A DNA stretch of 64,000 nt, from assembly GCA_035196065.1 (NCBI GenBank), contig CP136575.1, forward strand, positions 2,644,769-2,708,768. The letters run 5' to 3'. The notes under the pieces were generated by a model. That model was not told where the DNA came from. It did not search any database and was given only the letters and a program-made list of their open reading frames with translations. The translations under genes were made by a program, and so were the position numbers. Below are positions 1-64,000 of this stretch, piece after piece. Each line of letters begins with the position of its first letter. The first letter of the stretch is position 1. The stretch is from Sphingobium sp. (lineage in GTDB: Bacteria > Pseudomonadota > Alphaproteobacteria > Sphingomonadales > Sphingomonadaceae).

Positions 1-1260
<1,260 letters not shown>

Positions 1261-1269
1261 GGACCTCGT

Positions 1270-1291
1270 CCCCTCCCGCCAGCGGGAGGGG
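1270..1291. other. Intercistronic hairpin between atpD and atpC
   Basis: A perfect 10-bp inverted repeat (CCCCTCCCGC / GCGGGAGGGG) with a 2-base spacer lies between the atpD stop and the atpC ribosome binding site (AAGGAAACAG, just before 1310). No T-run follows, so it is not a classic terminator. It could protect the upstream mRNA or lower atpC output, which would suit the 3:1 beta:epsilon stoichiometry. That role is inference. Confidence 0.7.
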
Positions 1292-1309
1292 AGGTAAGGA
1301 AACAGAAAA

Positions 1310-1564
1310 ATGGCACTGCATTTCGAGCTCGTAACCCCTGAAAAACTGGTCCGCAGCGAAGGCGTTCATATGGTCGTTGTCCCCGGTGCAGAGGGCGATT
1401 TTGGTGTGCTCGAAGGGCACAGCCCGATGATGTCGACACTGCGCGACGGCACGATCAGCATTTATGCCAGTGCAGGCGCAACGCCCGAAACGATCGCGGT
1501 GGACGGCGGCTTTGCCGAAGTCAGCGACAAGGGGCTGACGATCCTTGCTGAAAAGCTGGGCTAA
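1310..1564 (+). CDS. atpC: F1 ATP synthase subunit epsilon (short form)
   Basis: Epsilon subunit of the F1 central stalk. The 84 residues cover only the N-terminal beta-sandwich domain ([12 protein letters not shown]..., [20 protein letters not shown]). The C-terminal two-helix domain of the usual roughly 130-residue protein, which carries the inhibitory function in enterics and bacilli, is absent. This short form is familiar in sphingomonads. The start is fixed by a good ribosome binding site (AAGGAAACAG). It is the last gene of the F1 operon here; the Fo genes lie at 59.2-61.9 kb. Confidence 0.95.
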
Positions 1565-1670
1565 GCCCGACGATTGATTGGCCCTCTGGGTCGCAAGAAA
1601 TTAGACCGGTGCGGGCAATGCTCGCGCCGTTTCTTTTTGGGCGATGCCTGCGCAGGTAAGAAAGCGCCGG

Positions 1671-2567
1671 TTAGCGTTGCGTTCCGGCTATGACAGCATT
1701 GCGCTGCAACTGCCACATGATCAGCCCCGCCGATACAATCAGCGCAGATCCGCCCAGCGCCATCGCATCGGGCCAGTGACGGAAAACAAGCGCATCAATC
1801 AGCAACGCCACGGGCAGTTGCACATAGGCCGCCTGCGCTGCGTCCGCGGCGGTGCTGCGCGTTGTACCCAGATAGATCAGCCAATGCGCGGTGCTTGCGC
1901 TCACGGCGACAATCGCGCAGCGCAATATTACCGAGCTTTCGGGCCAGCCGATTTGCCAGGGTTCGAACCCGCTCATATCCCCGATGCTAGCGACAATGAT
2001 CATCACCGGTGCTGCAACCATAGCGATAGCAAACTGCAGGGCCATTGGTGAACCCGTCCCTGCCGCCATCCGATTGAAGATGAGCATCAATGCCATGAAC
2101 ACCGCCGCAATCAATGGCATGAAAGCGATAATGCCAAGTTCCGCAAGATTAGGCCGCAGGACGATTGCCACCCCGGCGAGCGCAATGGCGGTGGCGAGCC
2201 ATGCCGCGCGCCGCATCGGTTCGCGCAGCAATGCTGCAGAAAGCAGCGCGGTAATGACCGGGCTGACAAAAACGATAGCCGTGGCCTCTGCGAGCGGCAT
2301 CAGGAACACACTGGAAAAGAACAGACAGGCCGATGCCGCCAGCGAAAAACCGCGCGCAAACTGGACCCAGGGCCTGCGCACCGATAGCAAAGCTTTCCCT
2401 TGCGTTACGATCACGAAGGTTGCCAGCAAGGGCACCGCGATCGCAAAGCGCAGCGCCGCAATGGCCGGCGCAGGCCAGAGACCGGCCATCGATTTGATCA
2501 CCGCATCACCACAAGTCAGTAATGCAAAACCTGCAAGTGCCAGAGTGAAGCCGGACGAATTGCGCAT
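1671..2567 (-). CDS. EamA/DMT-family transporter
   Basis: Predicted inner-membrane permease of the drug/metabolite transporter superfamily. The 298 residues form about ten hydrophobic segments in two EamA repeats (roughly 5-140 and 150-290). The first repeat ends with the typical ALLREPMRRAAWLATAIALAG segment and the second ends in hydrophobic helices. AGGAAACAG before the ATG supports the start. The gene stands alone, convergent with atpC. The substrate cannot be told from sequence; members export amino acids, metabolites or nucleotide sugars. Confidence 0.85.
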   Translation of the reverse strand: MRNSSGFTLALAGFALLTCGDAVIKSMAGLWPAPAIAALRFAIAVPLLATFVIVTQGKALLSVRRPWVQFARGFSLAASACLFFSSVFLMPLAEATAIVFVSPVITALLSAALLREPMRRAAWLATAIALAGVAIVLRPNLAELGIIAFMPLIAAVFMALMLIFNRMAAGTGSPMALQFAIAMVAAPVMIIVASIGDMSGFEPWQIGWPESSVILRCAIVAVSASTAHWLIYLGTTRSTAADAAQAAYVQLPVALLIDALVFRHWPDAMALGGSALIVSAGLIMWQLQRNAVIAGTQR

Positions 2568-2767
2568 CTGTTTCCTACGATCAATCTAAAACGGCCGGGC
2601 TGGCGTCGCTATGCTCCGCCGTTCCATAGCGGCGTGTCATCATTCAACCAAAGCGATAGTTTTCGGATCCGCATTTCGGATCAGGAGCGCGAACAATTAC
2701 CCATTTGTTCACCATTTCGCGATAGGCCCGGTTCACGACAAACATCCGAAACAGGAAAAGTGGCCCG

Positions 2768-4306
2768 ATGAGCGCATTTGGAAAACGACCGGGATTGAAC
2801 GGCAGCCGCCCCGCCTTTGGCGTCGCGCGGCCAATGTCGGGCGCCACAGGCTCCGCAGGCGGACAAAGCCGCAACTCCGATCCCTTTGCCGACATTTCGG
2901 CACCCAAGGGCGGCGAGCAATTCCCTTCTATCGATTCGCTGGATCTGAACCCGGGTCAGCAAGCCAATACCCAAAGCGACGCCATGATGCGCCTCGCAGA
3001 GCGCGCAAGTAACAGCGGAGAAACCGAAGCTGCTGCAGAAGGTTTCGAGGCCTCGGTGCATCGCATCAAGGAACAGGTGTTACCGCGCCTATTGGAACGC
3101 GTTGATCCCGAGGCAGCGGCATCGCTCAACAAGGAAGAATTGACCGAAGAGTTTCGGCCGATCATCCTTGAGGTTCTCGCTGAACTGAAGCTTACCTTGA
3201 ACCGGCGCGAACAATTCGCGCTGGAAAAGGTTCTGGTGGATGAACTGCTGGGTTTCGGTCCGCTGGAAGAATTGCTGTCTGATCCGGAAATTTCGGACAT
3301 CATGGTCAACGGCCCACACCAGACCTATATCGAGAAAAAGGGCAAGCTCCAGCTTGCCGGTATCCAGTTCCGCGATGAAGAACATCTTTTCCAGATCGCA
3401 CAGCGCATCGTGAACCAAGTCGGCCGCCGTGTCGACCAGACCACCCCACTTGCCGACGCCCGCCTCAAAGACGGTAGCCGCGTGAACGTTATTGTTCCCC
3501 CGCTTTCGCTGCGTGGTACGGCAATCTCGATTCGTAAATTTTCCGAAAAGCCAATCACCATCGACATGCTCAAAGGCTTTGGCTCGATGAGCGAGTCGAT
3601 GGCCACCGTGCTGAAAATTGCCGGTGCCAGCCGGATGAATGTCGTGATTTCGGGCGGTACCGGCTCGGGTAAAACAACAATGCTCAACGCGCTTTCCAAA
3701 ATGATCGATCCCGGCGAACGCGTTTTGACGATCGAGGATGCCGCGGAGCTTCGCCTTCAGCAGCCCCATTGGCTCCCGCTTGAAACCCGTCCGCCCAATC
3801 TGGAAGGCGATGGCGCGATCACGATCGGCGATCTTGTGAAGAACGCCCTGCGTATGCGTCCTGACCGCATCATCCTGGGCGAAATTCGTGGCGCAGAGTG
3901 TTTCGATTTGCTCGCCGCCATGAACACAGGTCATGATGGTTCCATGTGTACGCTCCACTCCAACAGCCCGCGTGAATGCCTGGGCCGTATGGAAAACATG
4001 ATTTTGATGGGTGATATCAAGATCCCCAAGGAAGCCATTTCGAAACAGATCGCCGACTCGGTCGACATGATCGTCCAGGTGAAACGCTTGCGCGACGGTT
4101 CGCGCCGCACCACGCAGATCACCGAAGTGATCGGCATGGAAGGCGATGTCATCGTCACCCAGGATCTGTTCAAATTCGAATATCGCGACGAAGACGCCGA
4201 CGGCAAGATCATCGGTGATTTCGTATCGGGCGGCGTGCGCCCTTATACGCTTGAAAAGGCACGCCAGTTCGGTTTCGACCAGCCCTATCTCGAGGCCTGC
4301 CTCTGA
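2768..4306 (+). CDS. cpaF: CpaF/TadA-type secretion ATPase
   Basis: Hexameric motor ATPase that powers Flp (type IVb, tad) pilus assembly at the cytoplasmic face. After a disordered Gly/Ser-rich N-terminus of about 60 residues comes the GSPII_E N-terminal domain (LVDELLGFGPLEELLSDPEI), then Walker A GGTGSGKTT near residues 295-303, the Asp box LTIEDAAELRL, Walker B RIILGEIRG near 367-375 and the His box CTLHSNSPRECLGR. The start is supported by AGGAAAAG. The rest of the tad machinery is not adjacent; the only other pilus genes in the window are the two Flp pilins at 7.8-8.3 kb. Confidence 0.95.
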   Translation: MSAFGKRPGLNGSRPAFGVARPMSGATGSAGGQSRNSDPFADISAPKGGEQFPSIDSLDLNPGQQANTQSDAMMRLAERASNSGETEAAAEGFEASVHRIKEQVLPRLLERVDPEAAASLNKEELTEEFRPIILEVLAELKLTLNRREQFALEKVLVDELLGFGPLEELLSDPEISDIMVNGPHQTYIEKKGKLQLAGIQFRDEEHLFQIAQRIVNQVGRRVDQTTPLADARLKDGSRVNVIVPPLSLRGTAISIRKFSEKPITIDMLKGFGSMSESMATVLKIAGASRMNVVISGGTGSGKTTMLNALSKMIDPGERVLTIEDAAELRLQQPHWLPLETRPPNLEGDGAITIGDLVKNALRMRPDRIILGEIRGAECFDLLAAMNTGHDGSMCTLHSNSPRECLGRMENMILMGDIKIPKEAISKQIADSVDMIVQVKRLRDGSRRTTQITEVIGMEGDVIVTQDLFKFEYRDEDADGKIIGDFVSGGVRPYTLEKARQFGFDQPYLEACL

Positions 4307-4413
4307 TCCGGCATGTCCGTCCGGCTGCTCCGCCTGCCGGAAACCGCTTGCCTAGCCAGCCTGCCGTGCATTAATTTATCTGCTCCGGAATTCCTCCGGG
4401 GAGGATGATTTGC

Positions 4414-4731
4414 ATGAAAAAAGCTCATCTGATTATGGTGGCGGCAATCCTGACCGCACCTCTCGCTGCCTGCGGCGAGAAAGCCGACAACGCTGCACAA
4501 GAAACCGGCGAAGCTGTCGAAGCGACCGGCGAGGCTGTTGACGAAGCGGCTACCGACGCTGTCGATGCTGCAGAAAAGGCAGCTGATGAAGCCGGCGAAG
4601 CTGCAGAAAAGGCCGGTGCGGCCGCAGAGAATATGGCCGGTGATGCCGCCAAAGCCGCTAGTGAAGCCGCTGCAAAGGCCGGCGATGCTGCGAAGAAAGC
4701 AGGCGATGCCGCCAAGGAAGCCGCGAAGTAA
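4414..4731 (+). CDS. Alanine-rich repeat lipoprotein
   Basis: A 105-residue protein with a lipoprotein signal peptide and lipobox (APLAACG), followed by a low-complexity Ala/Glu/Lys helix built on repeats such as AADEAGEAAEKAGAAAE and AKAGDAAKKAGDAAKEAAK. The mature part should be an amphipathic, periplasm-facing helix tethered to a membrane. Two in-frame ATGs exist; the one at 4405 touches the ribosome binding site GGGGAGG (4398-4404), so the one at 4414 is chosen. It resembles LEA-like or entericidin-like small lipoproteins only in composition. Function unknown. Confidence 0.8.
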   Translation: MKKAHLIMVAAILTAPLAACGEKADNAAQETGEAVEATGEAVDEAATDAVDAAEKAADEAGEAAEKAGAAAENMAGDAAKAASEAAAKAGDAAKKAGDAAKEAAK

Positions 4732-4751
4732 TCGCGTGACCTCATCGGCGT

Positions 4752-4784
4752 AAAAAGCCCGCTCGGTCACCGGGCGGGCTTTTT
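4752..4784 (+). terminator. Rho-independent terminator, probably bidirectional
   Basis: An 11-bp stem AAAAAGCCCGC / GCGGGCTTTTT with an 11-base loop follows the alanine-rich lipoprotein gene. The A-run and T-run flanks would let it work in both directions, which suits its place between the lipoprotein gene and the minus-strand tRNA. Confidence 0.9.
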
Positions 4785-4803
4785 CATGTCCCAATACAGG
4801 GTT

Positions 4804-4880
4804 TGGTGCGCCCGACGGGATTCGAACCCATGGCCCCCAGATTAGGAATCTGATGCTCTATCCTGCTGAGCTACGGGCGC
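4804..4880 (-). tRNA. tRNA-Arg (anticodon CCT)
   Basis: The minus strand folds as a full cloverleaf of 77 nt with encoded CCA. The acceptor stem is GCGCCCG / CGGGCGC, the D-arm is GCTCAGCAGGATAGAGC, the anticodon arm is TCAGA-TTCCTAA-TCTGG with anticodon CCT, and the T-arm carries GGTTCGAATCC. It reads the rare Arg codon AGG. Such tRNA genes are frequent integration sites, but no integrase or attachment duplication is seen next to it. Confidence 0.97.
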
Positions 4881-4914
4881 GCCAAGACGCCCATAGCGGC
4901 GCTGCGGAATAGCG

Positions 4915-5400
4915 TCAATTTTTGGCGTCGGGTGGAATGAAGGGCAAGGGCAGCGGCGCGACGGCTATACCTTCGTCATGCAGTTCGCGGGCGTCGTCGA
5001 TCGTGGCATTCCCATGAATGACACGGTCGGCCGCTTCGCCATAATGAATGGCGCGCGCTTCTTCGGCAAAGCGATCCCCGACCCAATCCGACTTTTCCAA
5101 TATTTTCGCCTGCATCTCGGCTATCTTGCCGATAGCTTCGACCAGTTCGCTTGGCATTTCAGCCATGTTCGCCAGCGGAACCGCAGGATCAGAATGACCG
5201 CGCGATTGTGCGGCCGGCTCGATCTGGTTGCCTTTCCTGCCAATGTTTGGGGCCATCACGGCCTTCCGAATATCCGCATCGCCGCACATAGGGCAGATCA
5301 GCAGGCCCTTGGCCTTTTGCTGCTCATAATCCGACGATGACGCAAACCAGCCTTCAAACTGGTGTGCACCCCGATTGCAGACAAGGTCAAAGGCGATCAT
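4915..5400 (-). CDS. DUF1178 family protein
   Basis: A 161-residue cytoplasmic protein with the N-terminal pattern of DUF1178: MIAFDLVCNRGAHQFEGWF followed by a CPMCG knuckle near residues 37-41. With the early Cys at position 8 this hints at a rubredoxin/zinc-ribbon-like metal site, though a full four-Cys set is not present. The middle is polar and Gln-rich. It ends three bases from grxC, so the two are probably co-transcribed (grxC first). Function unknown. Confidence 0.85.
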   Translation of the reverse strand: MIAFDLVCNRGAHQFEGWFASSSDYEQQKAKGLLICPMCGDADIRKAVMAPNIGRKGNQIEPAAQSRGHSDPAVPLANMAEMPSELVEAIGKIAEMQAKILEKSDWVGDRFAEEARAIHYGEAADRVIHGNATIDDARELHDEGIAVAPLPLPFIPPDAKN

Positions 5401-5403
5401 GCG

Positions 5404-5664
5404 TCAGGCACGACCTAGCAGCGGATCAAGCTTTCCAGCGGCATCAAGCGCATGGAGATCATCGCAGCCGCCAATATGCTGACCGTCGATAAAGATCTGT
5501 GGAACGGTGGTGTACCCATTTGATCGCGACAGCATATCCGCGCGCTGCGGTCCACTACTCGCATCAAATTCAGTGTAAACCGCACCCTTTGCATCGAGTA
5601 GCGCTTTCGCGCGGTAGCAATAGGGGCATGCGAATTTGGTAAAGATTTCGACTTTTGCGACCAT
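5404..5664 (-). CDS. grxC: Glutaredoxin 3
   Basis: Small dithiol glutaredoxin that reduces disulfides and glutathione mixed disulfides in the cytoplasm. It shows the thioredoxin fold with active site CPYC near residues 12-15, the cis-Pro segment TTVPQIFIDGQHIGG and the final helix. The start at 5664 gives 86 residues, the normal length for GrxC; an upstream GTG at 5694 would add ten residues and neither start has a clear ribosome binding site. It lies between comF and the DUF1178 gene on the same strand. Confidence 0.93.
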   Translation of the reverse strand: MVAKVEIFTKFACPYCYRAKALLDAKGAVYTEFDASSGPQRADMLSRSNGYTTVPQIFIDGQHIGGCDDLHALDAAGKLDPLLGRA

Positions 5665-5695
5665 GATGATCAAATGGTGCCCCATCGCGGCCACG

Positions 5696-6448
5696 TCAAG
5701 AGAGAGGATCAGGCGATATGTCCAACTCTAACGCTTCGGGCAGGACACGTGCCCAGCAGAAGATCGTGACATCCGCCGCGCCAGCCTTCAGCAACGCGCG
5801 GACGCAGGCATCGGCCGTAGCGCCACTGGTATAAACATCATCGACCAGCACGACCGATCGGCCCTGCACCCTGCCCTGCTGCCTTGGCCGGATTGCGAAG
5901 ACGCCTTTGACCATCTTTGCACGTTCGCGCGCTGAAAGGCCGCCCAGCGATCGGGTCGCCTTCGTGCGAACCAACAAATCCGGGCAATGTTCAGCAGGCG
6001 ACAGCCGAGCGAGCTGCGCTGCGATTAAAGCTGACTGATTATATCGGCGACGCCACAGCCGCGTCCAGTGCAACGGCACCGGAACCAGAAGAGGAGAATC
6101 CGGCAATGCGGACAGATGCCGGCGCAACTGCTGTGCGACAAGGCGCGCTAGACCGATCTTGCCGCCATGCTTGAGTTTCAAGGCGATCTCGCGGCTTATC
6201 GGGCCATAGGCGACGGCTGCCTTTATGCCGCTATGACGCGGCGGCTGGGCAAGGCAGGCGGCGCATTGCGCACCTTCTGCAACGGCATAGGGCAAGGGTA
6301 GATCGCATGATTCGCAGCAGGGCTCGCCAAGGAAATGCAGCGCCTGCCAGCAGGTCGCACAAAACTGGTCTGGATCGGGGGTGATAACGCCGCAGCCGGG
6401 ACATCGCGGCGGAAGCGCGAAATCCAATATCGACCGCAATGGCGCCAT
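5696..6448 (-). CDS. comF: ComF family phosphoribosyltransferase-like protein
   Basis: The N-terminus carries a double zinc ribbon (CPGC, CATC, CESC, CAAC within the first about 65 residues) and the C-terminal half is a type I phosphoribosyltransferase fold with the PRPP loop VVLVDDVYTSGAT. ComF proteins assist uptake and use of single-stranded DNA in competent bacteria; in non-competent species the role is unclear. ATGs at 6478, 6460 and 6448 are in frame; 6448 is favoured because GGGAG lies 12 bases before it and the protein then starts close to the conserved LPPRCPGC. It heads a comF-grxC-DUF1178 operon. Confidence 0.88.
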   Translation of the reverse strand: MAPLRSILDFALPPRCPGCGVITPDPDQFCATCWQALHFLGEPCCESCDLPLPYAVAEGAQCAACLAQPPRHSGIKAAVAYGPISREIALKLKHGGKIGLARLVAQQLRRHLSALPDSPLLVPVPLHWTRLWRRRYNQSALIAAQLARLSPAEHCPDLLVRTKATRSLGGLSARERAKMVKGVFAIRPRQQGRVQGRSVVLVDDVYTSGATADACVRALLKAGAADVTIFCWARVLPEALELDISPDPLS

Positions 6449-6502
6449 CAGCGTCTGCATCTCCCTCTTGTCCCGCATAAGTCAGACGGGCACAAGCAGC
6501 TT

Positions 6503-7327
6503 ATGCAATCAACCCCACCGCAGCTATTCGATTACCGCCGACGCCGTGCACTGCGCGAACGGGCTATAGCCCGAACCGCTGGTCAATCGTTCCTGTGGAC
6601 ATGGCTTGCAGAAGAAATTGCCGACCGGCTGGCATGCACGACGCGCCAGTTCGAACGCACGCTCATTCTGGGTCCGCTGGCCGCCAATGGCGATATCCTG
6701 TCTGAACCCAAATTGGGGGACGTCATATGCTTGCCGACAGCGGAAGAAGATCAGCTTGGCCAAGACACGCAGTCTTTCGACCTCATTATCGCAGCAGGCA
6801 CGCTCGACAGCGTGAACGACCTGCCTGGCGCATTGGTGCAGATCCGCCGTGCCTTGAAACCCGATGGACTATTTCTCGGTGCGCTTTTCGGGGCGGGCAG
6901 CCTTGGTGCGCTTAAACGGGCCATGATGATCGCAGATGCTGACTCGGTGCGGGCGCATGTGCATCCGCAGGTCGAACTGCGGTCGGCAGCTGACCTTCTC
7001 GCACGAACCGGTTTCAACCTTCAGGTTGCCGATCGGTCCGGGCTTGATGTTCGCTATGGCGACTGGCGCAGCCTGGTGCGCGACCTGCGCGATGCGGGTA
7101 TTGGCAATTGCCTTGCCAGCCGCGCACCCTATTTAGGGAAACACTATCTGCAACGGCTGGATCTTGCCTGGACGCAGCTTGCAGACAGCAGTGGCAAGGT
7201 TGCCGAATCGTTTGAAGTTCTGCACCTCAGCGGTTGGTCGCCATCTGCCAGCCAAGCCAAGCCTGCGGCACGCGGCAGCGGCCAGATATCGTTGGTCAAA
7301 CTGCTCGACAAATCGGGTGAATTGTAA
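6503..7327 (+). CDS. Degenerate class I methyltransferase (NDUFAF5/BioC-like)
   Basis: 274 residues with the overall layout of a Rossmann-fold methyltransferase: a strand with FDLIIAAGTLDSVNDLPGALVQIRRALKPDGLFLGALFG is the usual post-motif II/III segment. The SAM-binding motif I, normally like LDLGCGTG, reads LILGPLAANG, so binding may be weak or altered. The C-terminal half resembles the NDUFAF5 type, which in mitochondria hydroxylates an Arg of complex I. The start at 6503 is chosen because it precedes the conserved LFDYRRRRALRERA and does not run into comF, which is transcribed divergently. Confidence 0.75.
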   Translation: MQSTPPQLFDYRRRRALRERAIARTAGQSFLWTWLAEEIADRLACTTRQFERTLILGPLAANGDILSEPKLGDVICLPTAEEDQLGQDTQSFDLIIAAGTLDSVNDLPGALVQIRRALKPDGLFLGALFGAGSLGALKRAMMIADADSVRAHVHPQVELRSAADLLARTGFNLQVADRSGLDVRYGDWRSLVRDLRDAGIGNCLASRAPYLGKHYLQRLDLAWTQLADSSGKVAESFEVLHLSGWSPSASQAKPAARGSGQISLVKLLDKSGEL

Positions 7328-7330
7328 AAT

Positions 7331-7747
7331 CTATCCGTTCAGTTGATTGCGCAGCAATTCGATCAGCGGAAGGTCGGCGGGCGGCATTTCAAGATCATGC
7401 ATTTGATCAAGGCTGAACCAGCCGATTTCCTGTTGCTCGACACCGTACGGATCACCGCTCCATTCCCGGCCCACATAGAGCATCAGCAGCAGATGCTTTG
7501 ATCCCAGTGGCGCGCTGGCAAAGCAGCAGGGCAACAGGGATTCGGGCGAAACATTCATTGCGAGTTCTTCGGCAAGCTCCCTGACCAACGCCTGTTCAGG
7601 ACACTCGCCCTCTTCCAACTTGCCACCCGGAAATTCCCAAAGTCCAGCCATTGGGCGGCCTTCAGGCCTTTTTTGCAGCAGAATCAGCCCGTCTGCGCGC
7701 ACCATCGCAGCCGCGACCACGAGCAATAATGTCGGATTATTTTTCAA
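7331..7747 (-). CDS. mutT: MutT-type Nudix hydrolase (8-oxo-dGTP diphosphatase)
   Basis: Cleans the nucleotide pool by hydrolysing 8-oxo-dGTP to the monophosphate. The Nudix box is complete: GGKLEEGECPEQALVRELAEEL. The preceding LLQKRPEGRPMAGLWEFPG is typical of MutT. No ATG lies close upstream of the conserved beginning; the TTG at 7747 gives 138 residues and fits the family, while an ATG farther in (AAAMVRADG) would cut into the first strand. It is convergent with the methyltransferase gene, three bases apart. Confidence 0.88.
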   Translation of the reverse strand: MKNNPTLLLVVAAAMVRADGLILLQKRPEGRPMAGLWEFPGGKLEEGECPEQALVRELAEELAMNVSPESLLPCCFASAPLGSKHLLLMLYVGREWSGDPYGVEQQEIGWFSLDQMHDLEMPPADLPLIELLRNQLNG

Positions 7748-7830
7748 TTTGGTTCCAACTTGAAAGTGTTTGTTAACGCATATGTGGAAAAACGCCACGG
7801 TCGCAACCATCACATGAAATGGAACAGATC

Positions 7831-8010
7831 ATGTTGAATTTTTTTCGTGGCATCAAACAATGCCAGATGGGCGCGACGGCAGTAGAATATGGACTAATCG
7901 CATCCCTTTTGGTGATCGCAATGATGGCTGCATTTACCAACTTTGCAAATACAACATCCGGGATGTGGAACAGCGTCAGCAATAAGGTCGTCACCGCATC
8001 AGAAGGCTGA
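7831..8010 (+). CDS. Flp/Fap type IVb pilin (copy 1)
   Basis: Small pilin subunit of the tad/Flp pilus. After a short leader (MLNFFRGIKQCQMG) the prepilin peptidase would cut at G|ATAVEYGL, leaving the hallmark Glu at position 5 and a long hydrophobic helix (LIASLLVIAMMAAF). An ATG at 7819 is also in frame; 7831 is preferred because GGAA sits a suitable distance before it. A second pilin follows about 100 bases downstream. Confidence 0.9.
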   Translation: MLNFFRGIKQCQMGATAVEYGLIASLLVIAMMAAFTNFANTTSGMWNSVSNKVVTASEG

Positions 8011-8105
8011 GGCTTTAACGATTTGGTAGCAGTTGATGCGTTATCGGTCCAGTTCAGCCATTTTTTTGGGCTGCCGGGTGAATGAATGTGAACAGGAGAC
8101 CTGAC

Positions 8106-8285
8106 ATGAAAATGATCAAGAAGCTTTTCAAGAATGAAGAAGGCGCAACCGCAATCGAGTATGGCCTGATTGCCGCTCTTATCGCAGTTGCTGCTATCGT
8201 TGCTATGGGTTCGCTGGGTAACAACCTCACGAACACCTTCAACGAAGTGAACACCTCGCTTGAAGGTGCGAACGCCAAGAACTAA
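8106..8285 (+). CDS. Flp/Fap type IVb pilin (copy 2)
   Basis: 59-residue pilin precursor: leader MKMIKKLFKNEEG, predicted cleavage before ATAIEYGL, then a hydrophobic helix with alternating Ala/Ile/Val. The start at 8106 follows AGGAG (8094-8098) at seven bases. It shares the mature N-terminus with copy 1 but differs in the C-terminal half (NLTNTFNEVNTSLEGANAKN versus TSGMWNSVSNKVVTASEG). This copy has the stronger ribosome binding site and its own terminator, so it may be the major pilin. Confidence 0.93.
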   Translation: MKMIKKLFKNEEGATAIEYGLIAALIAVAAIVAMGSLGNNLTNTFNEVNTSLEGANAKN

Positions 8286-8318
8286 TCGGTTCTTGCCAGC
8301 CATGCTCGCATGGCAGCG

Positions 8319-8357
8319 AAAAAAGGGGGCGGGAACTTTCGGGTTCCTGCCCTTTTT
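8319..8357 (+). terminator. Rho-independent terminator after the Flp pilin
   Basis: The A-run and G-run lead into the stem GCGGGAAC / GTTCCTGC (one G-T wobble), extended by GG/CC, and closed by CCTTTTTC. It begins about 30 bases after the stop of the second pilin. Confidence 0.85.
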
Positions 8358-8456
8358 CGATTCGGCGCAAGCCGCACGCCATTAACGAATTGGCGACTTT
8401 TGTTCACTATCAATGGGGCATCGACGCCATGCGTAGCACGGATAGAAGCCGCGAAA

Positions 8457-8861
8457 ATGAACAAGCCGCTTGACCCCAATATGGTGAATTCCCAGACGGG
8501 AAAAAACCGTTCGAACGATCGTAACAGCTTGTTGCTGAAAGCTGTTTTGCGCTTTCCCACATCTAAGGCCGAAGGCGAAGTGCGCGTCCGCAATCTTTCA
8601 TCGGGCGGATTGATGGCCGAAGCCGCCGTCCAAGCCAGCCGGGGCGAAATCGTCGAGGTGAACCTCAAAAATCTCGGCTGGGTTACTGGCCGCGTCGCTT
8701 GGGTCGCAGAATCGCGTTTCGGGGTTGCCTTCGATTATCCCATCGATCCCAAGGCTGCACGACAGAGCATCTCGTCGCCTTCCGAAACCGACAAGATACC
8801 CCATTATCTGAAAAAACTGGATCGCCTTGCGGTGCCCAAGGCACCGCTCCGCCGAATCTGA
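8457..8861 (+). CDS. PilZ domain protein (predicted c-di-GMP receptor)
   Basis: 134 residues with the two c-di-GMP binding signatures of PilZ: an RxxxR (RSNDR) followed by NLSSGG (N/DxSxxG) about 30 residues later, then the beta-barrel strands EIVEVNLKNLGWVTGRVAWVAESRFGVAF. The ATG at 8457 is chosen because it starts just before the PilZ domain; the frame is open further upstream but overlaps the terminator. It lies downstream of the Flp pilins, so a link to surface attachment is plausible but unproven. Confidence 0.85.
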   Translation: MNKPLDPNMVNSQTGKNRSNDRNSLLLKAVLRFPTSKAEGEVRVRNLSSGGLMAEAAVQASRGEIVEVNLKNLGWVTGRVAWVAESRFGVAFDYPIDPKAARQSISSPSETDKIPHYLKKLDRLAVPKAPLRRI

Positions 8862-8864
8862 CGA

Positions 8865-9572
8865 TCAGACGGTCAGGCAGTAAATGTCGACCGGAACCGT
8901 CACCGCATCGATTACGCGGCCTACCGGATAAGTCGATTTCGCACCATCTTCGACAGCCTTTTCAAGCAGTTGCTGCTTATCTTCGCCACTGATGACCAAC
9001 ATCGTCGTGCGCGCCTCGGCGATCGCCGTTGCCGTCAAAGACACCCGATCAACCGGTGCGTCGGCCGGCATGGGATCGGGACGAACGCCAACTGCCTTGA
9101 CCCCCTTGGGCGGCACCATCGCATTTTCCAGATCCGGCCCTGCAAAGATTGACGCGGTATGGCCGTCGCTGCCCATGCCGAGCCAGACCAGATCCGGCGG
9201 CCAGTGCAGGTCGGCAAGCCGCGCATTGGCGGCGCTGCCGGCCAGCTTGTAATCGGCGGCATCGCTGTTCAGTGGCAGAACGCGCGCACCTTTCGGCAGG
9301 AATATCTTGGCGAGCATCGCGACATTGGAAAGCGGATCGCTAACAGGAACGAGACGATCATCAGTGGGGATGATCGTGACACCTTTCCAACGCAGCGGCG
9401 CTTCAGCGAGCTTTTCCAATATGGGACGCGGCGTGTTTCCGCCGGGAAAGGCAACCAGCGCCTGTCCGCGTGCATCTAGCGCGCTTTCAATGATAAAGGT
9501 GACGTCGCCGACAACACCGTCGACAAACTCCTCGACCGAATCAAATTCCCACCACTCGATTTCTTCGGCCAT
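8865..9572 (-). CDS. pgl: 6-phosphogluconolactonase
   Basis: Hydrolyses 6-phosphogluconolactone to 6-phosphogluconate, the second step from glucose 6-phosphate into the Entner-Doudoroff pathway. 235 residues of the SugarP_isomerase (NagB-like) fold, with VAFPGGNTPRPILEKL near the N-terminus, IIPTDDRLVPVSDPLSN and WLGMGSDGHTASIF, the last holding the catalytic His. AAAGGA precedes the ATG. It is the last gene of the zwf-edd-glk-eda-pgl operon, 15 bases after eda, and converges with the PilZ gene with a gap of three bases. Confidence 0.93.
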   Translation of the reverse strand: MAEEIEWWEFDSVEEFVDGVVGDVTFIIESALDARGQALVAFPGGNTPRPILEKLAEAPLRWKGVTIIPTDDRLVPVSDPLSNVAMLAKIFLPKGARVLPLNSDAADYKLAGSAANARLADLHWPPDLVWLGMGSDGHTASIFAGPDLENAMVPPKGVKAVGVRPDPMPADAPVDRVSLTATAIAEARTTMLVISGEDKQQLLEKAVEDGAKSTYPVGRVIDAVTVPVDIYCLTV

Positions 9573-9587
9573 CCTTCTGTCCTTTGC

Positions 9588-10202
9588 TTATCGCGCCAAC
9601 GCAGTCGCGGCGCGGGCCGCAGCCTCAATCGCTGCGACATCCGGCGTTCCTTTAGCAACAAGCCAGCTACCGCCAACACATAAAATCTCAGGTACAGCGA
9701 GCCAATCGGCGGCATTGTCCTGCCGGATACCGCCCGTCGGGCAGAATTTGCAGTTGTAAAAGGGCCCGATCAGCGATTTCAGCGCCGGAAGCCCGCCGCT
9801 GGCTTCTGCAGGGAAGAATTTGAAATGCTCCAGGCCAAGGTCCATCCCGCGCATGATGTCACCCGCATTGGCAACGCCCGGCAAAAAGGGAATGCCACTT
9901 TCAACTGCAGCGGTGCCCAGATTGTCGGTCAGCCCCGGCGAGACGATGAATTCGCTTCCCGCGTCGATTGCTGCGCGCAACCCGGCCACGTTGACGACCG
10001 TGCCGGCGCCGACAATCGCGCCCGGAACCTTTTTCATCTCTGCAATCGCTTCAAGGCCGGCTGCCGTGCGCAGCGTAACCTCAAGAACCCGCAAGCCGCC
10101 AGCAACCAGCGCCTCAGCAATCGGCCGGGCATAAGCAACGTCTTCTATCACCAGCACCGGTATGACAGGCGCAGTGCGCATAATGGTTTCAATCGGCTTC
10201 AT
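9588..10202 (-). CDS. eda: KDPG aldolase (2-dehydro-3-deoxyphosphogluconate aldolase)
   Basis: Splits 2-keto-3-deoxy-6-phosphogluconate into pyruvate and glyceraldehyde 3-phosphate, the final Entner-Doudoroff step. 204 residues form a TIM barrel; the Schiff-base lysine is in HFKFFPAEASGG, the general base Glu is in VLEVTLRT, and GAGTVVNVAGLRAAIDAG and FIVSPG are recognisable. It starts 9 bases after glk ends and precedes pgl. Confidence 0.95.
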   Translation of the reverse strand: MKPIETIMRTAPVIPVLVIEDVAYARPIAEALVAGGLRVLEVTLRTAAGLEAIAEMKKVPGAIVGAGTVVNVAGLRAAIDAGSEFIVSPGLTDNLGTAAVESGIPFLPGVANAGDIMRGMDLGLEHFKFFPAEASGGLPALKSLIGPFYNCKFCPTGGIRQDNAADWLAVPEILCVGGSWLVAKGTPDVAAIEAAARAATALAR

Positions 10203-10211
10203 ATCCTGTCC

Positions 10212-11180
10212 CTAAAGATGCTGGCGCGCATATGCGGCTGCAGCGCCGAATAGCCCGGGTTGGGGGTGCGTGATCAGTTTGACCGGCAGACCTGCCATCA
10301 AGCCTTCGAAACGACCCTTGGCGCAAAACCGTTCTGCAAAGCCCGACCGCAGCAATGTTTCCTTGATCCGAAGCCCCAGTCCGCCAGCTATGACGACACC
10401 GGAAAAGCCGCCCTGTGCAAGCGCAATATCGCCGGCAACGCTCCCCAGTGCGAGGCAGAATCGGTCAACCGCAGCGGCGGCAAGGCTATCATCGCCAGAA
10501 GTGCCCAGCGTCCAGAGCGCCTTGTCGTCGACTGGCTGAAACGCCTTGCCCTCGATTGCAGCCAGCGTTTCATAGATATCGACGAGCCCGGGACCCGAAA
10601 CCACCCTTTCGACCGATACCCGGCGGTAACGTTTGCGTAGCCGCGCCAATATTGCATCCTCGATTGTATCGAGCGGCGCGAAATCGATATGCCCGCCCTC
10701 GGTCGGCTGGACGTGATAGCCATGGTCGGTGCGCAAAAGGTGCGCAACCCCAAGTCCGGTGCCGGGTCCGACGATGCTGATGGTACCCGTTGCGCCCAAC
10801 GGCTGGTCGGGACCGCACAGATGCGTGAAATGGGCTGGTTCTGCCTGCGCAACGGCATGGCCCACCGCTTCGAAATCATTGACGAGCGCAAAGGTTTCGA
10901 CCTTCAACTTCTCACGGATCAGCGCGGGACGGATGATCCAGGGATTGTTGGTGAACTTGATCACCTCGCCGCCCACCGGACCAGCGATGGCGATCGCCAC
11001 AGCATTGGGGACCGCACCGTCAAGCGTTTCACCATAGGCCTCCCACGCCGTCTGGAAAGACGCATGTTCGGCAGTTTTCATGGTCATGGGCTCGCCAAGC
11101 GAAACAACCCTGCCATCCGCCACTTCAGCCAGCGCAAAACGGGCGTGCGTGCCGCCAATATCGATCGTGACAATCTGCAT
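10212..11180 (-). CDS. glk: Glucokinase
   Basis: Phosphorylates glucose with ATP, feeding zwf. About 322 residues of the bacterial glucokinase (GlcK/ROK-related actin-like ATPase) family, with the phosphate loop IDIGGTHARFALAEV at the N-terminus, the NNPWIIRP sugar-binding segment, LVNDFEAVGHA carrying the catalytic Asp and IVGPGTGLGVAHL. The edd stop and the ATG overlap in TGATG; an adjacent GTG at 11183 is the alternative start. The gene is translationally coupled to edd. Confidence 0.94.
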   Translation of the reverse strand: MQIVTIDIGGTHARFALAEVADGRVVSLGEPMTMKTAEHASFQTAWEAYGETLDGAVPNAVAIAIAGPVGGEVIKFTNNPWIIRPALIREKLKVETFALVNDFEAVGHAVAQAEPAHFTHLCGPDQPLGATGTISIVGPGTGLGVAHLLRTDHGYHVQPTEGGHIDFAPLDTIEDAILARLRKRYRRVSVERVVSGPGLVDIYETLAAIEGKAFQPVDDKALWTLGTSGDDSLAAAAVDRFCLALGSVAGDIALAQGGFSGVVIAGGLGLRIKETLLRSGFAERFCAKGRFEGLMAGLPVKLITHPQPGLFGAAAAYARQHL

Positions 11181-13018
11181 CACAGGCCTGCTTCCGCAAG
11201 CATCGCAGAGCCGCCTTTTTCAGCTTCGTCTGCGAAATGGCGCATCACCGCGAACAGTTCGCGTGCGCAGCCCGGTTCGAACGGCGGCTGTTTCGCGTCT
11301 TCGCGTGCAGCCCATTCGGCAGGCTCGACCAAGGCTTCCAGACTGCCCTGATGCGCGCAAAGGCGCACGACATCGCCATCGCGCAGTTTGGCGAGCTGCC
11401 CACCCTTTGCAGCCTCTGGGCTGATATGGATCGCGGCAGGCACCTTGCCGCTCGCGCCGGACATGCGGCCGTCGGTGACCAGCGCAACCTTGTACCCCTT
11501 ATCCTGCAACACGCCCAACGGTGGCGTCAGCTTATGAAGTTCGGGCATGCCATTCGCTGCCGGGCCTTGGAACCGAACGACGACGACGACATCTCGGTCA
11601 AGTTCCCCCGCCTTAAAGGCGGCCAGCACGTCATTCTGATCGGCAAAGACACGCGCCGGTGCCTCAATCGTCCAACGGCTTTCATCGACGGCGCTGGTCT
11701 TGAAAGTCCCGCGTCCCAGATTGCCTGTAACCAACCGCATTCCGCCGTCGGCGCAGAAGGGATCTGCAACGCTGCGCAATATGCTTTCATCACCCGTTTT
11801 TTCAGGTGCCGGATCCCAGACGAGGCTATCGCCATTCATACGCGGCTCCTGCGCCCCAGCGCGCAGTCCGCCGCCATAAACAGTCAGAATATCATCATGG
11901 ACAAGGCCTGCATCGAGCAGTTCTCGAATGACAAAGGGCATCCCGCCGGCCGCAGCAAAATAATTCACGTCGCCCGCGCCATTGGGATAGACCCGCGCAA
12001 TCAACGGAACGACAGAGGACAATTCGTCCATATCCTTCCAATCGATCATGATACCGGCCGCCCGGGCGATCGCTGGCAGGTGGATGGCATGGTTGGTCGA
12101 ACCGCCGGTTGCAAGCAACCCGACAATCGCGTTCACAATCGCCTTTTCATCGACGCATTGGCCAAAGGGGCGATAGTCCGCATTCGGCGCACCATCCTTA
12201 TCCCAGCCTATTTCGGTGATCCGGTGCGTCGCCGCGCGCGTCAATTCCTGCCGCAGCTTGGTACCTGGATTACAGAAGCTGGAGCCGGGCATGTGAAGGC
12301 CCATCATCTCCATCATCATCTGGTTGGAATTGGCTGTTCCATAGAAGGTGCAGGTGCCCGCGCCATGATAAGATGCAGCCTCAGCCTCCAGCAGTTCCTC
12401 GCGGCCGACCTTACCCTCGGCATAAAGCTGGCGGATGCGTTGCTTCTCCTTATTGGCAAGGCCCGACGGCATTGGTCCAGCGGGTATCAGGATCATCGGC
12501 AAATGGCCAAAGCGCAGCGCGCCGATCAAAAGGCCCGGGACAATCTTGTCACACAGGCCAAGAAGCACCGCGCCTTCGAACATCCCGTGGCTTAGCCCTA
12601 CGGCAGCGCCCATGGCGATATTGTCGCGGCTGAAAAGCGACAATTCCATCGACGGCTGGCCCTGCGTCACCCCGTCACACATCGCCGGAACACCGCCGGC
12701 GACCTGCGCAGTCGCACCGCGTTCGCGGGCGAACATCTTTATCTGTTCAGGATAACGTCCATAAGGCTGATGCGCGGACAGCATGTCATTATAGGCGGTG
12801 ATGATACCGATGTTCATCGCATGTCCGCCGCGAATAACAGGCTTGTCATCGCCGCTTGCCGCAAAACCGTGTGCCAGGTTTCCGCAAGACAGCGTAGGCC
12901 GATTGACGCCAGCGTCGCGTGCCCGCGCGATCAGATCAAGATAAGCGGTCCGGCCCTGCCTAGACCTCTCTATGATGCGTTTAGTGACTGCATCGACGAC
13001 GGGGTTCAACTCATTCAT
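11180..13018 (-). CDS. edd: 6-phosphogluconate dehydratase
   Basis: Dehydrates 6-phosphogluconate to KDPG, the committed Entner-Doudoroff step. 612 residues of the IlvD/Edd family, with the cluster-binding signature [19 protein letters not shown] and further Cys at CGNLAHGF and [15 protein letters not shown]. The [4Fe-4S] cluster makes such enzymes oxygen sensitive. The start overlaps the end of zwf by eight bases and the stop overlaps the glk start. Confidence 0.97.
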
Positions 13019-14456
13019 GCCAGCTTACTCCATCACGCTCGACCAGCGCTATCGCGGCATTGGGCCCCCATCCCCCCGCACCATAATTTTTGGGCTTCAA
13101 CCCGGTTTCCGACCACAAGCCGCGAATTGCATCGACCCAAGTCCATTGCGCTTCCACCTCGTCGCGACGCACGAACAGCGTTTGGTCGCCCTCGATAAGG
13201 TCCAGCAGCAGCCGTTCATAAGCAATACGGCGGCGCGAAGCCGCAAAGGCGGCGGTCAGCGACAGATCCAGCGGCACCTCGCGCAGCGTGACGCCGCCAC
13301 GATCAAGCCCGGGCTCTTTCGCCATGACCAGCAATCGGACATATTCTTCCGGCTGCAAACGGATGACCAGCGTATTCGCCTCAAGGCGCCCGCCACGCTC
13401 CCGAAAGATATTGTGCGGCACGGGCTTGAACCGGATCACAATTTCGCTGCGCCTTTCGGCCAGTCTTTTACCGGTGCGTAGATAAAAGGGTACGCCCTGC
13501 CAGCGCCAGTTATCGACAAAGGCCTTGATCGCTACAAAGGTTTCGGTGTCGGACGCCTTGCCAAGATCGCTATCATAGCTCTCGACCGCAGTTCCGTTGA
13601 CGGCACCCGCGCCATATTGGCCCGTCACGACATCACCTTCCGCAACGGTGCGAAGCGAGCGCAACACCTTCACCTTTTCGTCGCGGATCGCGGTCGCATC
13701 CAGATTGGCGGGCGGCTCCATCGCGGTCAGGGCAAGCAGCTGCAGCATGTGGTTTTGCACCATGTCACGCAACGCGCCGGTATCTTCATAAAAGCCGGCA
13801 CGCCCTTCCAAACCAACGGTTTCGCTGACCGTGATCTGGACATGCTCGATCGCGTTTGCGTTCCACAAGGGTTCGAAAAGCATGTTCGCAAAGCGCAGCG
13901 CCATCAGGTTCTGCACCGTTTCCTTGCCCAGATAATGGTCAATCCGGAAGGTGCGGCTTTCGGGAAAAACGGCGTTGACTGCATCGTTGATCGACTGGCT
14001 TGAGGCCAAATCATTGCCCAGCGGCTTTTCAAGACCGATCCGCACATTATCGCCGGCAAGCCCAGCACCATGCAGCCCCTTGATCGTCGGTTCAAAAAGA
14101 AAGGGTGCTGTCGAAAGGAAAATTGAAAGCCCGCCGGATATATCGCCAATCTTCTCTGCCAACCCGGCAAACCCTTCCGGCCGGGATGCGTCGAGCGGCT
14201 GGTATTTCAGGCGGGTCAAAAAGGCGTCGATCTTGCCTTCATCTTTGCGATCATCCGGCAGGAATTCGCAAAGCGCTTCGCGGGCGAAGGCGCGAAAGCT
14301 GTCATCATCATGCTCGCTTCGCGCGGTGCCGAAAATGCGCAACGCCGGCGCGATCAGTTCGTCAGAGTGCAAGGCATAAAGCGACGGCAGCAACATGCGC
14401 CGCGCCAGATCGCCCGTGGCGCCGAACAGCAGCAACGTCTCGCTATGCTGGCTCAT
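13011..14456 (-). CDS. zwf: Glucose-6-phosphate 1-dehydrogenase
   Basis: Oxidises glucose 6-phosphate to 6-phosphogluconolactone with NAD(P)+. The Rossmann motif [16 protein letters not shown] opens the protein and the substrate-binding active site RIDHYLGKE is intact. ATG 14456 is chosen over an upstream extension because GGGAG precedes it and the conserved domain starts within a few residues ([16 protein letters not shown]); this gives 481 residues. It heads the Entner-Doudoroff operon, 84 bases after the FabD-like gene. Confidence 0.96.
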
Positions 14457-14540
14457 ACACTTGTCTCCCGCGAACATGACCGCGCGCCTTCGACAACCAT
14501 ATTGATGCGAAGTCAAATGACTAGGCGGCAAGCGACCGGT

Positions 14541-15575
14541 TTATTCGTATGTCACCAGCCTGCGCTGATCGTCCATACCCATAGATACCAGCAACGGATC
14601 GCTTGACTGGCGCGACTGAAAATCCGCCTTCCCCTTCAGATCGCGCCATCCGCATGCAATCAACGCCTGCGCCACGGGTGCGCCCAGCGTCGTGCCGGGC
14701 CCCAAAATGGCAATCTTGTCCGGGCAATATTCCTGCGCGGCGACTTGCACGGCGCGGGTGAAATCATAGGGACGGTTAATCTGCGCGCCGAGCGTATAAT
14801 CGTAGATAGCAGCCGGATCGAATGCCTTTGGCGACCAGATTTTTCCTGTGCCGTCAATCGCAGGAACCGCACCCTGGTCAAATGCCGCAACCGGATTGGC
14901 CGCCCTAGCCATCGGTACGATATGATCCAGCAAGGGCGAATGGAAGGCGGCGTGATAGTTCAGCTTCAGCGGAAAGCGATCATCCTTTGGGAGCCGATCC
15001 ATCAGCCATTTGAGGCCCGCATCGTCGGCTGCAAACACGATCATCGCGCCGAGGCGGATCGAAACATAGATTTTGCGCGCGGCAGCCCCTGCTTCGGCAA
15101 TCACCTCTGCAACTATAGCCGCTTTTGCCGGATCGATCCGCCAGTCGGCATCGGCCAATGACCAGACAAGTTGTCCACCCTGCCCGTTTTCGTGCATCAA
15201 CCCGCCCATATTGTTGACGAGCCGGGCACCGGCATCAAGATCGACCACGCCGGCGCAGGCAAGCGCCAGATACCAGCCCATCGAATTGCCCGTCACCGCA
15301 ACCACTTCAAAGCGCTCACGGTCGATCGCGGCAAAATCTGCCAATGCGCAAGCATAGATAAGAAGCGACGCATTATCGCCGGGCATATGCAGCGACGGGC
15401 TGTATTTCTCTGCCCCGTCGAGTTGCGAAATGGTCGGTTGGCCTTGCGATGCGCGATAGGCATCGAGCCGGGCAACAAGTTCACCACCGCCGCCATGGTG
15501 GCGCCGCAAATAGCCTAATTCAGATGCGTTATAGGTTCCGCGACCGGGACAAACGACGAGCAGTTTCTCTTTCAT
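14541..15575 (-). CDS. FabD-like acyltransferase, malonyl-Arg missing
   Basis: 344 residues with the fold of ACP S-malonyltransferase (FabD) or polyketide AT domains. The nucleophile elbow is GNSMGWY (Ser98) in place of GHSLGEY, and the catalytic His is kept in NYHAAFHSPLL. The Arg that binds the malonyl carboxylate (E. coli R117, in VEMRGKFM) is Met123 here (NNMGGLM), and the N-terminal GQGSQ is GRGTYN. This suggests transfer of a non-carboxylated acyl group. The start overlaps the stop of the E1 fusion gene by four bases (ATGA), so the two are translationally coupled. The acceptor (ACP, CoA or other) is unknown. Confidence 0.8.
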   Translation of the reverse strand: MKEKLLVVCPGRGTYNASELGYLRRHHGGGGELVARLDAYRASQGQPTISQLDGAEKYSPSLHMPGDNASLLIYACALADFAAIDRERFEVVAVTGNSMGWYLALACAGVVDLDAGARLVNNMGGLMHENGQGGQLVWSLADADWRIDPAKAAIVAEVIAEAGAAARKIYVSIRLGAMIVFAADDAGLKWLMDRLPKDDRFPLKLNYHAAFHSPLLDHIVPMARAANPVAAFDQGAVPAIDGTGKIWSPKAFDPAAIYDYTLGAQINRPYDFTRAVQVAAQEYCPDKIAILGPGTTLGAPVAQALIACGWRDLKGKADFQSRQSSDPLLVSMGMDDQRRLVTYE

Positions 15576-17764
15576 TTGCCTGCCGCCTTCAGTGCAGCCT
15601 CAATGATCGTCGCCTTGCTGGGCAAGGTCAACTCGGCTGCAGGGCCAAGCGCGATGAAGCAGTCGTCGGCGGTCAGGCGGCTGGTATCATTCCCCCGGCC
15701 TGCCTCAGCAAGGATGGTCATCAGTTTTTCCGACGGGCTGCCCGCGCGGCGGCATTCGTCAACGATCAGGATATTCTTTGCCGGGGCAACCGCTGCGACG
15801 ATTTCTGCCTCATTAAGCGGATGCAACCAGCGCAGATCGATAATGCGCAGATCGATGCCCTGGGCACGCAACTCTGCCTCTGCCTGACGGCTTAAATAAT
15901 AACCATTTCCATAGCTTATGATCGCAAGTTCGGTGCCGTTACCATGCATTCCGATCTGGCCCAAACCGATCTGCTTCGCATCAGAAGGCGCGACATAATC
16001 TGCCGTCCATCCGCCATCGCCGGTGAGCAGATCGGTTGTGTGATAAAGGGCGATCGGTTCAACAAACACGATCACGCGGCCATCCTCATGCGCCAGACGC
16101 ACACATTCGCGCAGCATCGCCGGGGCATCGGCGGCGCAGCTTGGCACGGCGACAATGATACCCGGAATATCGGTCAGCACCGCAAGGCTGTTGTCATTGT
16201 GGAAATGGCCGCCAAAGCCCTTCTGGTAAGGCAGCCCGGCGATCCGGACGACCATCGGGTTGCGATACTGCTGGTTGGAAAAGAAACTGAGCGTCGCTGC
16301 CTCTCCGCGGATCTGATCCTCGGCATTGTGCAGATAGGCAAGGAACTGGATTTCAGGGACGGGGACAAAGCCATTATGCCCCATGCCGATGGCAAGGCCG
16401 AGGATGGTCTGTTCGTCCAGCAATGTATCAAAAACCCGCGCCGCGCCGAATTTTTCCTGCAACCCCTGCGTTACGCCATAAACGCCGCCCTTGCGGGCGA
16501 TGTCCTCGCCAAACAGCGCGACATTGGGATAGCGCAGCATCAGGTCAGCCAACGCAAAATTGATCGATTTGGCCAACGTCACCGGCTTGGCAAGGTTGCG
16601 CAAGTCCTTGGCGAACAGCGCATCCCGGTCTGCCGACGCGGGAAGTGCAGGCGATGGCTGCGCGGCGGTTTCCGGCTCGATCGGCGCCATCACCTCTTCC
16701 CGGGTGGTCAGTTTGGGTTTGGACAGTGCCTCAAGCGCGACCCGTTCCACCTGTTGCCGCATCGCCTCATAGCGATCGACAATTTCCTCCCGGCTCAATC
16801 CGCCATGCTGAATCAGGGCACGGGCGCTGTGCAGCAGCGGGTCTTGCGCTTCATTGGCCTCAATCGTTTCCAATGCGGCATAGCTTGCTTCCACGTCAGC
16901 GCCGGCATGACCCATCAGGCGCACCGTGCGCATATGAAGAAAGACCGGCTTCCGCCGGCTGCGGGCGTAGCTGATCGCCTCTTCACAACCGCGCATCGCA
17001 TCGAGCATGTCGACGCCGTCGCACTGGATATATTTCAATGCAGGGCGGTGCGCAAAATTCGCTTCGACCCAGCCACCGGGTGTGCGGACTGAAATGCCGA
17101 TGCCATTATCCTCGCAAAGGAAAACCAGCGGCATGGGGAGATGCTGATAGGCCGCCCAACAGGCACTGTTGATCGCGCCTTGCGCGGTGGAATGGTTGGA
17201 CGACGCATCCCCGAACGAACAGAGAATCACCGCATCGTCGGGCAGCGACGCATCGCCAAGCCGAAGCCGCTGCGCCATGCCGATGCTGTGCGCAGCGCCA
17301 ACGGCCTTGGGCAGGTGCGAGGCGATTGTGCTGGTTTGCGGTGGCACAAAGCTGTGGGCGCAGCCCAATACCTTGTGTCGTCCTCCCGAAATCGGATCGT
17401 CGGCAGAGGCCGCAAAACTGAGCGCCATATCATAAAGCGGAGTCAGCCCCCCCGCCTGCTTCTTCCGCTGGATCAGGAAGGCCGCGTCACGATAGTGGAG
17501 AAAAGCCATATCGCTGGTTCTGCTTGTCGCAGCGAGCGCCGCTGTACCTTCATGGCCCGAACTGCCGATCGAATAGAAAGTCTTGCCCTTCGATCGGCGC
17601 GCCCAAAGGTCAAGATGGCGCGACATGATCTGACTGTCGAACAGGTCGACAAGAATATGCGCCGCGGGAATCGGTACATTCTGGTTGCTGCGCGCCGCGG
17701 GCAGATCGCCCGCCAAAACGCGCCGGCCAAAGGCTTCATCTATGATCGTTGGTCGGTCAAACAT
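15572..17764 (-). CDS. Fused alpha/beta 2-oxoacid dehydrogenase E1 (ThDP enzyme)
   Basis: 730 residues that join an E1 alpha-like half (about 1-340) and an E1 beta-like half (about 395-730) through a Pro/Ala/Glu linker. The alpha half carries the ThDP/Mg motif GDASSNHSTAQGAIN; the beta half has the conserved LFGEDIARKGGVYGVTQGL, FDTLLDEQTILGLAIGMGHNG and the transketolase C-terminal domain ending in ILIVDECRRAGSPSEKL. Closest in style to branched-chain 2-oxoacid (2-oxoisovalerate) dehydrogenase E1. No E2 or E3 gene is nearby; instead a FabD-like acyltransferase follows with a 4-base overlap, so the acyl acceptor may not be a standard lipoyl E2. Confidence 0.88.
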   Translation of the reverse strand: MFDRPTIIDEAFGRRVLAGDLPAARSNQNVPIPAAHILVDLFDSQIMSRHLDLWARRSKGKTFYSIGSSGHEGTAALAATSRTSDMAFLHYRDAAFLIQRKKQAGGLTPLYDMALSFAASADDPISGGRHKVLGCAHSFVPPQTSTIASHLPKAVGAAHSIGMAQRLRLGDASLPDDAVILCSFGDASSNHSTAQGAINSACWAAYQHLPMPLVFLCEDNGIGISVRTPGGWVEANFAHRPALKYIQCDGVDMLDAMRGCEEAISYARSRRKPVFLHMRTVRLMGHAGADVEASYAALETIEANEAQDPLLHSARALIQHGGLSREEIVDRYEAMRQQVERVALEALSKPKLTTREEVMAPIEPETAAQPSPALPASADRDALFAKDLRNLAKPVTLAKSINFALADLMLRYPNVALFGEDIARKGGVYGVTQGLQEKFGAARVFDTLLDEQTILGLAIGMGHNGFVPVPEIQFLAYLHNAEDQIRGEAATLSFFSNQQYRNPMVVRIAGLPYQKGFGGHFHNDNSLAVLTDIPGIIVAVPSCAADAPAMLRECVRLAHEDGRVIVFVEPIALYHTTDLLTGDGGWTADYVAPSDAKQIGLGQIGMHGNGTELAIISYGNGYYLSRQAEAELRAQGIDLRIIDLRWLHPLNEAEIVAAVAPAKNILIVDECRRAGSPSEKLMTILAEAGRGNDTSRLTADDCFIALGPAAELTLPSKATIIEAALKAAGK

Positions 17765-17816
17765 ATCCGCCGATTAAGCGGAAAAAGGTTCAGATGAAAC
17801 CAAAATCCCGAGGGCG

Positions 17817-18956
17817 TCAGCCCACAACAACCGCACCTGCCCCGACCAGCGCTTCGACCGCGTCATCGGAAAGCCCCGCCTCGGCCAGCACCGCCGCATA
17901 GTCACCGCCGCAAGTCGCAATCACAAATTCCGAAGCCTGGGATTGCGTGGCAAGGCGTGGCGCGATTTGCGGGTGCAGCCATCGGCCATCCTGCAGCATA
18001 GCCTTGCGTTCGGCATTTACGGGATGCGAAGCAGCCTCGACATAATCGAGAACCGGAGTGACGCAGGCATCGGTTAATGCGAAGATCGCCTCCCATTCGT
18101 CGCGGGTTTTTGATGCGAAGGCTTCTTCGAGCATCTGATGCTGCTGCGACCATTTCGAAGGATCATGTTGGCCACCAAAGGCGTCCTTGTCGATCGGCAG
18201 TCGCTCCATCATCGCTGCAAAAAATTGCGGTTCAATGCAGCCAACAGCCATATATTTGCCGTCGCTGGTCGCATAGCAGCGGTAAAAGGGCATGGCCCCG
18301 TCCAACAGGTTCGCGTCGCGTTCGTTACGCCAACGGCCAAGCCCTGCCATGCCATGGACAAAGCTCATCAGGCTATGCGTACCATCGATGATCGCGGCAT
18401 CGACAATATTGCCTTTACCCGTCACCCCGCGCTCGACCAGCGCGGCGAGAATACCGGTCACAAGGAACATCGTGCCACCGCCAAAGTCGCCGACCATATT
18501 CAAGGGCGGCACCGGTGGTTCGCCTGCCTTGCCGATGGAGTTCAAAACGCCGGTCATGCTGATATAGTTGATGTCGTGACCCGCCATCTTGCTCCACGGG
18601 CCGGTCTGCCCCCAACCGGTCATCCGGCCATAGATCAGCTTGGGATTGACGGCATGGCAGGCATCGGGGCCGATGCCCATCCGCTCGGTCACGCCGGGGC
18701 GCAGGCCTTCGATCAGTACATCCGCATTTGCGACCATTTTCAGCAGAGCTTCAACGGCTTCCGTCTTTTTAAGGTCGAGCATGATTGACCGCTTGCCACG
18801 GCCATCAACAGCCTTTGGCATTGCAGGCCCTGGACGATCGACAACGATCACATCGGCACCCATATCGGCAAGCAACTGCCCCGCATAAGGGCCCGGGCCA
18901 ATTCCAGCCAGTTCGATGACCTTGATCCCGTTCAGCGGACCCTGCCGTGCGCTCAT
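17817..18956 (-). CDS. AMACR-type class III CoA transferase/racemase
   Basis: 379 residues of the CaiB/BaiF family. The start LNGIKVIELAGIGPGPYAGQ, then GRMTGWGQTGPW, GHDINYISMTG and GDFGGGTMFLV match alpha-methylacyl-CoA racemase, whose catalytic His and Asp are in GHDINY and GDFGGG. It would epimerise 2-methyl-branched acyl-CoAs, although a CoA transferase activity cannot be excluded. GGAGAG precedes the start, and an inverted repeat lies immediately upstream. It is followed after 52 bases by the E1 fusion gene on the same strand. Confidence 0.88.
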   Translation of the reverse strand: MSARQGPLNGIKVIELAGIGPGPYAGQLLADMGADVIVVDRPGPAMPKAVDGRGKRSIMLDLKKTEAVEALLKMVANADVLIEGLRPGVTERMGIGPDACHAVNPKLIYGRMTGWGQTGPWSKMAGHDINYISMTGVLNSIGKAGEPPVPPLNMVGDFGGGTMFLVTGILAALVERGVTGKGNIVDAAIIDGTHSLMSFVHGMAGLGRWRNERDANLLDGAMPFYRCYATSDGKYMAVGCIEPQFFAAMMERLPIDKDAFGGQHDPSKWSQQHQMLEEAFASKTRDEWEAIFALTDACVTPVLDYVEAASHPVNAERKAMLQDGRWLHPQIAPRLATQSQASEFVIATCGGDYAAVLAEAGLSDDAVEALVGAGAVVVG

Positions 18957-18965
18957 GCTAACTCT

Positions 18966-18989
18966 CCGTTTAATCGTCTAATTAAACGG
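18966..18989. promoter_or_regulatory. Inverted repeat upstream of the AMACR gene (putative operator)
   Basis: Perfect 9-bp arms CCGTTTAAT / ATTAAACGG with a six-base spacer, ending about ten bases before the AMACR start codon and touching its ribosome binding site. AT-rich dyads of this size in front of acyl-CoA genes are typical TetR-family operators. No regulator gene is adjacent. It could also form an mRNA hairpin near the start. Confidence 0.6.
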
Positions 18990-19038
18990 GCATATCGGCA
19001 AGCTTGAGGGGTCGCAAGCCCTTTGCACGGATGAGAGT

Positions 19039-21000
19039 TTAACGGTTCCGCCGTCCTTCGATCAGGCTGTCAACCACGCTGGGATCTGCCAGTGTCGACG
19101 TATCGCCCAACGCGCCGAACTCATTCTCCGCAATTTTGCGCAAAATCCGCCGCATGATTTTGCCCGAGCGGGTCTTGGGCAAAGCAGGGGTGAAGTGGAT
19201 ATGATCGGGCGAAGCTATCGGGCCGATTTCCTGCCGCACTTGCATCCGCAACTCGCCTTCCAATTCGGCGCTCGGCTCTTCGCCTGCATTGAGCGTGACA
19301 TAGCAATAAATGCCCTGCCCCTTGATCTCGTGCGGGAAGCCGACGACTGCGGCTTCGGCGACCCTGTCATGCAGCACCAACGCGCTTTCGACCTCGGCTG
19401 TGCCCATACGGTGGCCGGAGACGTTGATAACGTCGTCCACGCGGCCAGTGATCCACCAATAGCCATCACCATCGCGGCGGCAGCCATCGCCGGTGAAATA
19501 TTTGCCTTTATAGGTGGAGAAATAGGTCTGCACGAACCGCTCATGGTCGCCATAGACGGTGCGCGCCTGCCCGGGCCAGCTATGGGTGATGCACAAATTA
19601 CCCGACACATCGCCGCGTTGATCCCCCTCTTCGGCAATGACACCGCCTTCGGCATCCACAAGCTGCGGCCGGATGCCGAAAAAGGGACGGCCGGCGCTTC
19701 CAGGTTTCATGCCATGTGCCCCCGGCAGCGTGGTGATCATCGTGCCCCCGGTTTCGGTCTGCCACCAGGTGTCGACAATTGGCAATTTCCCTTCGCCCAC
19801 TGTCGCATGATACCAGCGCCACGCCTCCGGATTGATGGGTTCGCCTACCGTACCGAGCAGGCGGAGCGACTTGCGACTGCGAGCCTGCACCGGCGCTTCG
19901 CCATCGCGCATCAACGCGCGCAGCGCCGTGGGTGCGGTGTAGAAGATGTTCACCTGATGCCGGTCTACAATATCCCAGAAACGGCCATTGTCGGGATAGC
20001 TTGGAATGCCCTCGAAGATCAGACTGGTCGCGCCGTTTTGCAGCGGCCCGTAAACGACATAGCTGTGCCCTGTGACCCAGCCGATGTCGGCCGAGCAGAA
20101 GAAGACTTCTCCAGGCTGATAATCGAAAACATAATGGAAGGTGGTCGCCGTCCATACCGAATAGCCGCCGGTCGTATGGAGCACACCCTTCGGCTTTCCA
20201 GTGGAGCCGGAAGTGTAGAGAATGAACAGCGGGTCTTCTGCGTTCATCGGCTCGCACGGGCAGTCAGCCGGCACATCCGCTGCATATTCATGATATAAAT
20301 GGTCACGATGCGGCCGCATATTCACTTCATCGCCGCTGTGCGCGATCACCAACACGCCTTCGACACCATCGACCTTTTCGAGCGCGGCATCGACATTGGC
20401 CTTTAGCGGCACATGCTTTCCGCCGCGCAGGCCGGCATCGGCGCAGATCACGAAACGGCTCGCGCAATCCTCGATCCGGCCGGCAAGCGCTTCAGGAGAG
20501 AAACCGCCGAACACAACCGAATGCACCGCGCCAATCCGCGCGCAGGCCAGCATCGCGACCGCGCCTTCGACGATCATCGGCATGTAGATGGTGACCCTGT
20601 CACCCTTTGCCACGCCCATTTTCTTGAGCGTATTGGCCATGCGGATCACTTCGACCTGAAGCTCTGCATAGCTGATCTTGCGCGTCGGGCTTGACGGTTC
20701 GTCGGGTTCAAAGATGAAGGCAATCGCATCGCCCTTACCCGCGGCGACATGGCGGTCGACCGAGTTGTGGCACAAGTTGAGGACGCCATCTTCATACCAT
20801 TTGATCGATACCGGATCATAGGACCAATTGCCTATGCGCGTGGGCGCGGTCGACCAGTCGATGCGCTTGGCTTGCTCGCTCCAGAAGGCGTCGGGGTCGG
20901 TTATGCTGGCTGCATAAAGCCGGTCATAGTCGGCGGCGCTGCAGTGCGTCGTACGCTTTGCAGCCTCGGGTATCGGAAACCAGTCCTGATGCTCGCTCAC
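19039..21000 (-). CDS. acs: Acetyl-CoA synthetase
   Basis: Activates acetate to acetyl-CoA through an acetyl-AMP intermediate. The AMP-binding loop [19 protein letters not shown], the TGDG / [15 protein letters not shown] hinge region and the C-terminal [17 protein letters not shown] with its regulatory acetylation lysine are all present. The GTG at 21000 is chosen because GGGAGAGAG sits just before it and it gives 653 residues, matching E. coli Acs (652); ATGs at 21066 and 21024 would add unconserved residues. Downstream on the same strand is the AMACR-type gene. Confidence 0.95.
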
Positions 21001-21113
21001 TTGCTCTCTCCCGGAATGCGGCATATCTTCTGGCAAGGCTTTGCTGGAGTAAGCGCGGTGATTCAAGGGTAAAGAGCGAAGAGCACGAGCGATCTACATT
21101 GTGTTACCCCCTA

Positions 21114-21190
21114 CTTGATCGGGGGGGCATGGTCTGACATCTCGGTTTACACCTTCGCCTTAGACCATAGATTCCCGCTTTCGCGGGAAC
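21114..21190. repeat. Dispersed 77-nt intergenic repeat, copy 1
   Basis: The stretch beginning CTTGATC, continuing CATGGTCtgac and ending GACCATaGATtCCC...GCGGGAA matches a second stretch at 29922-29998 in order, spacing and orientation. The two copies share both ends and differ mainly in the centre. Internal dyads (CATGGTC / GACCAT; TTCCCGC / GCGGGAA) would fold into hairpins. It lies in the divergent gap between acs and the SDR gene. Confidence 0.65.
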
Positions 21191-21221
21191 AACAATCCCT
21201 GATGCTCTCAAGGAATACCCC

Positions 21222-22004
21222 ATGCCCAAGCTTGAAAACAAATCCGCCCTTGTCACCGGGGGCGCCCGCGGGATCGGCGAAGCCATCGCCCATGTGTTTG
21301 CCCGCGAAGGGGCGCATGTGATCGTTGCCGATGTCGACGCCGAAAACGGGCGGAAAGTCGCCGACAAGATCGGAGGCAGTTTCTTCGAACTCGACGTGTC
21401 TTCGGAAGCCGACTGGCACAGGCTTGCCGCATCATATCCGACCATCGACATAGTGGTGAACAATGCCGGAATTACCGGTTTTGAAGATGGGCCTGCCCCG
21501 CACGATCCCGAACATGCGAGCCTTGCCGAATGGCACAGGGTCCATGCTGTAAACCTTGATGGTACCTTTCTCGGCTGCCGCTATGCGATCGGCGCCATGA
21601 AAGCGAAAGGCGAAGGCGCGATCATCAACATGTCGTCGCGCTCTGGCCTTGTCGGCATATCCGGGGCGGCCGCCTATGCCTCATCCAAGGCGGCGATCCG
21701 GAACCATAGCAAGTCGGTCGCGCTTTACTGCGCGCAGCAAGGCTGGCGTATCCGGTGCAATTCGATTCATCCTGCCGCGATCCTGACCCCGATGTGGGAA
21801 GCGCTGATCGGCAATGGCCCCGATCGCGAAAAGCGGATGGCCGCGATGGTATCAGACACACCGCTCAAGCGTTTCGGCACGGTCGAAGAGGTTGCGGCGC
21901 TGGCGCTGCTCCTCGCATCAGACGATGCCACCTATATGACGGGCAGTGAACTGCACCTTGATGGCGGATTGCTCGCCGGAAGCGTGGCCTCACCGGGAGA
22001 CTAG
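21222..22004 (+). CDS. Short-chain dehydrogenase/reductase (classical SDR)
   Basis: 260-residue NAD(P)-dependent oxidoreductase with the cofactor motif [10 protein letters not shown] near residues 11-20, NNAG near 87, and the active-site Ser, Tyr and Lys in [22 protein letters not shown]. The acidic residue in [11 protein letters not shown] favours NAD(H) over NADP(H). The C-terminus [11 protein letters not shown] is standard. AAGGAA precedes the ATG. Its stop is one base from the prfB stop (convergent). The substrate cannot be predicted. Confidence 0.9.
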
Positions 22005-22005
22005 A

Positions 22006-23133
22006 CTAGTCCACATCCTCGACCGACACGGCTTCACCTGTCACGCGCTGGGCAAGCGCGGCAGCGATGAAATCATCAAGGTCGCCGTCGAGCACATCGG
22101 CCGGGGTCGGGCTGGTCACGCCTGTGCGCAAATCCTTCACCATCTGATAGGGCTGAAGGACATAGGAACGGATCTGGTGGCCCCAACCGATATCGGTCTT
22201 TGCCGCATGTTCGGCGCTCGCCGCTTCCTCACGCTTGCGCATTTCGGCTTCGAACAGCCGCGCCTTCAACATGCCCATCGCAATTTCGCGGTTCTTGTGC
22301 TGGCTGCGGTCAACCTGGCTGGCGACGACAATTCCCGACGGCGCGTGCGTGATGCGAACGGCGGAGTCTGTGGTGTTAACGTGCTGCCCACCAGCGCCCG
22401 ATGCGCGATAGGTGTCGATCTTGAGGTCGGCCGGGTTGATATCGATTTCGAAACTGTCATCGATCACCGGATAGACCCAGACCGAGCTGAACGAGGTGTG
22501 CCGCCGCGCAGATGAATCATAGGGCGATATGCGAACCAGCCGGTGGACGCCGCTCTCGGTCTTGGCGTAGCCATATGCATTCTCGCCTTTGACCATGATC
22601 GTCGCCGATTTGATGCCGGCGGTGTCACCTGCCTGATATTCGATAGTATCAACCTTATAGCCGCGCTGTTCGGCCCAGCGGCTGTACATGCGAAACAGCA
22701 TTTCGGCCCAATCCTGGCTTTCGGTTCCCCCAGCGCCAGCATGGATTTCAATAAAGGTGTCGAGCGGATCAGCCTCGCCCGACAGCAAGGCGGATACCTT
22801 GTCCTTGTCAGCCCTGTCAGCAAGCGCCTTGAGCGATGCCACACCTTCATCGGCAAGGCCTTCATCGCCTTCCATCTCAGCAAGCTCGATCAGTTCAACG
22901 GTTCCGCTTTTATCTGCGTCGATTTCCTTGACGGTCGAAATGGCAGCATCAAGGCGGCGTCGTTCGCGCATCACCTCTTCGGCCTTCTTCGGATTGTCCC
23001 ACAGCTTGGGATCCTCGACGCGCGCGTTCAATTCATCAAGGCGGCGCAGCGCACGATCCCAGTCGAGCGACATCTTGACGAGATTAAGGGCGGCGTCGAT
23101 CCGTTCGACCAGGGATTGCGCATCGGCGCGCAT
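22006..23133 (-). CDS. prfB: Peptide chain release factor 2
   Basis: Recognises UAA and UGA stop codons and triggers peptide release. The GGQ motif lies in ASGAGGQHVNTTDSAVRITH and the codon-recognition tripeptide is SPY (ISPYDSSARRHTS) in place of enteric SPF. The 375-codon frame is continuous, so there is no programmed +1 frameshift of the kind that autoregulates prfB in E. coli. The GGAG ribosome binding site lies eight bases before the ATG. Confidence 0.96.
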   Translation of the reverse strand: MRADAQSLVERIDAALNLVKMSLDWDRALRRLDELNARVEDPKLWDNPKKAEEVMRERRRLDAAISTVKEIDADKSGTVELIELAEMEGDEGLADEGVASLKALADRADKDKVSALLSGEADPLDTFIEIHAGAGGTESQDWAEMLFRMYSRWAEQRGYKVDTIEYQAGDTAGIKSATIMVKGENAYGYAKTESGVHRLVRISPYDSSARRHTSFSSVWVYPVIDDSFEIDINPADLKIDTYRASGAGGQHVNTTDSAVRITHAPSGIVVASQVDRSQHKNREIAMGMLKARLFEAEMRKREEAASAEHAAKTDIGWGHQIRSYVLQPYQMVKDLRTGVTSPTPADVLDGDLDDFIAAALAQRVTGEAVSVEDVD

Positions 23134-23217
23134 GGGGAAACTCCAATTTCAGGCTTGATGTCAGGCTGCGGCCTTTAGCGGAAAGCGTTGGCAAGTCAAA
23201 GCGGGCCAAACACAAAT

Positions 23218-23916
23218 TCACCCGCGCCGCGTCACCTCTGCCCATAAACCGGCTCCGCCCATCTGTGCCGTCATGCCGCCCAATATCCCGGACCAATAGG
23301 CGTCATTGCCATGGTCTGAACGCCAGTCGACCAATGGCCCGGTAAGCTTGTGGAGATCATATTCGCGGGTAAAGCCGATTGCACCATGGACCTGATGGGC
23401 AATGCTCGCCGCCACCCCGATCGCCTTGTTCATGCGCAGCTTGGCACAGGCAACCTCGAAAAGGGCGACGTCGAAATCACCATTGGCACGATCAAGCGCT
23501 GCTGCTGCGGCCGCACCGGCAACATTGACCGCGGCTGCCTCGGTCGCGAATATTGCCAGCACCTGCTGCACCGCCTGAAACTTACCCAGCGGCTTTCCAA
23601 ACTGCTGGCGGGTGTTCACATAATCGATGCTCATCGCCAACGCAGCATCAAGCGCGCCAGCGGCCTGCGCAACGCGGATGAACGCGCCTTGCGGGCGGGT
23701 AATGTCCCCGCCAACAATCAGTTCGCCAACAGGCAAATGCGGCACTTTCGCTCCCGCTATCCGAAGCACGGCAAAGGCATCGCCCCAGTCGCCGCCAAAA
23801 TCGGCCGTCAGCAATTGTCCGAAACCCGCCGCTTCGACAGGGGCCATGCCCCCGCTGGCGGCTTCGGCGAAAACCGCCTCTGCCGTATCGCACAAAAGGC
23901 TGCGCTGCTCGCTCAT
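23218..23916 (-). CDS. Compact acyl-CoA dehydrogenase-like subunit lacking the middle domain
   Basis: 232 residues. After a short N-terminal piece (about 1-75) the protein goes straight into the C-terminal four-helix domain of acyl-CoA dehydrogenases: FIRVAQAAGALDAALAMSIDYVNTRQQFGKPLGKFQAVQQVLA, then QVHGAIGFTREYDLHK. The central beta-barrel domain with the CxGLSEPxAGSD pattern is missing. The gene starts ten bases after the full-length dehydrogenase gene ends, so it likely forms a heteromer with it, as known for paired steroid and bile-acid acyl-CoA dehydrogenases. GAGGG precedes the ATG. Confidence 0.82.
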   Translation of the reverse strand: MSEQRSLLCDTAEAVFAEAASGGMAPVEAAGFGQLLTADFGGDWGDAFAVLRIAGAKVPHLPVGELIVGGDITRPQGAFIRVAQAAGALDAALAMSIDYVNTRQQFGKPLGKFQAVQQVLAIFATEAAAVNVAGAAAAAALDRANGDFDVALFEVACAKLRMNKAIGVAASIAHQVHGAIGFTREYDLHKLTGPLVDWRSDHGNDAYWSGILGGMTAQMGGAGLWAEVTRRG

Positions 23917-23926
23917 GCCAAAACCC

Positions 23927-25060
23927 TCATCTCAAACCCAGCCCCCGCGCAATGATCCCGCGGATGATTTCGCGCGTGCCGCCGCGCAGTGAAAAGCTGG
24001 GCGCCGAGATCAGCAGTGATCGCATCAATTTTGCAAGGTCATCCTGCCGGGTTGAGGGGCAATCGACCAAAGCTTGCACGCGCTGCGGCAGGGCTTGCTC
24101 GAAACTATTACCTAGATCCTTCACCATCGAGGCTTCGACCATCGGGTCCTCACCCGCCGCCAATTTTGCGGCAGTAGACATAGACATCTGCCGCAACGTC
24201 CACAGTTCAGCGGTCAATTCGCCGATCAGGGTGCGCAATTCCGGATCGGGATCAGTCCCTGCCGCGTCGATCAGTGCGGTCATCAACACATGGCTCGACA
24301 AATAACGTTCAGGGCCAGACCGTTCGAGTGCCAGTTCGGCAGTCGCCTGCGTCCAACCCTGCCCGCGCGTGCCGATAAGTGCCCATTCGGGCAACAGCAC
24401 ATCGTCAAAGAACACTTCGTTGAAATGATGTTCGCCTGACATGTCGATAATCGGGCGAATGGTGACGCCGGGCGCATCCATCGGGATCAGGAATTGCGAA
24501 AGGCCGGCATTGCGTTCGCTGCCTTCCTCGCTGCGCACCAGCGCGAGCATGACATGACTGAGATGCGCACCCGAGGTCCAGATCTTCTGCCCCGAAATCC
24601 GCCAGCCTTCAGTCGTCAGCCGCGCCGTCGAGCGGACAGAGGCCAGATCCGATCCAGCGCCGGGTTCAGAAAGACCGATGCAGGCATAGAGTTCACCGGC
24701 ACACATTCCGGGCAGATAGCGTGCCTTGGCTTCGTCGCTGCCATAGCGCAGGATCAGCGGGGCCGTTTGCCGGTCGGCAATCCAATGTGCGCCCACCGGT
24801 GCCCCGGCAGCCAACAATTCTTCAATAACCACATAGCGTTCAAGCGGATGGCGATCATGCCCACCAACGTCTTTCGGCAAGGTCATGCCAAGAAAACCAG
24901 CTGCACCCAACGCCTTTGAAAAATCAGGGTCGCTGATCAACCAGCAATTGGGGACGCCTAGCTTTACGGCATGAGCGCCAAGAAAAGCACGAATATCCGC
25001 CCGCAATGTGGTAACATCGCCCGGCAGATCGAAAGGGAATATAGTAAAGCTTTGTTGCAT
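23927..25060 (-). CDS. Acyl-CoA dehydrogenase
   Basis: 377-residue FAD enzyme that introduces a trans-2 double bond into an acyl-CoA. The middle domain carries CIGLSEPGAGSDLASVRSTA and WRISGQKIWTSGAH; the C-terminal helical domain ends with SLRGGTREIIRGIIARGLGL. The ATG at 25060 is chosen because the conserved FAD domain follows within about 20 residues; a longer frame to 25150 would overlap the divergent DUF167 gene. It is paired with the compact dehydrogenase-like subunit downstream. The substrate is unknown. Confidence 0.9.
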   Translation of the reverse strand: MQQSFTIFPFDLPGDVTTLRADIRAFLGAHAVKLGVPNCWLISDPDFSKALGAAGFLGMTLPKDVGGHDRHPLERYVVIEELLAAGAPVGAHWIADRQTAPLILRYGSDEAKARYLPGMCAGELYACIGLSEPGAGSDLASVRSTARLTTEGWRISGQKIWTSGAHLSHVMLALVRSEEGSERNAGLSQFLIPMDAPGVTIRPIIDMSGEHHFNEVFFDDVLLPEWALIGTRGQGWTQATAELALERSGPERYLSSHVLMTALIDAAGTDPDPELRTLIGELTAELWTLRQMSMSTAAKLAAGEDPMVEASMVKDLGNSFEQALPQRVQALVDCPSTRQDDLAKLMRSLLISAPSFSLRGGTREIIRGIIARGLGLR

Positions 25061-25141
25061 CAAGATCAGCCATGCCAGCGGCGCAGGGGCTGTGCAAGAT
25101 GGTGAACTCGCATAATGCAAATGTGATACTAAGGAGAACCG

Positions 25142-25417
25142 ATGCCGCATTCATCCAGCCCCGATATCGACGCCATTCGTGGCCTGATCGATGCACGGGG
25201 TGAACTGTCGCTTCGTGTCGTGCCCGGTGCGCGCGTCGAACGCGCCGCTATCGAAAACGGAATGCTAAAGATCTGGACCCGCACCGCAGCCGAAGACGGC
25301 CGGGCAAACAGGGCCGTGCTTTTGCAAATTGCTGAGCTACTCGACCTGCCAATTCGCAATATTGAACTGTTGAGCGGCGCGACCAGCCGGCAAAAGCGGG
25401 TCGCTATCCGTCTCTAG
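25142..25417 (+). CDS. DUF167 (YggU) family protein
   Basis: 91 residues with the family hallmarks LSLRVVPGAR near the N-terminus, EDGRANRAVLLQIAELL in the middle and IELLSGATSRQKRVAI at the end. The structure is a small alpha/beta fold of unknown function. AAGGAG stands just before the ATG. Divergent from the acyl-CoA dehydrogenase gene, and its stop overlaps the stop of the class II aldolase gene by four bases. Confidence 0.9.
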   Translation: MPHSSSPDIDAIRGLIDARGELSLRVVPGARVERAAIENGMLKIWTRTAAEDGRANRAVLLQIAELLDLPIRNIELLSGATSRQKRVAIRL

Positions 25418-26208
25418 TTGCGGTAGCTGGGATCGATCCGGTCCAATTTGCGCAGCAAAGCAGGCCAAGCAAGCCCTTGCGCCAACATCGCCATACCGCC
25501 CGCAGGCGACTGGGTTTCGACTTTCCCTTCCACGCCCTGCGGCGGCGTGTGGAGGTTTTCACGACCGGCCGACAGCATCTTCACCTGTGCGTCACAGGCG
25601 CGTTCAAGAAAATAGAGCCGCAGGAAGCAGTCCGCGACACTTTGGCCGACCGCCAATGTGCCATGGTTACGCAGGATCATCGCATGCTTGTCGCCAAGAT
25701 CCTCTACCAACCGTTCGCGTTCATCAAGGTCGGTCGCGATGCCTTCATATTCGTGATAGGCAACATTGTGTTTCGCGATCATCGCGGTCTGTGTGTGCGG
25801 CAAAAGCCCCTCTGCCATCGCGCTGACGGCCTGACCCGCAGGGGTGTGCAGATGCATCACGGCATGGGCATCATCGCGGGCCATGTGGATGGCGCTATGG
25901 ATGGTGAAGCCAGCAGGGTTCACCGGATGTGCCGTCGGAACCACCGGTTGGCCTTCGACATCAATCTTGACCAACGACGAGGCAGTGATTTCCTCAAACA
26001 TCATGTCATAGGGGTTGATCAGGAAATGATGTTCTGGCCCCGGCACGCGAGCGGAAAGATGGGTAAAGATCAGATCATCCCAGCCATAATAAGCAACCAG
26101 CCGGTAGGCAGCGGCAAGATCAACGCGCACCGCCCATTCTTCCTCGCTTACCGCGCCGCGAATATGGTCATCATTGGCAGCGTTCGCAGTGTTCATCATT
26201 ACCGACAT
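25414..26208 (-). CDS. Class II aldolase/adducin family protein
   Basis: 264 residues with the zinc-binding pattern of the family: HLHTPAGQAVSAM (HxH) and later NHGTLAVGQSVADCF supplying the third His. The N-terminal WDDLIFTHLSARVPGPEHHFLINPYDMMF is also typical. Fuculose/ribulose-phosphate aldolases and decarboxylase-like members share this domain, so the substrate is not predictable. GGAGAGAGAC precedes the ATG. It is a single-gene unit between purA and the DUF167 gene. Confidence 0.87.
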   Translation of the reverse strand: MSVMMNTANAANDDHIRGAVSEEEWAVRVDLAAAYRLVAYYGWDDLIFTHLSARVPGPEHHFLINPYDMMFEEITASSLVKIDVEGQPVVPTAHPVNPAGFTIHSAIHMARDDAHAVMHLHTPAGQAVSAMAEGLLPHTQTAMIAKHNVAYHEYEGIATDLDERERLVEDLGDKHAMILRNHGTLAVGQSVADCFLRLYFLERACDAQVKMLSAGRENLHTPPQGVEGKVETQSPAGGMAMLAQGLAWPALLRKLDRIDPSYRN

Positions 26209-26279
26209 GTCTCTCTCCTGAGATTTCCCATCATCATTGACCGCTTTTGCAACGGTTTCAACGGATTTTCAAAAACCGA

Positions 26280-27569
26280 TCAGTCCGCAAAAGGATCGCG
26301 CACCAAAATGGTATCCTCCCGCTCGGGCGAAGTGCTGACCAGCGCCACAGGCGTTTCGATAAGCTCCTGGATACGCTGAACATATTTGATCGCCTGCGCC
26401 GGCAGATCGGCCCAGCTGCGTGCACCAGCAGTGGTTTCCTGCCAGCCGGGCATTTCTTCGTAAATCGGCTCGACATTCGCCTGATCGGCAGCATGGCTGG
26501 GCAGATAATCCAGTATTTTGCCGTTGAGGCGGTAACCGGTGCAGATGCGGATTGTTTCAAACCCGTCGAGGACGTCAAGCTTCGTCAGCGCGATACCGGT
26601 GACACCCGATACCGCGCAGCTCTGCCGCACGATCACCGCATCGAACCAACCGCAGCGCCGCTTGCGCCCGGTGACGGTGCCGAATTCATGTCCACGTTCG
26701 CCAAGACGTTGGCCGATTTCATCTTCCAACTCGGTCGGGAACGGCCCCGATCCGACACGGGTGGTATAGGCCTTGACGATACCGAGAACGAAGCCCGTTG
26801 CATTGGGGCCCAGACCCGATCCAGATGCGGCAGTCCCGCTGACCGTGTTGGAGCTGGTGACAAAGGGATAGGTGCCATGATCGACATCGAGAAGCACACC
26901 CTGTGCACCTTCAAACAATATGCGTGCACCCGCCTTGCGCACCTTTTTCAGGCGGCGCCATACAGGCTGGGCATATTGCAGCACAAAGGGCGCGATTTCG
27001 CGCAGGTCGCGGAGCAGGCGCTCACGATCAACTGGCGGCTCGCCAAAGCCTGCACGTAAAGCATCATGGTGCGCGCACAGGCGGTCCAGTTGCGCATCTA
27101 GCGCATCAAGATGCGCCAGATCGCAAACGCGGATCGCGCGGCGACCGACCTTGTCTTCATAGGCAGGGCCGATGCCCCGGCCTGTTGTACCGATCTTGCC
27201 CGAACCAGCGGCGGTTTCGCGCAGCCCATCCAGATCGCGGTGGATTGGCAGGATCAGCGGGCAATTGTCTGCAATCGCAAAGTTTTCGGTGTTGATAGCA
27301 ACGCCCTGCCCTTCAAGCTTTTCAATCTCGCTCTTCAGATGCCAAGGATCGAGCACCACGCCATTGCCAATAATCGATAGCGTGCCGGTTACGATGCCGG
27401 ATGGCAACAAGGAGAGTTTGTAGGTCTGGTCGCCGACGACCAGCGTATGACCGGCATTATGGCCACCTTGGAAACGAACGACTGCGTCCGCGCGGCTCGC
27501 CAGCCAGTCGACAATCTTGCCCTTGCCCTCGTCGCCCCATTGCGCGCCGATTACGGTAACATTTGCCAT
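26280..27569 (-). CDS. purA: Adenylosuccinate synthetase
   Basis: Couples IMP and aspartate with GTP hydrolysis to adenylosuccinate in AMP synthesis. The start [21 protein letters not shown] contains the GTP-binding loop GDEGKGK and the [12 protein letters not shown] segment; later [21 protein letters not shown] and KRRCGWFDA are diagnostic. ATG 27569 is selected over upstream codons because of the AAGGG before it and the exact family N-terminus; this gives 429 residues. It lies downstream of serC-serA-hisZ on the same strand but is separated from hisZ by a gene on the other strand. Confidence 0.97.
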
Positions 27570-27717
27570 GTGATTTTCCCTTTGGGGATCGGGGACAATT
27601 GCACCCCGTTGGCCTTTTTCTGCACAGAAGGAAATTTCTGCGAAGGGATTCGCCTTACGTCCCGTTATGAAAATGGACGCACCTCGTCCACCCAAAATAA
27701 GACGCGAAGGAATGATG

Positions 27718-28773
27718 ATGCGAAACTGGATCGTGGCAGCGGCAAGCGTCGCAATCTTGGCTGGCGCAGTGCAAGCCCAGCGCGGCGCCGAGCGGTTGAG
27801 CAGAGAATGCCGCCAGCAAATTATCGAACTGTGCGGCCAGGAGCGCGGCAAATTACGCGAATGCCTGCAGGACAAATCATCGGCATTGCCGGAAAACTGC
27901 TCGGCGGAAATTCGTGCCCGGGTTCAGGCGCGCATGGGTGACGGCCAAACAAACGCCCCCGCGCAGGATGGGCAGCGATTGGCCGCATTGGGCGGCGTCG
28001 AACAAAGCTATGGCGACAATCCATTGCAACGGCTGGATTTCTACAAGGCCAAGACAAACAAGATCCGGGCACCGCTGATCGTCTTTGTCCATGGCGGCGG
28101 CTGGAAACGGGGCGATAAACGCAACGCCACCGGAAGCGACAAGATCACCCATTACACAGGACGCGGCTATCATTTCACCTCCATCAATTATCGGCTCGTG
28201 CCCGCCGCCAGCGTTGAGCAGCAAGCGGCAGACGTGGCGGCCGCACTTGCCCATCTTTCGAAAAATGCTGTGAAAATGGGCATCGACCCATCGCGGATAG
28301 TGCTAATGGGGCATAGTGCCGGCGCGCATCTATCAGCGCTGGTCGGCAGTGATCCAAAATATCTGCGCGCCGCCGGGCATGATCTCGGATTGCTTGCCGG
28401 GGTTGTTCCAATTGACGGTGCTGCATATGATGTACCTGCTCAAATGGCCGACGGCGCGAAAATCATGCAGGACACATATGCCGACGCCTTTGGGACAGAT
28501 CCCGCGCGTCAAAAGGCACTGTCGCCCTATTGGCACGCAGATGGGCCGAATGCGAAGGCGTTCCTGATTCTCCATGTCGAGCGGGCCGACGGCAAGCGGC
28601 AGTCGGAAGCATTAGCTAAGGCACTGCGCAAGGGTGGCGCCGACGTGCAGCTTGAAGCCTTTTCCGGAAAGGGGATGCGCGGCCATGCCGAGATCAACCG
28701 TAAATTGGGCGACCCTGATTATCCGGCCACGCCCGTGGTCGACGCCTGGTTGGAACAGCTTTTCGATAAATGA
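27718..28773 (+). CDS. Secreted Cys-rich domain fused to an alpha/beta hydrolase (esterase)
   Basis: 351 residues. A signal peptide ([19 protein letters not shown]) is followed by a Cys-rich segment (residues about 27-65: ECRQQ, LCGQ, ECLQ, NCSAE) like the repeats of the GLG1 type, then an alpha/beta hydrolase of the BD-FAE/esterase kind: oxyanion HGGGW, nucleophile GHSAGAH, a candidate catalytic Asp near ERADG and a candidate His in RGHAEIN. Three ATGs stand in a row; 27718 has the best spacing from AAGGA (27707-27711). It sits between hisZ and purA on the opposite strand, in what is otherwise a conserved gene run. Substrate unknown. Confidence 0.82.
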
Positions 28774-28798
28774 GTTGCGGCAGCAGCGCGAGCGCGGT

Positions 28799-29860
28799 TC
28801 AGATCGGTTCCGGACGCCCGTTGACCAGCACGTGCGAACAGATCTGCGCTTCGGCGCTGTCGTCGGGGTTCATCTGGGCCACTGCTACCCAGCCCTCCGC
28901 CCGAAGCGCAGCGGCCTTTTGCGGCAGAGTACCAATCGGCAGGAAAAGGCGGCGGCGTTCCCCTTGAGCAAGGCCGGCGTCGATCAGCGGATCGATATAA
29001 GCCGAAAAGCCCACAGCGGGTTCCTCGCCAATCCGGTAGCTCCCGCCGCGGCCAATCTCGCCGGACGCGTGGCCGGAGAATAGCGAAAAACCAAACCAGC
29101 TTTGATATTCAAAGCCATGGAGTTCGGTAGGATCCAGCGTGACACGCACGTCCGCCGGTACGGAATCGGCAATCGCGGCAATCGCATCAAGCCGCTCCTT
29201 CAGTCGTCCGTCGGCGTCAAATGCGCGCATCCTGTCCAGCGCCTCGGGGAGCGGACCGGCAGCAGCGATCAGGGGTGCAAATTCGGCTGGTACCGCGCCC
29301 GCATCCTTCGCGTCGAGCGCTGCCTTTAACGCGGCAACATCACCCTGCGGTGCCAATGTGTCGATCAGGTCAGGCATGGTGAGGTCGAGTGTCAATTCCT
29401 TCGCCCCGGCAGCCTTCAGCCCTTCCAGCGCGACCTGCACAACTTCGCTTGCCGCTGCGACCGAGTCGAGCCCGATGAGCTCAGCGCCAACCTGCATCAT
29501 CTCGCGTTCGGGCCGTAGTTGCGTGGCACGCAGCTTGACCACCGGGCCGCCATAGGAGAGGCGCACAGGGCGCGGATGGTGACCCATGCGCGTAGTGGCA
29601 ATGCGGCCGATCTGGCCGGTTATGTCGGAACGTACAGCCATCGTCTCACCCGAAACCGGATCAACAAAGCGCAGCAAATCTCGCGCCGACGTGCCAAGGC
29701 TGCCCGTCAGGCTGCTTTCAAACTCGGCAAGCGGAGCCTGCACACGTTCATAGCCGAAACTGGCGGCGGTATCGAGAATGGCCCGCACCAGCCGTGCGGA
29801 GGCATCAGCCTCGGGTGGCAGGCGGTCACGAAAACCGGTGGGAAGCAGGCTGTTGGTCAT
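28799..29860 (-). CDS. hisZ: ATP phosphoribosyltransferase regulatory subunit
   Basis: Catalytically dead histidyl-tRNA synthetase relative that binds short-form HisG and gives it activity and histidine feedback, at the first step of histidine synthesis. The N-terminus LLPTGFRDRLPPEADASARL is class II synthetase-like and MAVRSDITGQIGRIA is the motif 2 area; the anticodon-binding domain is absent (353 residues). ATG 29860 is chosen because upstream residues are not conserved. No hisG is in the window. It lies downstream of serA in the order serC-serA-hisZ. Confidence 0.92.
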   Translation of the reverse strand: MTNSLLPTGFRDRLPPEADASARLVRAILDTAASFGYERVQAPLAEFESSLTGSLGTSARDLLRFVDPVSGETMAVRSDITGQIGRIATTRMGHHPRPVRLSYGGPVVKLRATQLRPEREMMQVGAELIGLDSVAAASEVVQVALEGLKAAGAKELTLDLTMPDLIDTLAPQGDVAALKAALDAKDAGAVPAEFAPLIAAAGPLPEALDRMRAFDADGRLKERLDAIAAIADSVPADVRVTLDPTELHGFEYQSWFGFSLFSGHASGEIGRGGSYRIGEEPAVGFSAYIDPLIDAGLAQGERRRLFLPIGTLPQKAAALRAEGWVAVAQMNPDDSAEAQICSHVLVNGRPEPI

Positions 29861-29921
29861 GCGGAAAGCGGTGGCGTTTCGAACACAAGGTTTCAAGCGA
29901 AAACACACTTGCCACCCTCGG

Positions 29922-29998
29922 CTTGATCAGGGGACCATGGTCCGGCGTTACCGAAAACCGGCATTCCAGACCATGGATCCCTGCATGCGCGGGAATGG
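29922..29998. repeat. Dispersed 77-nt intergenic repeat, copy 2
   Basis: Same orientation and length as the copy at 21114-21190. It begins CTTGATCaGGGG, carries CCATGGTCCGG, a spacer, then GACCATGGATCC and ends TGCATGCGCGGGAATGG. The arms GGACCATGGTCC and CCATGGATCC are near-palindromic. It fills the gap between hisZ and serA, inside a presumed operon. Confidence 0.65.
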
Positions 29999-30014
29999 CA
30001 AGCTTAAGCGGACC

Positions 30015-31598
30015 TCAAAATTTGAGCGCCATCGCGCGTTTCACGCCAGGCAGATTGTGAATTGTCTCAAGAACGGTGGCCGGCACCGGCGTATCGACCG
30101 AAAGCAGCAGAATGGCAACGCCGCCCGCTTCCTGCCGGCCGAGATGGAAGGTACCGATATTGATATCGGCTTCACCCAATGTGGTTCCCAGACGGCCGAT
30201 GAAACCGGGCGCATCCTGATTGACGATGTAGAGCATATGCCCTTCAAGATCGGCTTCGACCTTTACGCCAAACAGTTCGACCAGCCGCGGCGTGCCATTG
30301 CTGAAAATCGTGCCTGCAACCGAACGCTCTCCGACATCGGTTTTCACCGATACGCGCAATAATGTGTGGTAATCGCCTTCGCGGTCATGGCGCACTTCGC
30401 GTATGTCCATGCCGCGTTCCTTTGCGAGATAGGGCGCGTTGACCATGTTCACCGCGTCCGAAAAACGACGCATGAAGCCCGAAAGCACCGCAGCCGTGAT
30501 CGGCTTGATGTTCAGTTCTGCCGCAGCGCCTTCAACTTCGACGCTGACCTGCGTCAGATCGCCATGCGACAACTGGCCGATCAACGACCCCAATTGTTGC
30601 GCCAACGCCATATAGGGGCGCAGCTTCGGGGCTTCCTCGGCCGAAAGACTCGGCATGTTCAAAGCATTGGTTACGCCGCCGCTGACCAGATAGTCGGCCA
30701 TCTGCTCTGCCACCTGCAGCGCCACATTCACCTGCGCTTCGTTGGTCGATGCGCCCAGATGCGGGGTACAGATGAAATTGGGCGTACCAAACAAAGGCGA
30801 ATCCTTGGCAGGCTCCGTCTGGAACACGTCGAGCGCCGCACCTGCAACCTGACCGCTGTCGAGCGCGTCCTTGAGCGCGGCTTCATCGACAAGGCCGCCA
30901 CGCGCACAGTTGATAATCCGCACGCCTTTCTTGCACTTGGCAATATTCTCACGGCTCAGGATGTTGCGCGTCTGGTCCGTCAGCGGCGTGTGCAGCGTGA
31001 TGAAATCGGCCTTCGCAAACAGCGTATCGAGATCGGCCTTTTCGACGCCCATTTCAATCGCCCGTTCGGGCGTCAGGAACGGGTCGAAAGCCACCACCTT
31101 CATCTTGAGACCAAGGGCACGGCTGGCAACGATGCTGCCGATATTCCCGGCGCCGATCAGGCCCAGGGTCTTGCCGGTCACTTCAACACCCATGAAGTCG
31201 TTTTTCGGCCATTTGCCGGCTTGCGTCTGGGTGTTCGCCTCCGGGATCTGGCGTGCGAGCGCAAACATGAGCGCAATCGCATGTTCGGCGGTCGTGATCG
31301 AATTGCCGAACGGCGTGTTCATCACGACTACGCCTTTTGCCGAGGCTGCAGGGATATCGACATTGTCGACGCCGATCCCAGCGCGGCCTACAACCTTCAG
31401 ATTGGGCGCGGCATCCAGGATTTCCTGCGTCACTTTGGTTGAGCTGCGGATCGCAAGACCGTCATATTGGCCGATGATCGCTTTCAGTTCTTCAGGGGTC
31501 TTGCCAGTGATTTCATCGACTTCGCAGCCACGCTCGCGAAAAATCACGGCAGCGTTCGGGTCCATCTTGTCGGAAATGAGTACGCGGGGTTTGGTCAT
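30015..31598 (-). CDS. serA: D-3-phosphoglycerate dehydrogenase
   Basis: First step of serine synthesis: NAD-dependent oxidation of 3-phosphoglycerate. 527 residues: substrate domain, Rossmann motif GLIGAGNIGSIVASRA near residues 147-162, catalytic Arg/Glu/His segments (CARGGLVDE, TPHLGASTNEAQ), an intervening ASB domain and a C-terminal ACT domain (about 455-527) for serine feedback. Length and layout match the long type 1 form. AAGGGAAC precedes the ATG. It follows serC after 108 bases. Confidence 0.97.
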   Translation of the reverse strand: MTKPRVLISDKMDPNAAVIFRERGCEVDEITGKTPEELKAIIGQYDGLAIRSSTKVTQEILDAAPNLKVVGRAGIGVDNVDIPAASAKGVVVMNTPFGNSITTAEHAIALMFALARQIPEANTQTQAGKWPKNDFMGVEVTGKTLGLIGAGNIGSIVASRALGLKMKVVAFDPFLTPERAIEMGVEKADLDTLFAKADFITLHTPLTDQTRNILSRENIAKCKKGVRIINCARGGLVDEAALKDALDSGQVAGAALDVFQTEPAKDSPLFGTPNFICTPHLGASTNEAQVNVALQVAEQMADYLVSGGVTNALNMPSLSAEEAPKLRPYMALAQQLGSLIGQLSHGDLTQVSVEVEGAAAELNIKPITAAVLSGFMRRFSDAVNMVNAPYLAKERGMDIREVRHDREGDYHTLLRVSVKTDVGERSVAGTIFSNGTPRLVELFGVKVEADLEGHMLYIVNQDAPGFIGRLGTTLGEADINIGTFHLGRQEAGGVAILLLSVDTPVPATVLETIHNLPGVKRAMALKF

Positions 31599-31680
31599 TA
31601 CATTGTTCCCTTTACGTCGCCCCTGACAAAGCAGGGGCCGTTGGAGATGTGTTTATCGGGTGCGGCGTAAGGCGGCTGCG

Positions 31681-31700
31681 GCCCCGGCCTAGGCCGGGGC
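31681..31700. other. 20-bp perfect palindrome between serC and serA
   Basis: GCCCCGGCCT followed by its exact reverse complement, seven bases after the serC stop. A GC-only cruciform or hairpin without a T-run is more likely an mRNA-stabilising element or dispersed repeat than a terminator. Confidence 0.65.
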
Positions 31701-31706
31701 GACGGC

Positions 31707-32828
31707 TCACGCATTCAGAGTTGCAAACGCCCAGTCGAGCCAAGGTGCAAGGGCCTCGATATCAGCTGTATCGACGGTCGCGCCGCACCAGATGCGCAGG
31801 CCCGGGGGGGCATCGCGATATCCGGCGATATCATAGGCCGCACCTTCGGCTTCCAGTAGACCGGCAAATTTCTTGATGAAATCGGCATCGGCGCCTTCGA
31901 TCGACAGGCAGACGCTGGTTTTCGAACGAATGCCGCTGTCGACAGCCAGATGGTTCAACCAGACACGGTCTGCAACGATCTTGTCGAGCGCATGGGCGTT
32001 GGCATCGCTGCGCGCCTTCAGGCCTGAAAGACCGCCAATGGATTGCGCCCATTCCAATGCGAAAATGGCATCTTCAACTGCCAGCATCGAGGGTGTGTTG
32101 ATAGTTTCACCCTTGAATATACCCTCAGCCAGCGCGCCTTTCGACATCAGGCGGAACAGCTTGGGAAGCGGCCATGCGGGGGTATATTCCTCCAACCGCT
32201 GCACAGCGCGGGGACCGAGGATCAGAACGCCATGCCCGCCCTCTCCGCCCAGCACTTTCTGCCAACTGAAAGTGGCGACGTCGATCTTGTCCCAGGGAAT
32301 GTCATAGGCAAAAACCGCACTGGTTGCGTCGGCAAAGGACAGGCCTTCGCGGTCATCGGGAATCCATTCACCGTCCGGTACGCGCACACCACTGGTGGTG
32401 CCATTCCAGGTGAAAAGAACATCGTCATTCCAGTCGACCTTCGACAGGTCGGGAAGCTGGCCATAATCCGCGCGATGCACCTTGGGCTCAAGCTTCAACT
32501 GCTTGACTGCATCGGTGACCCAGCCTTCTCCGAAGCTTTCCCATGCAAGCGCAGTCACGCCGCGCGCGCCAAGCATCGTCCACATCGCCATTTCAAAGGC
32601 ACCGGTATCCGATCCCGGTACGATACCGATGCGATGGGTTTCCGGAAGGTCGAGCATCTCGCGCATCAGATCGATGCAATATTGCAGGCGCGTCTTGCCG
32701 ATCTTGGCACGATGTGAACGGCCAAGCGATTCGGTTTTCAGTTTTTCGGAGGTCCAACCCGGCGGCTTTGCGCAGGGACCGGAAGAAAAATAGGGGCGCG
32801 CCGGTTTGGCGGCTGGTTTACTCGTCAT
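31707..32828 (-). CDS. serC: Phosphoserine aminotransferase
   Basis: PLP enzyme that converts 3-phosphohydroxypyruvate to phosphoserine. 373 residues, close to the alphaproteobacterial form (RPYFSSGPCAKPPGW at the N-terminus, IVPGSDTGAFEMAMW, and the PLP lysine in TFSWQKVLGGEGGHG). It is the first gene of the serC-serA-hisZ operon. The leader carries stacked stem-loops, one of which covers the ribosome binding site. Confidence 0.96.
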   Translation of the reverse strand: MTSKPAAKPARPYFSSGPCAKPPGWTSEKLKTESLGRSHRAKIGKTRLQYCIDLMREMLDLPETHRIGIVPGSDTGAFEMAMWTMLGARGVTALAWESFGEGWVTDAVKQLKLEPKVHRADYGQLPDLSKVDWNDDVLFTWNGTTSGVRVPDGEWIPDDREGLSFADATSAVFAYDIPWDKIDVATFSWQKVLGGEGGHGVLILGPRAVQRLEEYTPAWPLPKLFRLMSKGALAEGIFKGETINTPSMLAVEDAIFALEWAQSIGGLSGLKARSDANAHALDKIVADRVWLNHLAVDSGIRSKTSVCLSIEGADADFIKKFAGLLEAEGAAYDIAGYRDAPPGLRIWCGATVDTADIEALAPWLDWAFATLNA

Positions 32829-32905
32829 GTCATTCTCTCCTTGCAGAGAGCTCGCGCGGCGTTGGGACCGCGTGGCCCGGAGCCGCGTTTAGGCGCAGCC
32901 CCGGG
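32829..32905 (-). promoter_or_regulatory. Structured 5' leader of serC (serC-leader-like RNA)
   Basis: In the minus-strand RNA three helices stack in front of serC: CCCGG (32905-32901) with CCGGG (32880-32876), CGCGG (32872-32868) with CCGCG (32859-32855), and CTCTC (32850-32846) with GAGAG (32839-32835). The last one sequesters the AGGAGAG ribosome binding site. A conserved serC leader RNA is known from Alphaproteobacteria; the position and SD-masking hairpin agree with it, but no covariance check was possible. Confidence 0.5.
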
Positions 32906-32920
32906 AATGTCAACGACTGT

Positions 32921-33241
32921 TTAGTAACCTTGCTTGCGGAACAGCACCTCGCCGCGGCGCGCGACATAAAGCTTTTCTAGCGTGACCGGGTGGAAATAGG
33001 CCTCGACGCGATCGCCTTCGGGAGTAGTGCCATATACTTCATAGCAACCGCCATCGACCTTGGACTTGCGGACAGTCCAACCTTCCTTGACGAGCTTTGC
33101 CTTGAGCGCGTCCTGCGACTTCCAACTGGCCTGCGGCGTCGGCTTGCACTTGATTGCGCCCGTGGCAGAGGCGGGCGATGTCGGAACGAGGGCAATAATG
33201 GCGCCGGCAAGCGCGAGGGGCAGCAGATTACGCATATTCAT
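32921..33241 (-). CDS. Secreted PepSY-like small protein
   Basis: 106 residues with a signal peptide (LLPLALAGAIIALVPTSPASA) and a mature domain of the PepSY_2/YpeB type: SQDALKAKLVKEGWTVRKSKVDGGCYEVYGTTPEGDRVEAYFHPVTLE. Such domains sit in the periplasm and are often inhibitors or accessory sensors. The ATG at 33241 overlaps the stop of the ferric-reductase-like gene (ATGA); AAGGAG immediately before it would also suit an ATG six bases later (33235). Encoded directly after a haem-type membrane protein, which suggests a partnership. Confidence 0.75.
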   Translation of the reverse strand: MNMRNLLPLALAGAIIALVPTSPASATGAIKCKPTPQASWKSQDALKAKLVKEGWTVRKSKVDGGCYEVYGTTPEGDRVEAYFHPVTLEKLYVARRGEVLFRKQGY

Positions 33242-33828
33242 ACTCCTTGGGGTGTCAGGGGGATAAGTGGTTTTTTGATAAAGCGGGCCAACAGCACAAG
33301 GCCCAGCGGCACGAAATGCGCCAAGGCAGCGGTGTAGCTGTTATGCACCCAGATCCAGTGCAGCAATGTCAGGACGGCGGCCGGATAGACAAGCCGTTGC
33401 AGTTTTTTCCATCCTGCCCGCAGCAAACGCATCGACCTGTCATTACTGGTCAGTGCAAGCGGCAGCATGAGAAGGAAGGCGGCCCATCCGGTCCAGATAC
33501 CCGGCGCCAGCCACTCGGCAAGGATATCGTCCAGATTACCCATGTCGATCAGGTAAAAGACCAGATGCAGAACCGCATAGATAAAGGCGGCAACACCAAT
33601 GGCACGGCGGCGGACAACCAGCCATTGCAGCCATTTCTGCGCGCCCAAAAGCGAAACGAGCGGAGACAGGATCATCGCGAAGATCATCAGCCGCGCCGAC
33701 CATTCTCCGGTGGGGTGGATCATGTCCATCATGTCGATCCGGCCCAGCGAAAATTCAAACAGCAGCGCCAATGCCGGCAGACCCAGCACTATCCAGAACA
33801 GAATCCTATTATTGATAATCGTTCTCAT
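33238..33828 (-). CDS. Ferric reductase-like transmembrane (MsrQ/YedZ-like) protein
   Basis: About 196 residues with six hydrophobic segments (ILFWIVLGLPALALLFE, LMIFAMILSPLVSLL, AIGVAAFIYAVLHLVFYLID, WTGWAAFLLMLPLALT, LVYPAAVLTLLHWIWV, LAHFVPLGLVLLARF). His in YAVLHLVFYL and TLLHWIWVHN are placed like the haem ligands of the ferric reductase-like domain. MsrQ members pass electrons to periplasmic MsrP, but no msrP is adjacent; the neighbour is a PepSY protein. ATG 33828 is chosen over 33885 because it starts just before the first membrane segment. Confidence 0.8.
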   Translation of the reverse strand: MRTIINNRILFWIVLGLPALALLFEFSLGRIDMMDMIHPTGEWSARLMIFAMILSPLVSLLGAQKWLQWLVVRRRAIGVAAFIYAVLHLVFYLIDMGNLDDILAEWLAPGIWTGWAAFLLMLPLALTSNDRSMRLLRAGWKKLQRLVYPAAVLTLLHWIWVHNSYTAALAHFVPLGLVLLARFIKKPLIPLTPQGV

Positions 33829-33917
33829 TAGCGCATCGCTAACCCGCTCCCGCCTTGCGATCAAGCCTTTTTCGGCATTTACCATTTGTTAACCAAGAAT
33901 AGTGCAGGAATGCCGTC

Positions 33918-34568
33918 ATGTCGCGTAGCATCGCCATTCTTTTGCTCGCCCTTTTGGTCACCGCTTGCGGCGGCCGTTCAGATCGCGAAACGGTCCGGCG
34001 CGACAATGATGCTTTCCGCACTGACTTGTCCCGACAGTGCCTTGCATCATTGAAAGCGGCAGAAGTGCGTTTCACGCCGCTTCCAAACCAGAACTTCGCC
34101 GGTGGATGCCGCACGATCGACACGATCAAGCTCATGTCCTTTTCGCCCGAAGCGACCAATTTGGGTCCAATGACCTGCCCTTTGGCTGCCAACTTCGCGG
34201 CCTGGGCAAAACATGCTGTCCGCCCCGCCGCCCAAGCCTATCTGGGCAGTGAGGTCGTGCGGATCGAAACCATGGGAACCTATAACTGCCGCAACGTCAA
34301 TGGCGGCCGCAGCGGCAAGCTTTCCGAACATGCTTTTGGCAATGCCGTGGACATTTCCGCCTTCATATTGCGCGACGGCCGGCGCGTTTCTGTGCTGAAC
34401 GGATGGAACGGCCGCAGTGACGAACGCGCATTTCTGCGTCGTTTGCATCAATCCGCCTGCAAGCGCTTTGGCACGGTATTGGGGCCCGATTATAACAGCG
34501 CGCATGCCAACCATTTTCATTTCGACATGGCGCAATCCATGAATGATGGCAGTGCTTATTGTCGATGA
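33918..34568 (+). CDS. Extensin-like C-terminal domain lipoprotein
   Basis: 216 residues: lipoprotein signal with lipobox LLVTACGG, then an extensin-like C domain (PF06904 type). The metal-binding pattern of LAS peptidases is visible as SEHAFGNAVDISAF and NHFHFDMA, suggesting a zinc-dependent peptidoglycan D-Ala-D-Ala peptidase-like fold; Cys in ACGG, RQCLAS, GGCRT, MTCPL, YNCRN, SACKRF and AYCR point to disulfides. AGGA precedes the ATG. Divergent from the ferric-reductase-like gene. Confidence 0.87.
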   Translation: MSRSIAILLLALLVTACGGRSDRETVRRDNDAFRTDLSRQCLASLKAAEVRFTPLPNQNFAGGCRTIDTIKLMSFSPEATNLGPMTCPLAANFAAWAKHAVRPAAQAYLGSEVVRIETMGTYNCRNVNGGRSGKLSEHAFGNAVDISAFILRDGRRVSVLNGWNGRSDERAFLRRLHQSACKRFGTVLGPDYNSAHANHFHFDMAQSMNDGSAYCR

Positions 34569-34609
34569 CAGGGTGGATATTGCCAACCAAAGCGCTTATC
34601 TCAACCAAA

Positions 34610-35485
34610 ATGACACAAAAAGATTTGCAAGATCGCCGCTTCTACAAAGCGAAACAAGAAGCCAAGTTTGCCAAAGACCTAACGCCGGAAACTCCGCAAA
34701 CCCTCAGTAAATCCTACAAGCTGGCATTTCAGGACAGTGAATTTCTGCTCCGCGAAGAATTGAGGCCGGTGCGCTTTCAGCTCGAGTTGCTGAAACCCGA
34801 AATGCTTCTGGATGAAGCGGCTGTTGCCTCCACCCTCGTGATTTACGGGTCCGCCCGCATCCCCGCGCCCGATGCTGTTGATGCACTTTTCGTCAACGCG
34901 ACCGATGACCGCGAACGGACCATCGCAGAGCGCATGAAGGAAAAGTCACAATATTATGAAGAGGCCCGAAAATTAGCCCAATTGGCGAGCAGCAGCCACA
35001 TCAAGGACGAAGATGGCAAACGCCATTTCGTAGTCTGTTCCGGCGGAGGGCCGTCAATCATGGAAGCTGCAAATCGCGGCGCGCGCGATGTGGGCGCAGA
35101 CACGATCGGGCTAAACATCGTCCTGCCGCACGAACAGGCACCCAATGAATATGTGACTCCGGACCTCAGCTTCCGTTTCCACTATTTTGCGCTGCGTAAG
35201 ATGCACTTCCTGTTGCGCGCCCGCGCCGTCGCGGTCTTCCCGGGCGGATTTGGCACCTTTGACGAATTTTTCGAACTGCTGACACTGGTCCAGACTGGCA
35301 AGATCGAACCGATGCCGATCCTGCTGTTTGGCAAGCAGTTCTGGGAACGGGTGGTGAATTTTGAGGAATTGATGCTTGAAGGGGTGATCAGCCCCAAGGA
35401 TCTTGACCTTTTCCAGATGGTCGAAACCGCCGAACAAGCGTGGGCCGAAATCGTAGCGTTTTACGATCTGGAGGAATGCGACTGA
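34610..35485 (+). CDS. LOG family protein (TIGR00730-like)
   Basis: 291 residues with the LOG signature CSGGGPSIMEAANRGA and PGGFGTFDEFFELLTL (PGGxGTxxE), which in plant and bacterial members hydrolyses cytokinin or AMP-type nucleotide phosphoribosides. An N-terminal extension of about 85 residues (KDLQDRRFYKAKQEAKF...) marks the longer variant. ATG 34610 is chosen because the preceding codons overlap the upstream gene and are not family-like, although no strong ribosome binding site is seen. It ends at a hairpin shared with the convergent cytochrome gene. Confidence 0.88.
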   Translation: MTQKDLQDRRFYKAKQEAKFAKDLTPETPQTLSKSYKLAFQDSEFLLREELRPVRFQLELLKPEMLLDEAAVASTLVIYGSARIPAPDAVDALFVNATDDRERTIAERMKEKSQYYEEARKLAQLASSSHIKDEDGKRHFVVCSGGGPSIMEAANRGARDVGADTIGLNIVLPHEQAPNEYVTPDLSFRFHYFALRKMHFLLRARAVAVFPGGFGTFDEFFELLTLVQTGKIEPMPILLFGKQFWERVVNFEELMLEGVISPKDLDLFQMVETAEQAWAEIVAFYDLEECD

Positions 35486-35497
35486 TCGCAATCAATA

Positions 35498-35517
35498 CCC
35501 TCCCCCATAAGGGAGGG
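35498..35517. terminator. Hairpin between convergent LOG and cytochrome c genes
   Basis: CCCTCCC (35498-35504) pairs with GGGAGGG (35511-35517) across a six-base loop, 12 bases after the LOG gene and just before the end of the cytochrome gene. Neither side has a strong T-run, so termination is inferred from position only. It resembles the atpD-atpC hairpin in its CCCTCCC/GGGAGGG arms. Confidence 0.5.
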
Positions 35518-35525
35518 GGCAACGC

Positions 35526-35957
35526 TTATTTTTGCGCGGCCAAATAATCGATCAAGATTTTGCGCTCTTCGGCATTGTTGATGCCGGCAAATGCCATCTT
35601 CGTCCCCGGAATCGCCTTACGCGGATTTTCCAGATACGCATCGAGCGTAGCAGCATCCCATACGCCGCCATGCGTCTTCATCGCCACGGAGTAATTATAG
35701 CCGTCTGCGGAACCGACTGCCTTGCCGACAATGCCGTGCAGGTTCGGGCCAACACCATGCAGTGCGTCCTTCTGAACCTTGTGACAGGCGGCGCATTTGG
35801 CGAAGCTCTTTTCACCCGCCATTGCTGTCGACGCAGCAGGATCGGCGCCGGCGGTTGCCGACGCACCGCCTTCAGGCGCTGCGGCTTCCTGCTGACCGCC
35901 ACCGCCACAGGCCGCAAGAGCCAGTGTGAGTGCGACGACCGTCAGCCGGACCTTCAT
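35526..35957 (-). CDS. Class I cytochrome c, lipid-anchored
   Basis: 143 residues: lipobox LALAACG, an Ala/Gly-rich linker of about 30 residues, then a c552-type cytochrome with haem motif CAACH, GPNLHGIVGKAVG and axial Met in GTKMAF. It would be an electron carrier attached to the periplasmic side of a membrane. Its start overlaps the stop of the upstream membrane-anchored cytochrome gene by four bases, so the pair is translationally coupled and probably works in the same respiratory branch. Confidence 0.92.
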   Translation of the reverse strand: MKVRLTVVALTLALAACGGGGQQEAAAPEGGASATAGADPAASTAMAGEKSFAKCAACHKVQKDALHGVGPNLHGIVGKAVGSADGYNYSVAMKTHGGVWDAATLDAYLENPRKAIPGTKMAFAGINNAEERKILIDYLAAQK

Positions 35958-36583
35958 TTCGCGGGAGCCTCTGCAGCAGCGGGAGCGGCAGCAGCAGCCT
36001 CGGCTTCACCCTCGGCAGGAGCAGCGGCAGCCTCACCTTCAGCAGGTGCAGCAGCCGGCGGCGGCGGGAGTGGCAGGTTCGAGCCCTGCGCGTTCAGATA
36101 CAGCAAGAGTGACGCGCGCTCTTCAGGATTGCCGAGGCCGGCAAAGCTCATCTTGGTGCCGGGGGCATATTTTTTGGGGTTGGCCAACCACCTGTCCATA
36201 TTTTCCCAGTCCCACATGCCGGGTGCCTTCAGCAACGCTTCGGAGTAAGCGAAACCGGCAATATGACCATGCTTCTGTCCCATGACAGCGTAGAGGTTGG
36301 GACCGATGCCATTGGCACCGCCTTGATTGATTGTATGGCAGGCCATGCACTTCTTATAAATGGCTTCGCCTTTCGCTATGTCGGCAGAGGCGAGCAAAGT
36401 GGCCAAAGGCACGGCAGCTTCACCGCCGCCTTCACCGCTCTCGACGCCCTGGATCACATAACCCTGCTTGCCCTCACCGGGCACATCGCCGTGGATGATC
36501 TTGCCGAACAGGATGGAACCACCGAGTGCCACGATGCCCGCTGCCAGCACCCAACCTGCGATGGTATTGTTGCGATCTGCCAT
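35954..36583 (-). CDS. Membrane-anchored cytochrome c (CycM/cy type) with an Ala/Pro/Glu tail
   Basis: 209 residues: one N-terminal membrane anchor (IAGWVLAAGIVALGGSILFG), a linker, the haem motif CMACH, GIGPNLYAVMG, axial Met in GTKMSFAG, then an unusual low-complexity tail of about 40 residues rich in Pro, Ala and Glu (LPLPPPPAAAPAEGEAAAAP...). Such cytochromes carry electrons from the bc1 complex to terminal oxidases. ATG 36583 is chosen because upstream codons run into the divergent pheA promoter and lack conservation. Coupled by a 4-base overlap to the second cytochrome. Confidence 0.92.
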   Translation of the reverse strand: MADRNNTIAGWVLAAGIVALGGSILFGKIIHGDVPGEGKQGYVIQGVESGEGGGEAAVPLATLLASADIAKGEAIYKKCMACHTINQGGANGIGPNLYAVMGQKHGHIAGFAYSEALLKAPGMWDWENMDRWLANPKKYAPGTKMSFAGLGNPEERASLLLYLNAQGSNLPLPPPPAAAPAEGEAAAAPAEGEAEAAAAAPAAAEAPAK

Positions 36584-36732
36584 ATGAGAATTACCCTGAT
36601 TTTCCGATATGGGCCCCGCGAAAAGCGGCCCTGATTGATTCCCTCGCTCCTCTAGTGCGCCAACCCCGCGCGTGCAATAGGCCAAATCCCGCTTGCCCGC
36701 CTGTTATTGCTCGCCTATCGGCCTGCCATATC

Positions 36733-37626
36733 ATGGAAAGCTATCCAAAGAGCGCTCTCAACCTTGTCCGCGAAATGACGGCAGAGGCAATTGCAACCCC
36801 GGCGCGCGCAGTTGCGTTTCAGGGTGCGCCAGGGGCAAACTCGCATCTAGCGGCACTTGAAGTTGATCCGGATTGCCTTCCCTTACCCTGTTTTTCGTTC
36901 GAGGACGCCATTGACGCAGTGAAGGAAGGCCGCGCTGATCGCGCTGTCATCCCCATTGAAAACTCGCTGCATGGCCGCGTTGCCGACATCCATTTCCTGC
37001 TGCCGGAAAGCGGGCTTTCGATCATAGGCGAGCATTTCATGCGGATACGCCACTGCCTTCTGGCTAAAAGTGCGGATGCCAAACTCACCACAGCGATGAG
37101 CCATCCGCAAGCGCTGGGCCAATGCCGCCATTATCTTCGGGCAAAGGGGATCACGCCTATTGCCTATGCCGACACAGCTGCGGCCGCCGCCTTTGTTGCC
37201 GACGGCGATGATCTGGGCGCTTCGGCTGTCGCTCCGCCCATCGCGGCCGAATTATATGGCTTGCACATGATCGAGCATGGCATCGAGGACGATGATCGCA
37301 ATACCACCCGTTTTGTTGTGCTATCGCGCGACGCCGCTGTACCAGATCAAGATGCGGGCCAGTTGATGACGACATTCATCTTTGAGGTGAAGAACATTCC
37401 CGCCGCACTCTATAAAGCAATGGGCGGCTTTGCGACCAACGGCATCAATATGACCAAGCTGGAGAGCTATCAGAATGGCGCGAGCTTTTCTGCAACCGAA
37501 TTCTTCGCGGATATCGAAGGTGCGCCCGGGGACCCAGCGGTTGACCGCGCGCTTGATGAATTGCGTTTCCATTGCAACAAGGTTCGCCTGTTAGGCACCT
37601 ATCCGCAGGCCCGCAAAAGGGGCTAG
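36733..37626 (+). CDS. pheA: Prephenate dehydratase
   Basis: Converts prephenate to phenylpyruvate in phenylalanine synthesis. 297 residues: the dehydratase domain starts at VAFQGAPGANSHLAAL and includes ADRAVIPIENSLHGRV; the catalytic Thr is in DDRNTTRFVVLSR; a C-terminal ACT domain (about 205-290, ESYQ motif LESYQNG) senses phenylalanine. No chorismate mutase domain is fused. No clear ribosome binding site is seen before ATG 36733; an ATG at 36775 is the alternative. Its stop overlaps the desaturase stop by four bases. Confidence 0.94.
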   Translation: MESYPKSALNLVREMTAEAIATPARAVAFQGAPGANSHLAALEVDPDCLPLPCFSFEDAIDAVKEGRADRAVIPIENSLHGRVADIHFLLPESGLSIIGEHFMRIRHCLLAKSADAKLTTAMSHPQALGQCRHYLRAKGITPIAYADTAAAAAFVADGDDLGASAVAPPIAAELYGLHMIEHGIEDDDRNTTRFVVLSRDAAVPDQDAGQLMTTFIFEVKNIPAALYKAMGGFATNGINMTKLESYQNGASFSATEFFADIEGAPGDPAVDRALDELRFHCNKVRLLGTYPQARKRG

Positions 37627-38678
37627 GCCACCAATTCGTCCGCCTTTGTCTGCGCCTTTTCCGGTTCGGCAAAGGCCATCACCGGCTTCCCGACCATCTC
37701 ATGCGGCTCAGGAAAACCGGCAGGGCGATTCTTGTCGCGTTTCTGGACGTTCCAGACCAGCCCCATCTTGCCCAGCGTTTCGATCGTCCAGCCGTTGAAA
37801 TCCAGTTCCCACCAGCCGACCCGATTGGAGGCCGCGCGGGGCTGTGCGTGATGGTTATTGTGCCAGCCATCGCCCAGTGTGAGGATGGTGATGAACCAGT
37901 TGTTCGTGGCCTTGCCCACATCATGATAGCGGCGATAGCCGAAATAATGCGCAAGGCTGTTGGTGCCCATCACCCCGTTCAGGAAAATGAAGGTGCGTAA
38001 AAACCCGCCGATCAGCACGGTGCCGACGACATGTTCCGGTCCGCCAAAGGCAAGTGCCCATGCAGCGGGCAGAAGGACCAGTGAGAAGGCAACCCAGAAC
38101 CAGCGGGTGCGATGACAGAACTCTACGACGGGATCGCCGACCAGACCCTTACCATAAAGACGCATGTCGGTGTGGGCATTATCCCATAACCAGCCGAGAT
38201 GCGAAATCAGCAATCCCTTGAACGGGCCCATCCGCCTACCATGGCCGTCAACATGCGGGCTGTGCAAATCGCCCACTTCATCGGAAAAGGCATGGTGCCG
38301 CCTGTGGTCGGCGGCCCATTTCTTGACAGACCCCTGACAGGCCATTTGCCCGCAAATGCCGATCAGATAGCGCATCCACAGGGATGTTTCGAAGGAGCGG
38401 TGTGTGAAATAGCGGTGAAAACCGCAGGACAACCCATAATTGATGATCAGATAGCCGGAAATGAAGGCCGACCATTCCACCCACCCGCTTGGGTTTGTGA
38501 ACAGCCACCAGACCGCCGCCAAGGCACCTCCAACCTGCAAGATCGCAAGAATGCTATATTCAAGCTGTTTGGATCGCGCAGTAGGGCCGCCAATCAATAC
38601 GCCCGGATGGGGCTGCCCCTTGTCGGCAAGTTCCCACTGCCGATCAGTCGGATAAAGTCCCGTGGTGCCTTTCGGCAT
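37623..38678 (-). CDS. Acyl-CoA/lipid delta-9 fatty acid desaturase
   Basis: Membrane di-iron desaturase of about 351 residues. The three His boxes are complete: HRYFTH, HRRHH (WAADHRRHHAFSDEVGDLHSPH) and HNNHH (GDGWHNNHHAQPRAA). Four hydrophobic segments surround them. Members introduce a cis double bond in saturated acyl chains to keep membranes fluid. ATG 38678 follows a G-rich site at eight bases; an ATG at 38693 is possible. A TTGACA box and TATAGC lie upstream on this strand (about 38716-38740) but their spacing is short. Confidence 0.92.
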   Translation of the reverse strand: MPKGTTGLYPTDRQWELADKGQPHPGVLIGGPTARSKQLEYSILAILQVGGALAAVWWLFTNPSGWVEWSAFISGYLIINYGLSCGFHRYFTHRSFETSLWMRYLIGICGQMACQGSVKKWAADHRRHHAFSDEVGDLHSPHVDGHGRRMGPFKGLLISHLGWLWDNAHTDMRLYGKGLVGDPVVEFCHRTRWFWVAFSLVLLPAAWALAFGGPEHVVGTVLIGGFLRTFIFLNGVMGTNSLAHYFGYRRYHDVGKATNNWFITILTLGDGWHNNHHAQPRAASNRVGWWELDFNGWTIETLGKMGLVWNVQKRDKNRPAGFPEPHEMVGKPVMAFAEPEKAQTKADELVA

Positions 38679-38794
38679 GAGCAAACCCCCCATTTGAGAC
38701 GCCACCAACGTCTAAAGTGCTATACAAGCAGCGCTTTTGTCAATCCTATTCACATATGACGACGGTCGAACCGATATTGACTGAGATGGCAAGC

Positions 38795-38814
38795 TGTATT
38801 ATACAGATAATACA
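38795..38814. promoter_or_regulatory. Inverted repeat in the desaturase/lipoprotein intergenic region
   Basis: Perfect 8-bp arms TGTATTAT / ATAATACA with a four-base spacer, just before the ribosome binding site (GGAGG) of the lipoprotein gene and about 120 bases upstream of the divergent desaturase start. Its shape fits a GntR/TetR-type operator; the arms also contain TATTAT, a passable -10 box. Confidence 0.55.
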
Positions 38815-38830
38815 CATGGAGGTAAGGCTT

Positions 38831-39346
38831 GTGAAAAAATGGATCGCTATTCTCCCGCTAGCGCTCTGCCTGGCAGCATGCAGCGGATCGGATGAACCGG
38901 AACAGGGCACGTCGTTAAACGTCGACGCCACGACCGAAACAGGTTCGACAGTCGAGATTTCCGCCGATGGAAAAACAGGGAATGTCGGCGTCAAGGTTCC
39001 CGGCTTCGATGCCAATATCCGCCTGCCCAAAAAGCTGCTCAACGACAGTGATTTCGACATTGACGGGGTGAAGCTCTATCCTGGATCGACGGTCGAAACC
39101 GTCAATATTGCTGCCCATGAAAAGGGGGACAAGCGGCAATCCGATGTACGCGTCGGCTTCACATCACCTGCCGAACCGGCGAAGGTGGCCGGCTGGCTGC
39201 GCGAACAATTTGCCAAGCAGTCGATCCCGGTTTCAGGCGATGCGGCAAGCCTTTCGGGCAAGACGAAAGACGGCGAAACCTTTACAATCGACCTGGAACC
39301 GTCGGACAACGGCAAGACCAGCGGGACGGTGAATATCCGCGAATGA
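38831..39346 (+). CDS. Uncharacterised lipoprotein
   Basis: 171 residues, GTG start chosen because GGAGG lies eight bases upstream; the alternative ATG at 38816 overlaps that site. The signal ends in lipobox LCLAACS. The mature part has a short acidic/Thr-rich linker, then an unfamiliar domain (GNVGVKVPGFDANIRLPKK...FDIDGVKLYPGSTVETVN) followed by a segment with the look of a small alpha/beta domain (AKVAGWLREQFAKQSIPVSG). I do not recognise the family. It is divergent from the desaturase gene and convergent with the lipocalin gene. Confidence 0.75.
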   Translation: MKKWIAILPLALCLAACSGSDEPEQGTSLNVDATTETGSTVEISADGKTGNVGVKVPGFDANIRLPKKLLNDSDFDIDGVKLYPGSTVETVNIAAHEKGDKRQSDVRVGFTSPAEPAKVAGWLREQFAKQSIPVSGDAASLSGKTKDGETFTIDLEPSDNGKTSGTVNIRE

Positions 39347-39898
39347 TCAGTTGGCGCCTGGCTGTTGCGTCACGCGCAACAAATTGACGTCATAACCCAA
39401 GGTCGCGGCCCGCTGCTTCATCGCATCAAGCGCAGCCTCGCCCGGTTTTGGCTGGCGATGCAGCAGCCACAAATAGCGCCCGCTCGGCTCTCCAACGATC
39501 GCCCAGCTATAGTCATCAGCCCGGTCGAGTACCCAATAATCGCCATAAAATGGGCCAAAAAAGGAAACGCGCAATTTGGCATTGCCCGATCCTTCGACGA
39601 TTTTGGCCTTGCCTGTCGCGCTCGTCAGCTTTCCGCCAAGGCCGTTCTTGCGACAGCTGTTGAGAACCTTGATCTGCCCGGGGCCAGACAGGCTGTAATC
39701 CGCCGTCACGCCTTCGCAGCCTTTTTGAAAGCCGGCCTCATAGCGGGCAAGTTCGTACCAGCGACCGAGATAGCGATCGAGGTCGACTGCCTTGGCAGGC
39801 TGCGGCACGGCCGTGTTGCCGACTGGCCCAGCCTCCAGCGTTGAACAGGCAGCGAGAGGCAAGGCAAGGAGCAGAAACGCGAGGATTTTTTTCATCAT
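39347..39898 (-). CDS. Outer-membrane lipocalin (Blc-like)
   Basis: 183 residues: lipobox LPLAACS, then a lipocalin beta-barrel with the diagnostic LDRYLGRWYELARYEAGFQ (GxW motif), a middle strand VRLV-like segment KLRVSFFGPFYGDYWVLD, and the final DYSWAIVGEPSGRYLWLLHR. Blc-type lipocalins bind lysophospholipids at the outer membrane and help under membrane stress. Two ATGs (39898 and 39895) are adjacent. The stop touches the end of the lipoprotein gene on the other strand. Confidence 0.92.
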   Translation of the reverse strand: MMKKILAFLLLALPLAACSTLEAGPVGNTAVPQPAKAVDLDRYLGRWYELARYEAGFQKGCEGVTADYSLSGPGQIKVLNSCRKNGLGGKLTSATGKAKIVEGSGNAKLRVSFFGPFYGDYWVLDRADDYSWAIVGEPSGRYLWLLHRQPKPGEAALDAMKQRAATLGYDVNLLRVTQQPGAN

Positions 39899-39946
39899 GG
39901 CACAACCTGCGCCGCCACCATAGGTTCCGCGATAGCGGATTTATCC

Positions 39947-42763
39947 CTAATGGGCCGCGCCCCAGCTCGGCCCTGTCCCGATCTCGACACCCAGCGGGAC
40001 GGTCAGTTTGACCAGCGGTTCGGCAGCATTGGACATCACCGTTTCAATCAGCTTGCGCGCAGCAGGCACATCGCCTTCAGGCAGTTCAAACACCAGTTCA
40101 TCATGCACCTGCAAAAGCATCTTTACATTGGGAAGGCCTGCTTCGATCAGCGCCGGCCCCATTCGCACCATCGCCCGCTTGATAATGTCGGCGCTTGTTC
40201 CCTGAATCGGAGCGTTGATCGCCGCGCGCTCGCTGCCCTGCCGTTCGGCCTGGTTCGGCGACGTGATCCGCGGGAACCAGCATTTGCGACCAAACAAGGT
40301 CGTCGTGAAGCCGTTTTCCTTCACGTCGGCCAGTGTTTCCTGGATATAGGCGCTGATTCCGGGGAAGCGGGCGAAATAGGCGTCGATCAATTGCTGCGCC
40401 TCTTCGGGCGTCGATTCCAACCTTTTGGCAAGGCCCCAGCGCGAAATGCCATAAAGGATCGAAAAGTTGATCGTCTTTGCCCGGCCGCGCGTGTCACGAT
40501 TGACCTCTCCAAACAATTCGCGCGCGGTACGGGCGTGGATGTCCTCGCCTTCGGCAAAGGCTTCGCGCAATGGCCCGACATCAGCGATATGCGCCGCCAG
40601 CCGCAATTCGATCTGGCTATAGTCAGCCGACAGAATGACATTTCCCGGCTCGGCGACAAAGGCGTCGCGGATCTGCCGACCCATTTCGGTGCGGATCGGA
40701 ATATTCTGCAAATTGGGGTCGGTCGACGAAAGGCGACCGGTCTGCGCGCCGACCAGACTGTAGCTAGTGTGCACGCGCCCGGTGCGCGCGTTAATCTGTT
40801 CCTGCAGCGCATCGGTATAAGTCGAGCGCAGCTTCGATAGCTGCCGCCATTCGAGCACTTTGCCGGCAATCGTCACCCCCTGCCCTGCCAGATCTTCGAG
40901 CACGGTGACATCGGTAGAATATTGCCCTGACTTTCCTTTCTTGCCGCCCTTCAGTCCCATTTTATCAAACAGGATCGCTCCCAGCTGCACCGGGCTGCCA
41001 ATCGAAAAGGGCTGGCCGGCAAGCTCGTGAATTTCCTTTTCGAGCGCCGCACCCTGATCAGCAAATTCACCTGAAAGCCGGGCCAACACCGTCTTGTCGA
41101 CCTTGATACCGGCACATTCCATCGCCGACAGTATCGGCACCAGCGGCCTGTCGACCATTTCATACACCTTTGTGACCTTTTCTGGCGCCAGCCGCAATTT
41201 GAAATGGTGCCAAAGGCGCAAGGTGACATCGGCGTCCTCGGCCGCATAACGTGTGGCCTCGACCAAGGGCACTTCGGCAAATCCGATTTGGCTTTTGCCG
41301 GTGCCAGTGAGCGATTTGTAGGTGATCGGTTTGTGGCCGAGATAGAGTTCGGACAATTCGTCCATACCATGGCCCTGCCGCCCGGCGTCGAGCGCGAAGC
41401 TCATCGCCATGGTATCGTCGAAAGGTGCGATGGTGATGCCATGCTGGCGGAGCACCGACATATCATATTTGAGATTCTGCCCGACCTTCAGGACGCTTTC
41501 GTCCTGCAACAGCGGTTTCAGCCGCGCCAAAGCGGCTTCGGTCGGGATCTGATCCGGACGCTCTGCAAACATATCCGTCCCGCCATGGCCAAGCGGGACA
41601 TAGCATGCCTTGCCAGGTGCGGTTGCCAGACTGAACCCAATCAGCCGCGCGGTTACGGCCTGCAAACTGTCGGTTTCGGTATCAAAACCGACCATACCGG
41701 CACTGCTGGCCTCTGCAATCCAATGATCCAGCCGTTCGATCGTGGTGACGCATTCATAGGCATCAAGATCCATCGGCGGCATTGCCATAGGAGATGCAGC
41801 CTTGCCCGCTTCGGGCGCGGCGACGGCGCCATTGCTGCTGCGCTCCATTTTCGGCTGACCCGCAATCGCCTTATTGGCAGCAGCCGTATCGCTGGTTTTT
41901 CCGATACGGTTCAACAACCCTCGAAAGCCATGCTCCTCCAGAAAGGGACGCAAGGGGCCTTCGGGGATCGGGCGCAATTCCAAATCGTCCAATGCAATGG
42001 GCAAGGGACAATCGTCTTTCAGCGTCACCAATATCTTCGAAAGCCGCGCCATGTCGGCTTGCTCGACCAGATTGTCGCGCATTTTCGAAGGCTTCATCGA
42101 TGACGCAGCGGCCAAGGCACTTTCCAGATCGCCATATTCGGTGATCAGCTTGGATGCCGTTTTCGGGCCAATCCCTGCGATACCCGGAACATTATCCGCA
42201 GTGTCACCCATCAGCGCCAATACGTCACCGACCTTTTCAGGACCAACGCCGAACTTCTCCATCACCTCGTCGCGACCGATGCGCTTGTCTTTCATCGTGT
42301 CGAACATGTCGACGCGATCACCAATCAACTGCATCAGATCCTTGTCTGACGAGATGATAGTTACGTCCCATCCCTGTGCGCGCGCTTCCTTTGTATAGCT
42401 GGCGATCATGTCATCCGCCTCAACATCGGGTTCCTCGATCATCGGCAGCGAGAAAGCACGTGTCGCATCGCGGATCAGCGGGAATTGCGGACGCAGGTCT
42501 TCAGGCGCTTCGGGACGGTTCGCCTTATATTTGTCATAGATCTCGTTGCGGAAACTGGTGCCGGACTTGTCCAATATCACCGCCATGTGCGTCGGCCCGT
42601 CGGCCGCATGCAGGTCGTTCGCCAGTTTCCACAGCATGTTGGAATAGCCGGCGACCGCGCCCACGGGCACGCCTTGCGGATTGGTTAGCGGCGGCAGGCT
42701 GTAATAGGCCCGAAAAATATAGGCGGAACCATCGACCAGATAAAGATGCTTGTGATCAGACAT
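39947..42763 (-). CDS. polA: DNA polymerase I
   Basis: 938 residues with all three domains: 5'-3' exonuclease (about 1-300, start YLVDGSAYIFRAYY, PGIAGIGPKTASKLI helix-hairpin), 3'-5' proofreading exonuclease (about 335-520, with the DEDD acidic residues in FDTETDSL, NLKYDMSVL and YAAEDAD), and the polymerase (about 550-938, DYSQIELRLAAH, KTINFSILYGIS, QVHDELVFELP). All catalytic carboxylates are visible, so proofreading should be active. It fills Okazaki gaps and repairs DNA. Confidence 0.98.
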   Translation of the reverse strand: MSDHKHLYLVDGSAYIFRAYYSLPPLTNPQGVPVGAVAGYSNMLWKLANDLHAADGPTHMAVILDKSGTSFRNEIYDKYKANRPEAPEDLRPQFPLIRDATRAFSLPMIEEPDVEADDMIASYTKEARAQGWDVTIISSDKDLMQLIGDRVDMFDTMKDKRIGRDEVMEKFGVGPEKVGDVLALMGDTADNVPGIAGIGPKTASKLITEYGDLESALAAASSMKPSKMRDNLVEQADMARLSKILVTLKDDCPLPIALDDLELRPIPEGPLRPFLEEHGFRGLLNRIGKTSDTAAANKAIAGQPKMERSSNGAVAAPEAGKAASPMAMPPMDLDAYECVTTIERLDHWIAEASSAGMVGFDTETDSLQAVTARLIGFSLATAPGKACYVPLGHGGTDMFAERPDQIPTEAALARLKPLLQDESVLKVGQNLKYDMSVLRQHGITIAPFDDTMAMSFALDAGRQGHGMDELSELYLGHKPITYKSLTGTGKSQIGFAEVPLVEATRYAAEDADVTLRLWHHFKLRLAPEKVTKVYEMVDRPLVPILSAMECAGIKVDKTVLARLSGEFADQGAALEKEIHELAGQPFSIGSPVQLGAILFDKMGLKGGKKGKSGQYSTDVTVLEDLAGQGVTIAGKVLEWRQLSKLRSTYTDALQEQINARTGRVHTSYSLVGAQTGRLSSTDPNLQNIPIRTEMGRQIRDAFVAEPGNVILSADYSQIELRLAAHIADVGPLREAFAEGEDIHARTARELFGEVNRDTRGRAKTINFSILYGISRWGLAKRLESTPEEAQQLIDAYFARFPGISAYIQETLADVKENGFTTTLFGRKCWFPRITSPNQAERQGSERAAINAPIQGTSADIIKRAMVRMGPALIEAGLPNVKMLLQVHDELVFELPEGDVPAARKLIETVMSNAAEPLVKLTVPLGVEIGTGPSWGAAH

Positions 42764-42822
42764 GCAGGTCGGATAGCAGCGAGACAGAGCGAAGTCTCGC
42801 CAAATTGAACCGGAAGAACCGG

Positions 42823-43479
42823 CTATATAGGCAAAGACAGCTGCATCAGCGGCCGGGCCCCGCGATCAATCCGCACAAGCTTTGGCCGACCCTGCGCCAT
42901 GAACTGCCACGGACCCACACGGAAAATCATGATGTGGCCGACGACCTGCGATTGCATGCGTTTGTGCGAGAGCAGCGATGGCAGATTATAATCTGCAATC
43001 CAGCTCATCGACCATTGCCGGCCATGGGCGTGCAGCCAGTCTGCAGTTCCCGCCCACAATGCCGAAAATCCTCGACCCAGCCTATGCTCTGGCGGTATCC
43101 AAAGGCCGGTATCCCAGGCGGCAGCCTCTGGCACTGCAAAGCGCAAATGCACCATGATCTCGTCAAAGGGCCCGGGCCCGAGCCAATTGGCCCCGACGCA
43201 TTCATCCTTGGAATTAAAAGCAACCAGACATTTCATGCCTTGGGCGAACCAACGCTCCTGCTCTTCCTTGCGCACATTGATCGGCAGGTCACCAAGCTGA
43301 TCAAGCGACATATTCTCCACCCGGTAACCGCGCGGCATTTTGGGCATGCCTGTCACCGGCACAGCAACCAGCGTGTATCGGCTGTAACCAATCAGCCCTG
43401 TCTTGGCGACGAGCCGCGCCGCGCCATAAGACAGCAGCCCAGCAAGGCCCAGCAACTGCAAAGTGGTGATGGCTGACAA
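42823..43479 (-). CDS. GNAT-like acetyltransferase with an N-terminal hydrophobic segment
   Basis: 218 residues. The C-terminal half has the shape of a GNAT fold (RLGRGFSALWAGTADWLHAHG, then NLPSLLSHKRMQSQVVGHIMIFRVGPW), and the N-terminus is a short hydrophobic stretch (LQLLGLAGLLSYGAARLVA). The TTG start at 43479 is supported by GGAG seven bases upstream. The acetyl-CoA loop is not a clear Q/RxxGxG/A match beyond RLGRGF. Acyl acceptor unknown. Confidence 0.65.
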   Translation of the reverse strand: MSAITTLQLLGLAGLLSYGAARLVAKTGLIGYSRYTLVAVPVTGMPKMPRGYRVENMSLDQLGDLPINVRKEEQERWFAQGMKCLVAFNSKDECVGANWLGPGPFDEIMVHLRFAVPEAAAWDTGLWIPPEHRLGRGFSALWAGTADWLHAHGRQWSMSWIADYNLPSLLSHKRMQSQVVGHIMIFRVGPWQFMAQGRPKLVRIDRGARPLMQLSLPI

Positions 43480-43559
43480 TTTCTACTCCATTCGGTTATC
43501 GCGAAATACAACCAAAGTAGGAAAGAAATAGTGAAAGCCCGGATGGCCAAATAGACGGA

Positions 43560-44033
43560 TTAAGGGGCCTCCTCGCCCCAAACCCGGCTGGCTTCAATAT
43601 ATCCGATGCGACCTGTGATATCGAGGCGGCACCAGCCCTTTTGGCAATCGTCGATTTTGCCGATCACGCCTTTTTCTACGCGCCAGGATATGCGCGCCGT
43701 TCCCGACGGGGCATCACGCAATTCCGAAATGCCCGGCGCAATCACGATGGCCGTGCGCGTCGGGCTTAACAGACGGACATGCATCCAACCCTGATCGCCA
43801 TCCGGATCTTCGACCTTTCGCCAGACTTCGTGCACAGAGATCACCTTCACGGGCAAATCCTGACGCTTATACACCCATTTCACAGGAAATTCCGTACTGG
43901 GGCCAGTGCGCATACGCGCCTCCGGTTCCTCGATCGAGGCCCAGTAAGGCGTCTTGCGCACGGTCTGAGCTGCAACGGCTGATGCTGCCAGCGTCAATGC
44001 TCCGAGTATGAGCAATTTTACATTATTTTTCAT
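43560..44033 (-). CDS. Secreted SH3-like domain protein
   Basis: 157 residues: signal peptide (LLILGALTLAASAVAAQ) and two bacterial SH3-like units, the first RMRTGPSTEFPVKWVYKRQDLPVKVISVHEVWRKVEDPDGDQGWMH, the second APGISELRDAPSGTARISWRVEKGVIGKIDDCQKGWCRLDI. COG3807-type proteins of this layout are common in Alphaproteobacteria and are thought to bind the cell wall. ATG 44033 is chosen over 44063 because the signal peptide follows directly. Divergent from the 2-hydroxyacid dehydrogenase gene. Confidence 0.85.
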   Translation of the reverse strand: MKNNVKLLILGALTLAASAVAAQTVRKTPYWASIEEPEARMRTGPSTEFPVKWVYKRQDLPVKVISVHEVWRKVEDPDGDQGWMHVRLLSPTRTAIVIAPGISELRDAPSGTARISWRVEKGVIGKIDDCQKGWCRLDITGRIGYIEASRVWGEEAP

Positions 44034-44144
44034 AATATTGGACCGCCTGTATCCAACCCCCAAGCCCCCTATAGTGTAAGCGGCATCGACAGTTCAAGAC
44101 CGATGTCTTGACGCCCGCGCGTGAAGCGCCCTAGGGATTGCTGC

Positions 44145-45143
44145 ATGACCCAATTCCAACGCATCGAACGTCCCCGCGTCGCCGTTACCCGCAAATTGCT
44201 TCCCCAGATTGAAGCGCGGATGAACGAATTGTTCGATTGCCGCTTCAATGCAGAGGATCGGCCGCTTTCAGCAGACGAAATTGCCGCATTGATGCAGGAT
44301 GCAGATGTGCTGGTACCTACCGTAACCGACCGCATCGACGTTGCCCTTATAGAACGGGCACCACCCTCGCTTCGGCTCTTCGCCAATTTCGGCGCAGGCG
44401 TGAACCATATCGATCTTGCCGCTGCAAAGGCGAAGGGAATTCTTGTCACTAACACCCCGGGGGTGTTTACAGAGGATACGGCCGACCTCACCATGGCCTT
44501 GATCCTCAACGTTCCGCGCCGGCTGGGCGAAGGGCACAGGCTGATGCGGTCTGGCGAATGGCAAGGCTGGACGCCGACGGGCATGCTGGGCCACCGGATC
44601 GGCGGCAAAACACTGGGGATTATCGGGTTCGGGCGGATCGGAGAAGCCGTTGCGGTACGCGCCCGTGCCTTTGGCATGAACATCCTCTACAACAAGCGGC
44701 ACCGCCTGCCCGCCAGCGTCGAAGAGGAACTCGGCATTGCTTTCGAGCCCGACCTGGATCGGCTTGTTGCGCGCGCAGACATCGTAACGCTGCATTGCCC
44801 GCTGACAGCGGAAACCAACCGGATCATGAACCGGCAGCGCATCGGCTTGATGAAACGGGACGGCTATCTGATCAACAGCTCGCGTGGCGAACTGGTTGAC
44901 GACGATGCATTGATCGAAGCGCTTCAGCGCGGACGGATCGCGGGTGCGGGCCTCGATGTCTATAACCACGAACCCGCAATCGACCCGCGCTTCCTTTCAA
45001 TCCCCAATGCCGTGCTTTTGCCGCACCTTGGCAGCGCCACTTATGAAGGGCGCGAGGCATCGGGCGAGAAGGTGATCGCCAATATCCGGATATTCAGCGA
45101 CGGTCACAGGCCGCCCGATCAGGTACTCGATGGTTGGGCATGA
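44145..45143 (+). CDS. D-isomer 2-hydroxyacid dehydrogenase (glyoxylate/hydroxypyruvate reductase type)
   Basis: 332 residues. Substrate loop FANFGAGVNHIDL, Rossmann motif GIIGFGRIGEAVAVRA, the catalytic Arg in INSSRGELVDDDAL, Glu in YNHEPAI and His in LLPHLGSAT. No ACT domain, so it is not a second SerA; the pattern suits glyoxylate reductase (GyaR/GhrB type). AGGGA precedes ATG 44145. It reads toward amtB but a 104-base gap with its own dyad separates them. Confidence 0.9.
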   Translation: MTQFQRIERPRVAVTRKLLPQIEARMNELFDCRFNAEDRPLSADEIAALMQDADVLVPTVTDRIDVALIERAPPSLRLFANFGAGVNHIDLAAAKAKGILVTNTPGVFTEDTADLTMALILNVPRRLGEGHRLMRSGEWQGWTPTGMLGHRIGGKTLGIIGFGRIGEAVAVRARAFGMNILYNKRHRLPASVEEELGIAFEPDLDRLVARADIVTLHCPLTAETNRIMNRQRIGLMKRDGYLINSSRGELVDDDALIEALQRGRIAGAGLDVYNHEPAIDPRFLSIPNAVLLPHLGSATYEGREASGEKVIANIRIFSDGHRPPDQVLDGWA

Positions 45144-45187
45144 ACAGATGGCCAATATCGCCAATGCAGTCATTTAAGGTTTGAACA

Positions 45188-45200
45188 CAGCAATTTGCTG
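45188..45200. promoter_or_regulatory. Short dyad upstream of amtB
   Basis: CAGCAA and TTGCTG arms separated by one base, 47 bases before the amtB start. It could be a regulator half-site pair. It is not an NtrC site (TGCACC-N5-GGTGCA). Confidence 0.35.
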
Positions 45201-45247
45201 GCTTAGACGACGACGTTCGCGGAGCGTTTTACGGGGGAAAAGAAGTC

Positions 45248-46555
45248 ATGCGTCACGCAATCAAGGCTACAGCAATTTTTACGGCACTGGCACTTGCCGA
45301 CCCGGCGCTCGCGCAGGAAGTGGTGGCAGAGGCCGCACCCGATAGCGGCGATACAGCCTGGGTGCTCACCGCATCCGCGCTGGTGCTGATGATGACGATC
45401 CCTGGCCTTGCGCTGTTTTATGGCGGATTGGTTCGCGCCAAAAATTTCCTCTCCGTGCTCATCCAATGCGGTGCGATTGCGGCGATCACGTCGCTGATCT
45501 GGATTGTTGTGGGTTACAGCCTCGCTTTTTCAACAACCGGTGGTTCGGTGATCGGCAACCTGCAGAATGTCATGTTCTCGAACATGTTCGCGATGCGCGA
45601 CGGGCAGACAATCGGCGAACTGGTGTTCGGCCTGTTCCAGATGACCTTTGCGATCATCACCCCTGCCCTGATCGTTGGCGCATGGGTGGAACGGGCCCGC
45701 TTTGGCTGGGTCGTTGCGTTCAGCGCGCTCTGGTCGCTGCTGGTCTATGTGCCCGTCACGCGCTGGGTCTGGGGCAACGGCTTTCTTGCCGAACAGGGCG
45801 TGATCGATTTTGCCGGCGGCATCGTGGTCCACACCACGGCAGGCGTTTCCGCACTGGTAATCGCGCTGATGCTGGGCAAACGGATCGGCTTTCCCAAGAC
45901 GCTGATGCTCCCGCATAGCCCCGCCTTGACGGTCGCTGGCGCTGGATTGCTCTGGGTCGGCTGGTTCGGGTTCAACGGCGGATCGGCGCTCGCAGCAAAT
46001 GACGATGGTGCGGCAACCGCGATTATCGTCACTCATCTGGCCGCGTCGGTCGCTGCCCTTGTCTGGCTGCTGCTGGAAAAGATGAAAGTCGGCAAGGCAA
46101 CTGCCGTCGGCTTTGCCACTGGCGCGATTGCGGGGCTGGCGACGATCACTCCGGCAGCTGGCTCCGTCGGGCCTTTGGGCGCGGTCATCTTGGGTGCGTT
46201 GGCCGGGCTTGTCTGCTTTTACGCGGTCCATTTTGTTAAGGGTCGACTGCAGATCGATGACTCGCTGGATGTGTTCGCCGTCCATGGTGTCGGCGGGATC
46301 ATCGGATCGATATTGCTCGCCATTTTGGCAGCCCCGTCGTTTGGCGGCAACGGCTATGCCGAAGGCATGAGCATGGGCAGCCAGCTTTGGGCGCAGATCA
46401 AGGGCGTAGGCATTGTCGGCGTCTATTCCGCGGTCGTGACGCTGATCGTAGGCTATATGGTGTCGATGATCTTCCCGATGCGGGTCAGCGAAGAGGAAGA
46501 GCGCGATGGCCTCGACATTTCGAGCCATGGCGAACGCGCCTGGGACCTTGATTAA
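45248..46555 (+). CDS. amtB: Ammonium transporter
   Basis: 435 residues: signal peptide (ATAIFTALALADPALAQ), then about eleven membrane helices. The pore histidines are in GGIVVHTTAGVSAL and VFAVHGVGGIIGS, and the periplasmic opening segment SLIWIVVGYSLAFS is present. It imports ammonium as NH3/NH4+. The usual glnK partner is not next to it; it is flanked by a 2-hydroxyacid dehydrogenase and a PilZ gene. GGGGGAAAAGAAG precedes the ATG. The stop overlaps the PilZ stop by four bases. Confidence 0.95.
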   Translation: MRHAIKATAIFTALALADPALAQEVVAEAAPDSGDTAWVLTASALVLMMTIPGLALFYGGLVRAKNFLSVLIQCGAIAAITSLIWIVVGYSLAFSTTGGSVIGNLQNVMFSNMFAMRDGQTIGELVFGLFQMTFAIITPALIVGAWVERARFGWVVAFSALWSLLVYVPVTRWVWGNGFLAEQGVIDFAGGIVVHTTAGVSALVIALMLGKRIGFPKTLMLPHSPALTVAGAGLLWVGWFGFNGGSALAANDDGAATAIIVTHLAASVAALVWLLLEKMKVGKATAVGFATGAIAGLATITPAAGSVGPLGAVILGALAGLVCFYAVHFVKGRLQIDDSLDVFAVHGVGGIIGSILLAILAAPSFGGNGYAEGMSMGSQLWAQIKGVGIVGVYSAVVTLIVGYMVSMIFPMRVSEEEERDGLDISSHGERAWDLD

Positions 46556-46884
46556 CCCCGCATCAGCGTAAGCGAACGGAAGACGCTGCGGTCAAGCCGG
46601 CTGTCGAAACGACAGCCGAGCTTCCCATCGCGATGCCATATGACCGAAGCCCGGATCATCTCGCCAGCGGGGAGGCGCAGCGAGAGGCGGTCCCCTTCTA
46701 CAAAATTGTCGGCGATTGCGAGGCGGCAGCCGTAAACCGATATATCTTCCAGCTCGGCCGTGATCGGTTTCCGGCCAGCACGGCTGACGCTCGCGCCTTT
46801 GACCAGTACCGATTGACGCGGAACGGCACGCTGCTCAAGCCGAGCAGGCTCGACGCGTCGATACGCTGTTGTTGCTAAACCCAT
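46552..46884 (-). CDS. PilZ domain protein
   Basis: 110 residues. The segment RLEQRAVPRQSVL carries an RxxxR-like pair, ELEDISVYGCRL matches D/NxSxxG with Gly replaced by a Cys-adjacent Gly, and DGKLGCRFDSRLDRSVF is the last PilZ strand. Such single-domain proteins usually read out c-di-GMP in motility or surface behaviour; ligand binding cannot be judged with certainty from these degenerate motifs. Convergent with amtB. Confidence 0.75.
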   Translation of the reverse strand: MGLATTAYRRVEPARLEQRAVPRQSVLVKGASVSRAGRKPITAELEDISVYGCRLAIADNFVEGDRLSLRLPAGEMIRASVIWHRDGKLGCRFDSRLDRSVFRSLTLMRG

Positions 46885-46941
46885 GAAATGGCCCTCGCGG
46901 AGAGCCTTTGTATAGGGCCGCGAGGATCAATTTTTGGTAAA

Positions 46942-48345
46942 TCAGTCGCCCGTCAGGATGCGGTCGATCAACTGCTTTACGGTCGGGACAAAGCCGTTCG
47001 AATAGAAAGGATCACGTCCGAATTCATAAGCCGAATGGCCAGCAAACATCAGATTTTCGTCGATCGGTTCGCCATGGGCAATATTCTGCAGGCTTTTCTG
47101 AATGCAGAAGCTGCGCGGATCGGCAAGCCGGCCCGTCGAATTATTGTCATGGTCTTTCCACGATGAAAAACCGCAATGCGACAGACAGCCCATGCACTCA
47201 GCCTGATCCTTGCGGATGACATTGGCTTCATCAGGGGCCGTGAACACCAGCGTGTTGTCCGGCGTTTTAAGTGCCGTGGTAAAGCCCCGTGCATCCCATT
47301 CACGCGCACGTTGCAGATCATGCGGCGTGACCCAGAAATTCTTGCCGCGAACGCCGCAATCGAGCTGCGCGGTGTGATCGCCTGCACGCTCCGTCGAATA
47401 GGGAATCTGCCGGTCAGACCGCGACTGCAAATGGCGCAGGAACGGGTTGATAACTGCACTGGAGTAGAAACCGGTTGGCGAAAATTGGTGCAAAAGCACG
47501 CCGCCTTCGGGGATCTTGGTAAGATGGTCTTTCCAGCCCTGCGGGATCGGGCTTTCCTGCGTCAACAGTGGACGGGTACCGAACTGGAAGGCAATCTGGC
47601 CAAGTTCCGGATTATCGACCCAGTCATTCCAGTCACGCAGATACCAGACACCACCGGCCATCACGATCGGCACTTCATCGCTGATCCCTTCAGCGCGCAT
47701 CGTATCGCGCAGCGCCTTGACCCGCGGATAGGGATCTTCGGGCTTGGTCGGATCTTCGGCGTTCGACAGACCGTTATGGCCACCGGCAAGCCAAGGGTCT
47801 TCATAGACCACTGCGCCCAGCCATTCGGGAACCTTGTGATACGCACGCTTCCACAGCGCACGGAAGGCACGGGCCGAACTGATGATCGGCAGGTAATAGA
47901 CACCATATTGCGCCGCGATTTCGGAAAGCTTGTAGGGCATGCCTGCGCCGCAGGTGACGCCGGTTACCAGCCCCTTCGTCTTTTCCAGGATACCGTGCAG
48001 GATGCGTTGCGCCCCGCCCATTTCCCAAAGCACGTTGATGTTGATCGCGCCGGCAGGGCCAGCAATGTCATAAGCGCGTTGCACTTGGGTGATGCCGCCG
48101 CGAATGCCATATTCGACCAGTTCTTCATGCCGTTCAGTACGGGTGCGGCCCTTGAATATCTGCGGAATGAAATCGCCATTATCGTCATAGCTGTCCGCAT
48201 TGACAGCCGACACCGTGCCAATCCCGCCGGCAGCTGCCCATGCGCCACTGCTGGCATGGTTGGTGGCGGCAACACCTTTGCCGCCCTCGATCAAAGGCCA
48301 GACTTCGCGACCGCCATAGATAATGGGTTTCAGACCCTTGAACAC
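46942..48345 (-). CDS. NAD(P)H-dependent flavin oxidoreductase (nitronate monooxygenase-like) with a C-terminal Cys cluster
   Basis: 467 residues. The N-terminal about 300 residues are a TIM-barrel FMN enzyme of the 2-nitropropane dioxygenase family: GGKGVAATNHASSGAWAAAGG, GVTCGAGMPYKLSEIA, PIVMAGGVW and QFGTRPLLTQES (phosphate-binding). The C-terminal about 100 residues add ECMGCLSHCGFSSW and later SFCIQ, which could hold an iron-sulfur cluster or zinc. That extension is not part of the minimal family. Substrate unknown. It is transcribed after the glycosyltransferase gene but a terminator separates them. Confidence 0.85.
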   Translation of the reverse strand: MFKGLKPIIYGGREVWPLIEGGKGVAATNHASSGAWAAAGGIGTVSAVNADSYDDNGDFIPQIFKGRTRTERHEELVEYGIRGGITQVQRAYDIAGPAGAININVLWEMGGAQRILHGILEKTKGLVTGVTCGAGMPYKLSEIAAQYGVYYLPIISSARAFRALWKRAYHKVPEWLGAVVYEDPWLAGGHNGLSNAEDPTKPEDPYPRVKALRDTMRAEGISDEVPIVMAGGVWYLRDWNDWVDNPELGQIAFQFGTRPLLTQESPIPQGWKDHLTKIPEGGVLLHQFSPTGFYSSAVINPFLRHLQSRSDRQIPYSTERAGDHTAQLDCGVRGKNFWVTPHDLQRAREWDARGFTTALKTPDNTLVFTAPDEANVIRKDQAECMGCLSHCGFSSWKDHDNNSTGRLADPRSFCIQKSLQNIAHGEPIDENLMFAGHSAYEFGRDPFYSNGFVPTVKQLIDRILTGD

Positions 48346-48361
48346 TGCAGACTACCCCTAA

Positions 48362-48386
48362 ACAAAAAAGCCGTCCCCCGACGGTC
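48362..48386 (-). terminator. Rho-independent terminator after the glycosyltransferase gene
   Basis: On the minus strand CCGTC pairs with GACGG around a four-base G loop, followed at once by CTTTTTTG. It ends the hydrolase-glycosyltransferase transcript before the flavin oxidoreductase gene. Confidence 0.8.
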
Positions 48387-48417
48387 TCCCCTATAGCAGA
48401 ATCGCTAGACGAATGCC

Positions 48418-49572
48418 TCAATCTTGTCGCGCAAAATCGGCGCGCCGCATCGTCGCCCCATATAATTGCTGGTATCGGGCAAGCATATCGCCCTCGCGAT
48501 ATTCGGCCAAGGCCCGCGCGAAATTCGCATGGCCCAGATCAATGCGCAGCGTTTCATTGGCTGCCAATGCGGCGATTGCCTGGGCCAATCCAGCCTCGTC
48601 ACCGCGCTTCACAAGAAGAGGGCGATTTTCACGCGAAATCATGTTGGCGATATCACCCACATCGGTCGCCACAATCGGCCTGCCTGCCGCCATTGCCTCA
48701 ATCATCGAGATCGGGAATTGTTCGCTGTCAGACGATAACGCGAAGATATCGAACAAGGCCATGAACCGCGCCGGATCCTTCAGAAAGCCGGGCATGATCA
48801 GCCGGTCGGCAAAACCCAGCCTTTCTGCCTCTGCCTGAATCGCCGCCCGTTCGGGACCGTCGCCGGCAATCGCAAGACGCATATTAGGCCCCGCGGCCGC
48901 AACCGCCCGGACCAACATCGGCAAATTCTTGACCGCGCGTAGCCCTGCAACGGTACCGACGACAATCTCACCCTCGCGCTTTACCCAACCGGGAAACGCC
49001 CCGCGCTGCGGCCTTTTCTGGTAACGATCGACATCAACGCCATTCGGAAAGCGGTAGATTTTTTCAGGTGGCTGATGCCAGGCCTGTTTCGCGATCTTTT
49101 CAAGCGTACGCGACGGCACAACGATACCAGCCGCGCGCTGCAAGGCGATGATGCGGAACCAATTGCGTTTCCAGTTCAGCGTTTCGGCCTCATCCTCGTT
49201 AAACCCATCCTCATGATGGATTAACGGCGGCAGCCCCATTGACGCGCCGAGCAGCGTCCGCGCCATCACCCCGTCCATCGCGCCCCAATTATAGCTGAGT
49301 ATGAGGTGGAAGCGTTTCATATATTGGCCAAGCCGGCGGTAGCGCCCCATGCTAGGCCTGCCGTAAAGCGCGGGGGCATCCTCTCCGGGAAAATCTACCT
49401 CGATCCGCTTATCGATCGCCTCGCGAGCGCCAATCGCGGTGGGCATCGCCGTAAGGATACTATGCTTTGCCTTGTCCCCGAAATGGTTGATCAGCCGCAC
49501 TGCCCGGGCTTCCTTGCCGCCCAGATCAAAACTGCTGAAAAGATGGAGAATACGGACTTTGCTCATCGTCAT
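48418..49572 (-). CDS. GT4-family glycosyltransferase
   Basis: 384 residues of the GT-B fold. The N-terminal domain starts ILHLFSSFDLGGKEARAVRLI; the C-terminal domain has VVGTVAGLRAVKNLPMLVRAVA, LAIAGDGPERAAI and the nucleotide-sugar Glu motif DSEQFPISMIEAMAAGRPIVATDVGD. It transfers a sugar from an NDP donor, probably to a lipid or exopolysaccharide intermediate. No polysaccharide cluster is adjacent. Its ATG overlaps the stop of the preceding hydrolase gene (ATGA); an ATG two codons on (49566) is possible. Confidence 0.9.
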   Translation of the reverse strand: MTMSKVRILHLFSSFDLGGKEARAVRLINHFGDKAKHSILTAMPTAIGAREAIDKRIEVDFPGEDAPALYGRPSMGRYRRLGQYMKRFHLILSYNWGAMDGVMARTLLGASMGLPPLIHHEDGFNEDEAETLNWKRNWFRIIALQRAAGIVVPSRTLEKIAKQAWHQPPEKIYRFPNGVDVDRYQKRPQRGAFPGWVKREGEIVVGTVAGLRAVKNLPMLVRAVAAAGPNMRLAIAGDGPERAAIQAEAERLGFADRLIMPGFLKDPARFMALFDIFALSSDSEQFPISMIEAMAAGRPIVATDVGDIANMISRENRPLLVKRGDEAGLAQAIAALAANETLRIDLGHANFARALAEYREGDMLARYQQLYGATMRRADFARQD

Positions 49573-50426
49573 TTGATCGTTTTCAGAAACTGCAGGATTG
49601 CCTCTTGCGCATCAGGCTCATCAAGCGATGGCGCATGGCCGACGCCTTTCACCGTCGCTAGCGCGGCCTTTTCCGACTTTTTGATCATTTTGGTTCCAAC
49701 CGTCTTTTCAAGGATGTCGGATTTCTCACCGCGCATGACGAGCAATGGAACATCGGCAAGCGCGGCAAAGGCAGGCCAAAGGTCAACGCCAGCTTCGCCG
49801 CCGGGAAGCTTGAAAGGCTCCGCAATTTTCATGTCATAGTCAAAGGTTATGCGCCCATTTGCACCCAGCTTGCACGCACGCTTCGCAAATCGCAGCCATT
49901 CTTCCAGTCCATAGGCGGGATAGATATCCCCCTGCGCTTCGGCCATCGCACGCGCAGCGTGCATCCATGTTTCAAAACTGCGCCCCTGGCCAATATAACT
50001 ACGAATGCGTTCTGCACCCGACTGGCCGATTTCCGGTCCTATATCGTTCAGGATCAGCCCGGAGAGCCTTTCCTTCCACGCCCCGGCCAGCAACATTGAA
50101 ACGATGCCACCCAGCGACGTGCCGAGCAGAATGAAATTTTTGAGGTCCAGTTCGCGCAGCAGTACATCGACATCCTGCACATAGCTGAGCGGCACATAGC
50201 TCATCGGATCCTTGGCATAACCGCTTTCGCCGCGCCCCCGAAATTCCAGTGCCAGCATGCGGCGCTTGCCACCCAGCATTTGCGCAACCGGCTCGAAATC
50301 CCGGGCATTGCGGGTAAGGCCGGGCAGGCAAATGACAGGTGCCTTCGATTTCGGCCCCGGATAGTCGCGATAATGCAACCGGATACCGTCTCCCGACCAC
50401 CAGTAGCCGTCAATATATTCGGCCAT
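49569..50426 (-). CDS. Alpha/beta hydrolase
   Basis: 285 residues with VICLPGLTRNARDFEPVA (oxyanion region), the elbow GTSLGGIVSML (Ser nucleophile), an acid near LLVMRGEKSDIL and the His in VKGVGHAPSLDEPDA. Related to haloperoxidase/esterase-type hydrolases. ATG 50426 is chosen because upstream codons have no conservation and overlap the divergent selO leader. Translationally coupled to the glycosyltransferase gene downstream by a 4-base overlap, so the two may act together. Confidence 0.87.
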   Translation of the reverse strand: MAEYIDGYWWSGDGIRLHYRDYPGPKSKAPVICLPGLTRNARDFEPVAQMLGGKRRMLALEFRGRGESGYAKDPMSYVPLSYVQDVDVLLRELDLKNFILLGTSLGGIVSMLLAGAWKERLSGLILNDIGPEIGQSGAERIRSYIGQGRSFETWMHAARAMAEAQGDIYPAYGLEEWLRFAKRACKLGANGRITFDYDMKIAEPFKLPGGEAGVDLWPAFAALADVPLLVMRGEKSDILEKTVGTKMIKKSEKAALATVKGVGHAPSLDEPDAQEAILQFLKTIK

Positions 50427-50464
50427 GCTTGCCTTTCCAGCGTTCCGCCTCCAGATCGGTGGCG

Positions 50465-51841
50465 ATGAATCTCCAACCTTTACCTGCCCCCTACCTTGCC
50501 GATCCGAAAATCGCCAGCCTTGGCGCACAGATTGGCGATCCCGTTCGCGCCGCGTCATTCCCGAAGGCCGTTTTGCGGTTCCGCAATGATCGCTGGGCAG
50601 CAAGCGTCGGCCTCGACGACCTTTCAGACACTCAATGGATCGACCATTTCGGACGGTTCACTCCGCTGCCAGGCAATTTGCCCGAGCCGCTCGCGCTCCG
50701 CTATCATGGGCACCAATTCCGCGTCTATAATCCGAACATCGGGGATGGTCGCGGCTTCTTGTTCGCCCAGTTGCGTGACCATGAACACCGCCTTCTCGAT
50801 CTGGGCACCAAGGGAACGGGGACCACACCTTATAGCAGGGATGGCGATGGTAAGTTGACGCTTAAGGGAGCGGTTCGCGAAATTCTGGCGACCGAAATGC
50901 TGGAAGCGCTGGGTGTCGAGACATCGAAGACTTTTTCGGTGGTCGAAACGGGCGAAGAGTTGTGGCGCGGCGACGAACCCTCGCCCACCCGATCGGCTGT
51001 CCTTGTACGACTGAGCCACAGCCATATCCGCATCGGCACCTTCCAGCGCATAGCCTTTGAAGATGATGCCGAACGAATGAGCGCGTTAGTGCATTATGTG
51101 CTGACCAATTTGTACGGTGCAACACCGGGAGAAAATCCGGCCGCGCAGTTGATGCAGCTCGCTGTCGGTCGCATCGCCGACCAAGCGGCCGCCTTCATGG
51201 TCGCAGGCTTCGTCCACGGCGTCCTCAACACCGACAATATCAACATCACCGGCGAAAGTTTCGATTATGGCCCTTGGCGGTTCAACCCGACATGGAACCC
51301 CCATTTCACTGCGGCCTATTTCGATCAGAACGGACTATATGCCTTTGCCCGCCAGCCAGAGGCGATGCATTGGAACCTAGCTCAGCTTGCCATTTCGCTG
51401 CGACTTATCTGCGATTCGGCGCCGCTGGTCGAGGCACTAGAAAGCTATGGTGCACGTTTCCAGGCAGCGCTGGTGCGGCGCTTCCTATGGCGATTGGGTG
51501 TGAAGACGAACGGCTTCGATGCCGACCGGGCGCTGGTTGAGGCAGCGGAAAAGGCGATGATCCATTCGGACATACCGATTGCCGAATTTTTCGCTCGGCA
51601 TCGCGGCGGACATATTCCCGGCCATTGGAGCGGAGAATATTATGCAGGCTTCACTGCGCTGCTGGAAAGCTATCAGTCGAACATGACAGATGATGCAGAC
51701 GGTTCACTTCCGACATGTTCGATGCTGATCGATGAGGTAGAAACAATCTGGGCAGCGATTGCCGAGCGTGACGACTGGACGCCGCTGCATGACAAGGTGA
51801 ATGCCATTCGACAGCATGGCCGCGCGTTGCGCGAACGCTGA
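50465..51841 (+). CDS. selO: SelO-type protein adenylyltransferase (YdiU)
   Basis: 458 residues of the pseudokinase SelO family, which transfers AMP from ATP to Ser, Thr or Tyr of target proteins in response to oxidative stress. RYHGHQF, DGRGFLFAQL, LDLGTKGTGTTPYSRDGDGKLTLKGAVREILATEML and GFVHGVLNTDNINITGESFDYGPWRF (catalytic Asp and metal Asn/Asp) are clear. The C-terminus is about 20 residues shorter than E. coli YdiU and has no terminal Cys pair. Divergent from the hydrolase gene. Confidence 0.95.
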   Translation: MNLQPLPAPYLADPKIASLGAQIGDPVRAASFPKAVLRFRNDRWAASVGLDDLSDTQWIDHFGRFTPLPGNLPEPLALRYHGHQFRVYNPNIGDGRGFLFAQLRDHEHRLLDLGTKGTGTTPYSRDGDGKLTLKGAVREILATEMLEALGVETSKTFSVVETGEELWRGDEPSPTRSAVLVRLSHSHIRIGTFQRIAFEDDAERMSALVHYVLTNLYGATPGENPAAQLMQLAVGRIADQAAAFMVAGFVHGVLNTDNINITGESFDYGPWRFNPTWNPHFTAAYFDQNGLYAFARQPEAMHWNLAQLAISLRLICDSAPLVEALESYGARFQAALVRRFLWRLGVKTNGFDADRALVEAAEKAMIHSDIPIAEFFARHRGGHIPGHWSGEYYAGFTALLESYQSNMTDDADGSLPTCSMLIDEVETIWAAIAERDDWTPLHDKVNAIRQHGRALRER

Positions 51842-51945
51842 TTTTACACGACTTTCCGCTCGGGAATTTACTTGATATAAAGCTGGTTGCAGCCATTTAT
51901 GGTAAATGTGTCTCTCCACGGGCTCCAGACAGGGCAGTTAGCGCG

Positions 51946-53397
51946 TTGAACGAACTGGTTTCATATGAGCCGGCTACCGGCGCTGAGCTTTGGCGGGGAA
52001 AACCCAGCGACGTGGATGCAGCAGTTGCTGCTGCACGAAAAGCATGGCCACTTTGGGCGTCCAAGCCGCTAGGCGAACGCGTTGAAAAAGTAAGGCACTT
52101 CGCAAACCGCACACGGGGCGAATTGGAAAAATTCGCCGATCTGATCGCACGCGAAACCGGAAAGCCTCTATGGGAAGCGCGCACCGAGGTGGAATCGGTG
52201 ATCAACAAGGTCGATATCTCGGTCAAGGCCTATGCCGACCGCACGTCGCAGCGCCGCTTCGAAGGAAAGCCCGGCACGCGAAGTGCGCTGCGCCACAAAC
52301 CGCATGGGGTACTGGCGGTTTTGGGGCCGTATAATTTTCCGGCACATTTGCCCAATGGCCATATCATCCCTGCCCTGATCGCGGGCAACGCCGTCGTCTT
52401 CAAGCCTTCGGAAAAAACCCCTGCCGTGGGTGCGATGCTGGTCGATCTCTATCGCAAGGCGGGGATCAGCGAGGGCGTGATCAATATTGTTCAGGGCGGG
52501 CCCGAAACCGGCAAGGCGCTGTCGGCGCATGAGTGCATTGACGGCCTGCTGTTCACCGGATCGGCGACGACGGGCATTGCGCTCAACCGCCAGTTTGCAA
52601 CGCGTCCAGACAAGATCCTCGCACTTGAAATGGGCGGAAACAATCCGATCATCCTGTGGGATACGCGCGATTTGCACAGTGCCGCGGTACTGGTGGTGCA
52701 ATCGGCTTTCCTCAGCGCCGGACAGCGTTGCACGGCAGCGCGACGGTTGATCATCAAGGATGATATGTTCGACCAGTTCATGCCCGAACTGAAACGGCTG
52801 ACCGACCGATTGGTGATTGGCGATCCACATGGCGAACCGCCCCCCTTTATGGGACCGGTGATAGATAATGAGACTGCCGACGGGCTGACCGAGAGTTTTC
52901 TGGCCATGATGAGCCATGGGGGGCGGCCAGTGCGCCACATGACGCGGCCGATCAAAGACCGACCCTTTATTTCGCCTGGCATCATCGACGTGACCGACAT
53001 GGCCGAACGGCCCGATATCGAATTGTTCGGCCCGCTTTTGCAGGTCGTCCGCGTCTCCGATTTCGACAGCGCGATCCATGAAGCCAACAACACCCGCTAT
53101 GGACTGTCAGCGTCGCTGATCGGCGGCACCACCGACGAGTATAACCAATTCTGGGCAAACAGCCGGGCCGGTATCGTCAATTGGAACCAGCCGACGAACG
53201 GTGCCTCTTCTGCAGCGCCTTTTGGCGGAATAGGCCTATCGGGCAACCATCGCCCCAGCGCCTATTACGCCGCGGATTATTGCGCCTATCCAGTGGTTTC
53301 GACAGAAGCGGAAAATCCCAAGGCCATGATCGGTATAGGCTTACGCGATGAAACCATATCCTTTTCGGGCGATGCCCCGGCACGAACAACCGAATAG
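51946..53397 (+). CDS. astD: Succinylglutamate-semialdehyde dehydrogenase-like aldehyde dehydrogenase
   Basis: 483 residues of the NAD-dependent aldehyde dehydrogenase superfamily in the AstD branch: VLAVLGPYNFPAHLPNGHIIPALIAGNAVVFKPSE, ALEMGGNNPI (catalytic Glu) and SAGQRCTAARRLI (catalytic Cys). AstD oxidises N-succinylglutamate semialdehyde in arginine catabolism. The frame has no upstream ATG; TTG 51946 is preferred because AGGGCAG sits eight bases before it. No astA or astB is adjacent, so the pathway role is inferred only from the family branch. Confidence 0.85.
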   Translation: MNELVSYEPATGAELWRGKPSDVDAAVAAARKAWPLWASKPLGERVEKVRHFANRTRGELEKFADLIARETGKPLWEARTEVESVINKVDISVKAYADRTSQRRFEGKPGTRSALRHKPHGVLAVLGPYNFPAHLPNGHIIPALIAGNAVVFKPSEKTPAVGAMLVDLYRKAGISEGVINIVQGGPETGKALSAHECIDGLLFTGSATTGIALNRQFATRPDKILALEMGGNNPIILWDTRDLHSAAVLVVQSAFLSAGQRCTAARRLIIKDDMFDQFMPELKRLTDRLVIGDPHGEPPPFMGPVIDNETADGLTESFLAMMSHGGRPVRHMTRPIKDRPFISPGIIDVTDMAERPDIELFGPLLQVVRVSDFDSAIHEANNTRYGLSASLIGGTTDEYNQFWANSRAGIVNWNQPTNGASSAAPFGGIGLSGNHRPSAYYAADYCAYPVVSTEAENPKAMIGIGLRDETISFSGDAPARTTE

Positions 53398-53406
53398 CCA
53401 GCCCCA

Positions 53407-54069
53407 GTGAAATCCGCAGACATTTTCGAATTTTACCGGCGGCTTGCCGAAGCCAATCCGTCGCCGGAAACTGAGCTGGCCTATGGCAATGTCTATCAAT
53501 TGCTGGTCGCCGTTGTCATGTCAGCGCAATCGACCGATGTCGGCGTCAACAAGGCGACCAAAAAGCTGTTCGAAACGGTCAAAATGCCGCAGCAGATGGT
53601 GGCATTGGGCGAAGACGGCCTGAAGCAACATATCAAGACAATCGGCCTGTTCAATTCCAAGGCCAAAAACGTCATCGCCCTTTCCGAAATCCTGATCCGT
53701 GACCATGGTGGCGAGGTGCCCGCGGACCGCGATCTTCTGGAGAAATTGCCCGGCGTCGGGCGCAAGACCGCCAATGTCGTGATGAACACCGCCTTTGGCG
53801 CAGAAACCTTTGCTGTCGACACCCATATCTTTCGCGTCGGCAATCGAACCGGCCTGGCTAAAGGCAAGACCCCGTTGGCGGTCGAAAAGGCACTGGACAA
53901 GAAGACTCCCGGTCCGTTCAGGCTGGGCGCGCATCACTGGCTGATCTTGCATGGCCGCTATATTTGCAAGGCGCGTACGCCTGAGTGCTGGCGATGCCCG
54001 GTTGCCGACCTGTGCCGGTACAAACCCAAAACCCCTGCGCCCTTTACCAAATCGGTCAGCGCGGGTTAA
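53407..54069 (+). CDS. nth: Endonuclease III
   Basis: DNA glycosylase/AP lyase that removes oxidised pyrimidines. 220 residues: helix-hairpin-helix LPGVGRKTANVV with the catalytic Lys, the catalytic Asp in VDTHIFRV, and the [4Fe-4S] loop C-x6-C-x2-C-x5-C in CKARTPECWRCPVADLC. GTG start at 53407, nine bases after astD ends, so the two genes are probably co-transcribed. Confidence 0.96.
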   Translation: MKSADIFEFYRRLAEANPSPETELAYGNVYQLLVAVVMSAQSTDVGVNKATKKLFETVKMPQQMVALGEDGLKQHIKTIGLFNSKAKNVIALSEILIRDHGGEVPADRDLLEKLPGVGRKTANVVMNTAFGAETFAVDTHIFRVGNRTGLAKGKTPLAVEKALDKKTPGPFRLGAHHWLILHGRYICKARTPECWRCPVADLCRYKPKTPAPFTKSVSAG

Positions 54070-54114
54070 GCTGCAACCGCATATACATCGGGCCTCTCAT
54101 AAAAGGACACAGCC

Positions 54115-54528
54115 ATGAAACAGAAAATAGTCTGGGCCGCACTGGCAAGTCTGGCAATCGGCGGCGTTGCCACGGCAGCAATTTCGGGCGAAAGCGTGAG
54201 CGACCGGCGCGCCAAGGCGCTTGCTGCCTACACCCCCGTCGGCAAGGCGAAGGATTGCGTCACGATCAGCCAAATCCGCTCAACGCGCGTCATTGATAAC
54301 AAGACGATCGATTTTACGATGGTCGGCGGAAAGGTCTATCGCAACACCTTGCCCTACAGCTGCCCCAGCCTGGGCTTCGAGCAGCGTTTTTCCTATCGCA
54401 CCAGCACCAGCCAATTATGCAGCGTTGATACCATTCGCGTTCTGCAGGCATTTGGCGGCGGCGTGCAGGAAGGCGCAGGTTGTGGTCTGGGCAAGTTTCA
54501 GCCGATGGAAAAAGTGAAAAAGCGCTAA
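54115..54528 (+). CDS. Secreted protein, DUF6491-like
   Basis: 137 residues: signal peptide ending ATAAISG, then one compact domain with four Cys (DCVTIS, YSCPSL, QLCSVD, AGCGLG) that could form two disulfides. The pattern DCV...IRSTRVIDNKTIDFTMVGGKVYRNTLPYSC resembles DUF6491 proteins. AAAAGGAC precedes the ATG. No experimental function is known. It is the first of three small genes on this strand. Confidence 0.7.
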   Translation: MKQKIVWAALASLAIGGVATAAISGESVSDRRAKALAAYTPVGKAKDCVTISQIRSTRVIDNKTIDFTMVGGKVYRNTLPYSCPSLGFEQRFSYRTSTSQLCSVDTIRVLQAFGGGVQEGAGCGLGKFQPMEKVKKR

Positions 54529-54627
54529 GCGCCCGTCCTACTTTGATCTTGCGCAAATAAAGGCCGCCATATTGGTGGCATGATCCCCTTGTCGAATAAA
54601 CAAACGACAAACAGACAAGGACGGAAA

Positions 54628-54882
54628 ATGACCCATGTTGCCCACGAACTTCACGACGCCTTCCCGCAAGACGGCACGATCCTGCACGATCTGAAAGTCG
54701 GCAACCCCCATTTCGGAAAACTGGCTGATCGCTATCATATGCTGAACCGCGAGATCCACCGGATCGAATCCGGGATCGACGCCGCATCAGATGCGCGCGC
54801 GGAAAATTTGAAGAAAGACCGGCTTTCAATCCTTGATGAAGTCTCGGCGCTGATCGCATCGGCCCGGACGGCGGGGGCCTGA
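54628..54882 (+). CDS. YdcH (DUF465) family protein
   Basis: 84 residues, mostly helical coiled coil: HDAFPQDGTILHDLKVGNPHFGKLADRYHMLNREIHRIESG is typical of DUF465. ATG 54628 with AAGGACGG before it is chosen over an upstream in-frame codon at 54580. It is followed two bases later by the DksA-like gene. Function unknown, likely cytoplasmic. Confidence 0.85.
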   Translation: MTHVAHELHDAFPQDGTILHDLKVGNPHFGKLADRYHMLNREIHRIESGIDAASDARAENLKKDRLSILDEVSALIASARTAGA

Positions 54883-54884
54883 CC

Positions 54885-55217
54885 ATGGCTAGCCACCCCA
54901 ACACATCGGCTATACTTGCCGCACGGCTTTCCGAACTGGATAGTCGTTCCGCCCGGATCGAAGCCGATCTTGCCGAACCGTTGAGCGCGGATTTCGAAGA
55001 ACAGGCAACCGAACGGGAAGATGATGAATCGCTCGCCCAACAGCAGGCTTTGCTCGCTACCGAAATCGCTGCGGTCAAAGCTGCATTGGCCCGCATTGAC
55101 GAAGGCAGCTATGGCGAATGCGTAAGGTGCGGAAACCCTGTCGGCGACAAACGTTTGGCCGCCTTTCCTGAGGCTGCACTGTGCATTGATTGCGCGCGCG
55201 AGGCCGAGGCGCACTGA
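54885..55217 (+). CDS. TraR/DksA-family zinc-finger protein
   Basis: 110 residues: an N-terminal coiled coil (about 15-70, EATEREDDESLAQQQALL) and a C-terminal zinc finger C-x2-C-x17-C-x2-C (CVRCGNPVGDKRLAAFPEAALCIDC). DksA proteins enter the RNA polymerase secondary channel and tune rRNA and amino-acid promoters; shorter members may act elsewhere. The start lies two bases after the YdcH-like stop, so the genes form an operon. Confidence 0.87.
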   Translation: MASHPNTSAILAARLSELDSRSARIEADLAEPLSADFEEQATEREDDESLAQQQALLATEIAAVKAALARIDEGSYGECVRCGNPVGDKRLAAFPEAALCIDCAREAEAH

Positions 55218-55226
55218 CCTTTTTGG

Positions 55227-56333
55227 TCAGTGTCGATGCAGCCCACGGCTTTCAGCGAAAATTTCCCATGCGGAAATGAACATCGCAGCGATCACTGGCC
55301 CGACGATCAAGCCGTTAATCCCCATCACACTCAAACCGCCCAACGTCGAAATCAGCACGACATAATCGGGCATCTGTGTGTCTTGACCGACAAGGATCGG
55401 GCGCAGGACATTGTCGACCATGCTGATGATGAAAAAGCCGCACAGCAAAAGCACCATACCCTGCCAAACACTGCCGGTAACCAGCAGGTAGATGCCGACC
55501 GGAAACCAGACGAGCCCGGTCCCAACCGCAGGGATCAACGCCAGCAGCCCCATCACCACGCCCCACAAAACGGCGGCGCGAATATCAAGAATCGCGAATA
55601 GCAACCCGCCCAGCACGCCCTGCACGATTGCAACGATCACACTGCCCTTCACAGTGGCGCGGATCACCGTCGTGAATTTTTCGAACAACGCACTACGCTG
55701 CTCGGCGCGCAGCGGCACGACTTCACCGATACGGCGGGTCAGATAACGCCCATCGCGCAAGAGAAAGAATGTGAGATAGAGCATGACGCCGAGCGCGAGC
55801 GCGAAGTTGAAGGCTTGCTGGCCAATACTCACCGCTTGTTGCGCGATGATCTGCAAACCGCCGGTCAACACCGAACTCAGCCGTTGTTGCAGACCGGAAA
55901 TGTCGGAGACAACATAGCGCTCGAAATAGCCTTGCCATTGCACAGGGATGATCGACTGCACGTTGAGCAGCAGTCGGCCGAGGTTTATTTCCTGCGACTG
56001 CAGCGAGTTATACGTCCGCAGCGCCTCTTCGACCATCAGCGTGCCCACGGCAAAGGCAGGTACAATCACCAGCGCCACCACCATCAAAAGCGTTGCCGAA
56101 GCGACGCTGTTACGCCGCGCCGGGTTGATCAGAAGCAGTCGGTCATGCACCGGCGCAAAGGCGATGGTTACGACCAGCGCCCACAGGATCGCGCCGAAAA
56201 ACGGCCAGCTGATCCACGCCATTGCAATCGTCGAAACGATCACAAACCCAAGCAGGACCCTGTCTTCGAACAGCGTCGATTCCGGTGGTGTGGTTTTGCG
56301 TTTCCGGGCTGCAGACTTTACGGGATCGCTCAT
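55227..56333 (-). CDS. AI-2E family transporter (PerM-like)
   Basis: 368 residues with seven to eight hydrophobic segments: VIVSTIAMAWISWPFFGAIL, then LMVVALVIVPAFAVGTLMVE, a soluble stretch, FALALGVMLYLTFFLLRDG and a final block including IVQGVLGGLLFAILDIRAAVLWGVVMGLLALIPAVGTGLVWFPVG. The GVLG...ALIPAVGT pattern is typical. Family members export autoinducer-2 or serve as antiporters; the substrate here is not determinable. Convergent with the DksA-like gene. Confidence 0.9.
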   Translation of the reverse strand: MSDPVKSAARKRKTTPPESTLFEDRVLLGFVIVSTIAMAWISWPFFGAILWALVVTIAFAPVHDRLLLINPARRNSVASATLLMVVALVIVPAFAVGTLMVEEALRTYNSLQSQEINLGRLLLNVQSIIPVQWQGYFERYVVSDISGLQQRLSSVLTGGLQIIAQQAVSIGQQAFNFALALGVMLYLTFFLLRDGRYLTRRIGEVVPLRAEQRSALFEKFTTVIRATVKGSVIVAIVQGVLGGLLFAILDIRAAVLWGVVMGLLALIPAVGTGLVWFPVGIYLLVTGSVWQGMVLLLCGFFIISMVDNVLRPILVGQDTQMPDYVVLISTLGGLSVMGINGLIVGPVIAAMFISAWEIFAESRGLHRH

Positions 56334-56388
56334 AACCCGAGGATATAGCGCCGTTTCAATGACCTGTCATGCCGAGAGTGCGGCCGGC

Positions 56389-58326
56389 CTAACCGCCGCC
56401 ATGATAATAATCATGCACCGTCTGGGCGACCGCCGCAGAAACCCCCGGCGCTTTCTGAAGATCCTCAAGGCTCGCAGAACGTACCGCACGGGCGGTGCCA
56501 AAATGCAGAAGCAGCGCCTTCTTGCGCGCAGGACCGATACCGGGCACTTCATCAAGCGGGCTGGCCGTGATCGCCTTAGCGCGCTTGCTTCGATGCGCGC
56601 CAATTGCAAAGCGGTGCACCTCGTCACGCAACCGTTGAAGATAGAAAAGCAGCGGCGAATTGACCGGCAAGGTCAACTCACGGCCATCGGGGAAGTGGAA
56701 AACCTCACGCCCTTCGCGGCCATGATCGGGGCCTTTGGCAATGCCGATGAAAGGAACATCCTCGATGCCGAGCCGGTCGAGCACCCGCTTGACTGCACTA
56801 ACCTGCCCCCTGCCACCATCGATCAGGATGAGGTCGGGCCAGCTTTCATCGCGCTCGGCATTATCGTCTTCCAATAATCGCCCAAACCGGCGCTCCATCA
56901 CTTCGCGCATCATCGCAAAGTCATCGTCGGTGGCGGCCTGCTTGATATTCCACTTGCGATACTGGCCCTTGATGAAGCCTTCCGGCCCGGCAACGACCAT
57001 CGCCCCGACGGCGCTGCTGCCTTGGATGTGGCTATTGTCATAGATTTCGATCCGCTGCGGCGGCTCGGCAAGGTCGAACAGATCGGCAATTTCGCGGAGC
57101 AGCCTGCCCTGCGTTGTCGATTCTGCCAAGCGCCGGTCGAGCGCCTCAACCGCATTGCGTGACGCCTGCTTTACCAAGCGCACCCGGTCACCCCGTTGCG
57201 GTACCGAGATTTCAACCTTCCGCCCGGCTTTTTCCGACAGCGCCTGCTCCAGCAACGCAGCTTCTGGTAGGCCGCGATCGAGGAGGATGCTGCGTGCAGG
57301 GGGCACCTCTTCGTAAAATTGCGCGAGCACCTGCATCAACACTTCTTCCTCGCTCGCCTCCGCAGTGTGGCTGGGGAAGAAGGCACGATGCCCCCAATTC
57401 TGGCCGCCGCGAATGAAGAAAGCCTGGATGCCGACATGACCCTGCTTCGCAGCAAGCGCGAAGATATCGGCATCGCCAAGACCTTGCGCATTGATCGCCT
57501 GACTGCCCTGTATGAAGGTCAGCGCCTTCAGCCGGTCGCGTAAAAGCGCCGCACGTTCAAAATCCAGCTCCTCTGCAGCCGCCTCCATTTCCTTTGCCAG
57601 CTTGGCCTGTACGGCGATGGACTTGCCTCCCAGAAAGGCTTTGGCGTCGGCAACCAGTTCATCATAGCCGGCCGTGTCAATCTTGCCCACACAAGGCGCC
57701 GAGCAGCGCTTGATTTGGTAAAGCAGGCAGGGGCGGTCGCGATTGTTGAAAAAACTGTCGGTGCAACTGCGTAACAGAAACAGCTTTTCCAGCGCATTGA
57801 GCGTGGTGTTGACCGAACCGGCGCTGGCAAAGGGGCCGTAATAGTCACCCTTGTGACGGCGCGCACCTCGGTGTTTCTGAATGCGCGGAAAATCATGATC
57901 CGCCCGCAACAGAATAAAGGGGAAGCTTTTGTCGTCACGCAACAGGACATTATAGGCCGGGCGATACCGTTTGATCAGCTGCGCCTCGAGCAGCAGCGCC
58001 TCTGCCTCGCTATTGGTTGTGACAATCGTCATGCTGCGCGTCAGCGAAACCATACGCCGCAAGCGGTTGGGCAGACGCTCGACCTGCGTGTAATTGGTCA
58101 CCCGATTGCGCAGCGCCCGCGCCTTGCCAACATAAAGCACATCGCCGCGCGCATCGTGCATACGGTATACGCCTGGTTTTGTACGTAGCGTGCGCAGGAC
58201 GTTGCGGATCGCAGCGACGCCCGTTTCCAGATCGGGCTGGTCAGCGCCGCGCACGGCAAAGGTCTGCGCCTCTTCGTTGAAGCGCGATGCGGCATTGGGC
58301 AGATCGGGGCGGTCAGCTTTGGACAT
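56389..58326 (-). CDS. uvrC: Excinuclease ABC subunit C
   Basis: Makes both incisions in nucleotide excision repair. 645 residues: GIY-YIG nuclease (about 45-135, GVYRMHDARGDVLYVGKA), Cys-rich segment (CLLYQIKRCSAPCVG), UVR domain (LAKEMEAAAEELDFERAALLRD), RNase H-like 3' endonuclease (IEIYDNSHIQGSSAVGAMVV, DLILIDGGRGQVSAV) and a C-terminal HhH2 (VPGIGPARKKALLLHFG). Complete. Divergent from the SDR gene with 48 bases between. Confidence 0.97.
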   Translation of the reverse strand: MSKADRPDLPNAASRFNEEAQTFAVRGADQPDLETGVAAIRNVLRTLRTKPGVYRMHDARGDVLYVGKARALRNRVTNYTQVERLPNRLRRMVSLTRSMTIVTTNSEAEALLLEAQLIKRYRPAYNVLLRDDKSFPFILLRADHDFPRIQKHRGARRHKGDYYGPFASAGSVNTTLNALEKLFLLRSCTDSFFNNRDRPCLLYQIKRCSAPCVGKIDTAGYDELVADAKAFLGGKSIAVQAKLAKEMEAAAEELDFERAALLRDRLKALTFIQGSQAINAQGLGDADIFALAAKQGHVGIQAFFIRGGQNWGHRAFFPSHTAEASEEEVLMQVLAQFYEEVPPARSILLDRGLPEAALLEQALSEKAGRKVEISVPQRGDRVRLVKQASRNAVEALDRRLAESTTQGRLLREIADLFDLAEPPQRIEIYDNSHIQGSSAVGAMVVAGPEGFIKGQYRKWNIKQAATDDDFAMMREVMERRFGRLLEDDNAERDESWPDLILIDGGRGQVSAVKRVLDRLGIEDVPFIGIAKGPDHGREGREVFHFPDGRELTLPVNSPLLFYLQRLRDEVHRFAIGAHRSKRAKAITASPLDEVPGIGPARKKALLLHFGTARAVRSASLEDLQKAPGVSAAVAQTVHDYYHGGG

Positions 58327-58374
58327 AGGGAATGTTTATGGTAACGGGCTGTAGCTGGGCGAGAGAGAGAGTAA

Positions 58375-59097
58375 ATGCAAGTAGCGGGAAAAACGATTTT
58401 ATTGACCGGTGGCACCGACGGTATCGGCCGCGAACTGGCAGAGCAATTGCGGGCCAAGGGTGCGCAGCTGATTGTCAGCGGGCGAACGCCGGAGCGCATA
58501 GCCGCAGCCAAGGCTGCTGGCTATGAGGTAATAGCAGCCGACCTTTCAACGGCTGCGGGCGCGGATATCGTCCTAGACGCAGTCAAGGGACGCACTATCG
58601 ACATTTTGATCAACAATGCGGGTTTGGGCAGCGATCATGATTTTCGCGTGGGTGCGCCTGATCTTGGCGACAATGATCGCTGCATCTTTGCCAACCTAAA
58701 CGCCCCGATCCACCTTATCGCTGGGTTGATGCCGTTGCTAAAGGCGCTGCCAGAGGCGATGATCGTCAATGTCACATCAGGCCTGGCGATTGCTCCGCGC
58801 TCTGGCGGGCCGATCTATTGCGCAACGAAGGCAGGGCTGCGCAGCTACACGCTGGCGCTGCGCGAACAGATGAAGGGCAGCAACGTCCACGTTCTGGAAG
58901 TGCTGCCGCCGGTTGTCGAGACAAAGCTGACTGCTGGGCGCGGCAGCCGCAAAATGAGCGTAAAGGCCTGTGCTGCGGAGATCGTCCAGGCGATGGAGAA
59001 TAATGCCAAAGAGGCGAATGTTGGCATGACAAAGCTGTTGCGGATTGTTGAGAGCATCTCGCCTGCGCTGGCCCGGAAAATCATGATCCGGTTCTGA
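58375..59097 (+). CDS. Short-chain dehydrogenase (DltE-like SDR)
   Basis: 240 residues with the cofactor motif TGGTDGIGRELAEQL, a basic residue after the second strand (SGRTPERIAA, suggesting NADP), INNAGLGSDHDF, and the active-site SGLAIAPRSGGPIYCATKAGLRSYT (Ser, Tyr, Lys). DltE-type SDRs have no settled substrate. A purine-rich site (GAGAGAGAG) precedes the ATG. Confidence 0.87.
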   Translation: MQVAGKTILLTGGTDGIGRELAEQLRAKGAQLIVSGRTPERIAAAKAAGYEVIAADLSTAAGADIVLDAVKGRTIDILINNAGLGSDHDFRVGAPDLGDNDRCIFANLNAPIHLIAGLMPLLKALPEAMIVNVTSGLAIAPRSGGPIYCATKAGLRSYTLALREQMKGSNVHVLEVLPPVVETKLTAGRGSRKMSVKACAAEIVQAMENNAKEANVGMTKLLRIVESISPALARKIMIRF

Positions 59098-59161
59098 TCG
59101 CTGATCGTTGCTGTTCGACCCTGGAAAATCAGCAGGGCGACATTTGTATATCACTTAATTG

Positions 59162-59194
59162 AAAAAGGCGCGTCCCTTGCGAGGCGCGCCCTTT
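59162..59194. terminator. Hairpin between the SDR gene and the Fo operon
   Basis: AAAAAGGCGCG pairs with CGCGCC followed by CTTT; the 6-bp GC core has A and T flanks suited to termination of both the plus-strand SDR gene and the minus-strand atp operon. Confidence 0.65.
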
Positions 59195-59226
59195 CAATCC
59201 CTCCCGCAATCGGGAAGCGTATAAGC

Positions 59227-59856
59227 TCAGTTCAACTTGGCGATCGTTTCGTTCACCAGGTTCGCATCGGTCTTCGCATCATGATGGACTGCGATCAGCG
59301 CGGCAGCTGCGGCAGCTGCGGCCTGGGCAGCCGAAGCGCGGACGTCTGCAACAGCAGCGCGCTCTGCAGCGGCGATCTTGTCTTCGGCTGACTGGGTGCG
59401 GCGTGCGATCAACGCGGTCGCATCGGCCTTTGCTTTGGAAATGATGGCCTTAGCCTCTTCCTCTGCATGGGCTTTCATCGCTTCGGCATCAGCAGCGGCC
59501 TGTTTGGCCCGCGCTTCATATTCCGACTTGATGGCTTCGGCTTCCTTGCGAAGATTGGTCGCCTGATCGAGTTGCGCCTTGATGGCGGCGATCTGACTGT
59601 CAAGTGCCGCGCCAATCATGGCTGGCACTTTCTTCCAGATAGCAAGGCCGATCACAACAAGCATTGCGACCGCGACCCACATGGTCGCGTCAAGGCCGAG
59701 CGCCTTGGGCTTTGCATGGGCTTCCGCACCAGGCACTTCGGTCGTGGCGTGCGTCTTTTCAGTCGCGGTCTGTTCGACCGGAGCGCCATCCACCGTCGTG
59801 TCATCGATAATGGCCTTTTCGGCGGCCATTGCATTGGGGGCTGCAGCCTGTGTCAT
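59227..59856 (-). CDS. atpF: Fo ATP synthase subunit b (long form)
   Basis: One of the two peripheral-stalk b subunits. 209 residues: an N-terminal extension of about 50 residues rich in Ala, Thr and Glu (AEKAIIDDTTVDGAPVEQ), one membrane helix (MWVAVAMLVVIGLAIWK) and a long Ala/Lys/Glu coiled coil to residue 200. The extension is longer than in most b subunits. It is the last gene of the Fo operon and its ATG overlaps the b' stop by one base (TGATG). Confidence 0.93.
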   Translation of the reverse strand: MTQAAAPNAMAAEKAIIDDTTVDGAPVEQTATEKTHATTEVPGAEAHAKPKALGLDATMWVAVAMLVVIGLAIWKKVPAMIGAALDSQIAAIKAQLDQATNLRKEAEAIKSEYEARAKQAAADAEAMKAHAEEEAKAIISKAKADATALIARRTQSAEDKIAAAERAAVADVRASAAQAAAAAAAALIAVHHDAKTDANLVNETIAKLN

Positions 59857-60344
59857 CAGCTCATTACCGCTTTCACTGCAGACGCTGCCTGCGCAGCGCT
59901 GACTTTTGCACCCGATACCTTGGCAACAATGTCTGCTGCCGCTTCAGCTGCGACAGTTTCAATGCCTGCCATTGCCTTATCCCGCGCCTTGGCGAGGCTG
60001 GTTTCGGCTGCGGCAAGCTTTGCCGAAATCTCCTCGTCCGCCTTTGAGAGACGGGCCTCCGCCTCCTTGGCACCCTTGGCCTTCGCCTTAGCTGCCTTGG
60101 CCTGCGCATCACTGCGCGCAGCATTCAGGGCATCGCCACCTCCGGCAACCAAACCTTCTGCCTCGGCCCGTGCCTTTTCGGCAGCAGCCAGGTCTTCGGC
60201 GATTTTCCGGTCACGAGCTTCGACATTGGCATCAATCTTTGACACCATGCCACGGCCGATCACGAAATAAAGTAGGCCGAAAACCAGCAGCAGCCAGAAA
60301 AACTGCGACGCATAGGTTTCCAGAATCTGGGCAATCTGAGGCAT
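59856..60344 (-). CDS. Fo ATP synthase subunit b'
   Basis: 162-residue partner of b, as in other Alphaproteobacteria and photosynthetic bacteria. N-terminal membrane helix FFWLLLVFGLLYFVIG, then a highly charged, Ala-rich coiled coil (EEISAKLAAAETSLAKARDKAMAG). With b it forms a heterodimeric peripheral stalk. It lies 98 bases after atpE, past a strong hairpin. Confidence 0.93.
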   Translation of the reverse strand: MPQIAQILETYASQFFWLLLVFGLLYFVIGRGMVSKIDANVEARDRKIAEDLAAAEKARAEAEGLVAGGGDALNAARSDAQAKAAKAKAKGAKEAEARLSKADEEISAKLAAAETSLAKARDKAMAGIETVAAEAAADIVAKVSGAKVSAAQAASAVKAVMS

Positions 60345-60399
60345 TGATTCCGCTCGCTTGAAGGAGGGTTTCGGATACTTAAAAGATCAGGGGGGGTGC

Positions 60400-60421
60400 C
60401 CCCGGCGTCAATGCGCCGGGG
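60400..60421. other. Strong hairpin between atpE and b'
   Basis: CCCCGGCG pairs with CGCCGGGG around a six-base loop, 22 bases after atpE ends (minus strand). No T-run follows. It would stabilise the 3' end of the upstream message or attenuate downstream transcription, in keeping with the need for many more c than b subunits. Confidence 0.7.
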
Positions 60422-60442
60422 TGTCCTCCCCTAAGCTCGAAA

Positions 60443-60670
60443 TTAGGCGACGAAGATCAGGATCATCGCAACGACGAACGCCAGCAGGCCGAGAAGCTCG
60501 GCAGCGGCGAAGCCGATGAACAGGCGGCCCTGCTGGCTGTCAGCAGCCGCGGGGTTGCGCAGCGCGCCCTGAAGGAACGAACCGAAGACGTTACCAACGC
60601 CGCCAGCTGCAAGGCCTGCACCGATAGCTGCGAGACCGGCGCCGATCAATTTTGCTGCTTCTGCTTCCAT
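60443..60670 (-). CDS. atpE: Fo ATP synthase subunit c
   Basis: 75-residue proteolipid that forms the rotor ring. Two membrane helices joined by the polar loop RNPAAADSQQG; the proton-binding Glu is in FAAAELLGLLAFVVAM. GxGxAAGG packing glycines are seen in IGAGLAAIGAGLAAGGVG. The ATG at 60670 (MEAEAAKLIGAGLA) fits the family; an upstream codon at 60688 is not conserved. Confidence 0.97.
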   Translation of the reverse strand: MEAEAAKLIGAGLAAIGAGLAAGGVGNVFGSFLQGALRNPAAADSQQGRLFIGFAAAELLGLLAFVVAMILIFVA

Positions 60671-60725
60671 TTTACTAACTCCTGTCAAAATTCAGATTAT
60701 GTTGAAAAAACTCTTGGAAATTCAA

Positions 60726-61511
60726 TCAGTGCAGATTGACCGCGTCATTAATGTAGAGCGAGGTCAAAAGCGCAAAGACATAGGCCTGGATCGCGCACAC
60801 CAGCAGTTCGAGCAGGGTGATGCCGATCATCAGGATGAACGAAGGCAGGGCGACAAGCGGTGCAACCCACAGCGCCTCTGCATTGAGGCCGTTGATCACA
60901 AAGCCTGCGAGAACCTTCATCAGAACGTGACCTGCGGTCATTGCGACGAACAGTCGAAGCGCGAGGCTGAACGGACGGATGAGAAACGAGAACAGTTCGA
61001 TCAGCGGGATCAGCCACAGCAGCCACCAGGGCGTGCCATGCGGAACAAACAGGCTGAAGAAATGGAGGCCATGGCGCCAGAAACCGACGACCAGAACGGT
61101 ACCAAAGCTGAGCAGCGCGAGTACCGCAGTGACTGTCAAATGGCTGGTCACGGTAAAGGCATGCGCGCCGGGAACGATACCGATGGGCATCATGCCCATG
61201 AAGTTGGCGAAGAGGATGAACATGAACAGCGAGAATACGAGCGGGACATATTTCTTGCCCTCGGGACCGATGCTCGAGCTCATCATGTTGTTGATGAAGC
61301 CAGTGACACCTTCGACTGCCATCTGCCAGCGGCCAGGCACAAGGTCACGCTTCATGCCGCCAGCCATGAAAATCCAGATCGCGGCGAGCACGACCAGCAT
61401 GAACAGCGAGGAGTTGGTGAAGGAAATGTCGAACTGGCCAAGTTGCAATTGAGCGATCGGCTCAATCTGGAACTGGTGCATCGGATCGATTTTGCCGCTT
61501 TCGCCTGCCAC
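60726..61511 (-). CDS. atpB: Fo ATP synthase subunit a
   Basis: Stator subunit that forms the proton half-channels. 261 residues; the essential Arg is in FSLALRLFVAMTAGHVLMK and the fifth and sixth helices carry the conserved polar residues (ELLVCAIQAYVFALLTSLYINDA). GTG 61511 (V-AGESGKIDPMHQF) is chosen as the family-like start; the ATG at 61481 would drop ten residues. Between atpI and atpE. Confidence 0.96.
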   Translation of the reverse strand: MAGESGKIDPMHQFQIEPIAQLQLGQFDISFTNSSLFMLVVLAAIWIFMAGGMKRDLVPGRWQMAVEGVTGFINNMMSSSIGPEGKKYVPLVFSLFMFILFANFMGMMPIGIVPGAHAFTVTSHLTVTAVLALLSFGTVLVVGFWRHGLHFFSLFVPHGTPWWLLWLIPLIELFSFLIRPFSLALRLFVAMTAGHVLMKVLAGFVINGLNAEALWVAPLVALPSFILMIGITLLELLVCAIQAYVFALLTSLYINDAVNLH

Positions 61512-61596
61512 TTTTTGCCAACCCTGCTTATACCAAAAGCCCCGAAAGCGGGGCCGCGTCAATATAACCGAAGCGCCCAACCAAACACCAAGGGTG

Positions 61597-61914
61597 TTAT
61601 TCCGGACGCTCCTGCGAAATCCTGTAAATATTCCTGAAGGCGACCGCTATTCCAAGGAACATGCAGACCAACAGAAGCGCTGGCGCGGTATCCAACAACT
61701 GGTCGAACAACCAGCCGACAAGGGCACCACCCGCAGGACCGGCGATCAGTTCGGTTAAGACGCGATTTCCCTGCCGCATTCCTTTGGCCGGGGGCACATC
61801 TGAGCCCGTTCTTTCCGCCTCGGCCTTCCTGACCTGTCTCAGCTGCATGTCTAACGAATCGAGCCGAGGGTCATTTTTGCCGTTGCCATCCTGCGCGGGA
61901 TCGTTGGAAGCCAT
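61597..61914 (-). CDS. atpI: ATP synthase protein I (AtpI-like)
   Basis: 105 residues with an N-terminal charged region (about 1-50) and two membrane helices (TELIAGPAGGALVGWLFDQLL and LLLVCMFLGIAVAFRNIYRI). AtpI helps assemble the c-ring and is thought to carry Mg or Ca for the complex. First gene of the Fo operon atpI-atpB-atpE-b'-b. Confidence 0.9.
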   Translation of the reverse strand: MASNDPAQDGNGKNDPRLDSLDMQLRQVRKAEAERTGSDVPPAKGMRQGNRVLTELIAGPAGGALVGWLFDQLLDTAPALLLVCMFLGIAVAFRNIYRISQERPE

Positions 61915-62078
61915 GCAAATCCTCCATTTTAAATGGGGAGATCCGCTTGGTACCGAGCCAACCCCGCCAAGGCACCGGCGCTTTAGGCGGCACCACGGGC
62001 CAAGTCAACCAGCCGCGATGGCTTTTGTTGCGACGCAGTATTTTGGAGTCGCTGCAACGCGGCCACATCCTACCCGCA

Positions 62079-63191
62079 CTACATCGAATAGGCGCCGACA
62101 CCCTCCCCCAGAAAGGCATTGTTCGCCTGGCGCACCTTGGCGCCGGCCTCATCATAGAGAAAAGGCAGGAATGCAAAGCGCTGCCCGCTGGTAACGGGCA
62201 ATGCTTGATGGAGCAGCGAACAAGAAAAGACAATCGCCCCACCTTTAGGCGCGACATAGGCGCGCTGTCCAAATTCGGGAAAGACCAATCCACCGCCTTC
62301 ATATTCGCCGGTGTTGAGATTGATCGTGACCGCAAAACGCCGATGCGCGGTGCCCTTGGTCGTATTGTCGCGATGCGGCCGAAAATGACCGCCGCTTTCG
62401 GCATCATAACATGCGACCAGATATCGCTCCATCCGCGTAACCTCGAACTGAAAGGCACGCGCGATCATGGGGTTCACTCGGTCATGGATGCGGGACTGCA
62501 ACCGGTCCCGAAGCGTGGGATCTTCGATGATAACGTCGCTGCGCCGCTTATGGCCATGATCGATAATCTGTACGGTCTTGCCGTCAATATCCCGCATGAA
62601 TCCCGAATCTACGCCGCCATGTCCGTGATAAAGTTCGACCAATTGGTCGCAGAGTCCATGTTCCAGAACATTTGGCACTTCAAGGACTGGTGCCCAGCTA
62701 TCCTCGGCCGCCCGTGCGATTTGCATGCGCAAATTGGCAAAGGCACGATCCTGTTCGTCCAACCGATAACGACCAACCAGCCGCAACTGGCGATCAAGCA
62801 CCAGCCATTGCGGTTTGTAATGCGACGGTTCTGCGTGGCTCAACGCACCGAGCAAAATACTCAGGCTGCGGTCATAATCGATGAAGTAGCGAATGCCCGG
62901 GATACGCGGCACGACGCGTTTCTGCGCGGCATCCTGTGGGTCGACGGTGACGCCGTAAAAACAGCAATTCTGGTCATCGAACATGTCAGCATGGCGCAAC
63001 ATAACGTCAAGCGCAGCTCGCGCTCGCGGGTCGGTCGCGCTACCAAAGAGAAGGAACAGCATCGGACGGCCGGCCGCGGTGCTGATGGCATAATTGGCAT
63101 TGCCATCCAGAATTGGTGCCTTGAACCATGGAATGGGCTGCCCCGGACGCGGCGGCATTACCCGTTCTTTTGCGCGATCAACTGCCTCCAT
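62079..63191 (-). CDS. 2OG-Fe(II) dioxygenase fused to a peroxiredoxin-like domain
   Basis: 370 residues. Residues about 15-155 look like an AhpC/TSA or redoxin fold (RPGQPIPWFKAPILDG..., MLFLLFGSATDPRARAALDVM, GVTVDPQDAA, FIDYDRSLSILLGA) but the peroxidatic Cys position is not occupied. Residues about 195-345 form a 2OG-Fe(II) oxygenase: HFRPHRDN (His and Asp ligands), GEYEGGGLVFPEFG, LLHQALPVTSGQRFAFLPFLYD (distal His and the Arg that binds 2-oxoglutarate). Residues CDQLVELYHGHGGVDSGFM belong to prolyl-4-hydroxylase-like family members. The substrate is unknown. Confidence 0.85.
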   Translation of the reverse strand: MEAVDRAKERVMPPRPGQPIPWFKAPILDGNANYAISTAAGRPMLFLLFGSATDPRARAALDVMLRHADMFDDQNCCFYGVTVDPQDAAQKRVVPRIPGIRYFIDYDRSLSILLGALSHAEPSHYKPQWLVLDRQLRLVGRYRLDEQDRAFANLRMQIARAAEDSWAPVLEVPNVLEHGLCDQLVELYHGHGGVDSGFMRDIDGKTVQIIDHGHKRRSDVIIEDPTLRDRLQSRIHDRVNPMIARAFQFEVTRMERYLVACYDAESGGHFRPHRDNTTKGTAHRRFAVTINLNTGEYEGGGLVFPEFGQRAYVAPKGGAIVFSCSLLHQALPVTSGQRFAFLPFLYDEAGAKVRQANNAFLGEGVGAYSM

Positions 63192-63304
63192 GAAAACGCC
63201 CCTCCAGCTAGGCCGAAGGGGCGATTATGCGCACGTCTGATCGGTGCACAATTCTACCTAAAGGGTTAGACCATCAGGCTGACAGGCCGAGACACGCCTT
63301 CCGA

Positions 63305-63706
63305 TTACGGGCATCGCGGATCAAGCGCCGGCGGGCTGGAATCGCGGGTTTTCCAACTGCGATCAGGTGCCTGATATTTCTCACCGGGAACCGTACGTTC
63401 ACGGATCAGGCGGCAACCATTGGTAAAGGCGAACTCCTCCACCGTCGAACCATTTGCCACGGCCTGCTCGGTGTAGAGTTCCTTGCGCTTGATGTTGATG
63501 TCATCAACCAGTGCCTTGATTGCAGGCGTCGGCGGCACGACAAAACCCAGATAGCCGTCGGTCTTTTCACCAACGAGCCCCTCGCTGCGCGCCTGCTGAT
63601 AGGCTGGGTCGCGCTGCGCATGCACCGCGCTTGTCGCGGTTGCGCCGATCAGGATGGCGGCAAGAAGCATTTCCAACCTGTCCCGCATCTTTTCACTCAT
63701 GGCCAT
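63305..63706 (-). CDS. YdbL-like (DUF1318) secreted protein
   Basis: 133 residues: signal peptide (LLAAILIGATATSAVHA) and the DUF1318 domain QQARSEGLVGEKTDGYLGFV...VDDINIKRKELYTEQAVANGSTVEEFA. In E. coli ydbH-ynbE-ydbL form an operon for envelope phospholipid transport between membranes. Its ATG overlaps the ynbE stop by one base (TGATG), and an ATG two codons in (63700) is also possible. The order ynbE-ydbL is the same as in E. coli. Confidence 0.9.
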   Translation of the reverse strand: MAMSEKMRDRLEMLLAAILIGATATSAVHAQRDPAYQQARSEGLVGEKTDGYLGFVVPPTPAIKALVDDINIKRKELYTEQAVANGSTVEEFAFTNGCRLIRERTVPGEKYQAPDRSWKTRDSSPPALDPRCP

Positions 63707-63885
63707 CAGAACACTTCCTCATTCTCTTCCACCAGCTTTTTCGACGGTGCATCCAGCTTGACGAGAACGTCTTGCCGGATCGCGATGTTCAGGTTGATCA
63801 CGATCGGTTTGTCAGGCGCAGTGACCTGCACGCAACCGGCGAGAACCAAACCCGTCAAGGGCAGCAGAAAGAAGCCTTTCTTCAT
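63706..63885 (-). CDS. YnbE-like lipoprotein
   Basis: 59 residues: lipobox GLVLAGCVQ, then KPIVINLNIAIRQDVLVKLDAPSKKLVEENEEVF, matching YnbE (E. coli about 61 residues). It bridges outer-membrane-associated lipid transport with YdbH. ATG 63885 is the first residue of the signal sequence; the frame extends upstream but without family-like sequence. ydbH would be expected directly upstream on the minus strand, mostly beyond base 64000. Confidence 0.88.
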   Translation of the reverse strand: MKKGFFLLPLTGLVLAGCVQVTAPDKPIVINLNIAIRQDVLVKLDAPSKKLVEENEEVF

Positions 63886-64000
63886 GATAGACCGAATCGC
63901 ACCATTGCGACCGGCCGTCAATCTGTTGAACATATGCACCCCTTCCGCTTTCGCGATGCTGAACAGGGAATCGCGCCTCCCTATCACCTGATGAGATTCG
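63886..64000 (-). other. Edge region, possible end of ydbH
   Basis: 115 bases at the window edge. A family match to the YdbH C-terminus cannot be made from so little sequence. One minus frame reaches TGA-TAG at 63986-63981, which could be its stop, but this is not demonstrable here. Confidence 0.3.

Follow-up and report, generated by a model that had tools for sequence, protein, structure and literature searches.

The conversion of 2-oxoadipate to glutaryl-CoA is poorly known in many bacteria. In humans, this reaction is carried out by the 2-oxoadipate dehydrogenase complex, in which the E1 component DHTKD1 (E1a) has no E2 of its own and works with the shared E2 (DLST) and E3. Some bacteria possess another exit, HglS, a 2-oxoadipate dioxygenase/decarboxylase (PF07063) which also handles 2-oxoadipate in bacterial lysine degradation but is an unrelated Fe enzyme yielding 2-hydroxyglutarate; for bacteria without the HglS route, a human-type complex is assumed. 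In the excerpted account of the human system, glutarylated OGDHc-E2 did not regain its lipoylation within 30 min of adding CoA and NAD+, but did so with the serine enzyme ABHD11 (PMC12643935). Further, labelled lysine is degraded via pipecolate and 2-aminoadipate in P. inhibens, and labelled glutaryl-CoA was seen; the same excerpted report did not detect 2-oxoadipate itself and described a parallel cadaverine route via glutarate (PMC5653290). Here, we describe an E1 gene and an acyltransferase gene (AT) which probably encode a non-canonical bacterial 2-oxoadipate dehydrogenase, judging from sequence and gene context, with the glutaryl group passed by AT to CoA. The proposed reaction is that of the human complex and, like DHTKD1, this E1 is proposed to borrow a shared E2; however, DHTKD1 is an OGDH-type E1, whereas the enzyme described here is a fused PDH/BCKDH-type E1 with a FabD-fold partner. 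A literature search found no published description of the E1-AT pair.

The pair lies in a window of 64,000 nucleotides (the whole stretch of DNA analysed), where three minus-strand open reading frames follow one another, as an earlier note on this DNA had observed; all features given below are on the minus strand. The gene for an AMACR-type racemase (379 aa, 17817..18956) is followed by that for a fused alpha-beta, ThDP-dependent 2-oxoacid dehydrogenase E1 (730 aa, 15572..17764), proposed to be 2-oxoadipate-specific, and by AT (344 aa, 14541..15575), a predicted FabD-fold Ser-His acyltransferase and proposed glutaryl transacylase. The E1 stop and the AT start share an ATGA overlap (15572..15575).

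The E1 carries the E1_dh, Transket_pyr and Transketolase_C domains in a single chain, all above the Pfam cut-offs, which bears out the fusion reported earlier. Its family matches are PDH/BCKDH E1 enzymes, with the alpha half closest to BCKDH alpha, and not the OGDH type, DHTKD1 being matched by fold only (14% identity). With PDH/BCKDH-type E1 enzymes (alpha2 beta2) it shares the domains and the catalytic Glu, His, Asp and Asn; unlike them, it is fused, has a polar/basic pocket stretch and an AT partner, and is accompanied by no E2 in the window. The residues D186, N220, H286, E451 and H522, which we take to be the ThDP/Mg-binding and catalytic positions, align with PDB E1 chains and are invariant in 117/117 loci. 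Among these, Glu451 (16412..16414) aligns with the conserved E1-beta Glu and is presumably responsible for ThDP activation. A basic run in the alpha half, Arg129-His130-Lys131 (17372..17380), is conserved in 115, 115 and 116 of the 117 loci, where BCKDH alpha reads RQM. A polar stretch, HNAEDQIR (residues 479-486, 16307..16330), takes the place of YEVMDSIC and FPGFDQLV of PDH and BCKDH-type beta subunits, with H479, N480 and R486 kept in all 117. The predicted pocket stretch is polar and basic, with the catalytic residues retained. Since the structure model of E1 is less sure (pLDDT 85.7, with loops 514-523 and 577-581 below 50), no pocket geometry is claimed.

A Pfam search of AT matched no family, hence neither a lipoyl nor a 2-oxoacid_dh domain. 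Its matches to FabD/MdcH profiles are weak (30-33 bits against cut-offs of 261-298); for FabD/MCAT itself the score is 30.3 bits, where 260.9 would be required. The predicted structure nevertheless adopts the FabD fold (pLDDT 96.9). In a structure search, the four best chains matched with Z of about 33 across 289-300 residues, and the FabD-ACP complexes 6u0j and 6smd were among the top matches. AT also retains a Ser-His pair: the putative nucleophile Ser98 (GNSMGW, 15282..15284) aligns with the serine of the FabD GHSLG motif and the putative catalytic His212 (14940..14942) with that of the FabD SH motif, both in 115/115 sequences. In contrast to FabD malonyl-CoA:ACP transacylase, GHSxG is replaced by GNSMG and PGQG by PGRG (Arg12, 15540..15542; R in 113/115, with 2 gaps). 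The Arg of FabD, which binds the free carboxylate of malonyl, is replaced by Met123 (15207..15209; M in 114/115), a position which we take to correspond to R117 of E. coli FabD. The loss of the malonyl-binding residue noticed earlier is thus confirmed by profile alignment. As a counterpoint to glutaryl as the acyl group of AT, the Arg serving a free carboxylate is lost although glutaryl carries one.

Both genes occur in 115/117 loci, distributed over Sphingomonadales, Rhodobacterales, one Shewanella plasmid and other Pseudomonadota. The 4-nt overlap recurs in 98/115 pairs (97 ATGA, 1 GTGA), with start codons picked by nearness to the start of the window protein and AT positions in relatives set by homology instead of a longest-ORF rule. 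E1 and AT co-evolve (Mantel r 0.86). The distribution of the pair is patchy (19/147 genomes of the order). The two loci with E1 alone are L133, where it adjoins gcdH, and L136; neither assembly yielded an AT. The E1 and AT genes are a true module of overlapping, conserved and co-evolving genes.

The gene context of this module points to lysine degradation. Outside the window's clade, 16 of 32 groups have the pair next to genes for glutaryl-CoA dehydrogenase (gcdH, 11 groups), piperidine-6-carboxylate dehydrogenase (amaB, 4), an aminotransferase (5) or a pipecolate-oxidase-like protein (2), and in the other 16 none of the lysine genes looked for lies closer than 6 kb. A gcdH gene (71-80% identical to the query) stands directly upstream on the same strand, at 17-405 nt, in 10/31 groups, a count which leaves out L168, the source of the query; under a rough chance model, this placement has P 2e-13. 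The encoded protein aligns full-length with glutaryl-CoA dehydrogenases of the PDB, the top chain (4w9u) being titled acyl-CoA dehydrogenase. The gene 3' of AT is a piperidine-6-carboxylate dehydrogenase above the curated cut-off in L071, L072, L181 and L183, and the gene order is aminotransferase-gcdH-E1-AT-amaB in L183 and aminotransferase-E1-AT-amaB-amaA in L181. An upstream acyl-CoA dehydrogenase of Ruegeria was excluded from the gcdH count (28-31% to gcdH); in L144, the sole case of this type scanned, the best match is an acryloyl-CoA reductase model.

The window's own pair is not beside its lysine genes, amaB and gcdH forming a divergent pair elsewhere in the genome. In the window's family, amaB is present in 9/14 genomes with AT vs 8/50 without it (Fisher p 0.0009, kinship ignored), whereas over the whole order the difference (14/19 vs 73/128) is not significant (p 0.21). 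Among the 19 AT-bearing genomes of the order, 5 have no amaB and 3 no gcdH at E 1e-100. The phyletic profile of gcdH, present in 131/147 genomes, is uninformative, and that of HglS, in 4/147 genomes of the order (0/19 with AT vs 4/128 without, p 1.0), runs in the direction expected if the pair displaces HglS but has no power.

Because the neighbours are lysine-degradation enzymes, the step left for E1 and AT is that from 2-oxoadipate to glutaryl-CoA, and we consider it very likely that the module is placed here in the pathway. The gcdH, amaB, pipecolate-oxidase-like and aminotransferase neighbours speak for 2-oxoadipate and against the branched 2-oxoacid assumed in the earlier note; the accompanying idea, that AT handles an acyl group made by E1, stays plausible with another source for that group. 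In the proposed route, lysine would be converted through piperidine-6-carboxylate/aminoadipate semialdehyde and 2-aminoadipate to 2-oxoadipate, which the fused ThDP-dependent E1 would decarboxylate, reductively glutarylating a lipoyl arm that a housekeeping E2 would lend. AT would then take the glutaryl group onto Ser98 and pass it on, probably to CoA, and glutaryl-CoA dehydrogenase would convert the glutaryl-CoA to crotonyl-CoA. We infer the substrate strongly, and the housekeeping E2 as lipoyl donor and CoA as acceptor weakly. The ABHD11 and P. inhibens work cited above speaks for this route, as does the distance of all E2 genes of the genome from E1-AT. Against it count the groups with no lysine gene nearby, the AT-bearing genomes in which amaB or gcdH is missing, the two loci with E1 alone, the failure to detect 2-oxoadipate in P. 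inhibens together with its parallel cadaverine route, and the separation of the window's pair from its own lysine genes. More tentatively, and at somewhat less than even chances, the FabD-fold serine acyltransferase may replace the E2 catalytic core by ping-pong transfer (lipoyl to Ser-acyl to CoA), giving bacteria a route dedicated to converting 2-oxoadipate into glutaryl-CoA. If AT truly replaces the E2 transacylase, this would be a new way of building a 2-oxoacid dehydrogenase. The pair is, further, a concrete and easily deleted candidate for the 2-oxoadipate step in marine bacteria already grown in laboratories, and bears on the source of glutaryl-CoA for biotin in alphaproteobacteria as well as on the cellular handling of glutaryl-lipoyl.

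A borrowed lipoyl arm is proposed in a genome where PF00198 (E2) is absent from the window, as noted earlier for the surroundings of E1, and all three PF00198 genes lie elsewhere. Two of these have another E1 nearby and the third an E1-alpha candidate 63 kb off, the pairing being our own assignment; one such E1-E2 pair is taken as BCKDH by position and length. No E2 was found among the neighbour genes of relatives in the part scanned by family. The genome's only short stand-alone PF00364 protein outside the longer chains (82-aa open frame), a possible dedicated lipoyl carrier, does not lie near E1-AT. This protein sits in an E1-alpha/E1-beta cluster with apparent Rieske oxygenases.

The alternative which survives best, though unlikely, keeps the pathway and makes AT a glutaryl-lipoyl thioesterase that would unclog lipoyl arms by setting glutarate free, for re-activation by a CoA-transferase. 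FabD-fold enzymes are mostly transferases, and the tight E1-AT coupling through the 4-nt overlap exceeds the needs of a clearing enzyme; on the other hand, the occurrence of E1 without AT would fit an accessory role. The precedent is ABHD11, like AT (as proposed) a serine enzyme acting on glutaryl-lipoyl E2 (PMC12643935, in excerpt), but an alpha/beta hydrolase which releases glutarate and has no operon link to an E1. A succinyl-CoA:glutarate CoA-transferase has been described from A. tumefaciens, an alphaproteobacterium (PMC7645780, in excerpt). It is quite improbable that AT instead loads glutaryl onto ACP for biosynthesis, for example of BioZ-type pimeloyl/biotin or lipid. The FabD-ACP complexes among the top structure matches and the use of lysine-derived glutaryl-CoA by BioZ favour this, but the excerpted BioZ paper reports a preference for glutaryl-CoA with malonyl-ACP, its authors being aware of no evidence for intracellular glutaryl-ACP (PMC7645780). 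The linked genes are moreover catabolic, gcdH consumes glutaryl-CoA, and the patchiness of E1-AT is unlike that of an essential route.

A similarly small chance is given to E1 being a non-oxidative 2-oxoadipate decarboxylase or carboligase, with AT working independently. ThDP E1s are capable of such side reactions, and the lack of an E2 in the window and among the scanned neighbours of relatives would agree with this; nevertheless, gcdH as the next enzyme requires glutaryl-CoA, and E1 retains the residues of lipoyl-using E1s. Least credible is the single cassette of the earlier note, in which a branched 2-oxoacid E1, an acyltransferase and a racemase work together, as the adjacency of the three genes in the window and the BCKDH-like alpha half are outweighed by synteny, the gcdH/amaB/amaA context, the polar pocket stretch of E1 and the other E1-E2 pair taken as BCKDH.

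The racemase itself is well assigned, having a CoA_transf_3 domain, a match to M. tuberculosis MCR at E 2.5e-115, and His127 and Asp157 in place, a pair which we take to be the catalytic signature of the AMACR family. In the comparison of relatives set beforehand, the E1-AT order proved conserved and the AMACR-E1 adjacency did not: AMACR adjoins E1 in 2/117 loci, the window and a 99%-identical contig (L073), with 8 of the 117 not judgeable owing to less than 1300 nt of sequence upstream of E1. The three genes as one unit are contradicted by this synteny, so that only the E1-AT part of the proposed cassette stands; no AMACR was found next to E1 beyond the window's own lineage, and a role for the racemase is not supported. 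We judge AMACR to be a mere neighbour and not part of the E1-AT module. The gap to E1 is 52 nt in the window and equally close only in L073, while in sister species 2.9-6.7 kb separates the two genes and AMACR is the first gene of an AMACR-thiolase-FadB-like beta-oxidation set.

The three genes lie on the minus strand where the earlier note had placed them: AT, a FabD-fold acyltransferase (14541-15575), E1, a 2-oxoacid dehydrogenase E1 (15572-17764), and AMACR, a CoA racemase closely related to M. tuberculosis MCR (17817-18956). A domain search, the window sequence and the profile alignment bear out further points of its description, namely the fused alpha-beta E1 (alpha part E1_dh, beta part Transket_pyr and Transketolase_C, in one chain), the ATGA overlap of E1 and AT, and the loss of the malonyl-binding residue from AT, where Met123 takes the position of the FabD Arg. 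AT scores under the cut-offs in family model searches; its profile matches FabD structures (E 2e-14), and structure prediction gives it a FabD fold with confidence (pLDDT 96.9; Z 33.5 to 4rr5 and 33.2 to 6u0j). Its motifs read PGRG for the PGQG and GNSMGW for the GHSLGE of FabD, and Ser98 and His212 are present in 115/115 sequences.

E1 and AT are one unit. The comparison covered 117 loci (the window, 18 from an order search, 80 from named-species genomes, being the best 80 of 134 relatives, three plasmids and 15 from class/phylum searches); because two genomes occur twice (L055/L102, L056/L097), 36 groups clustered at 80% E1 identity were used alongside. Both genes occur in 115/117 loci, which upholds their proposed pairing, and overlap by 4 nt in 98 of the 115 pairs (97 ATGA, one GTGA). 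All 36 loci found via AT (18 order, 15 class/phylum, 3 plasmid) carry E1, and 78 of the 80 named-species loci found via E1 carry AT. Pairwise distances of the two proteins correlate across 34 groups (r 0.856, 0/2000 permutations) and across the 30 groups without the window clade (r 0.848). E1 orthologs without AT at the locus stand in L133 (8001-10244) and L136 (8001-10184), and a search of both assemblies found no AT; with gcdH (glutaryl-CoA dehydrogenase) directly upstream of this AT-less E1 in L133, AT may not be strictly needed.

Near-full-length AT orthologs occur in 19/147 genomes of the order (8 of the 27 genomes matched gave weak FabD-like matches only), and AT in 5/385 genomes of the class and 16/398 of the phylum sample (own genome included in both; 6 of the 16 outside the class). 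The E1 search of the order found 17/144 genomes, every one also AT-positive. This patchiness, the copies carried on Ruegeria and Shewanella plasmids and the occurrence of the pair beyond the class suggest spread as a mobile two-gene unit. A record titled Nocardioides marinus (L107) holds a Rhodobacterales-like E1-AT locus and gene clusters in common with Leisingera, and its label is possibly wrong.

Most likely, E1-AT constitutes a 2-oxoadipate dehydrogenase of the lysine pathway with a new composition. Lysine is degraded via pipecolate, piperidine-6-carboxylate, 2-aminoadipate and 2-oxoadipate to glutaryl-CoA and crotonyl-CoA, and as the step from 2-oxoadipate to glutaryl-CoA is what remains for E1-AT in this route, it is assigned there with good confidence. 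Two plasmid records have the order aminotransferase, acyl-CoA dehydrogenase, E1, AT, and a Shewanella plasmid acyl-CoA dehydrogenase, E1, AT. The upstream dehydrogenase reaches no NCBIfam cut-off; it groups with glutaryl-CoA dehydrogenases (3gnc, E 1e-191; 1sir, E 3e-166; both so titled), shares their YRS and YEGTHD stretches, and matches 4w9u, titled acyl-CoA dehydrogenase only, at E 6e-204. Among the 32 groups outside the window clade, gcdH is found in 11, amaB (piperidine-6-carboxylate dehydrogenase) in 4, an amaA-like (pipecolate-oxidase-like) gene in 2 and aminotransferases of class I/II in 4 and class IV in 1, with at least one of these kinds in 16/32; the queries came from L168, L183, L116 and L112, so that some groups match themselves and L112 is counted through its own query only. 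Without L168 (a query source), gcdH adjoins E1-AT in 10/31 groups (P 2e-13 under a rough model of two copies per 3.5 Mb). The amaB genes following AT in L071, L072, L181 and L183 score 783-817 bits, above the curated cut-off of 730, and the L116 amaA-like protein falls under its own (426 vs 600). L183 reads aminotransferase, gcdH, E1, AT, amaB, and L181 aminotransferase, E1, AT, amaB, amaA. In many Ruegeria loci (L131, L144, L116; 26 members) a protein of >1000 aa follows amaA, the L116 copy having 4Fe-4S, Fer2 and DmmA-like parts.

P. inhibens converts labelled lysine to pipecolate and 2-aminoadipate and on to glutaryl-CoA, with a parallel route via cadaverine and glutarate, 2-oxoadipate itself being undetected in that work (PMC5653290). 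Other reports describe tests of genes of both lysine pathways in R. pomeroyi (PMC4334477) and biotin formation from lysine, glutarate or 2-oxoadipate, via glutaryl-CoA, in resting A. tumefaciens cells (PMC7645780). A term search of Price 2022 (PMC9007349) found neither 2-oxoadipate nor glutaryl, and a search by titles and abstract openings, covering few subscription papers, found nothing on the E1-AT pair.

Glu451, His286, His522, Asp186 and Asn220 of E1 are kept in 117/117 loci. Where beta chains read VYEVMDSI (PDH, 3duf) or IFPGFDQL (Thermus, 1um9), E1 has LHNAEDQI followed by Arg, with H479, N480 and R486 invariant, and its alpha half has a near-invariant Arg-His-Lys at the BCKDH RQM position; judged from sequence, these stretches are consistent with a dicarboxylic 2-oxoacid substrate. 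Because oxidation of the ThDP adduct requires an acceptor and PDH/BCKDH-type E1s use lipoyl, E1 would likeliest pass the acyl group to a borrowed lipoyl arm, for which human DHTKD1, working with DLST, is a precedent (PMC7340257). In human cells, glutarylated lipoyl on OGDHc-E2 was not restored by added CoA and NAD+ within 30 min and was restored by ABHD11 (PMC12643935). By moving glutaryl from lipoyl to CoA, AT could offer a productive answer to this problem, a transacylase role to which we give slightly less than even chances; the main rival is that AT instead hydrolyses glutaryl to glutarate.

In the own genome, amaB (2881240-2882649, minus) and gcdH (2882908-2884080, plus) are divergent neighbours, 0.2 Mb away from E1-AT. 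About 6 kb from these two genes, an ORF (L212, 17335-18156, minus) resembles tryptophan 2,3-dioxygenase by eye; tryptophan could be a further source of 2-oxoadipate. Within the window's family (64 genomes), amaB occurs in 9/14 AT-positive vs 8/50 AT-negative genomes (p 0.0009), and across the order in 14/19 vs 73/128 (p 0.21); gcdH was not found at 1e-100 in three AT-positive genomes (G071, G110, G145). A search found no HglS (2-oxoadipate dioxygenase/decarboxylase) in the own genome; it lies 1.7-4.2 kb from amaB in L208, L209 and L211 (genomes G076, G018 and G004 of the order, none AT-positive), an alternative fate of 2-oxoadipate. Of three own E2 genes, one adjoins a long E1 and another an E1-alpha, taken by position and length for OGDH and BCKDH respectively, and the third has an E1-alpha candidate 63 kb away. 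PF00364 domains occur in these E2s, in a 462-aa ORF beside the E1-alpha at 2137604 and in a short free-standing protein with another E1 nearby, the other such ORFs (166, 627 and 709 aa) being taken for biotin proteins. It follows from this placement that E1-AT has no dedicated E2 within the window. At C1:2274517-2276706 of the own genome (L227, 6517-8706), E1-alpha and E1-beta share a cluster with a free-standing lipoyl protein of 76 aa, two Rieske-type oxygenases and SDRs (neighbours named by eye); this may be a further 2-oxoacid system lacking an E2.

The reading of all three genes as one branched 2-oxoacid cassette fails, as AMACR touches E1 directly in only 2/117 loci, the window and the 99% identical L073 (8 loci end too near E1 to judge), and lies within 6 kb in 6/117; AMACR is a bystander. 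In Sphingorhabdus relatives, 2.9-6.7 kb separates the two, with an opposite-strand TonB receptor and in many cases also thiolase and FadB-like genes in between. Since the flanks, acetyl-CoA synthetase and zwf, are common to the window and these relatives, the adjacency probably arose by loss of the intervening stretch. In sister species (L084, 511-7797, and relatives) AMACR, thiolase and FadB-like genes stand with a TonB receptor; between acs and E1 in the window, AMACR alone remains of this set. Directly downstream of AT on the same strand, ORFs at 9588-14531 (minus) read by eye as eda, glk, edd and zwf, and the E1-AT-zwf order recurs in the Sphingorhabdus relatives.
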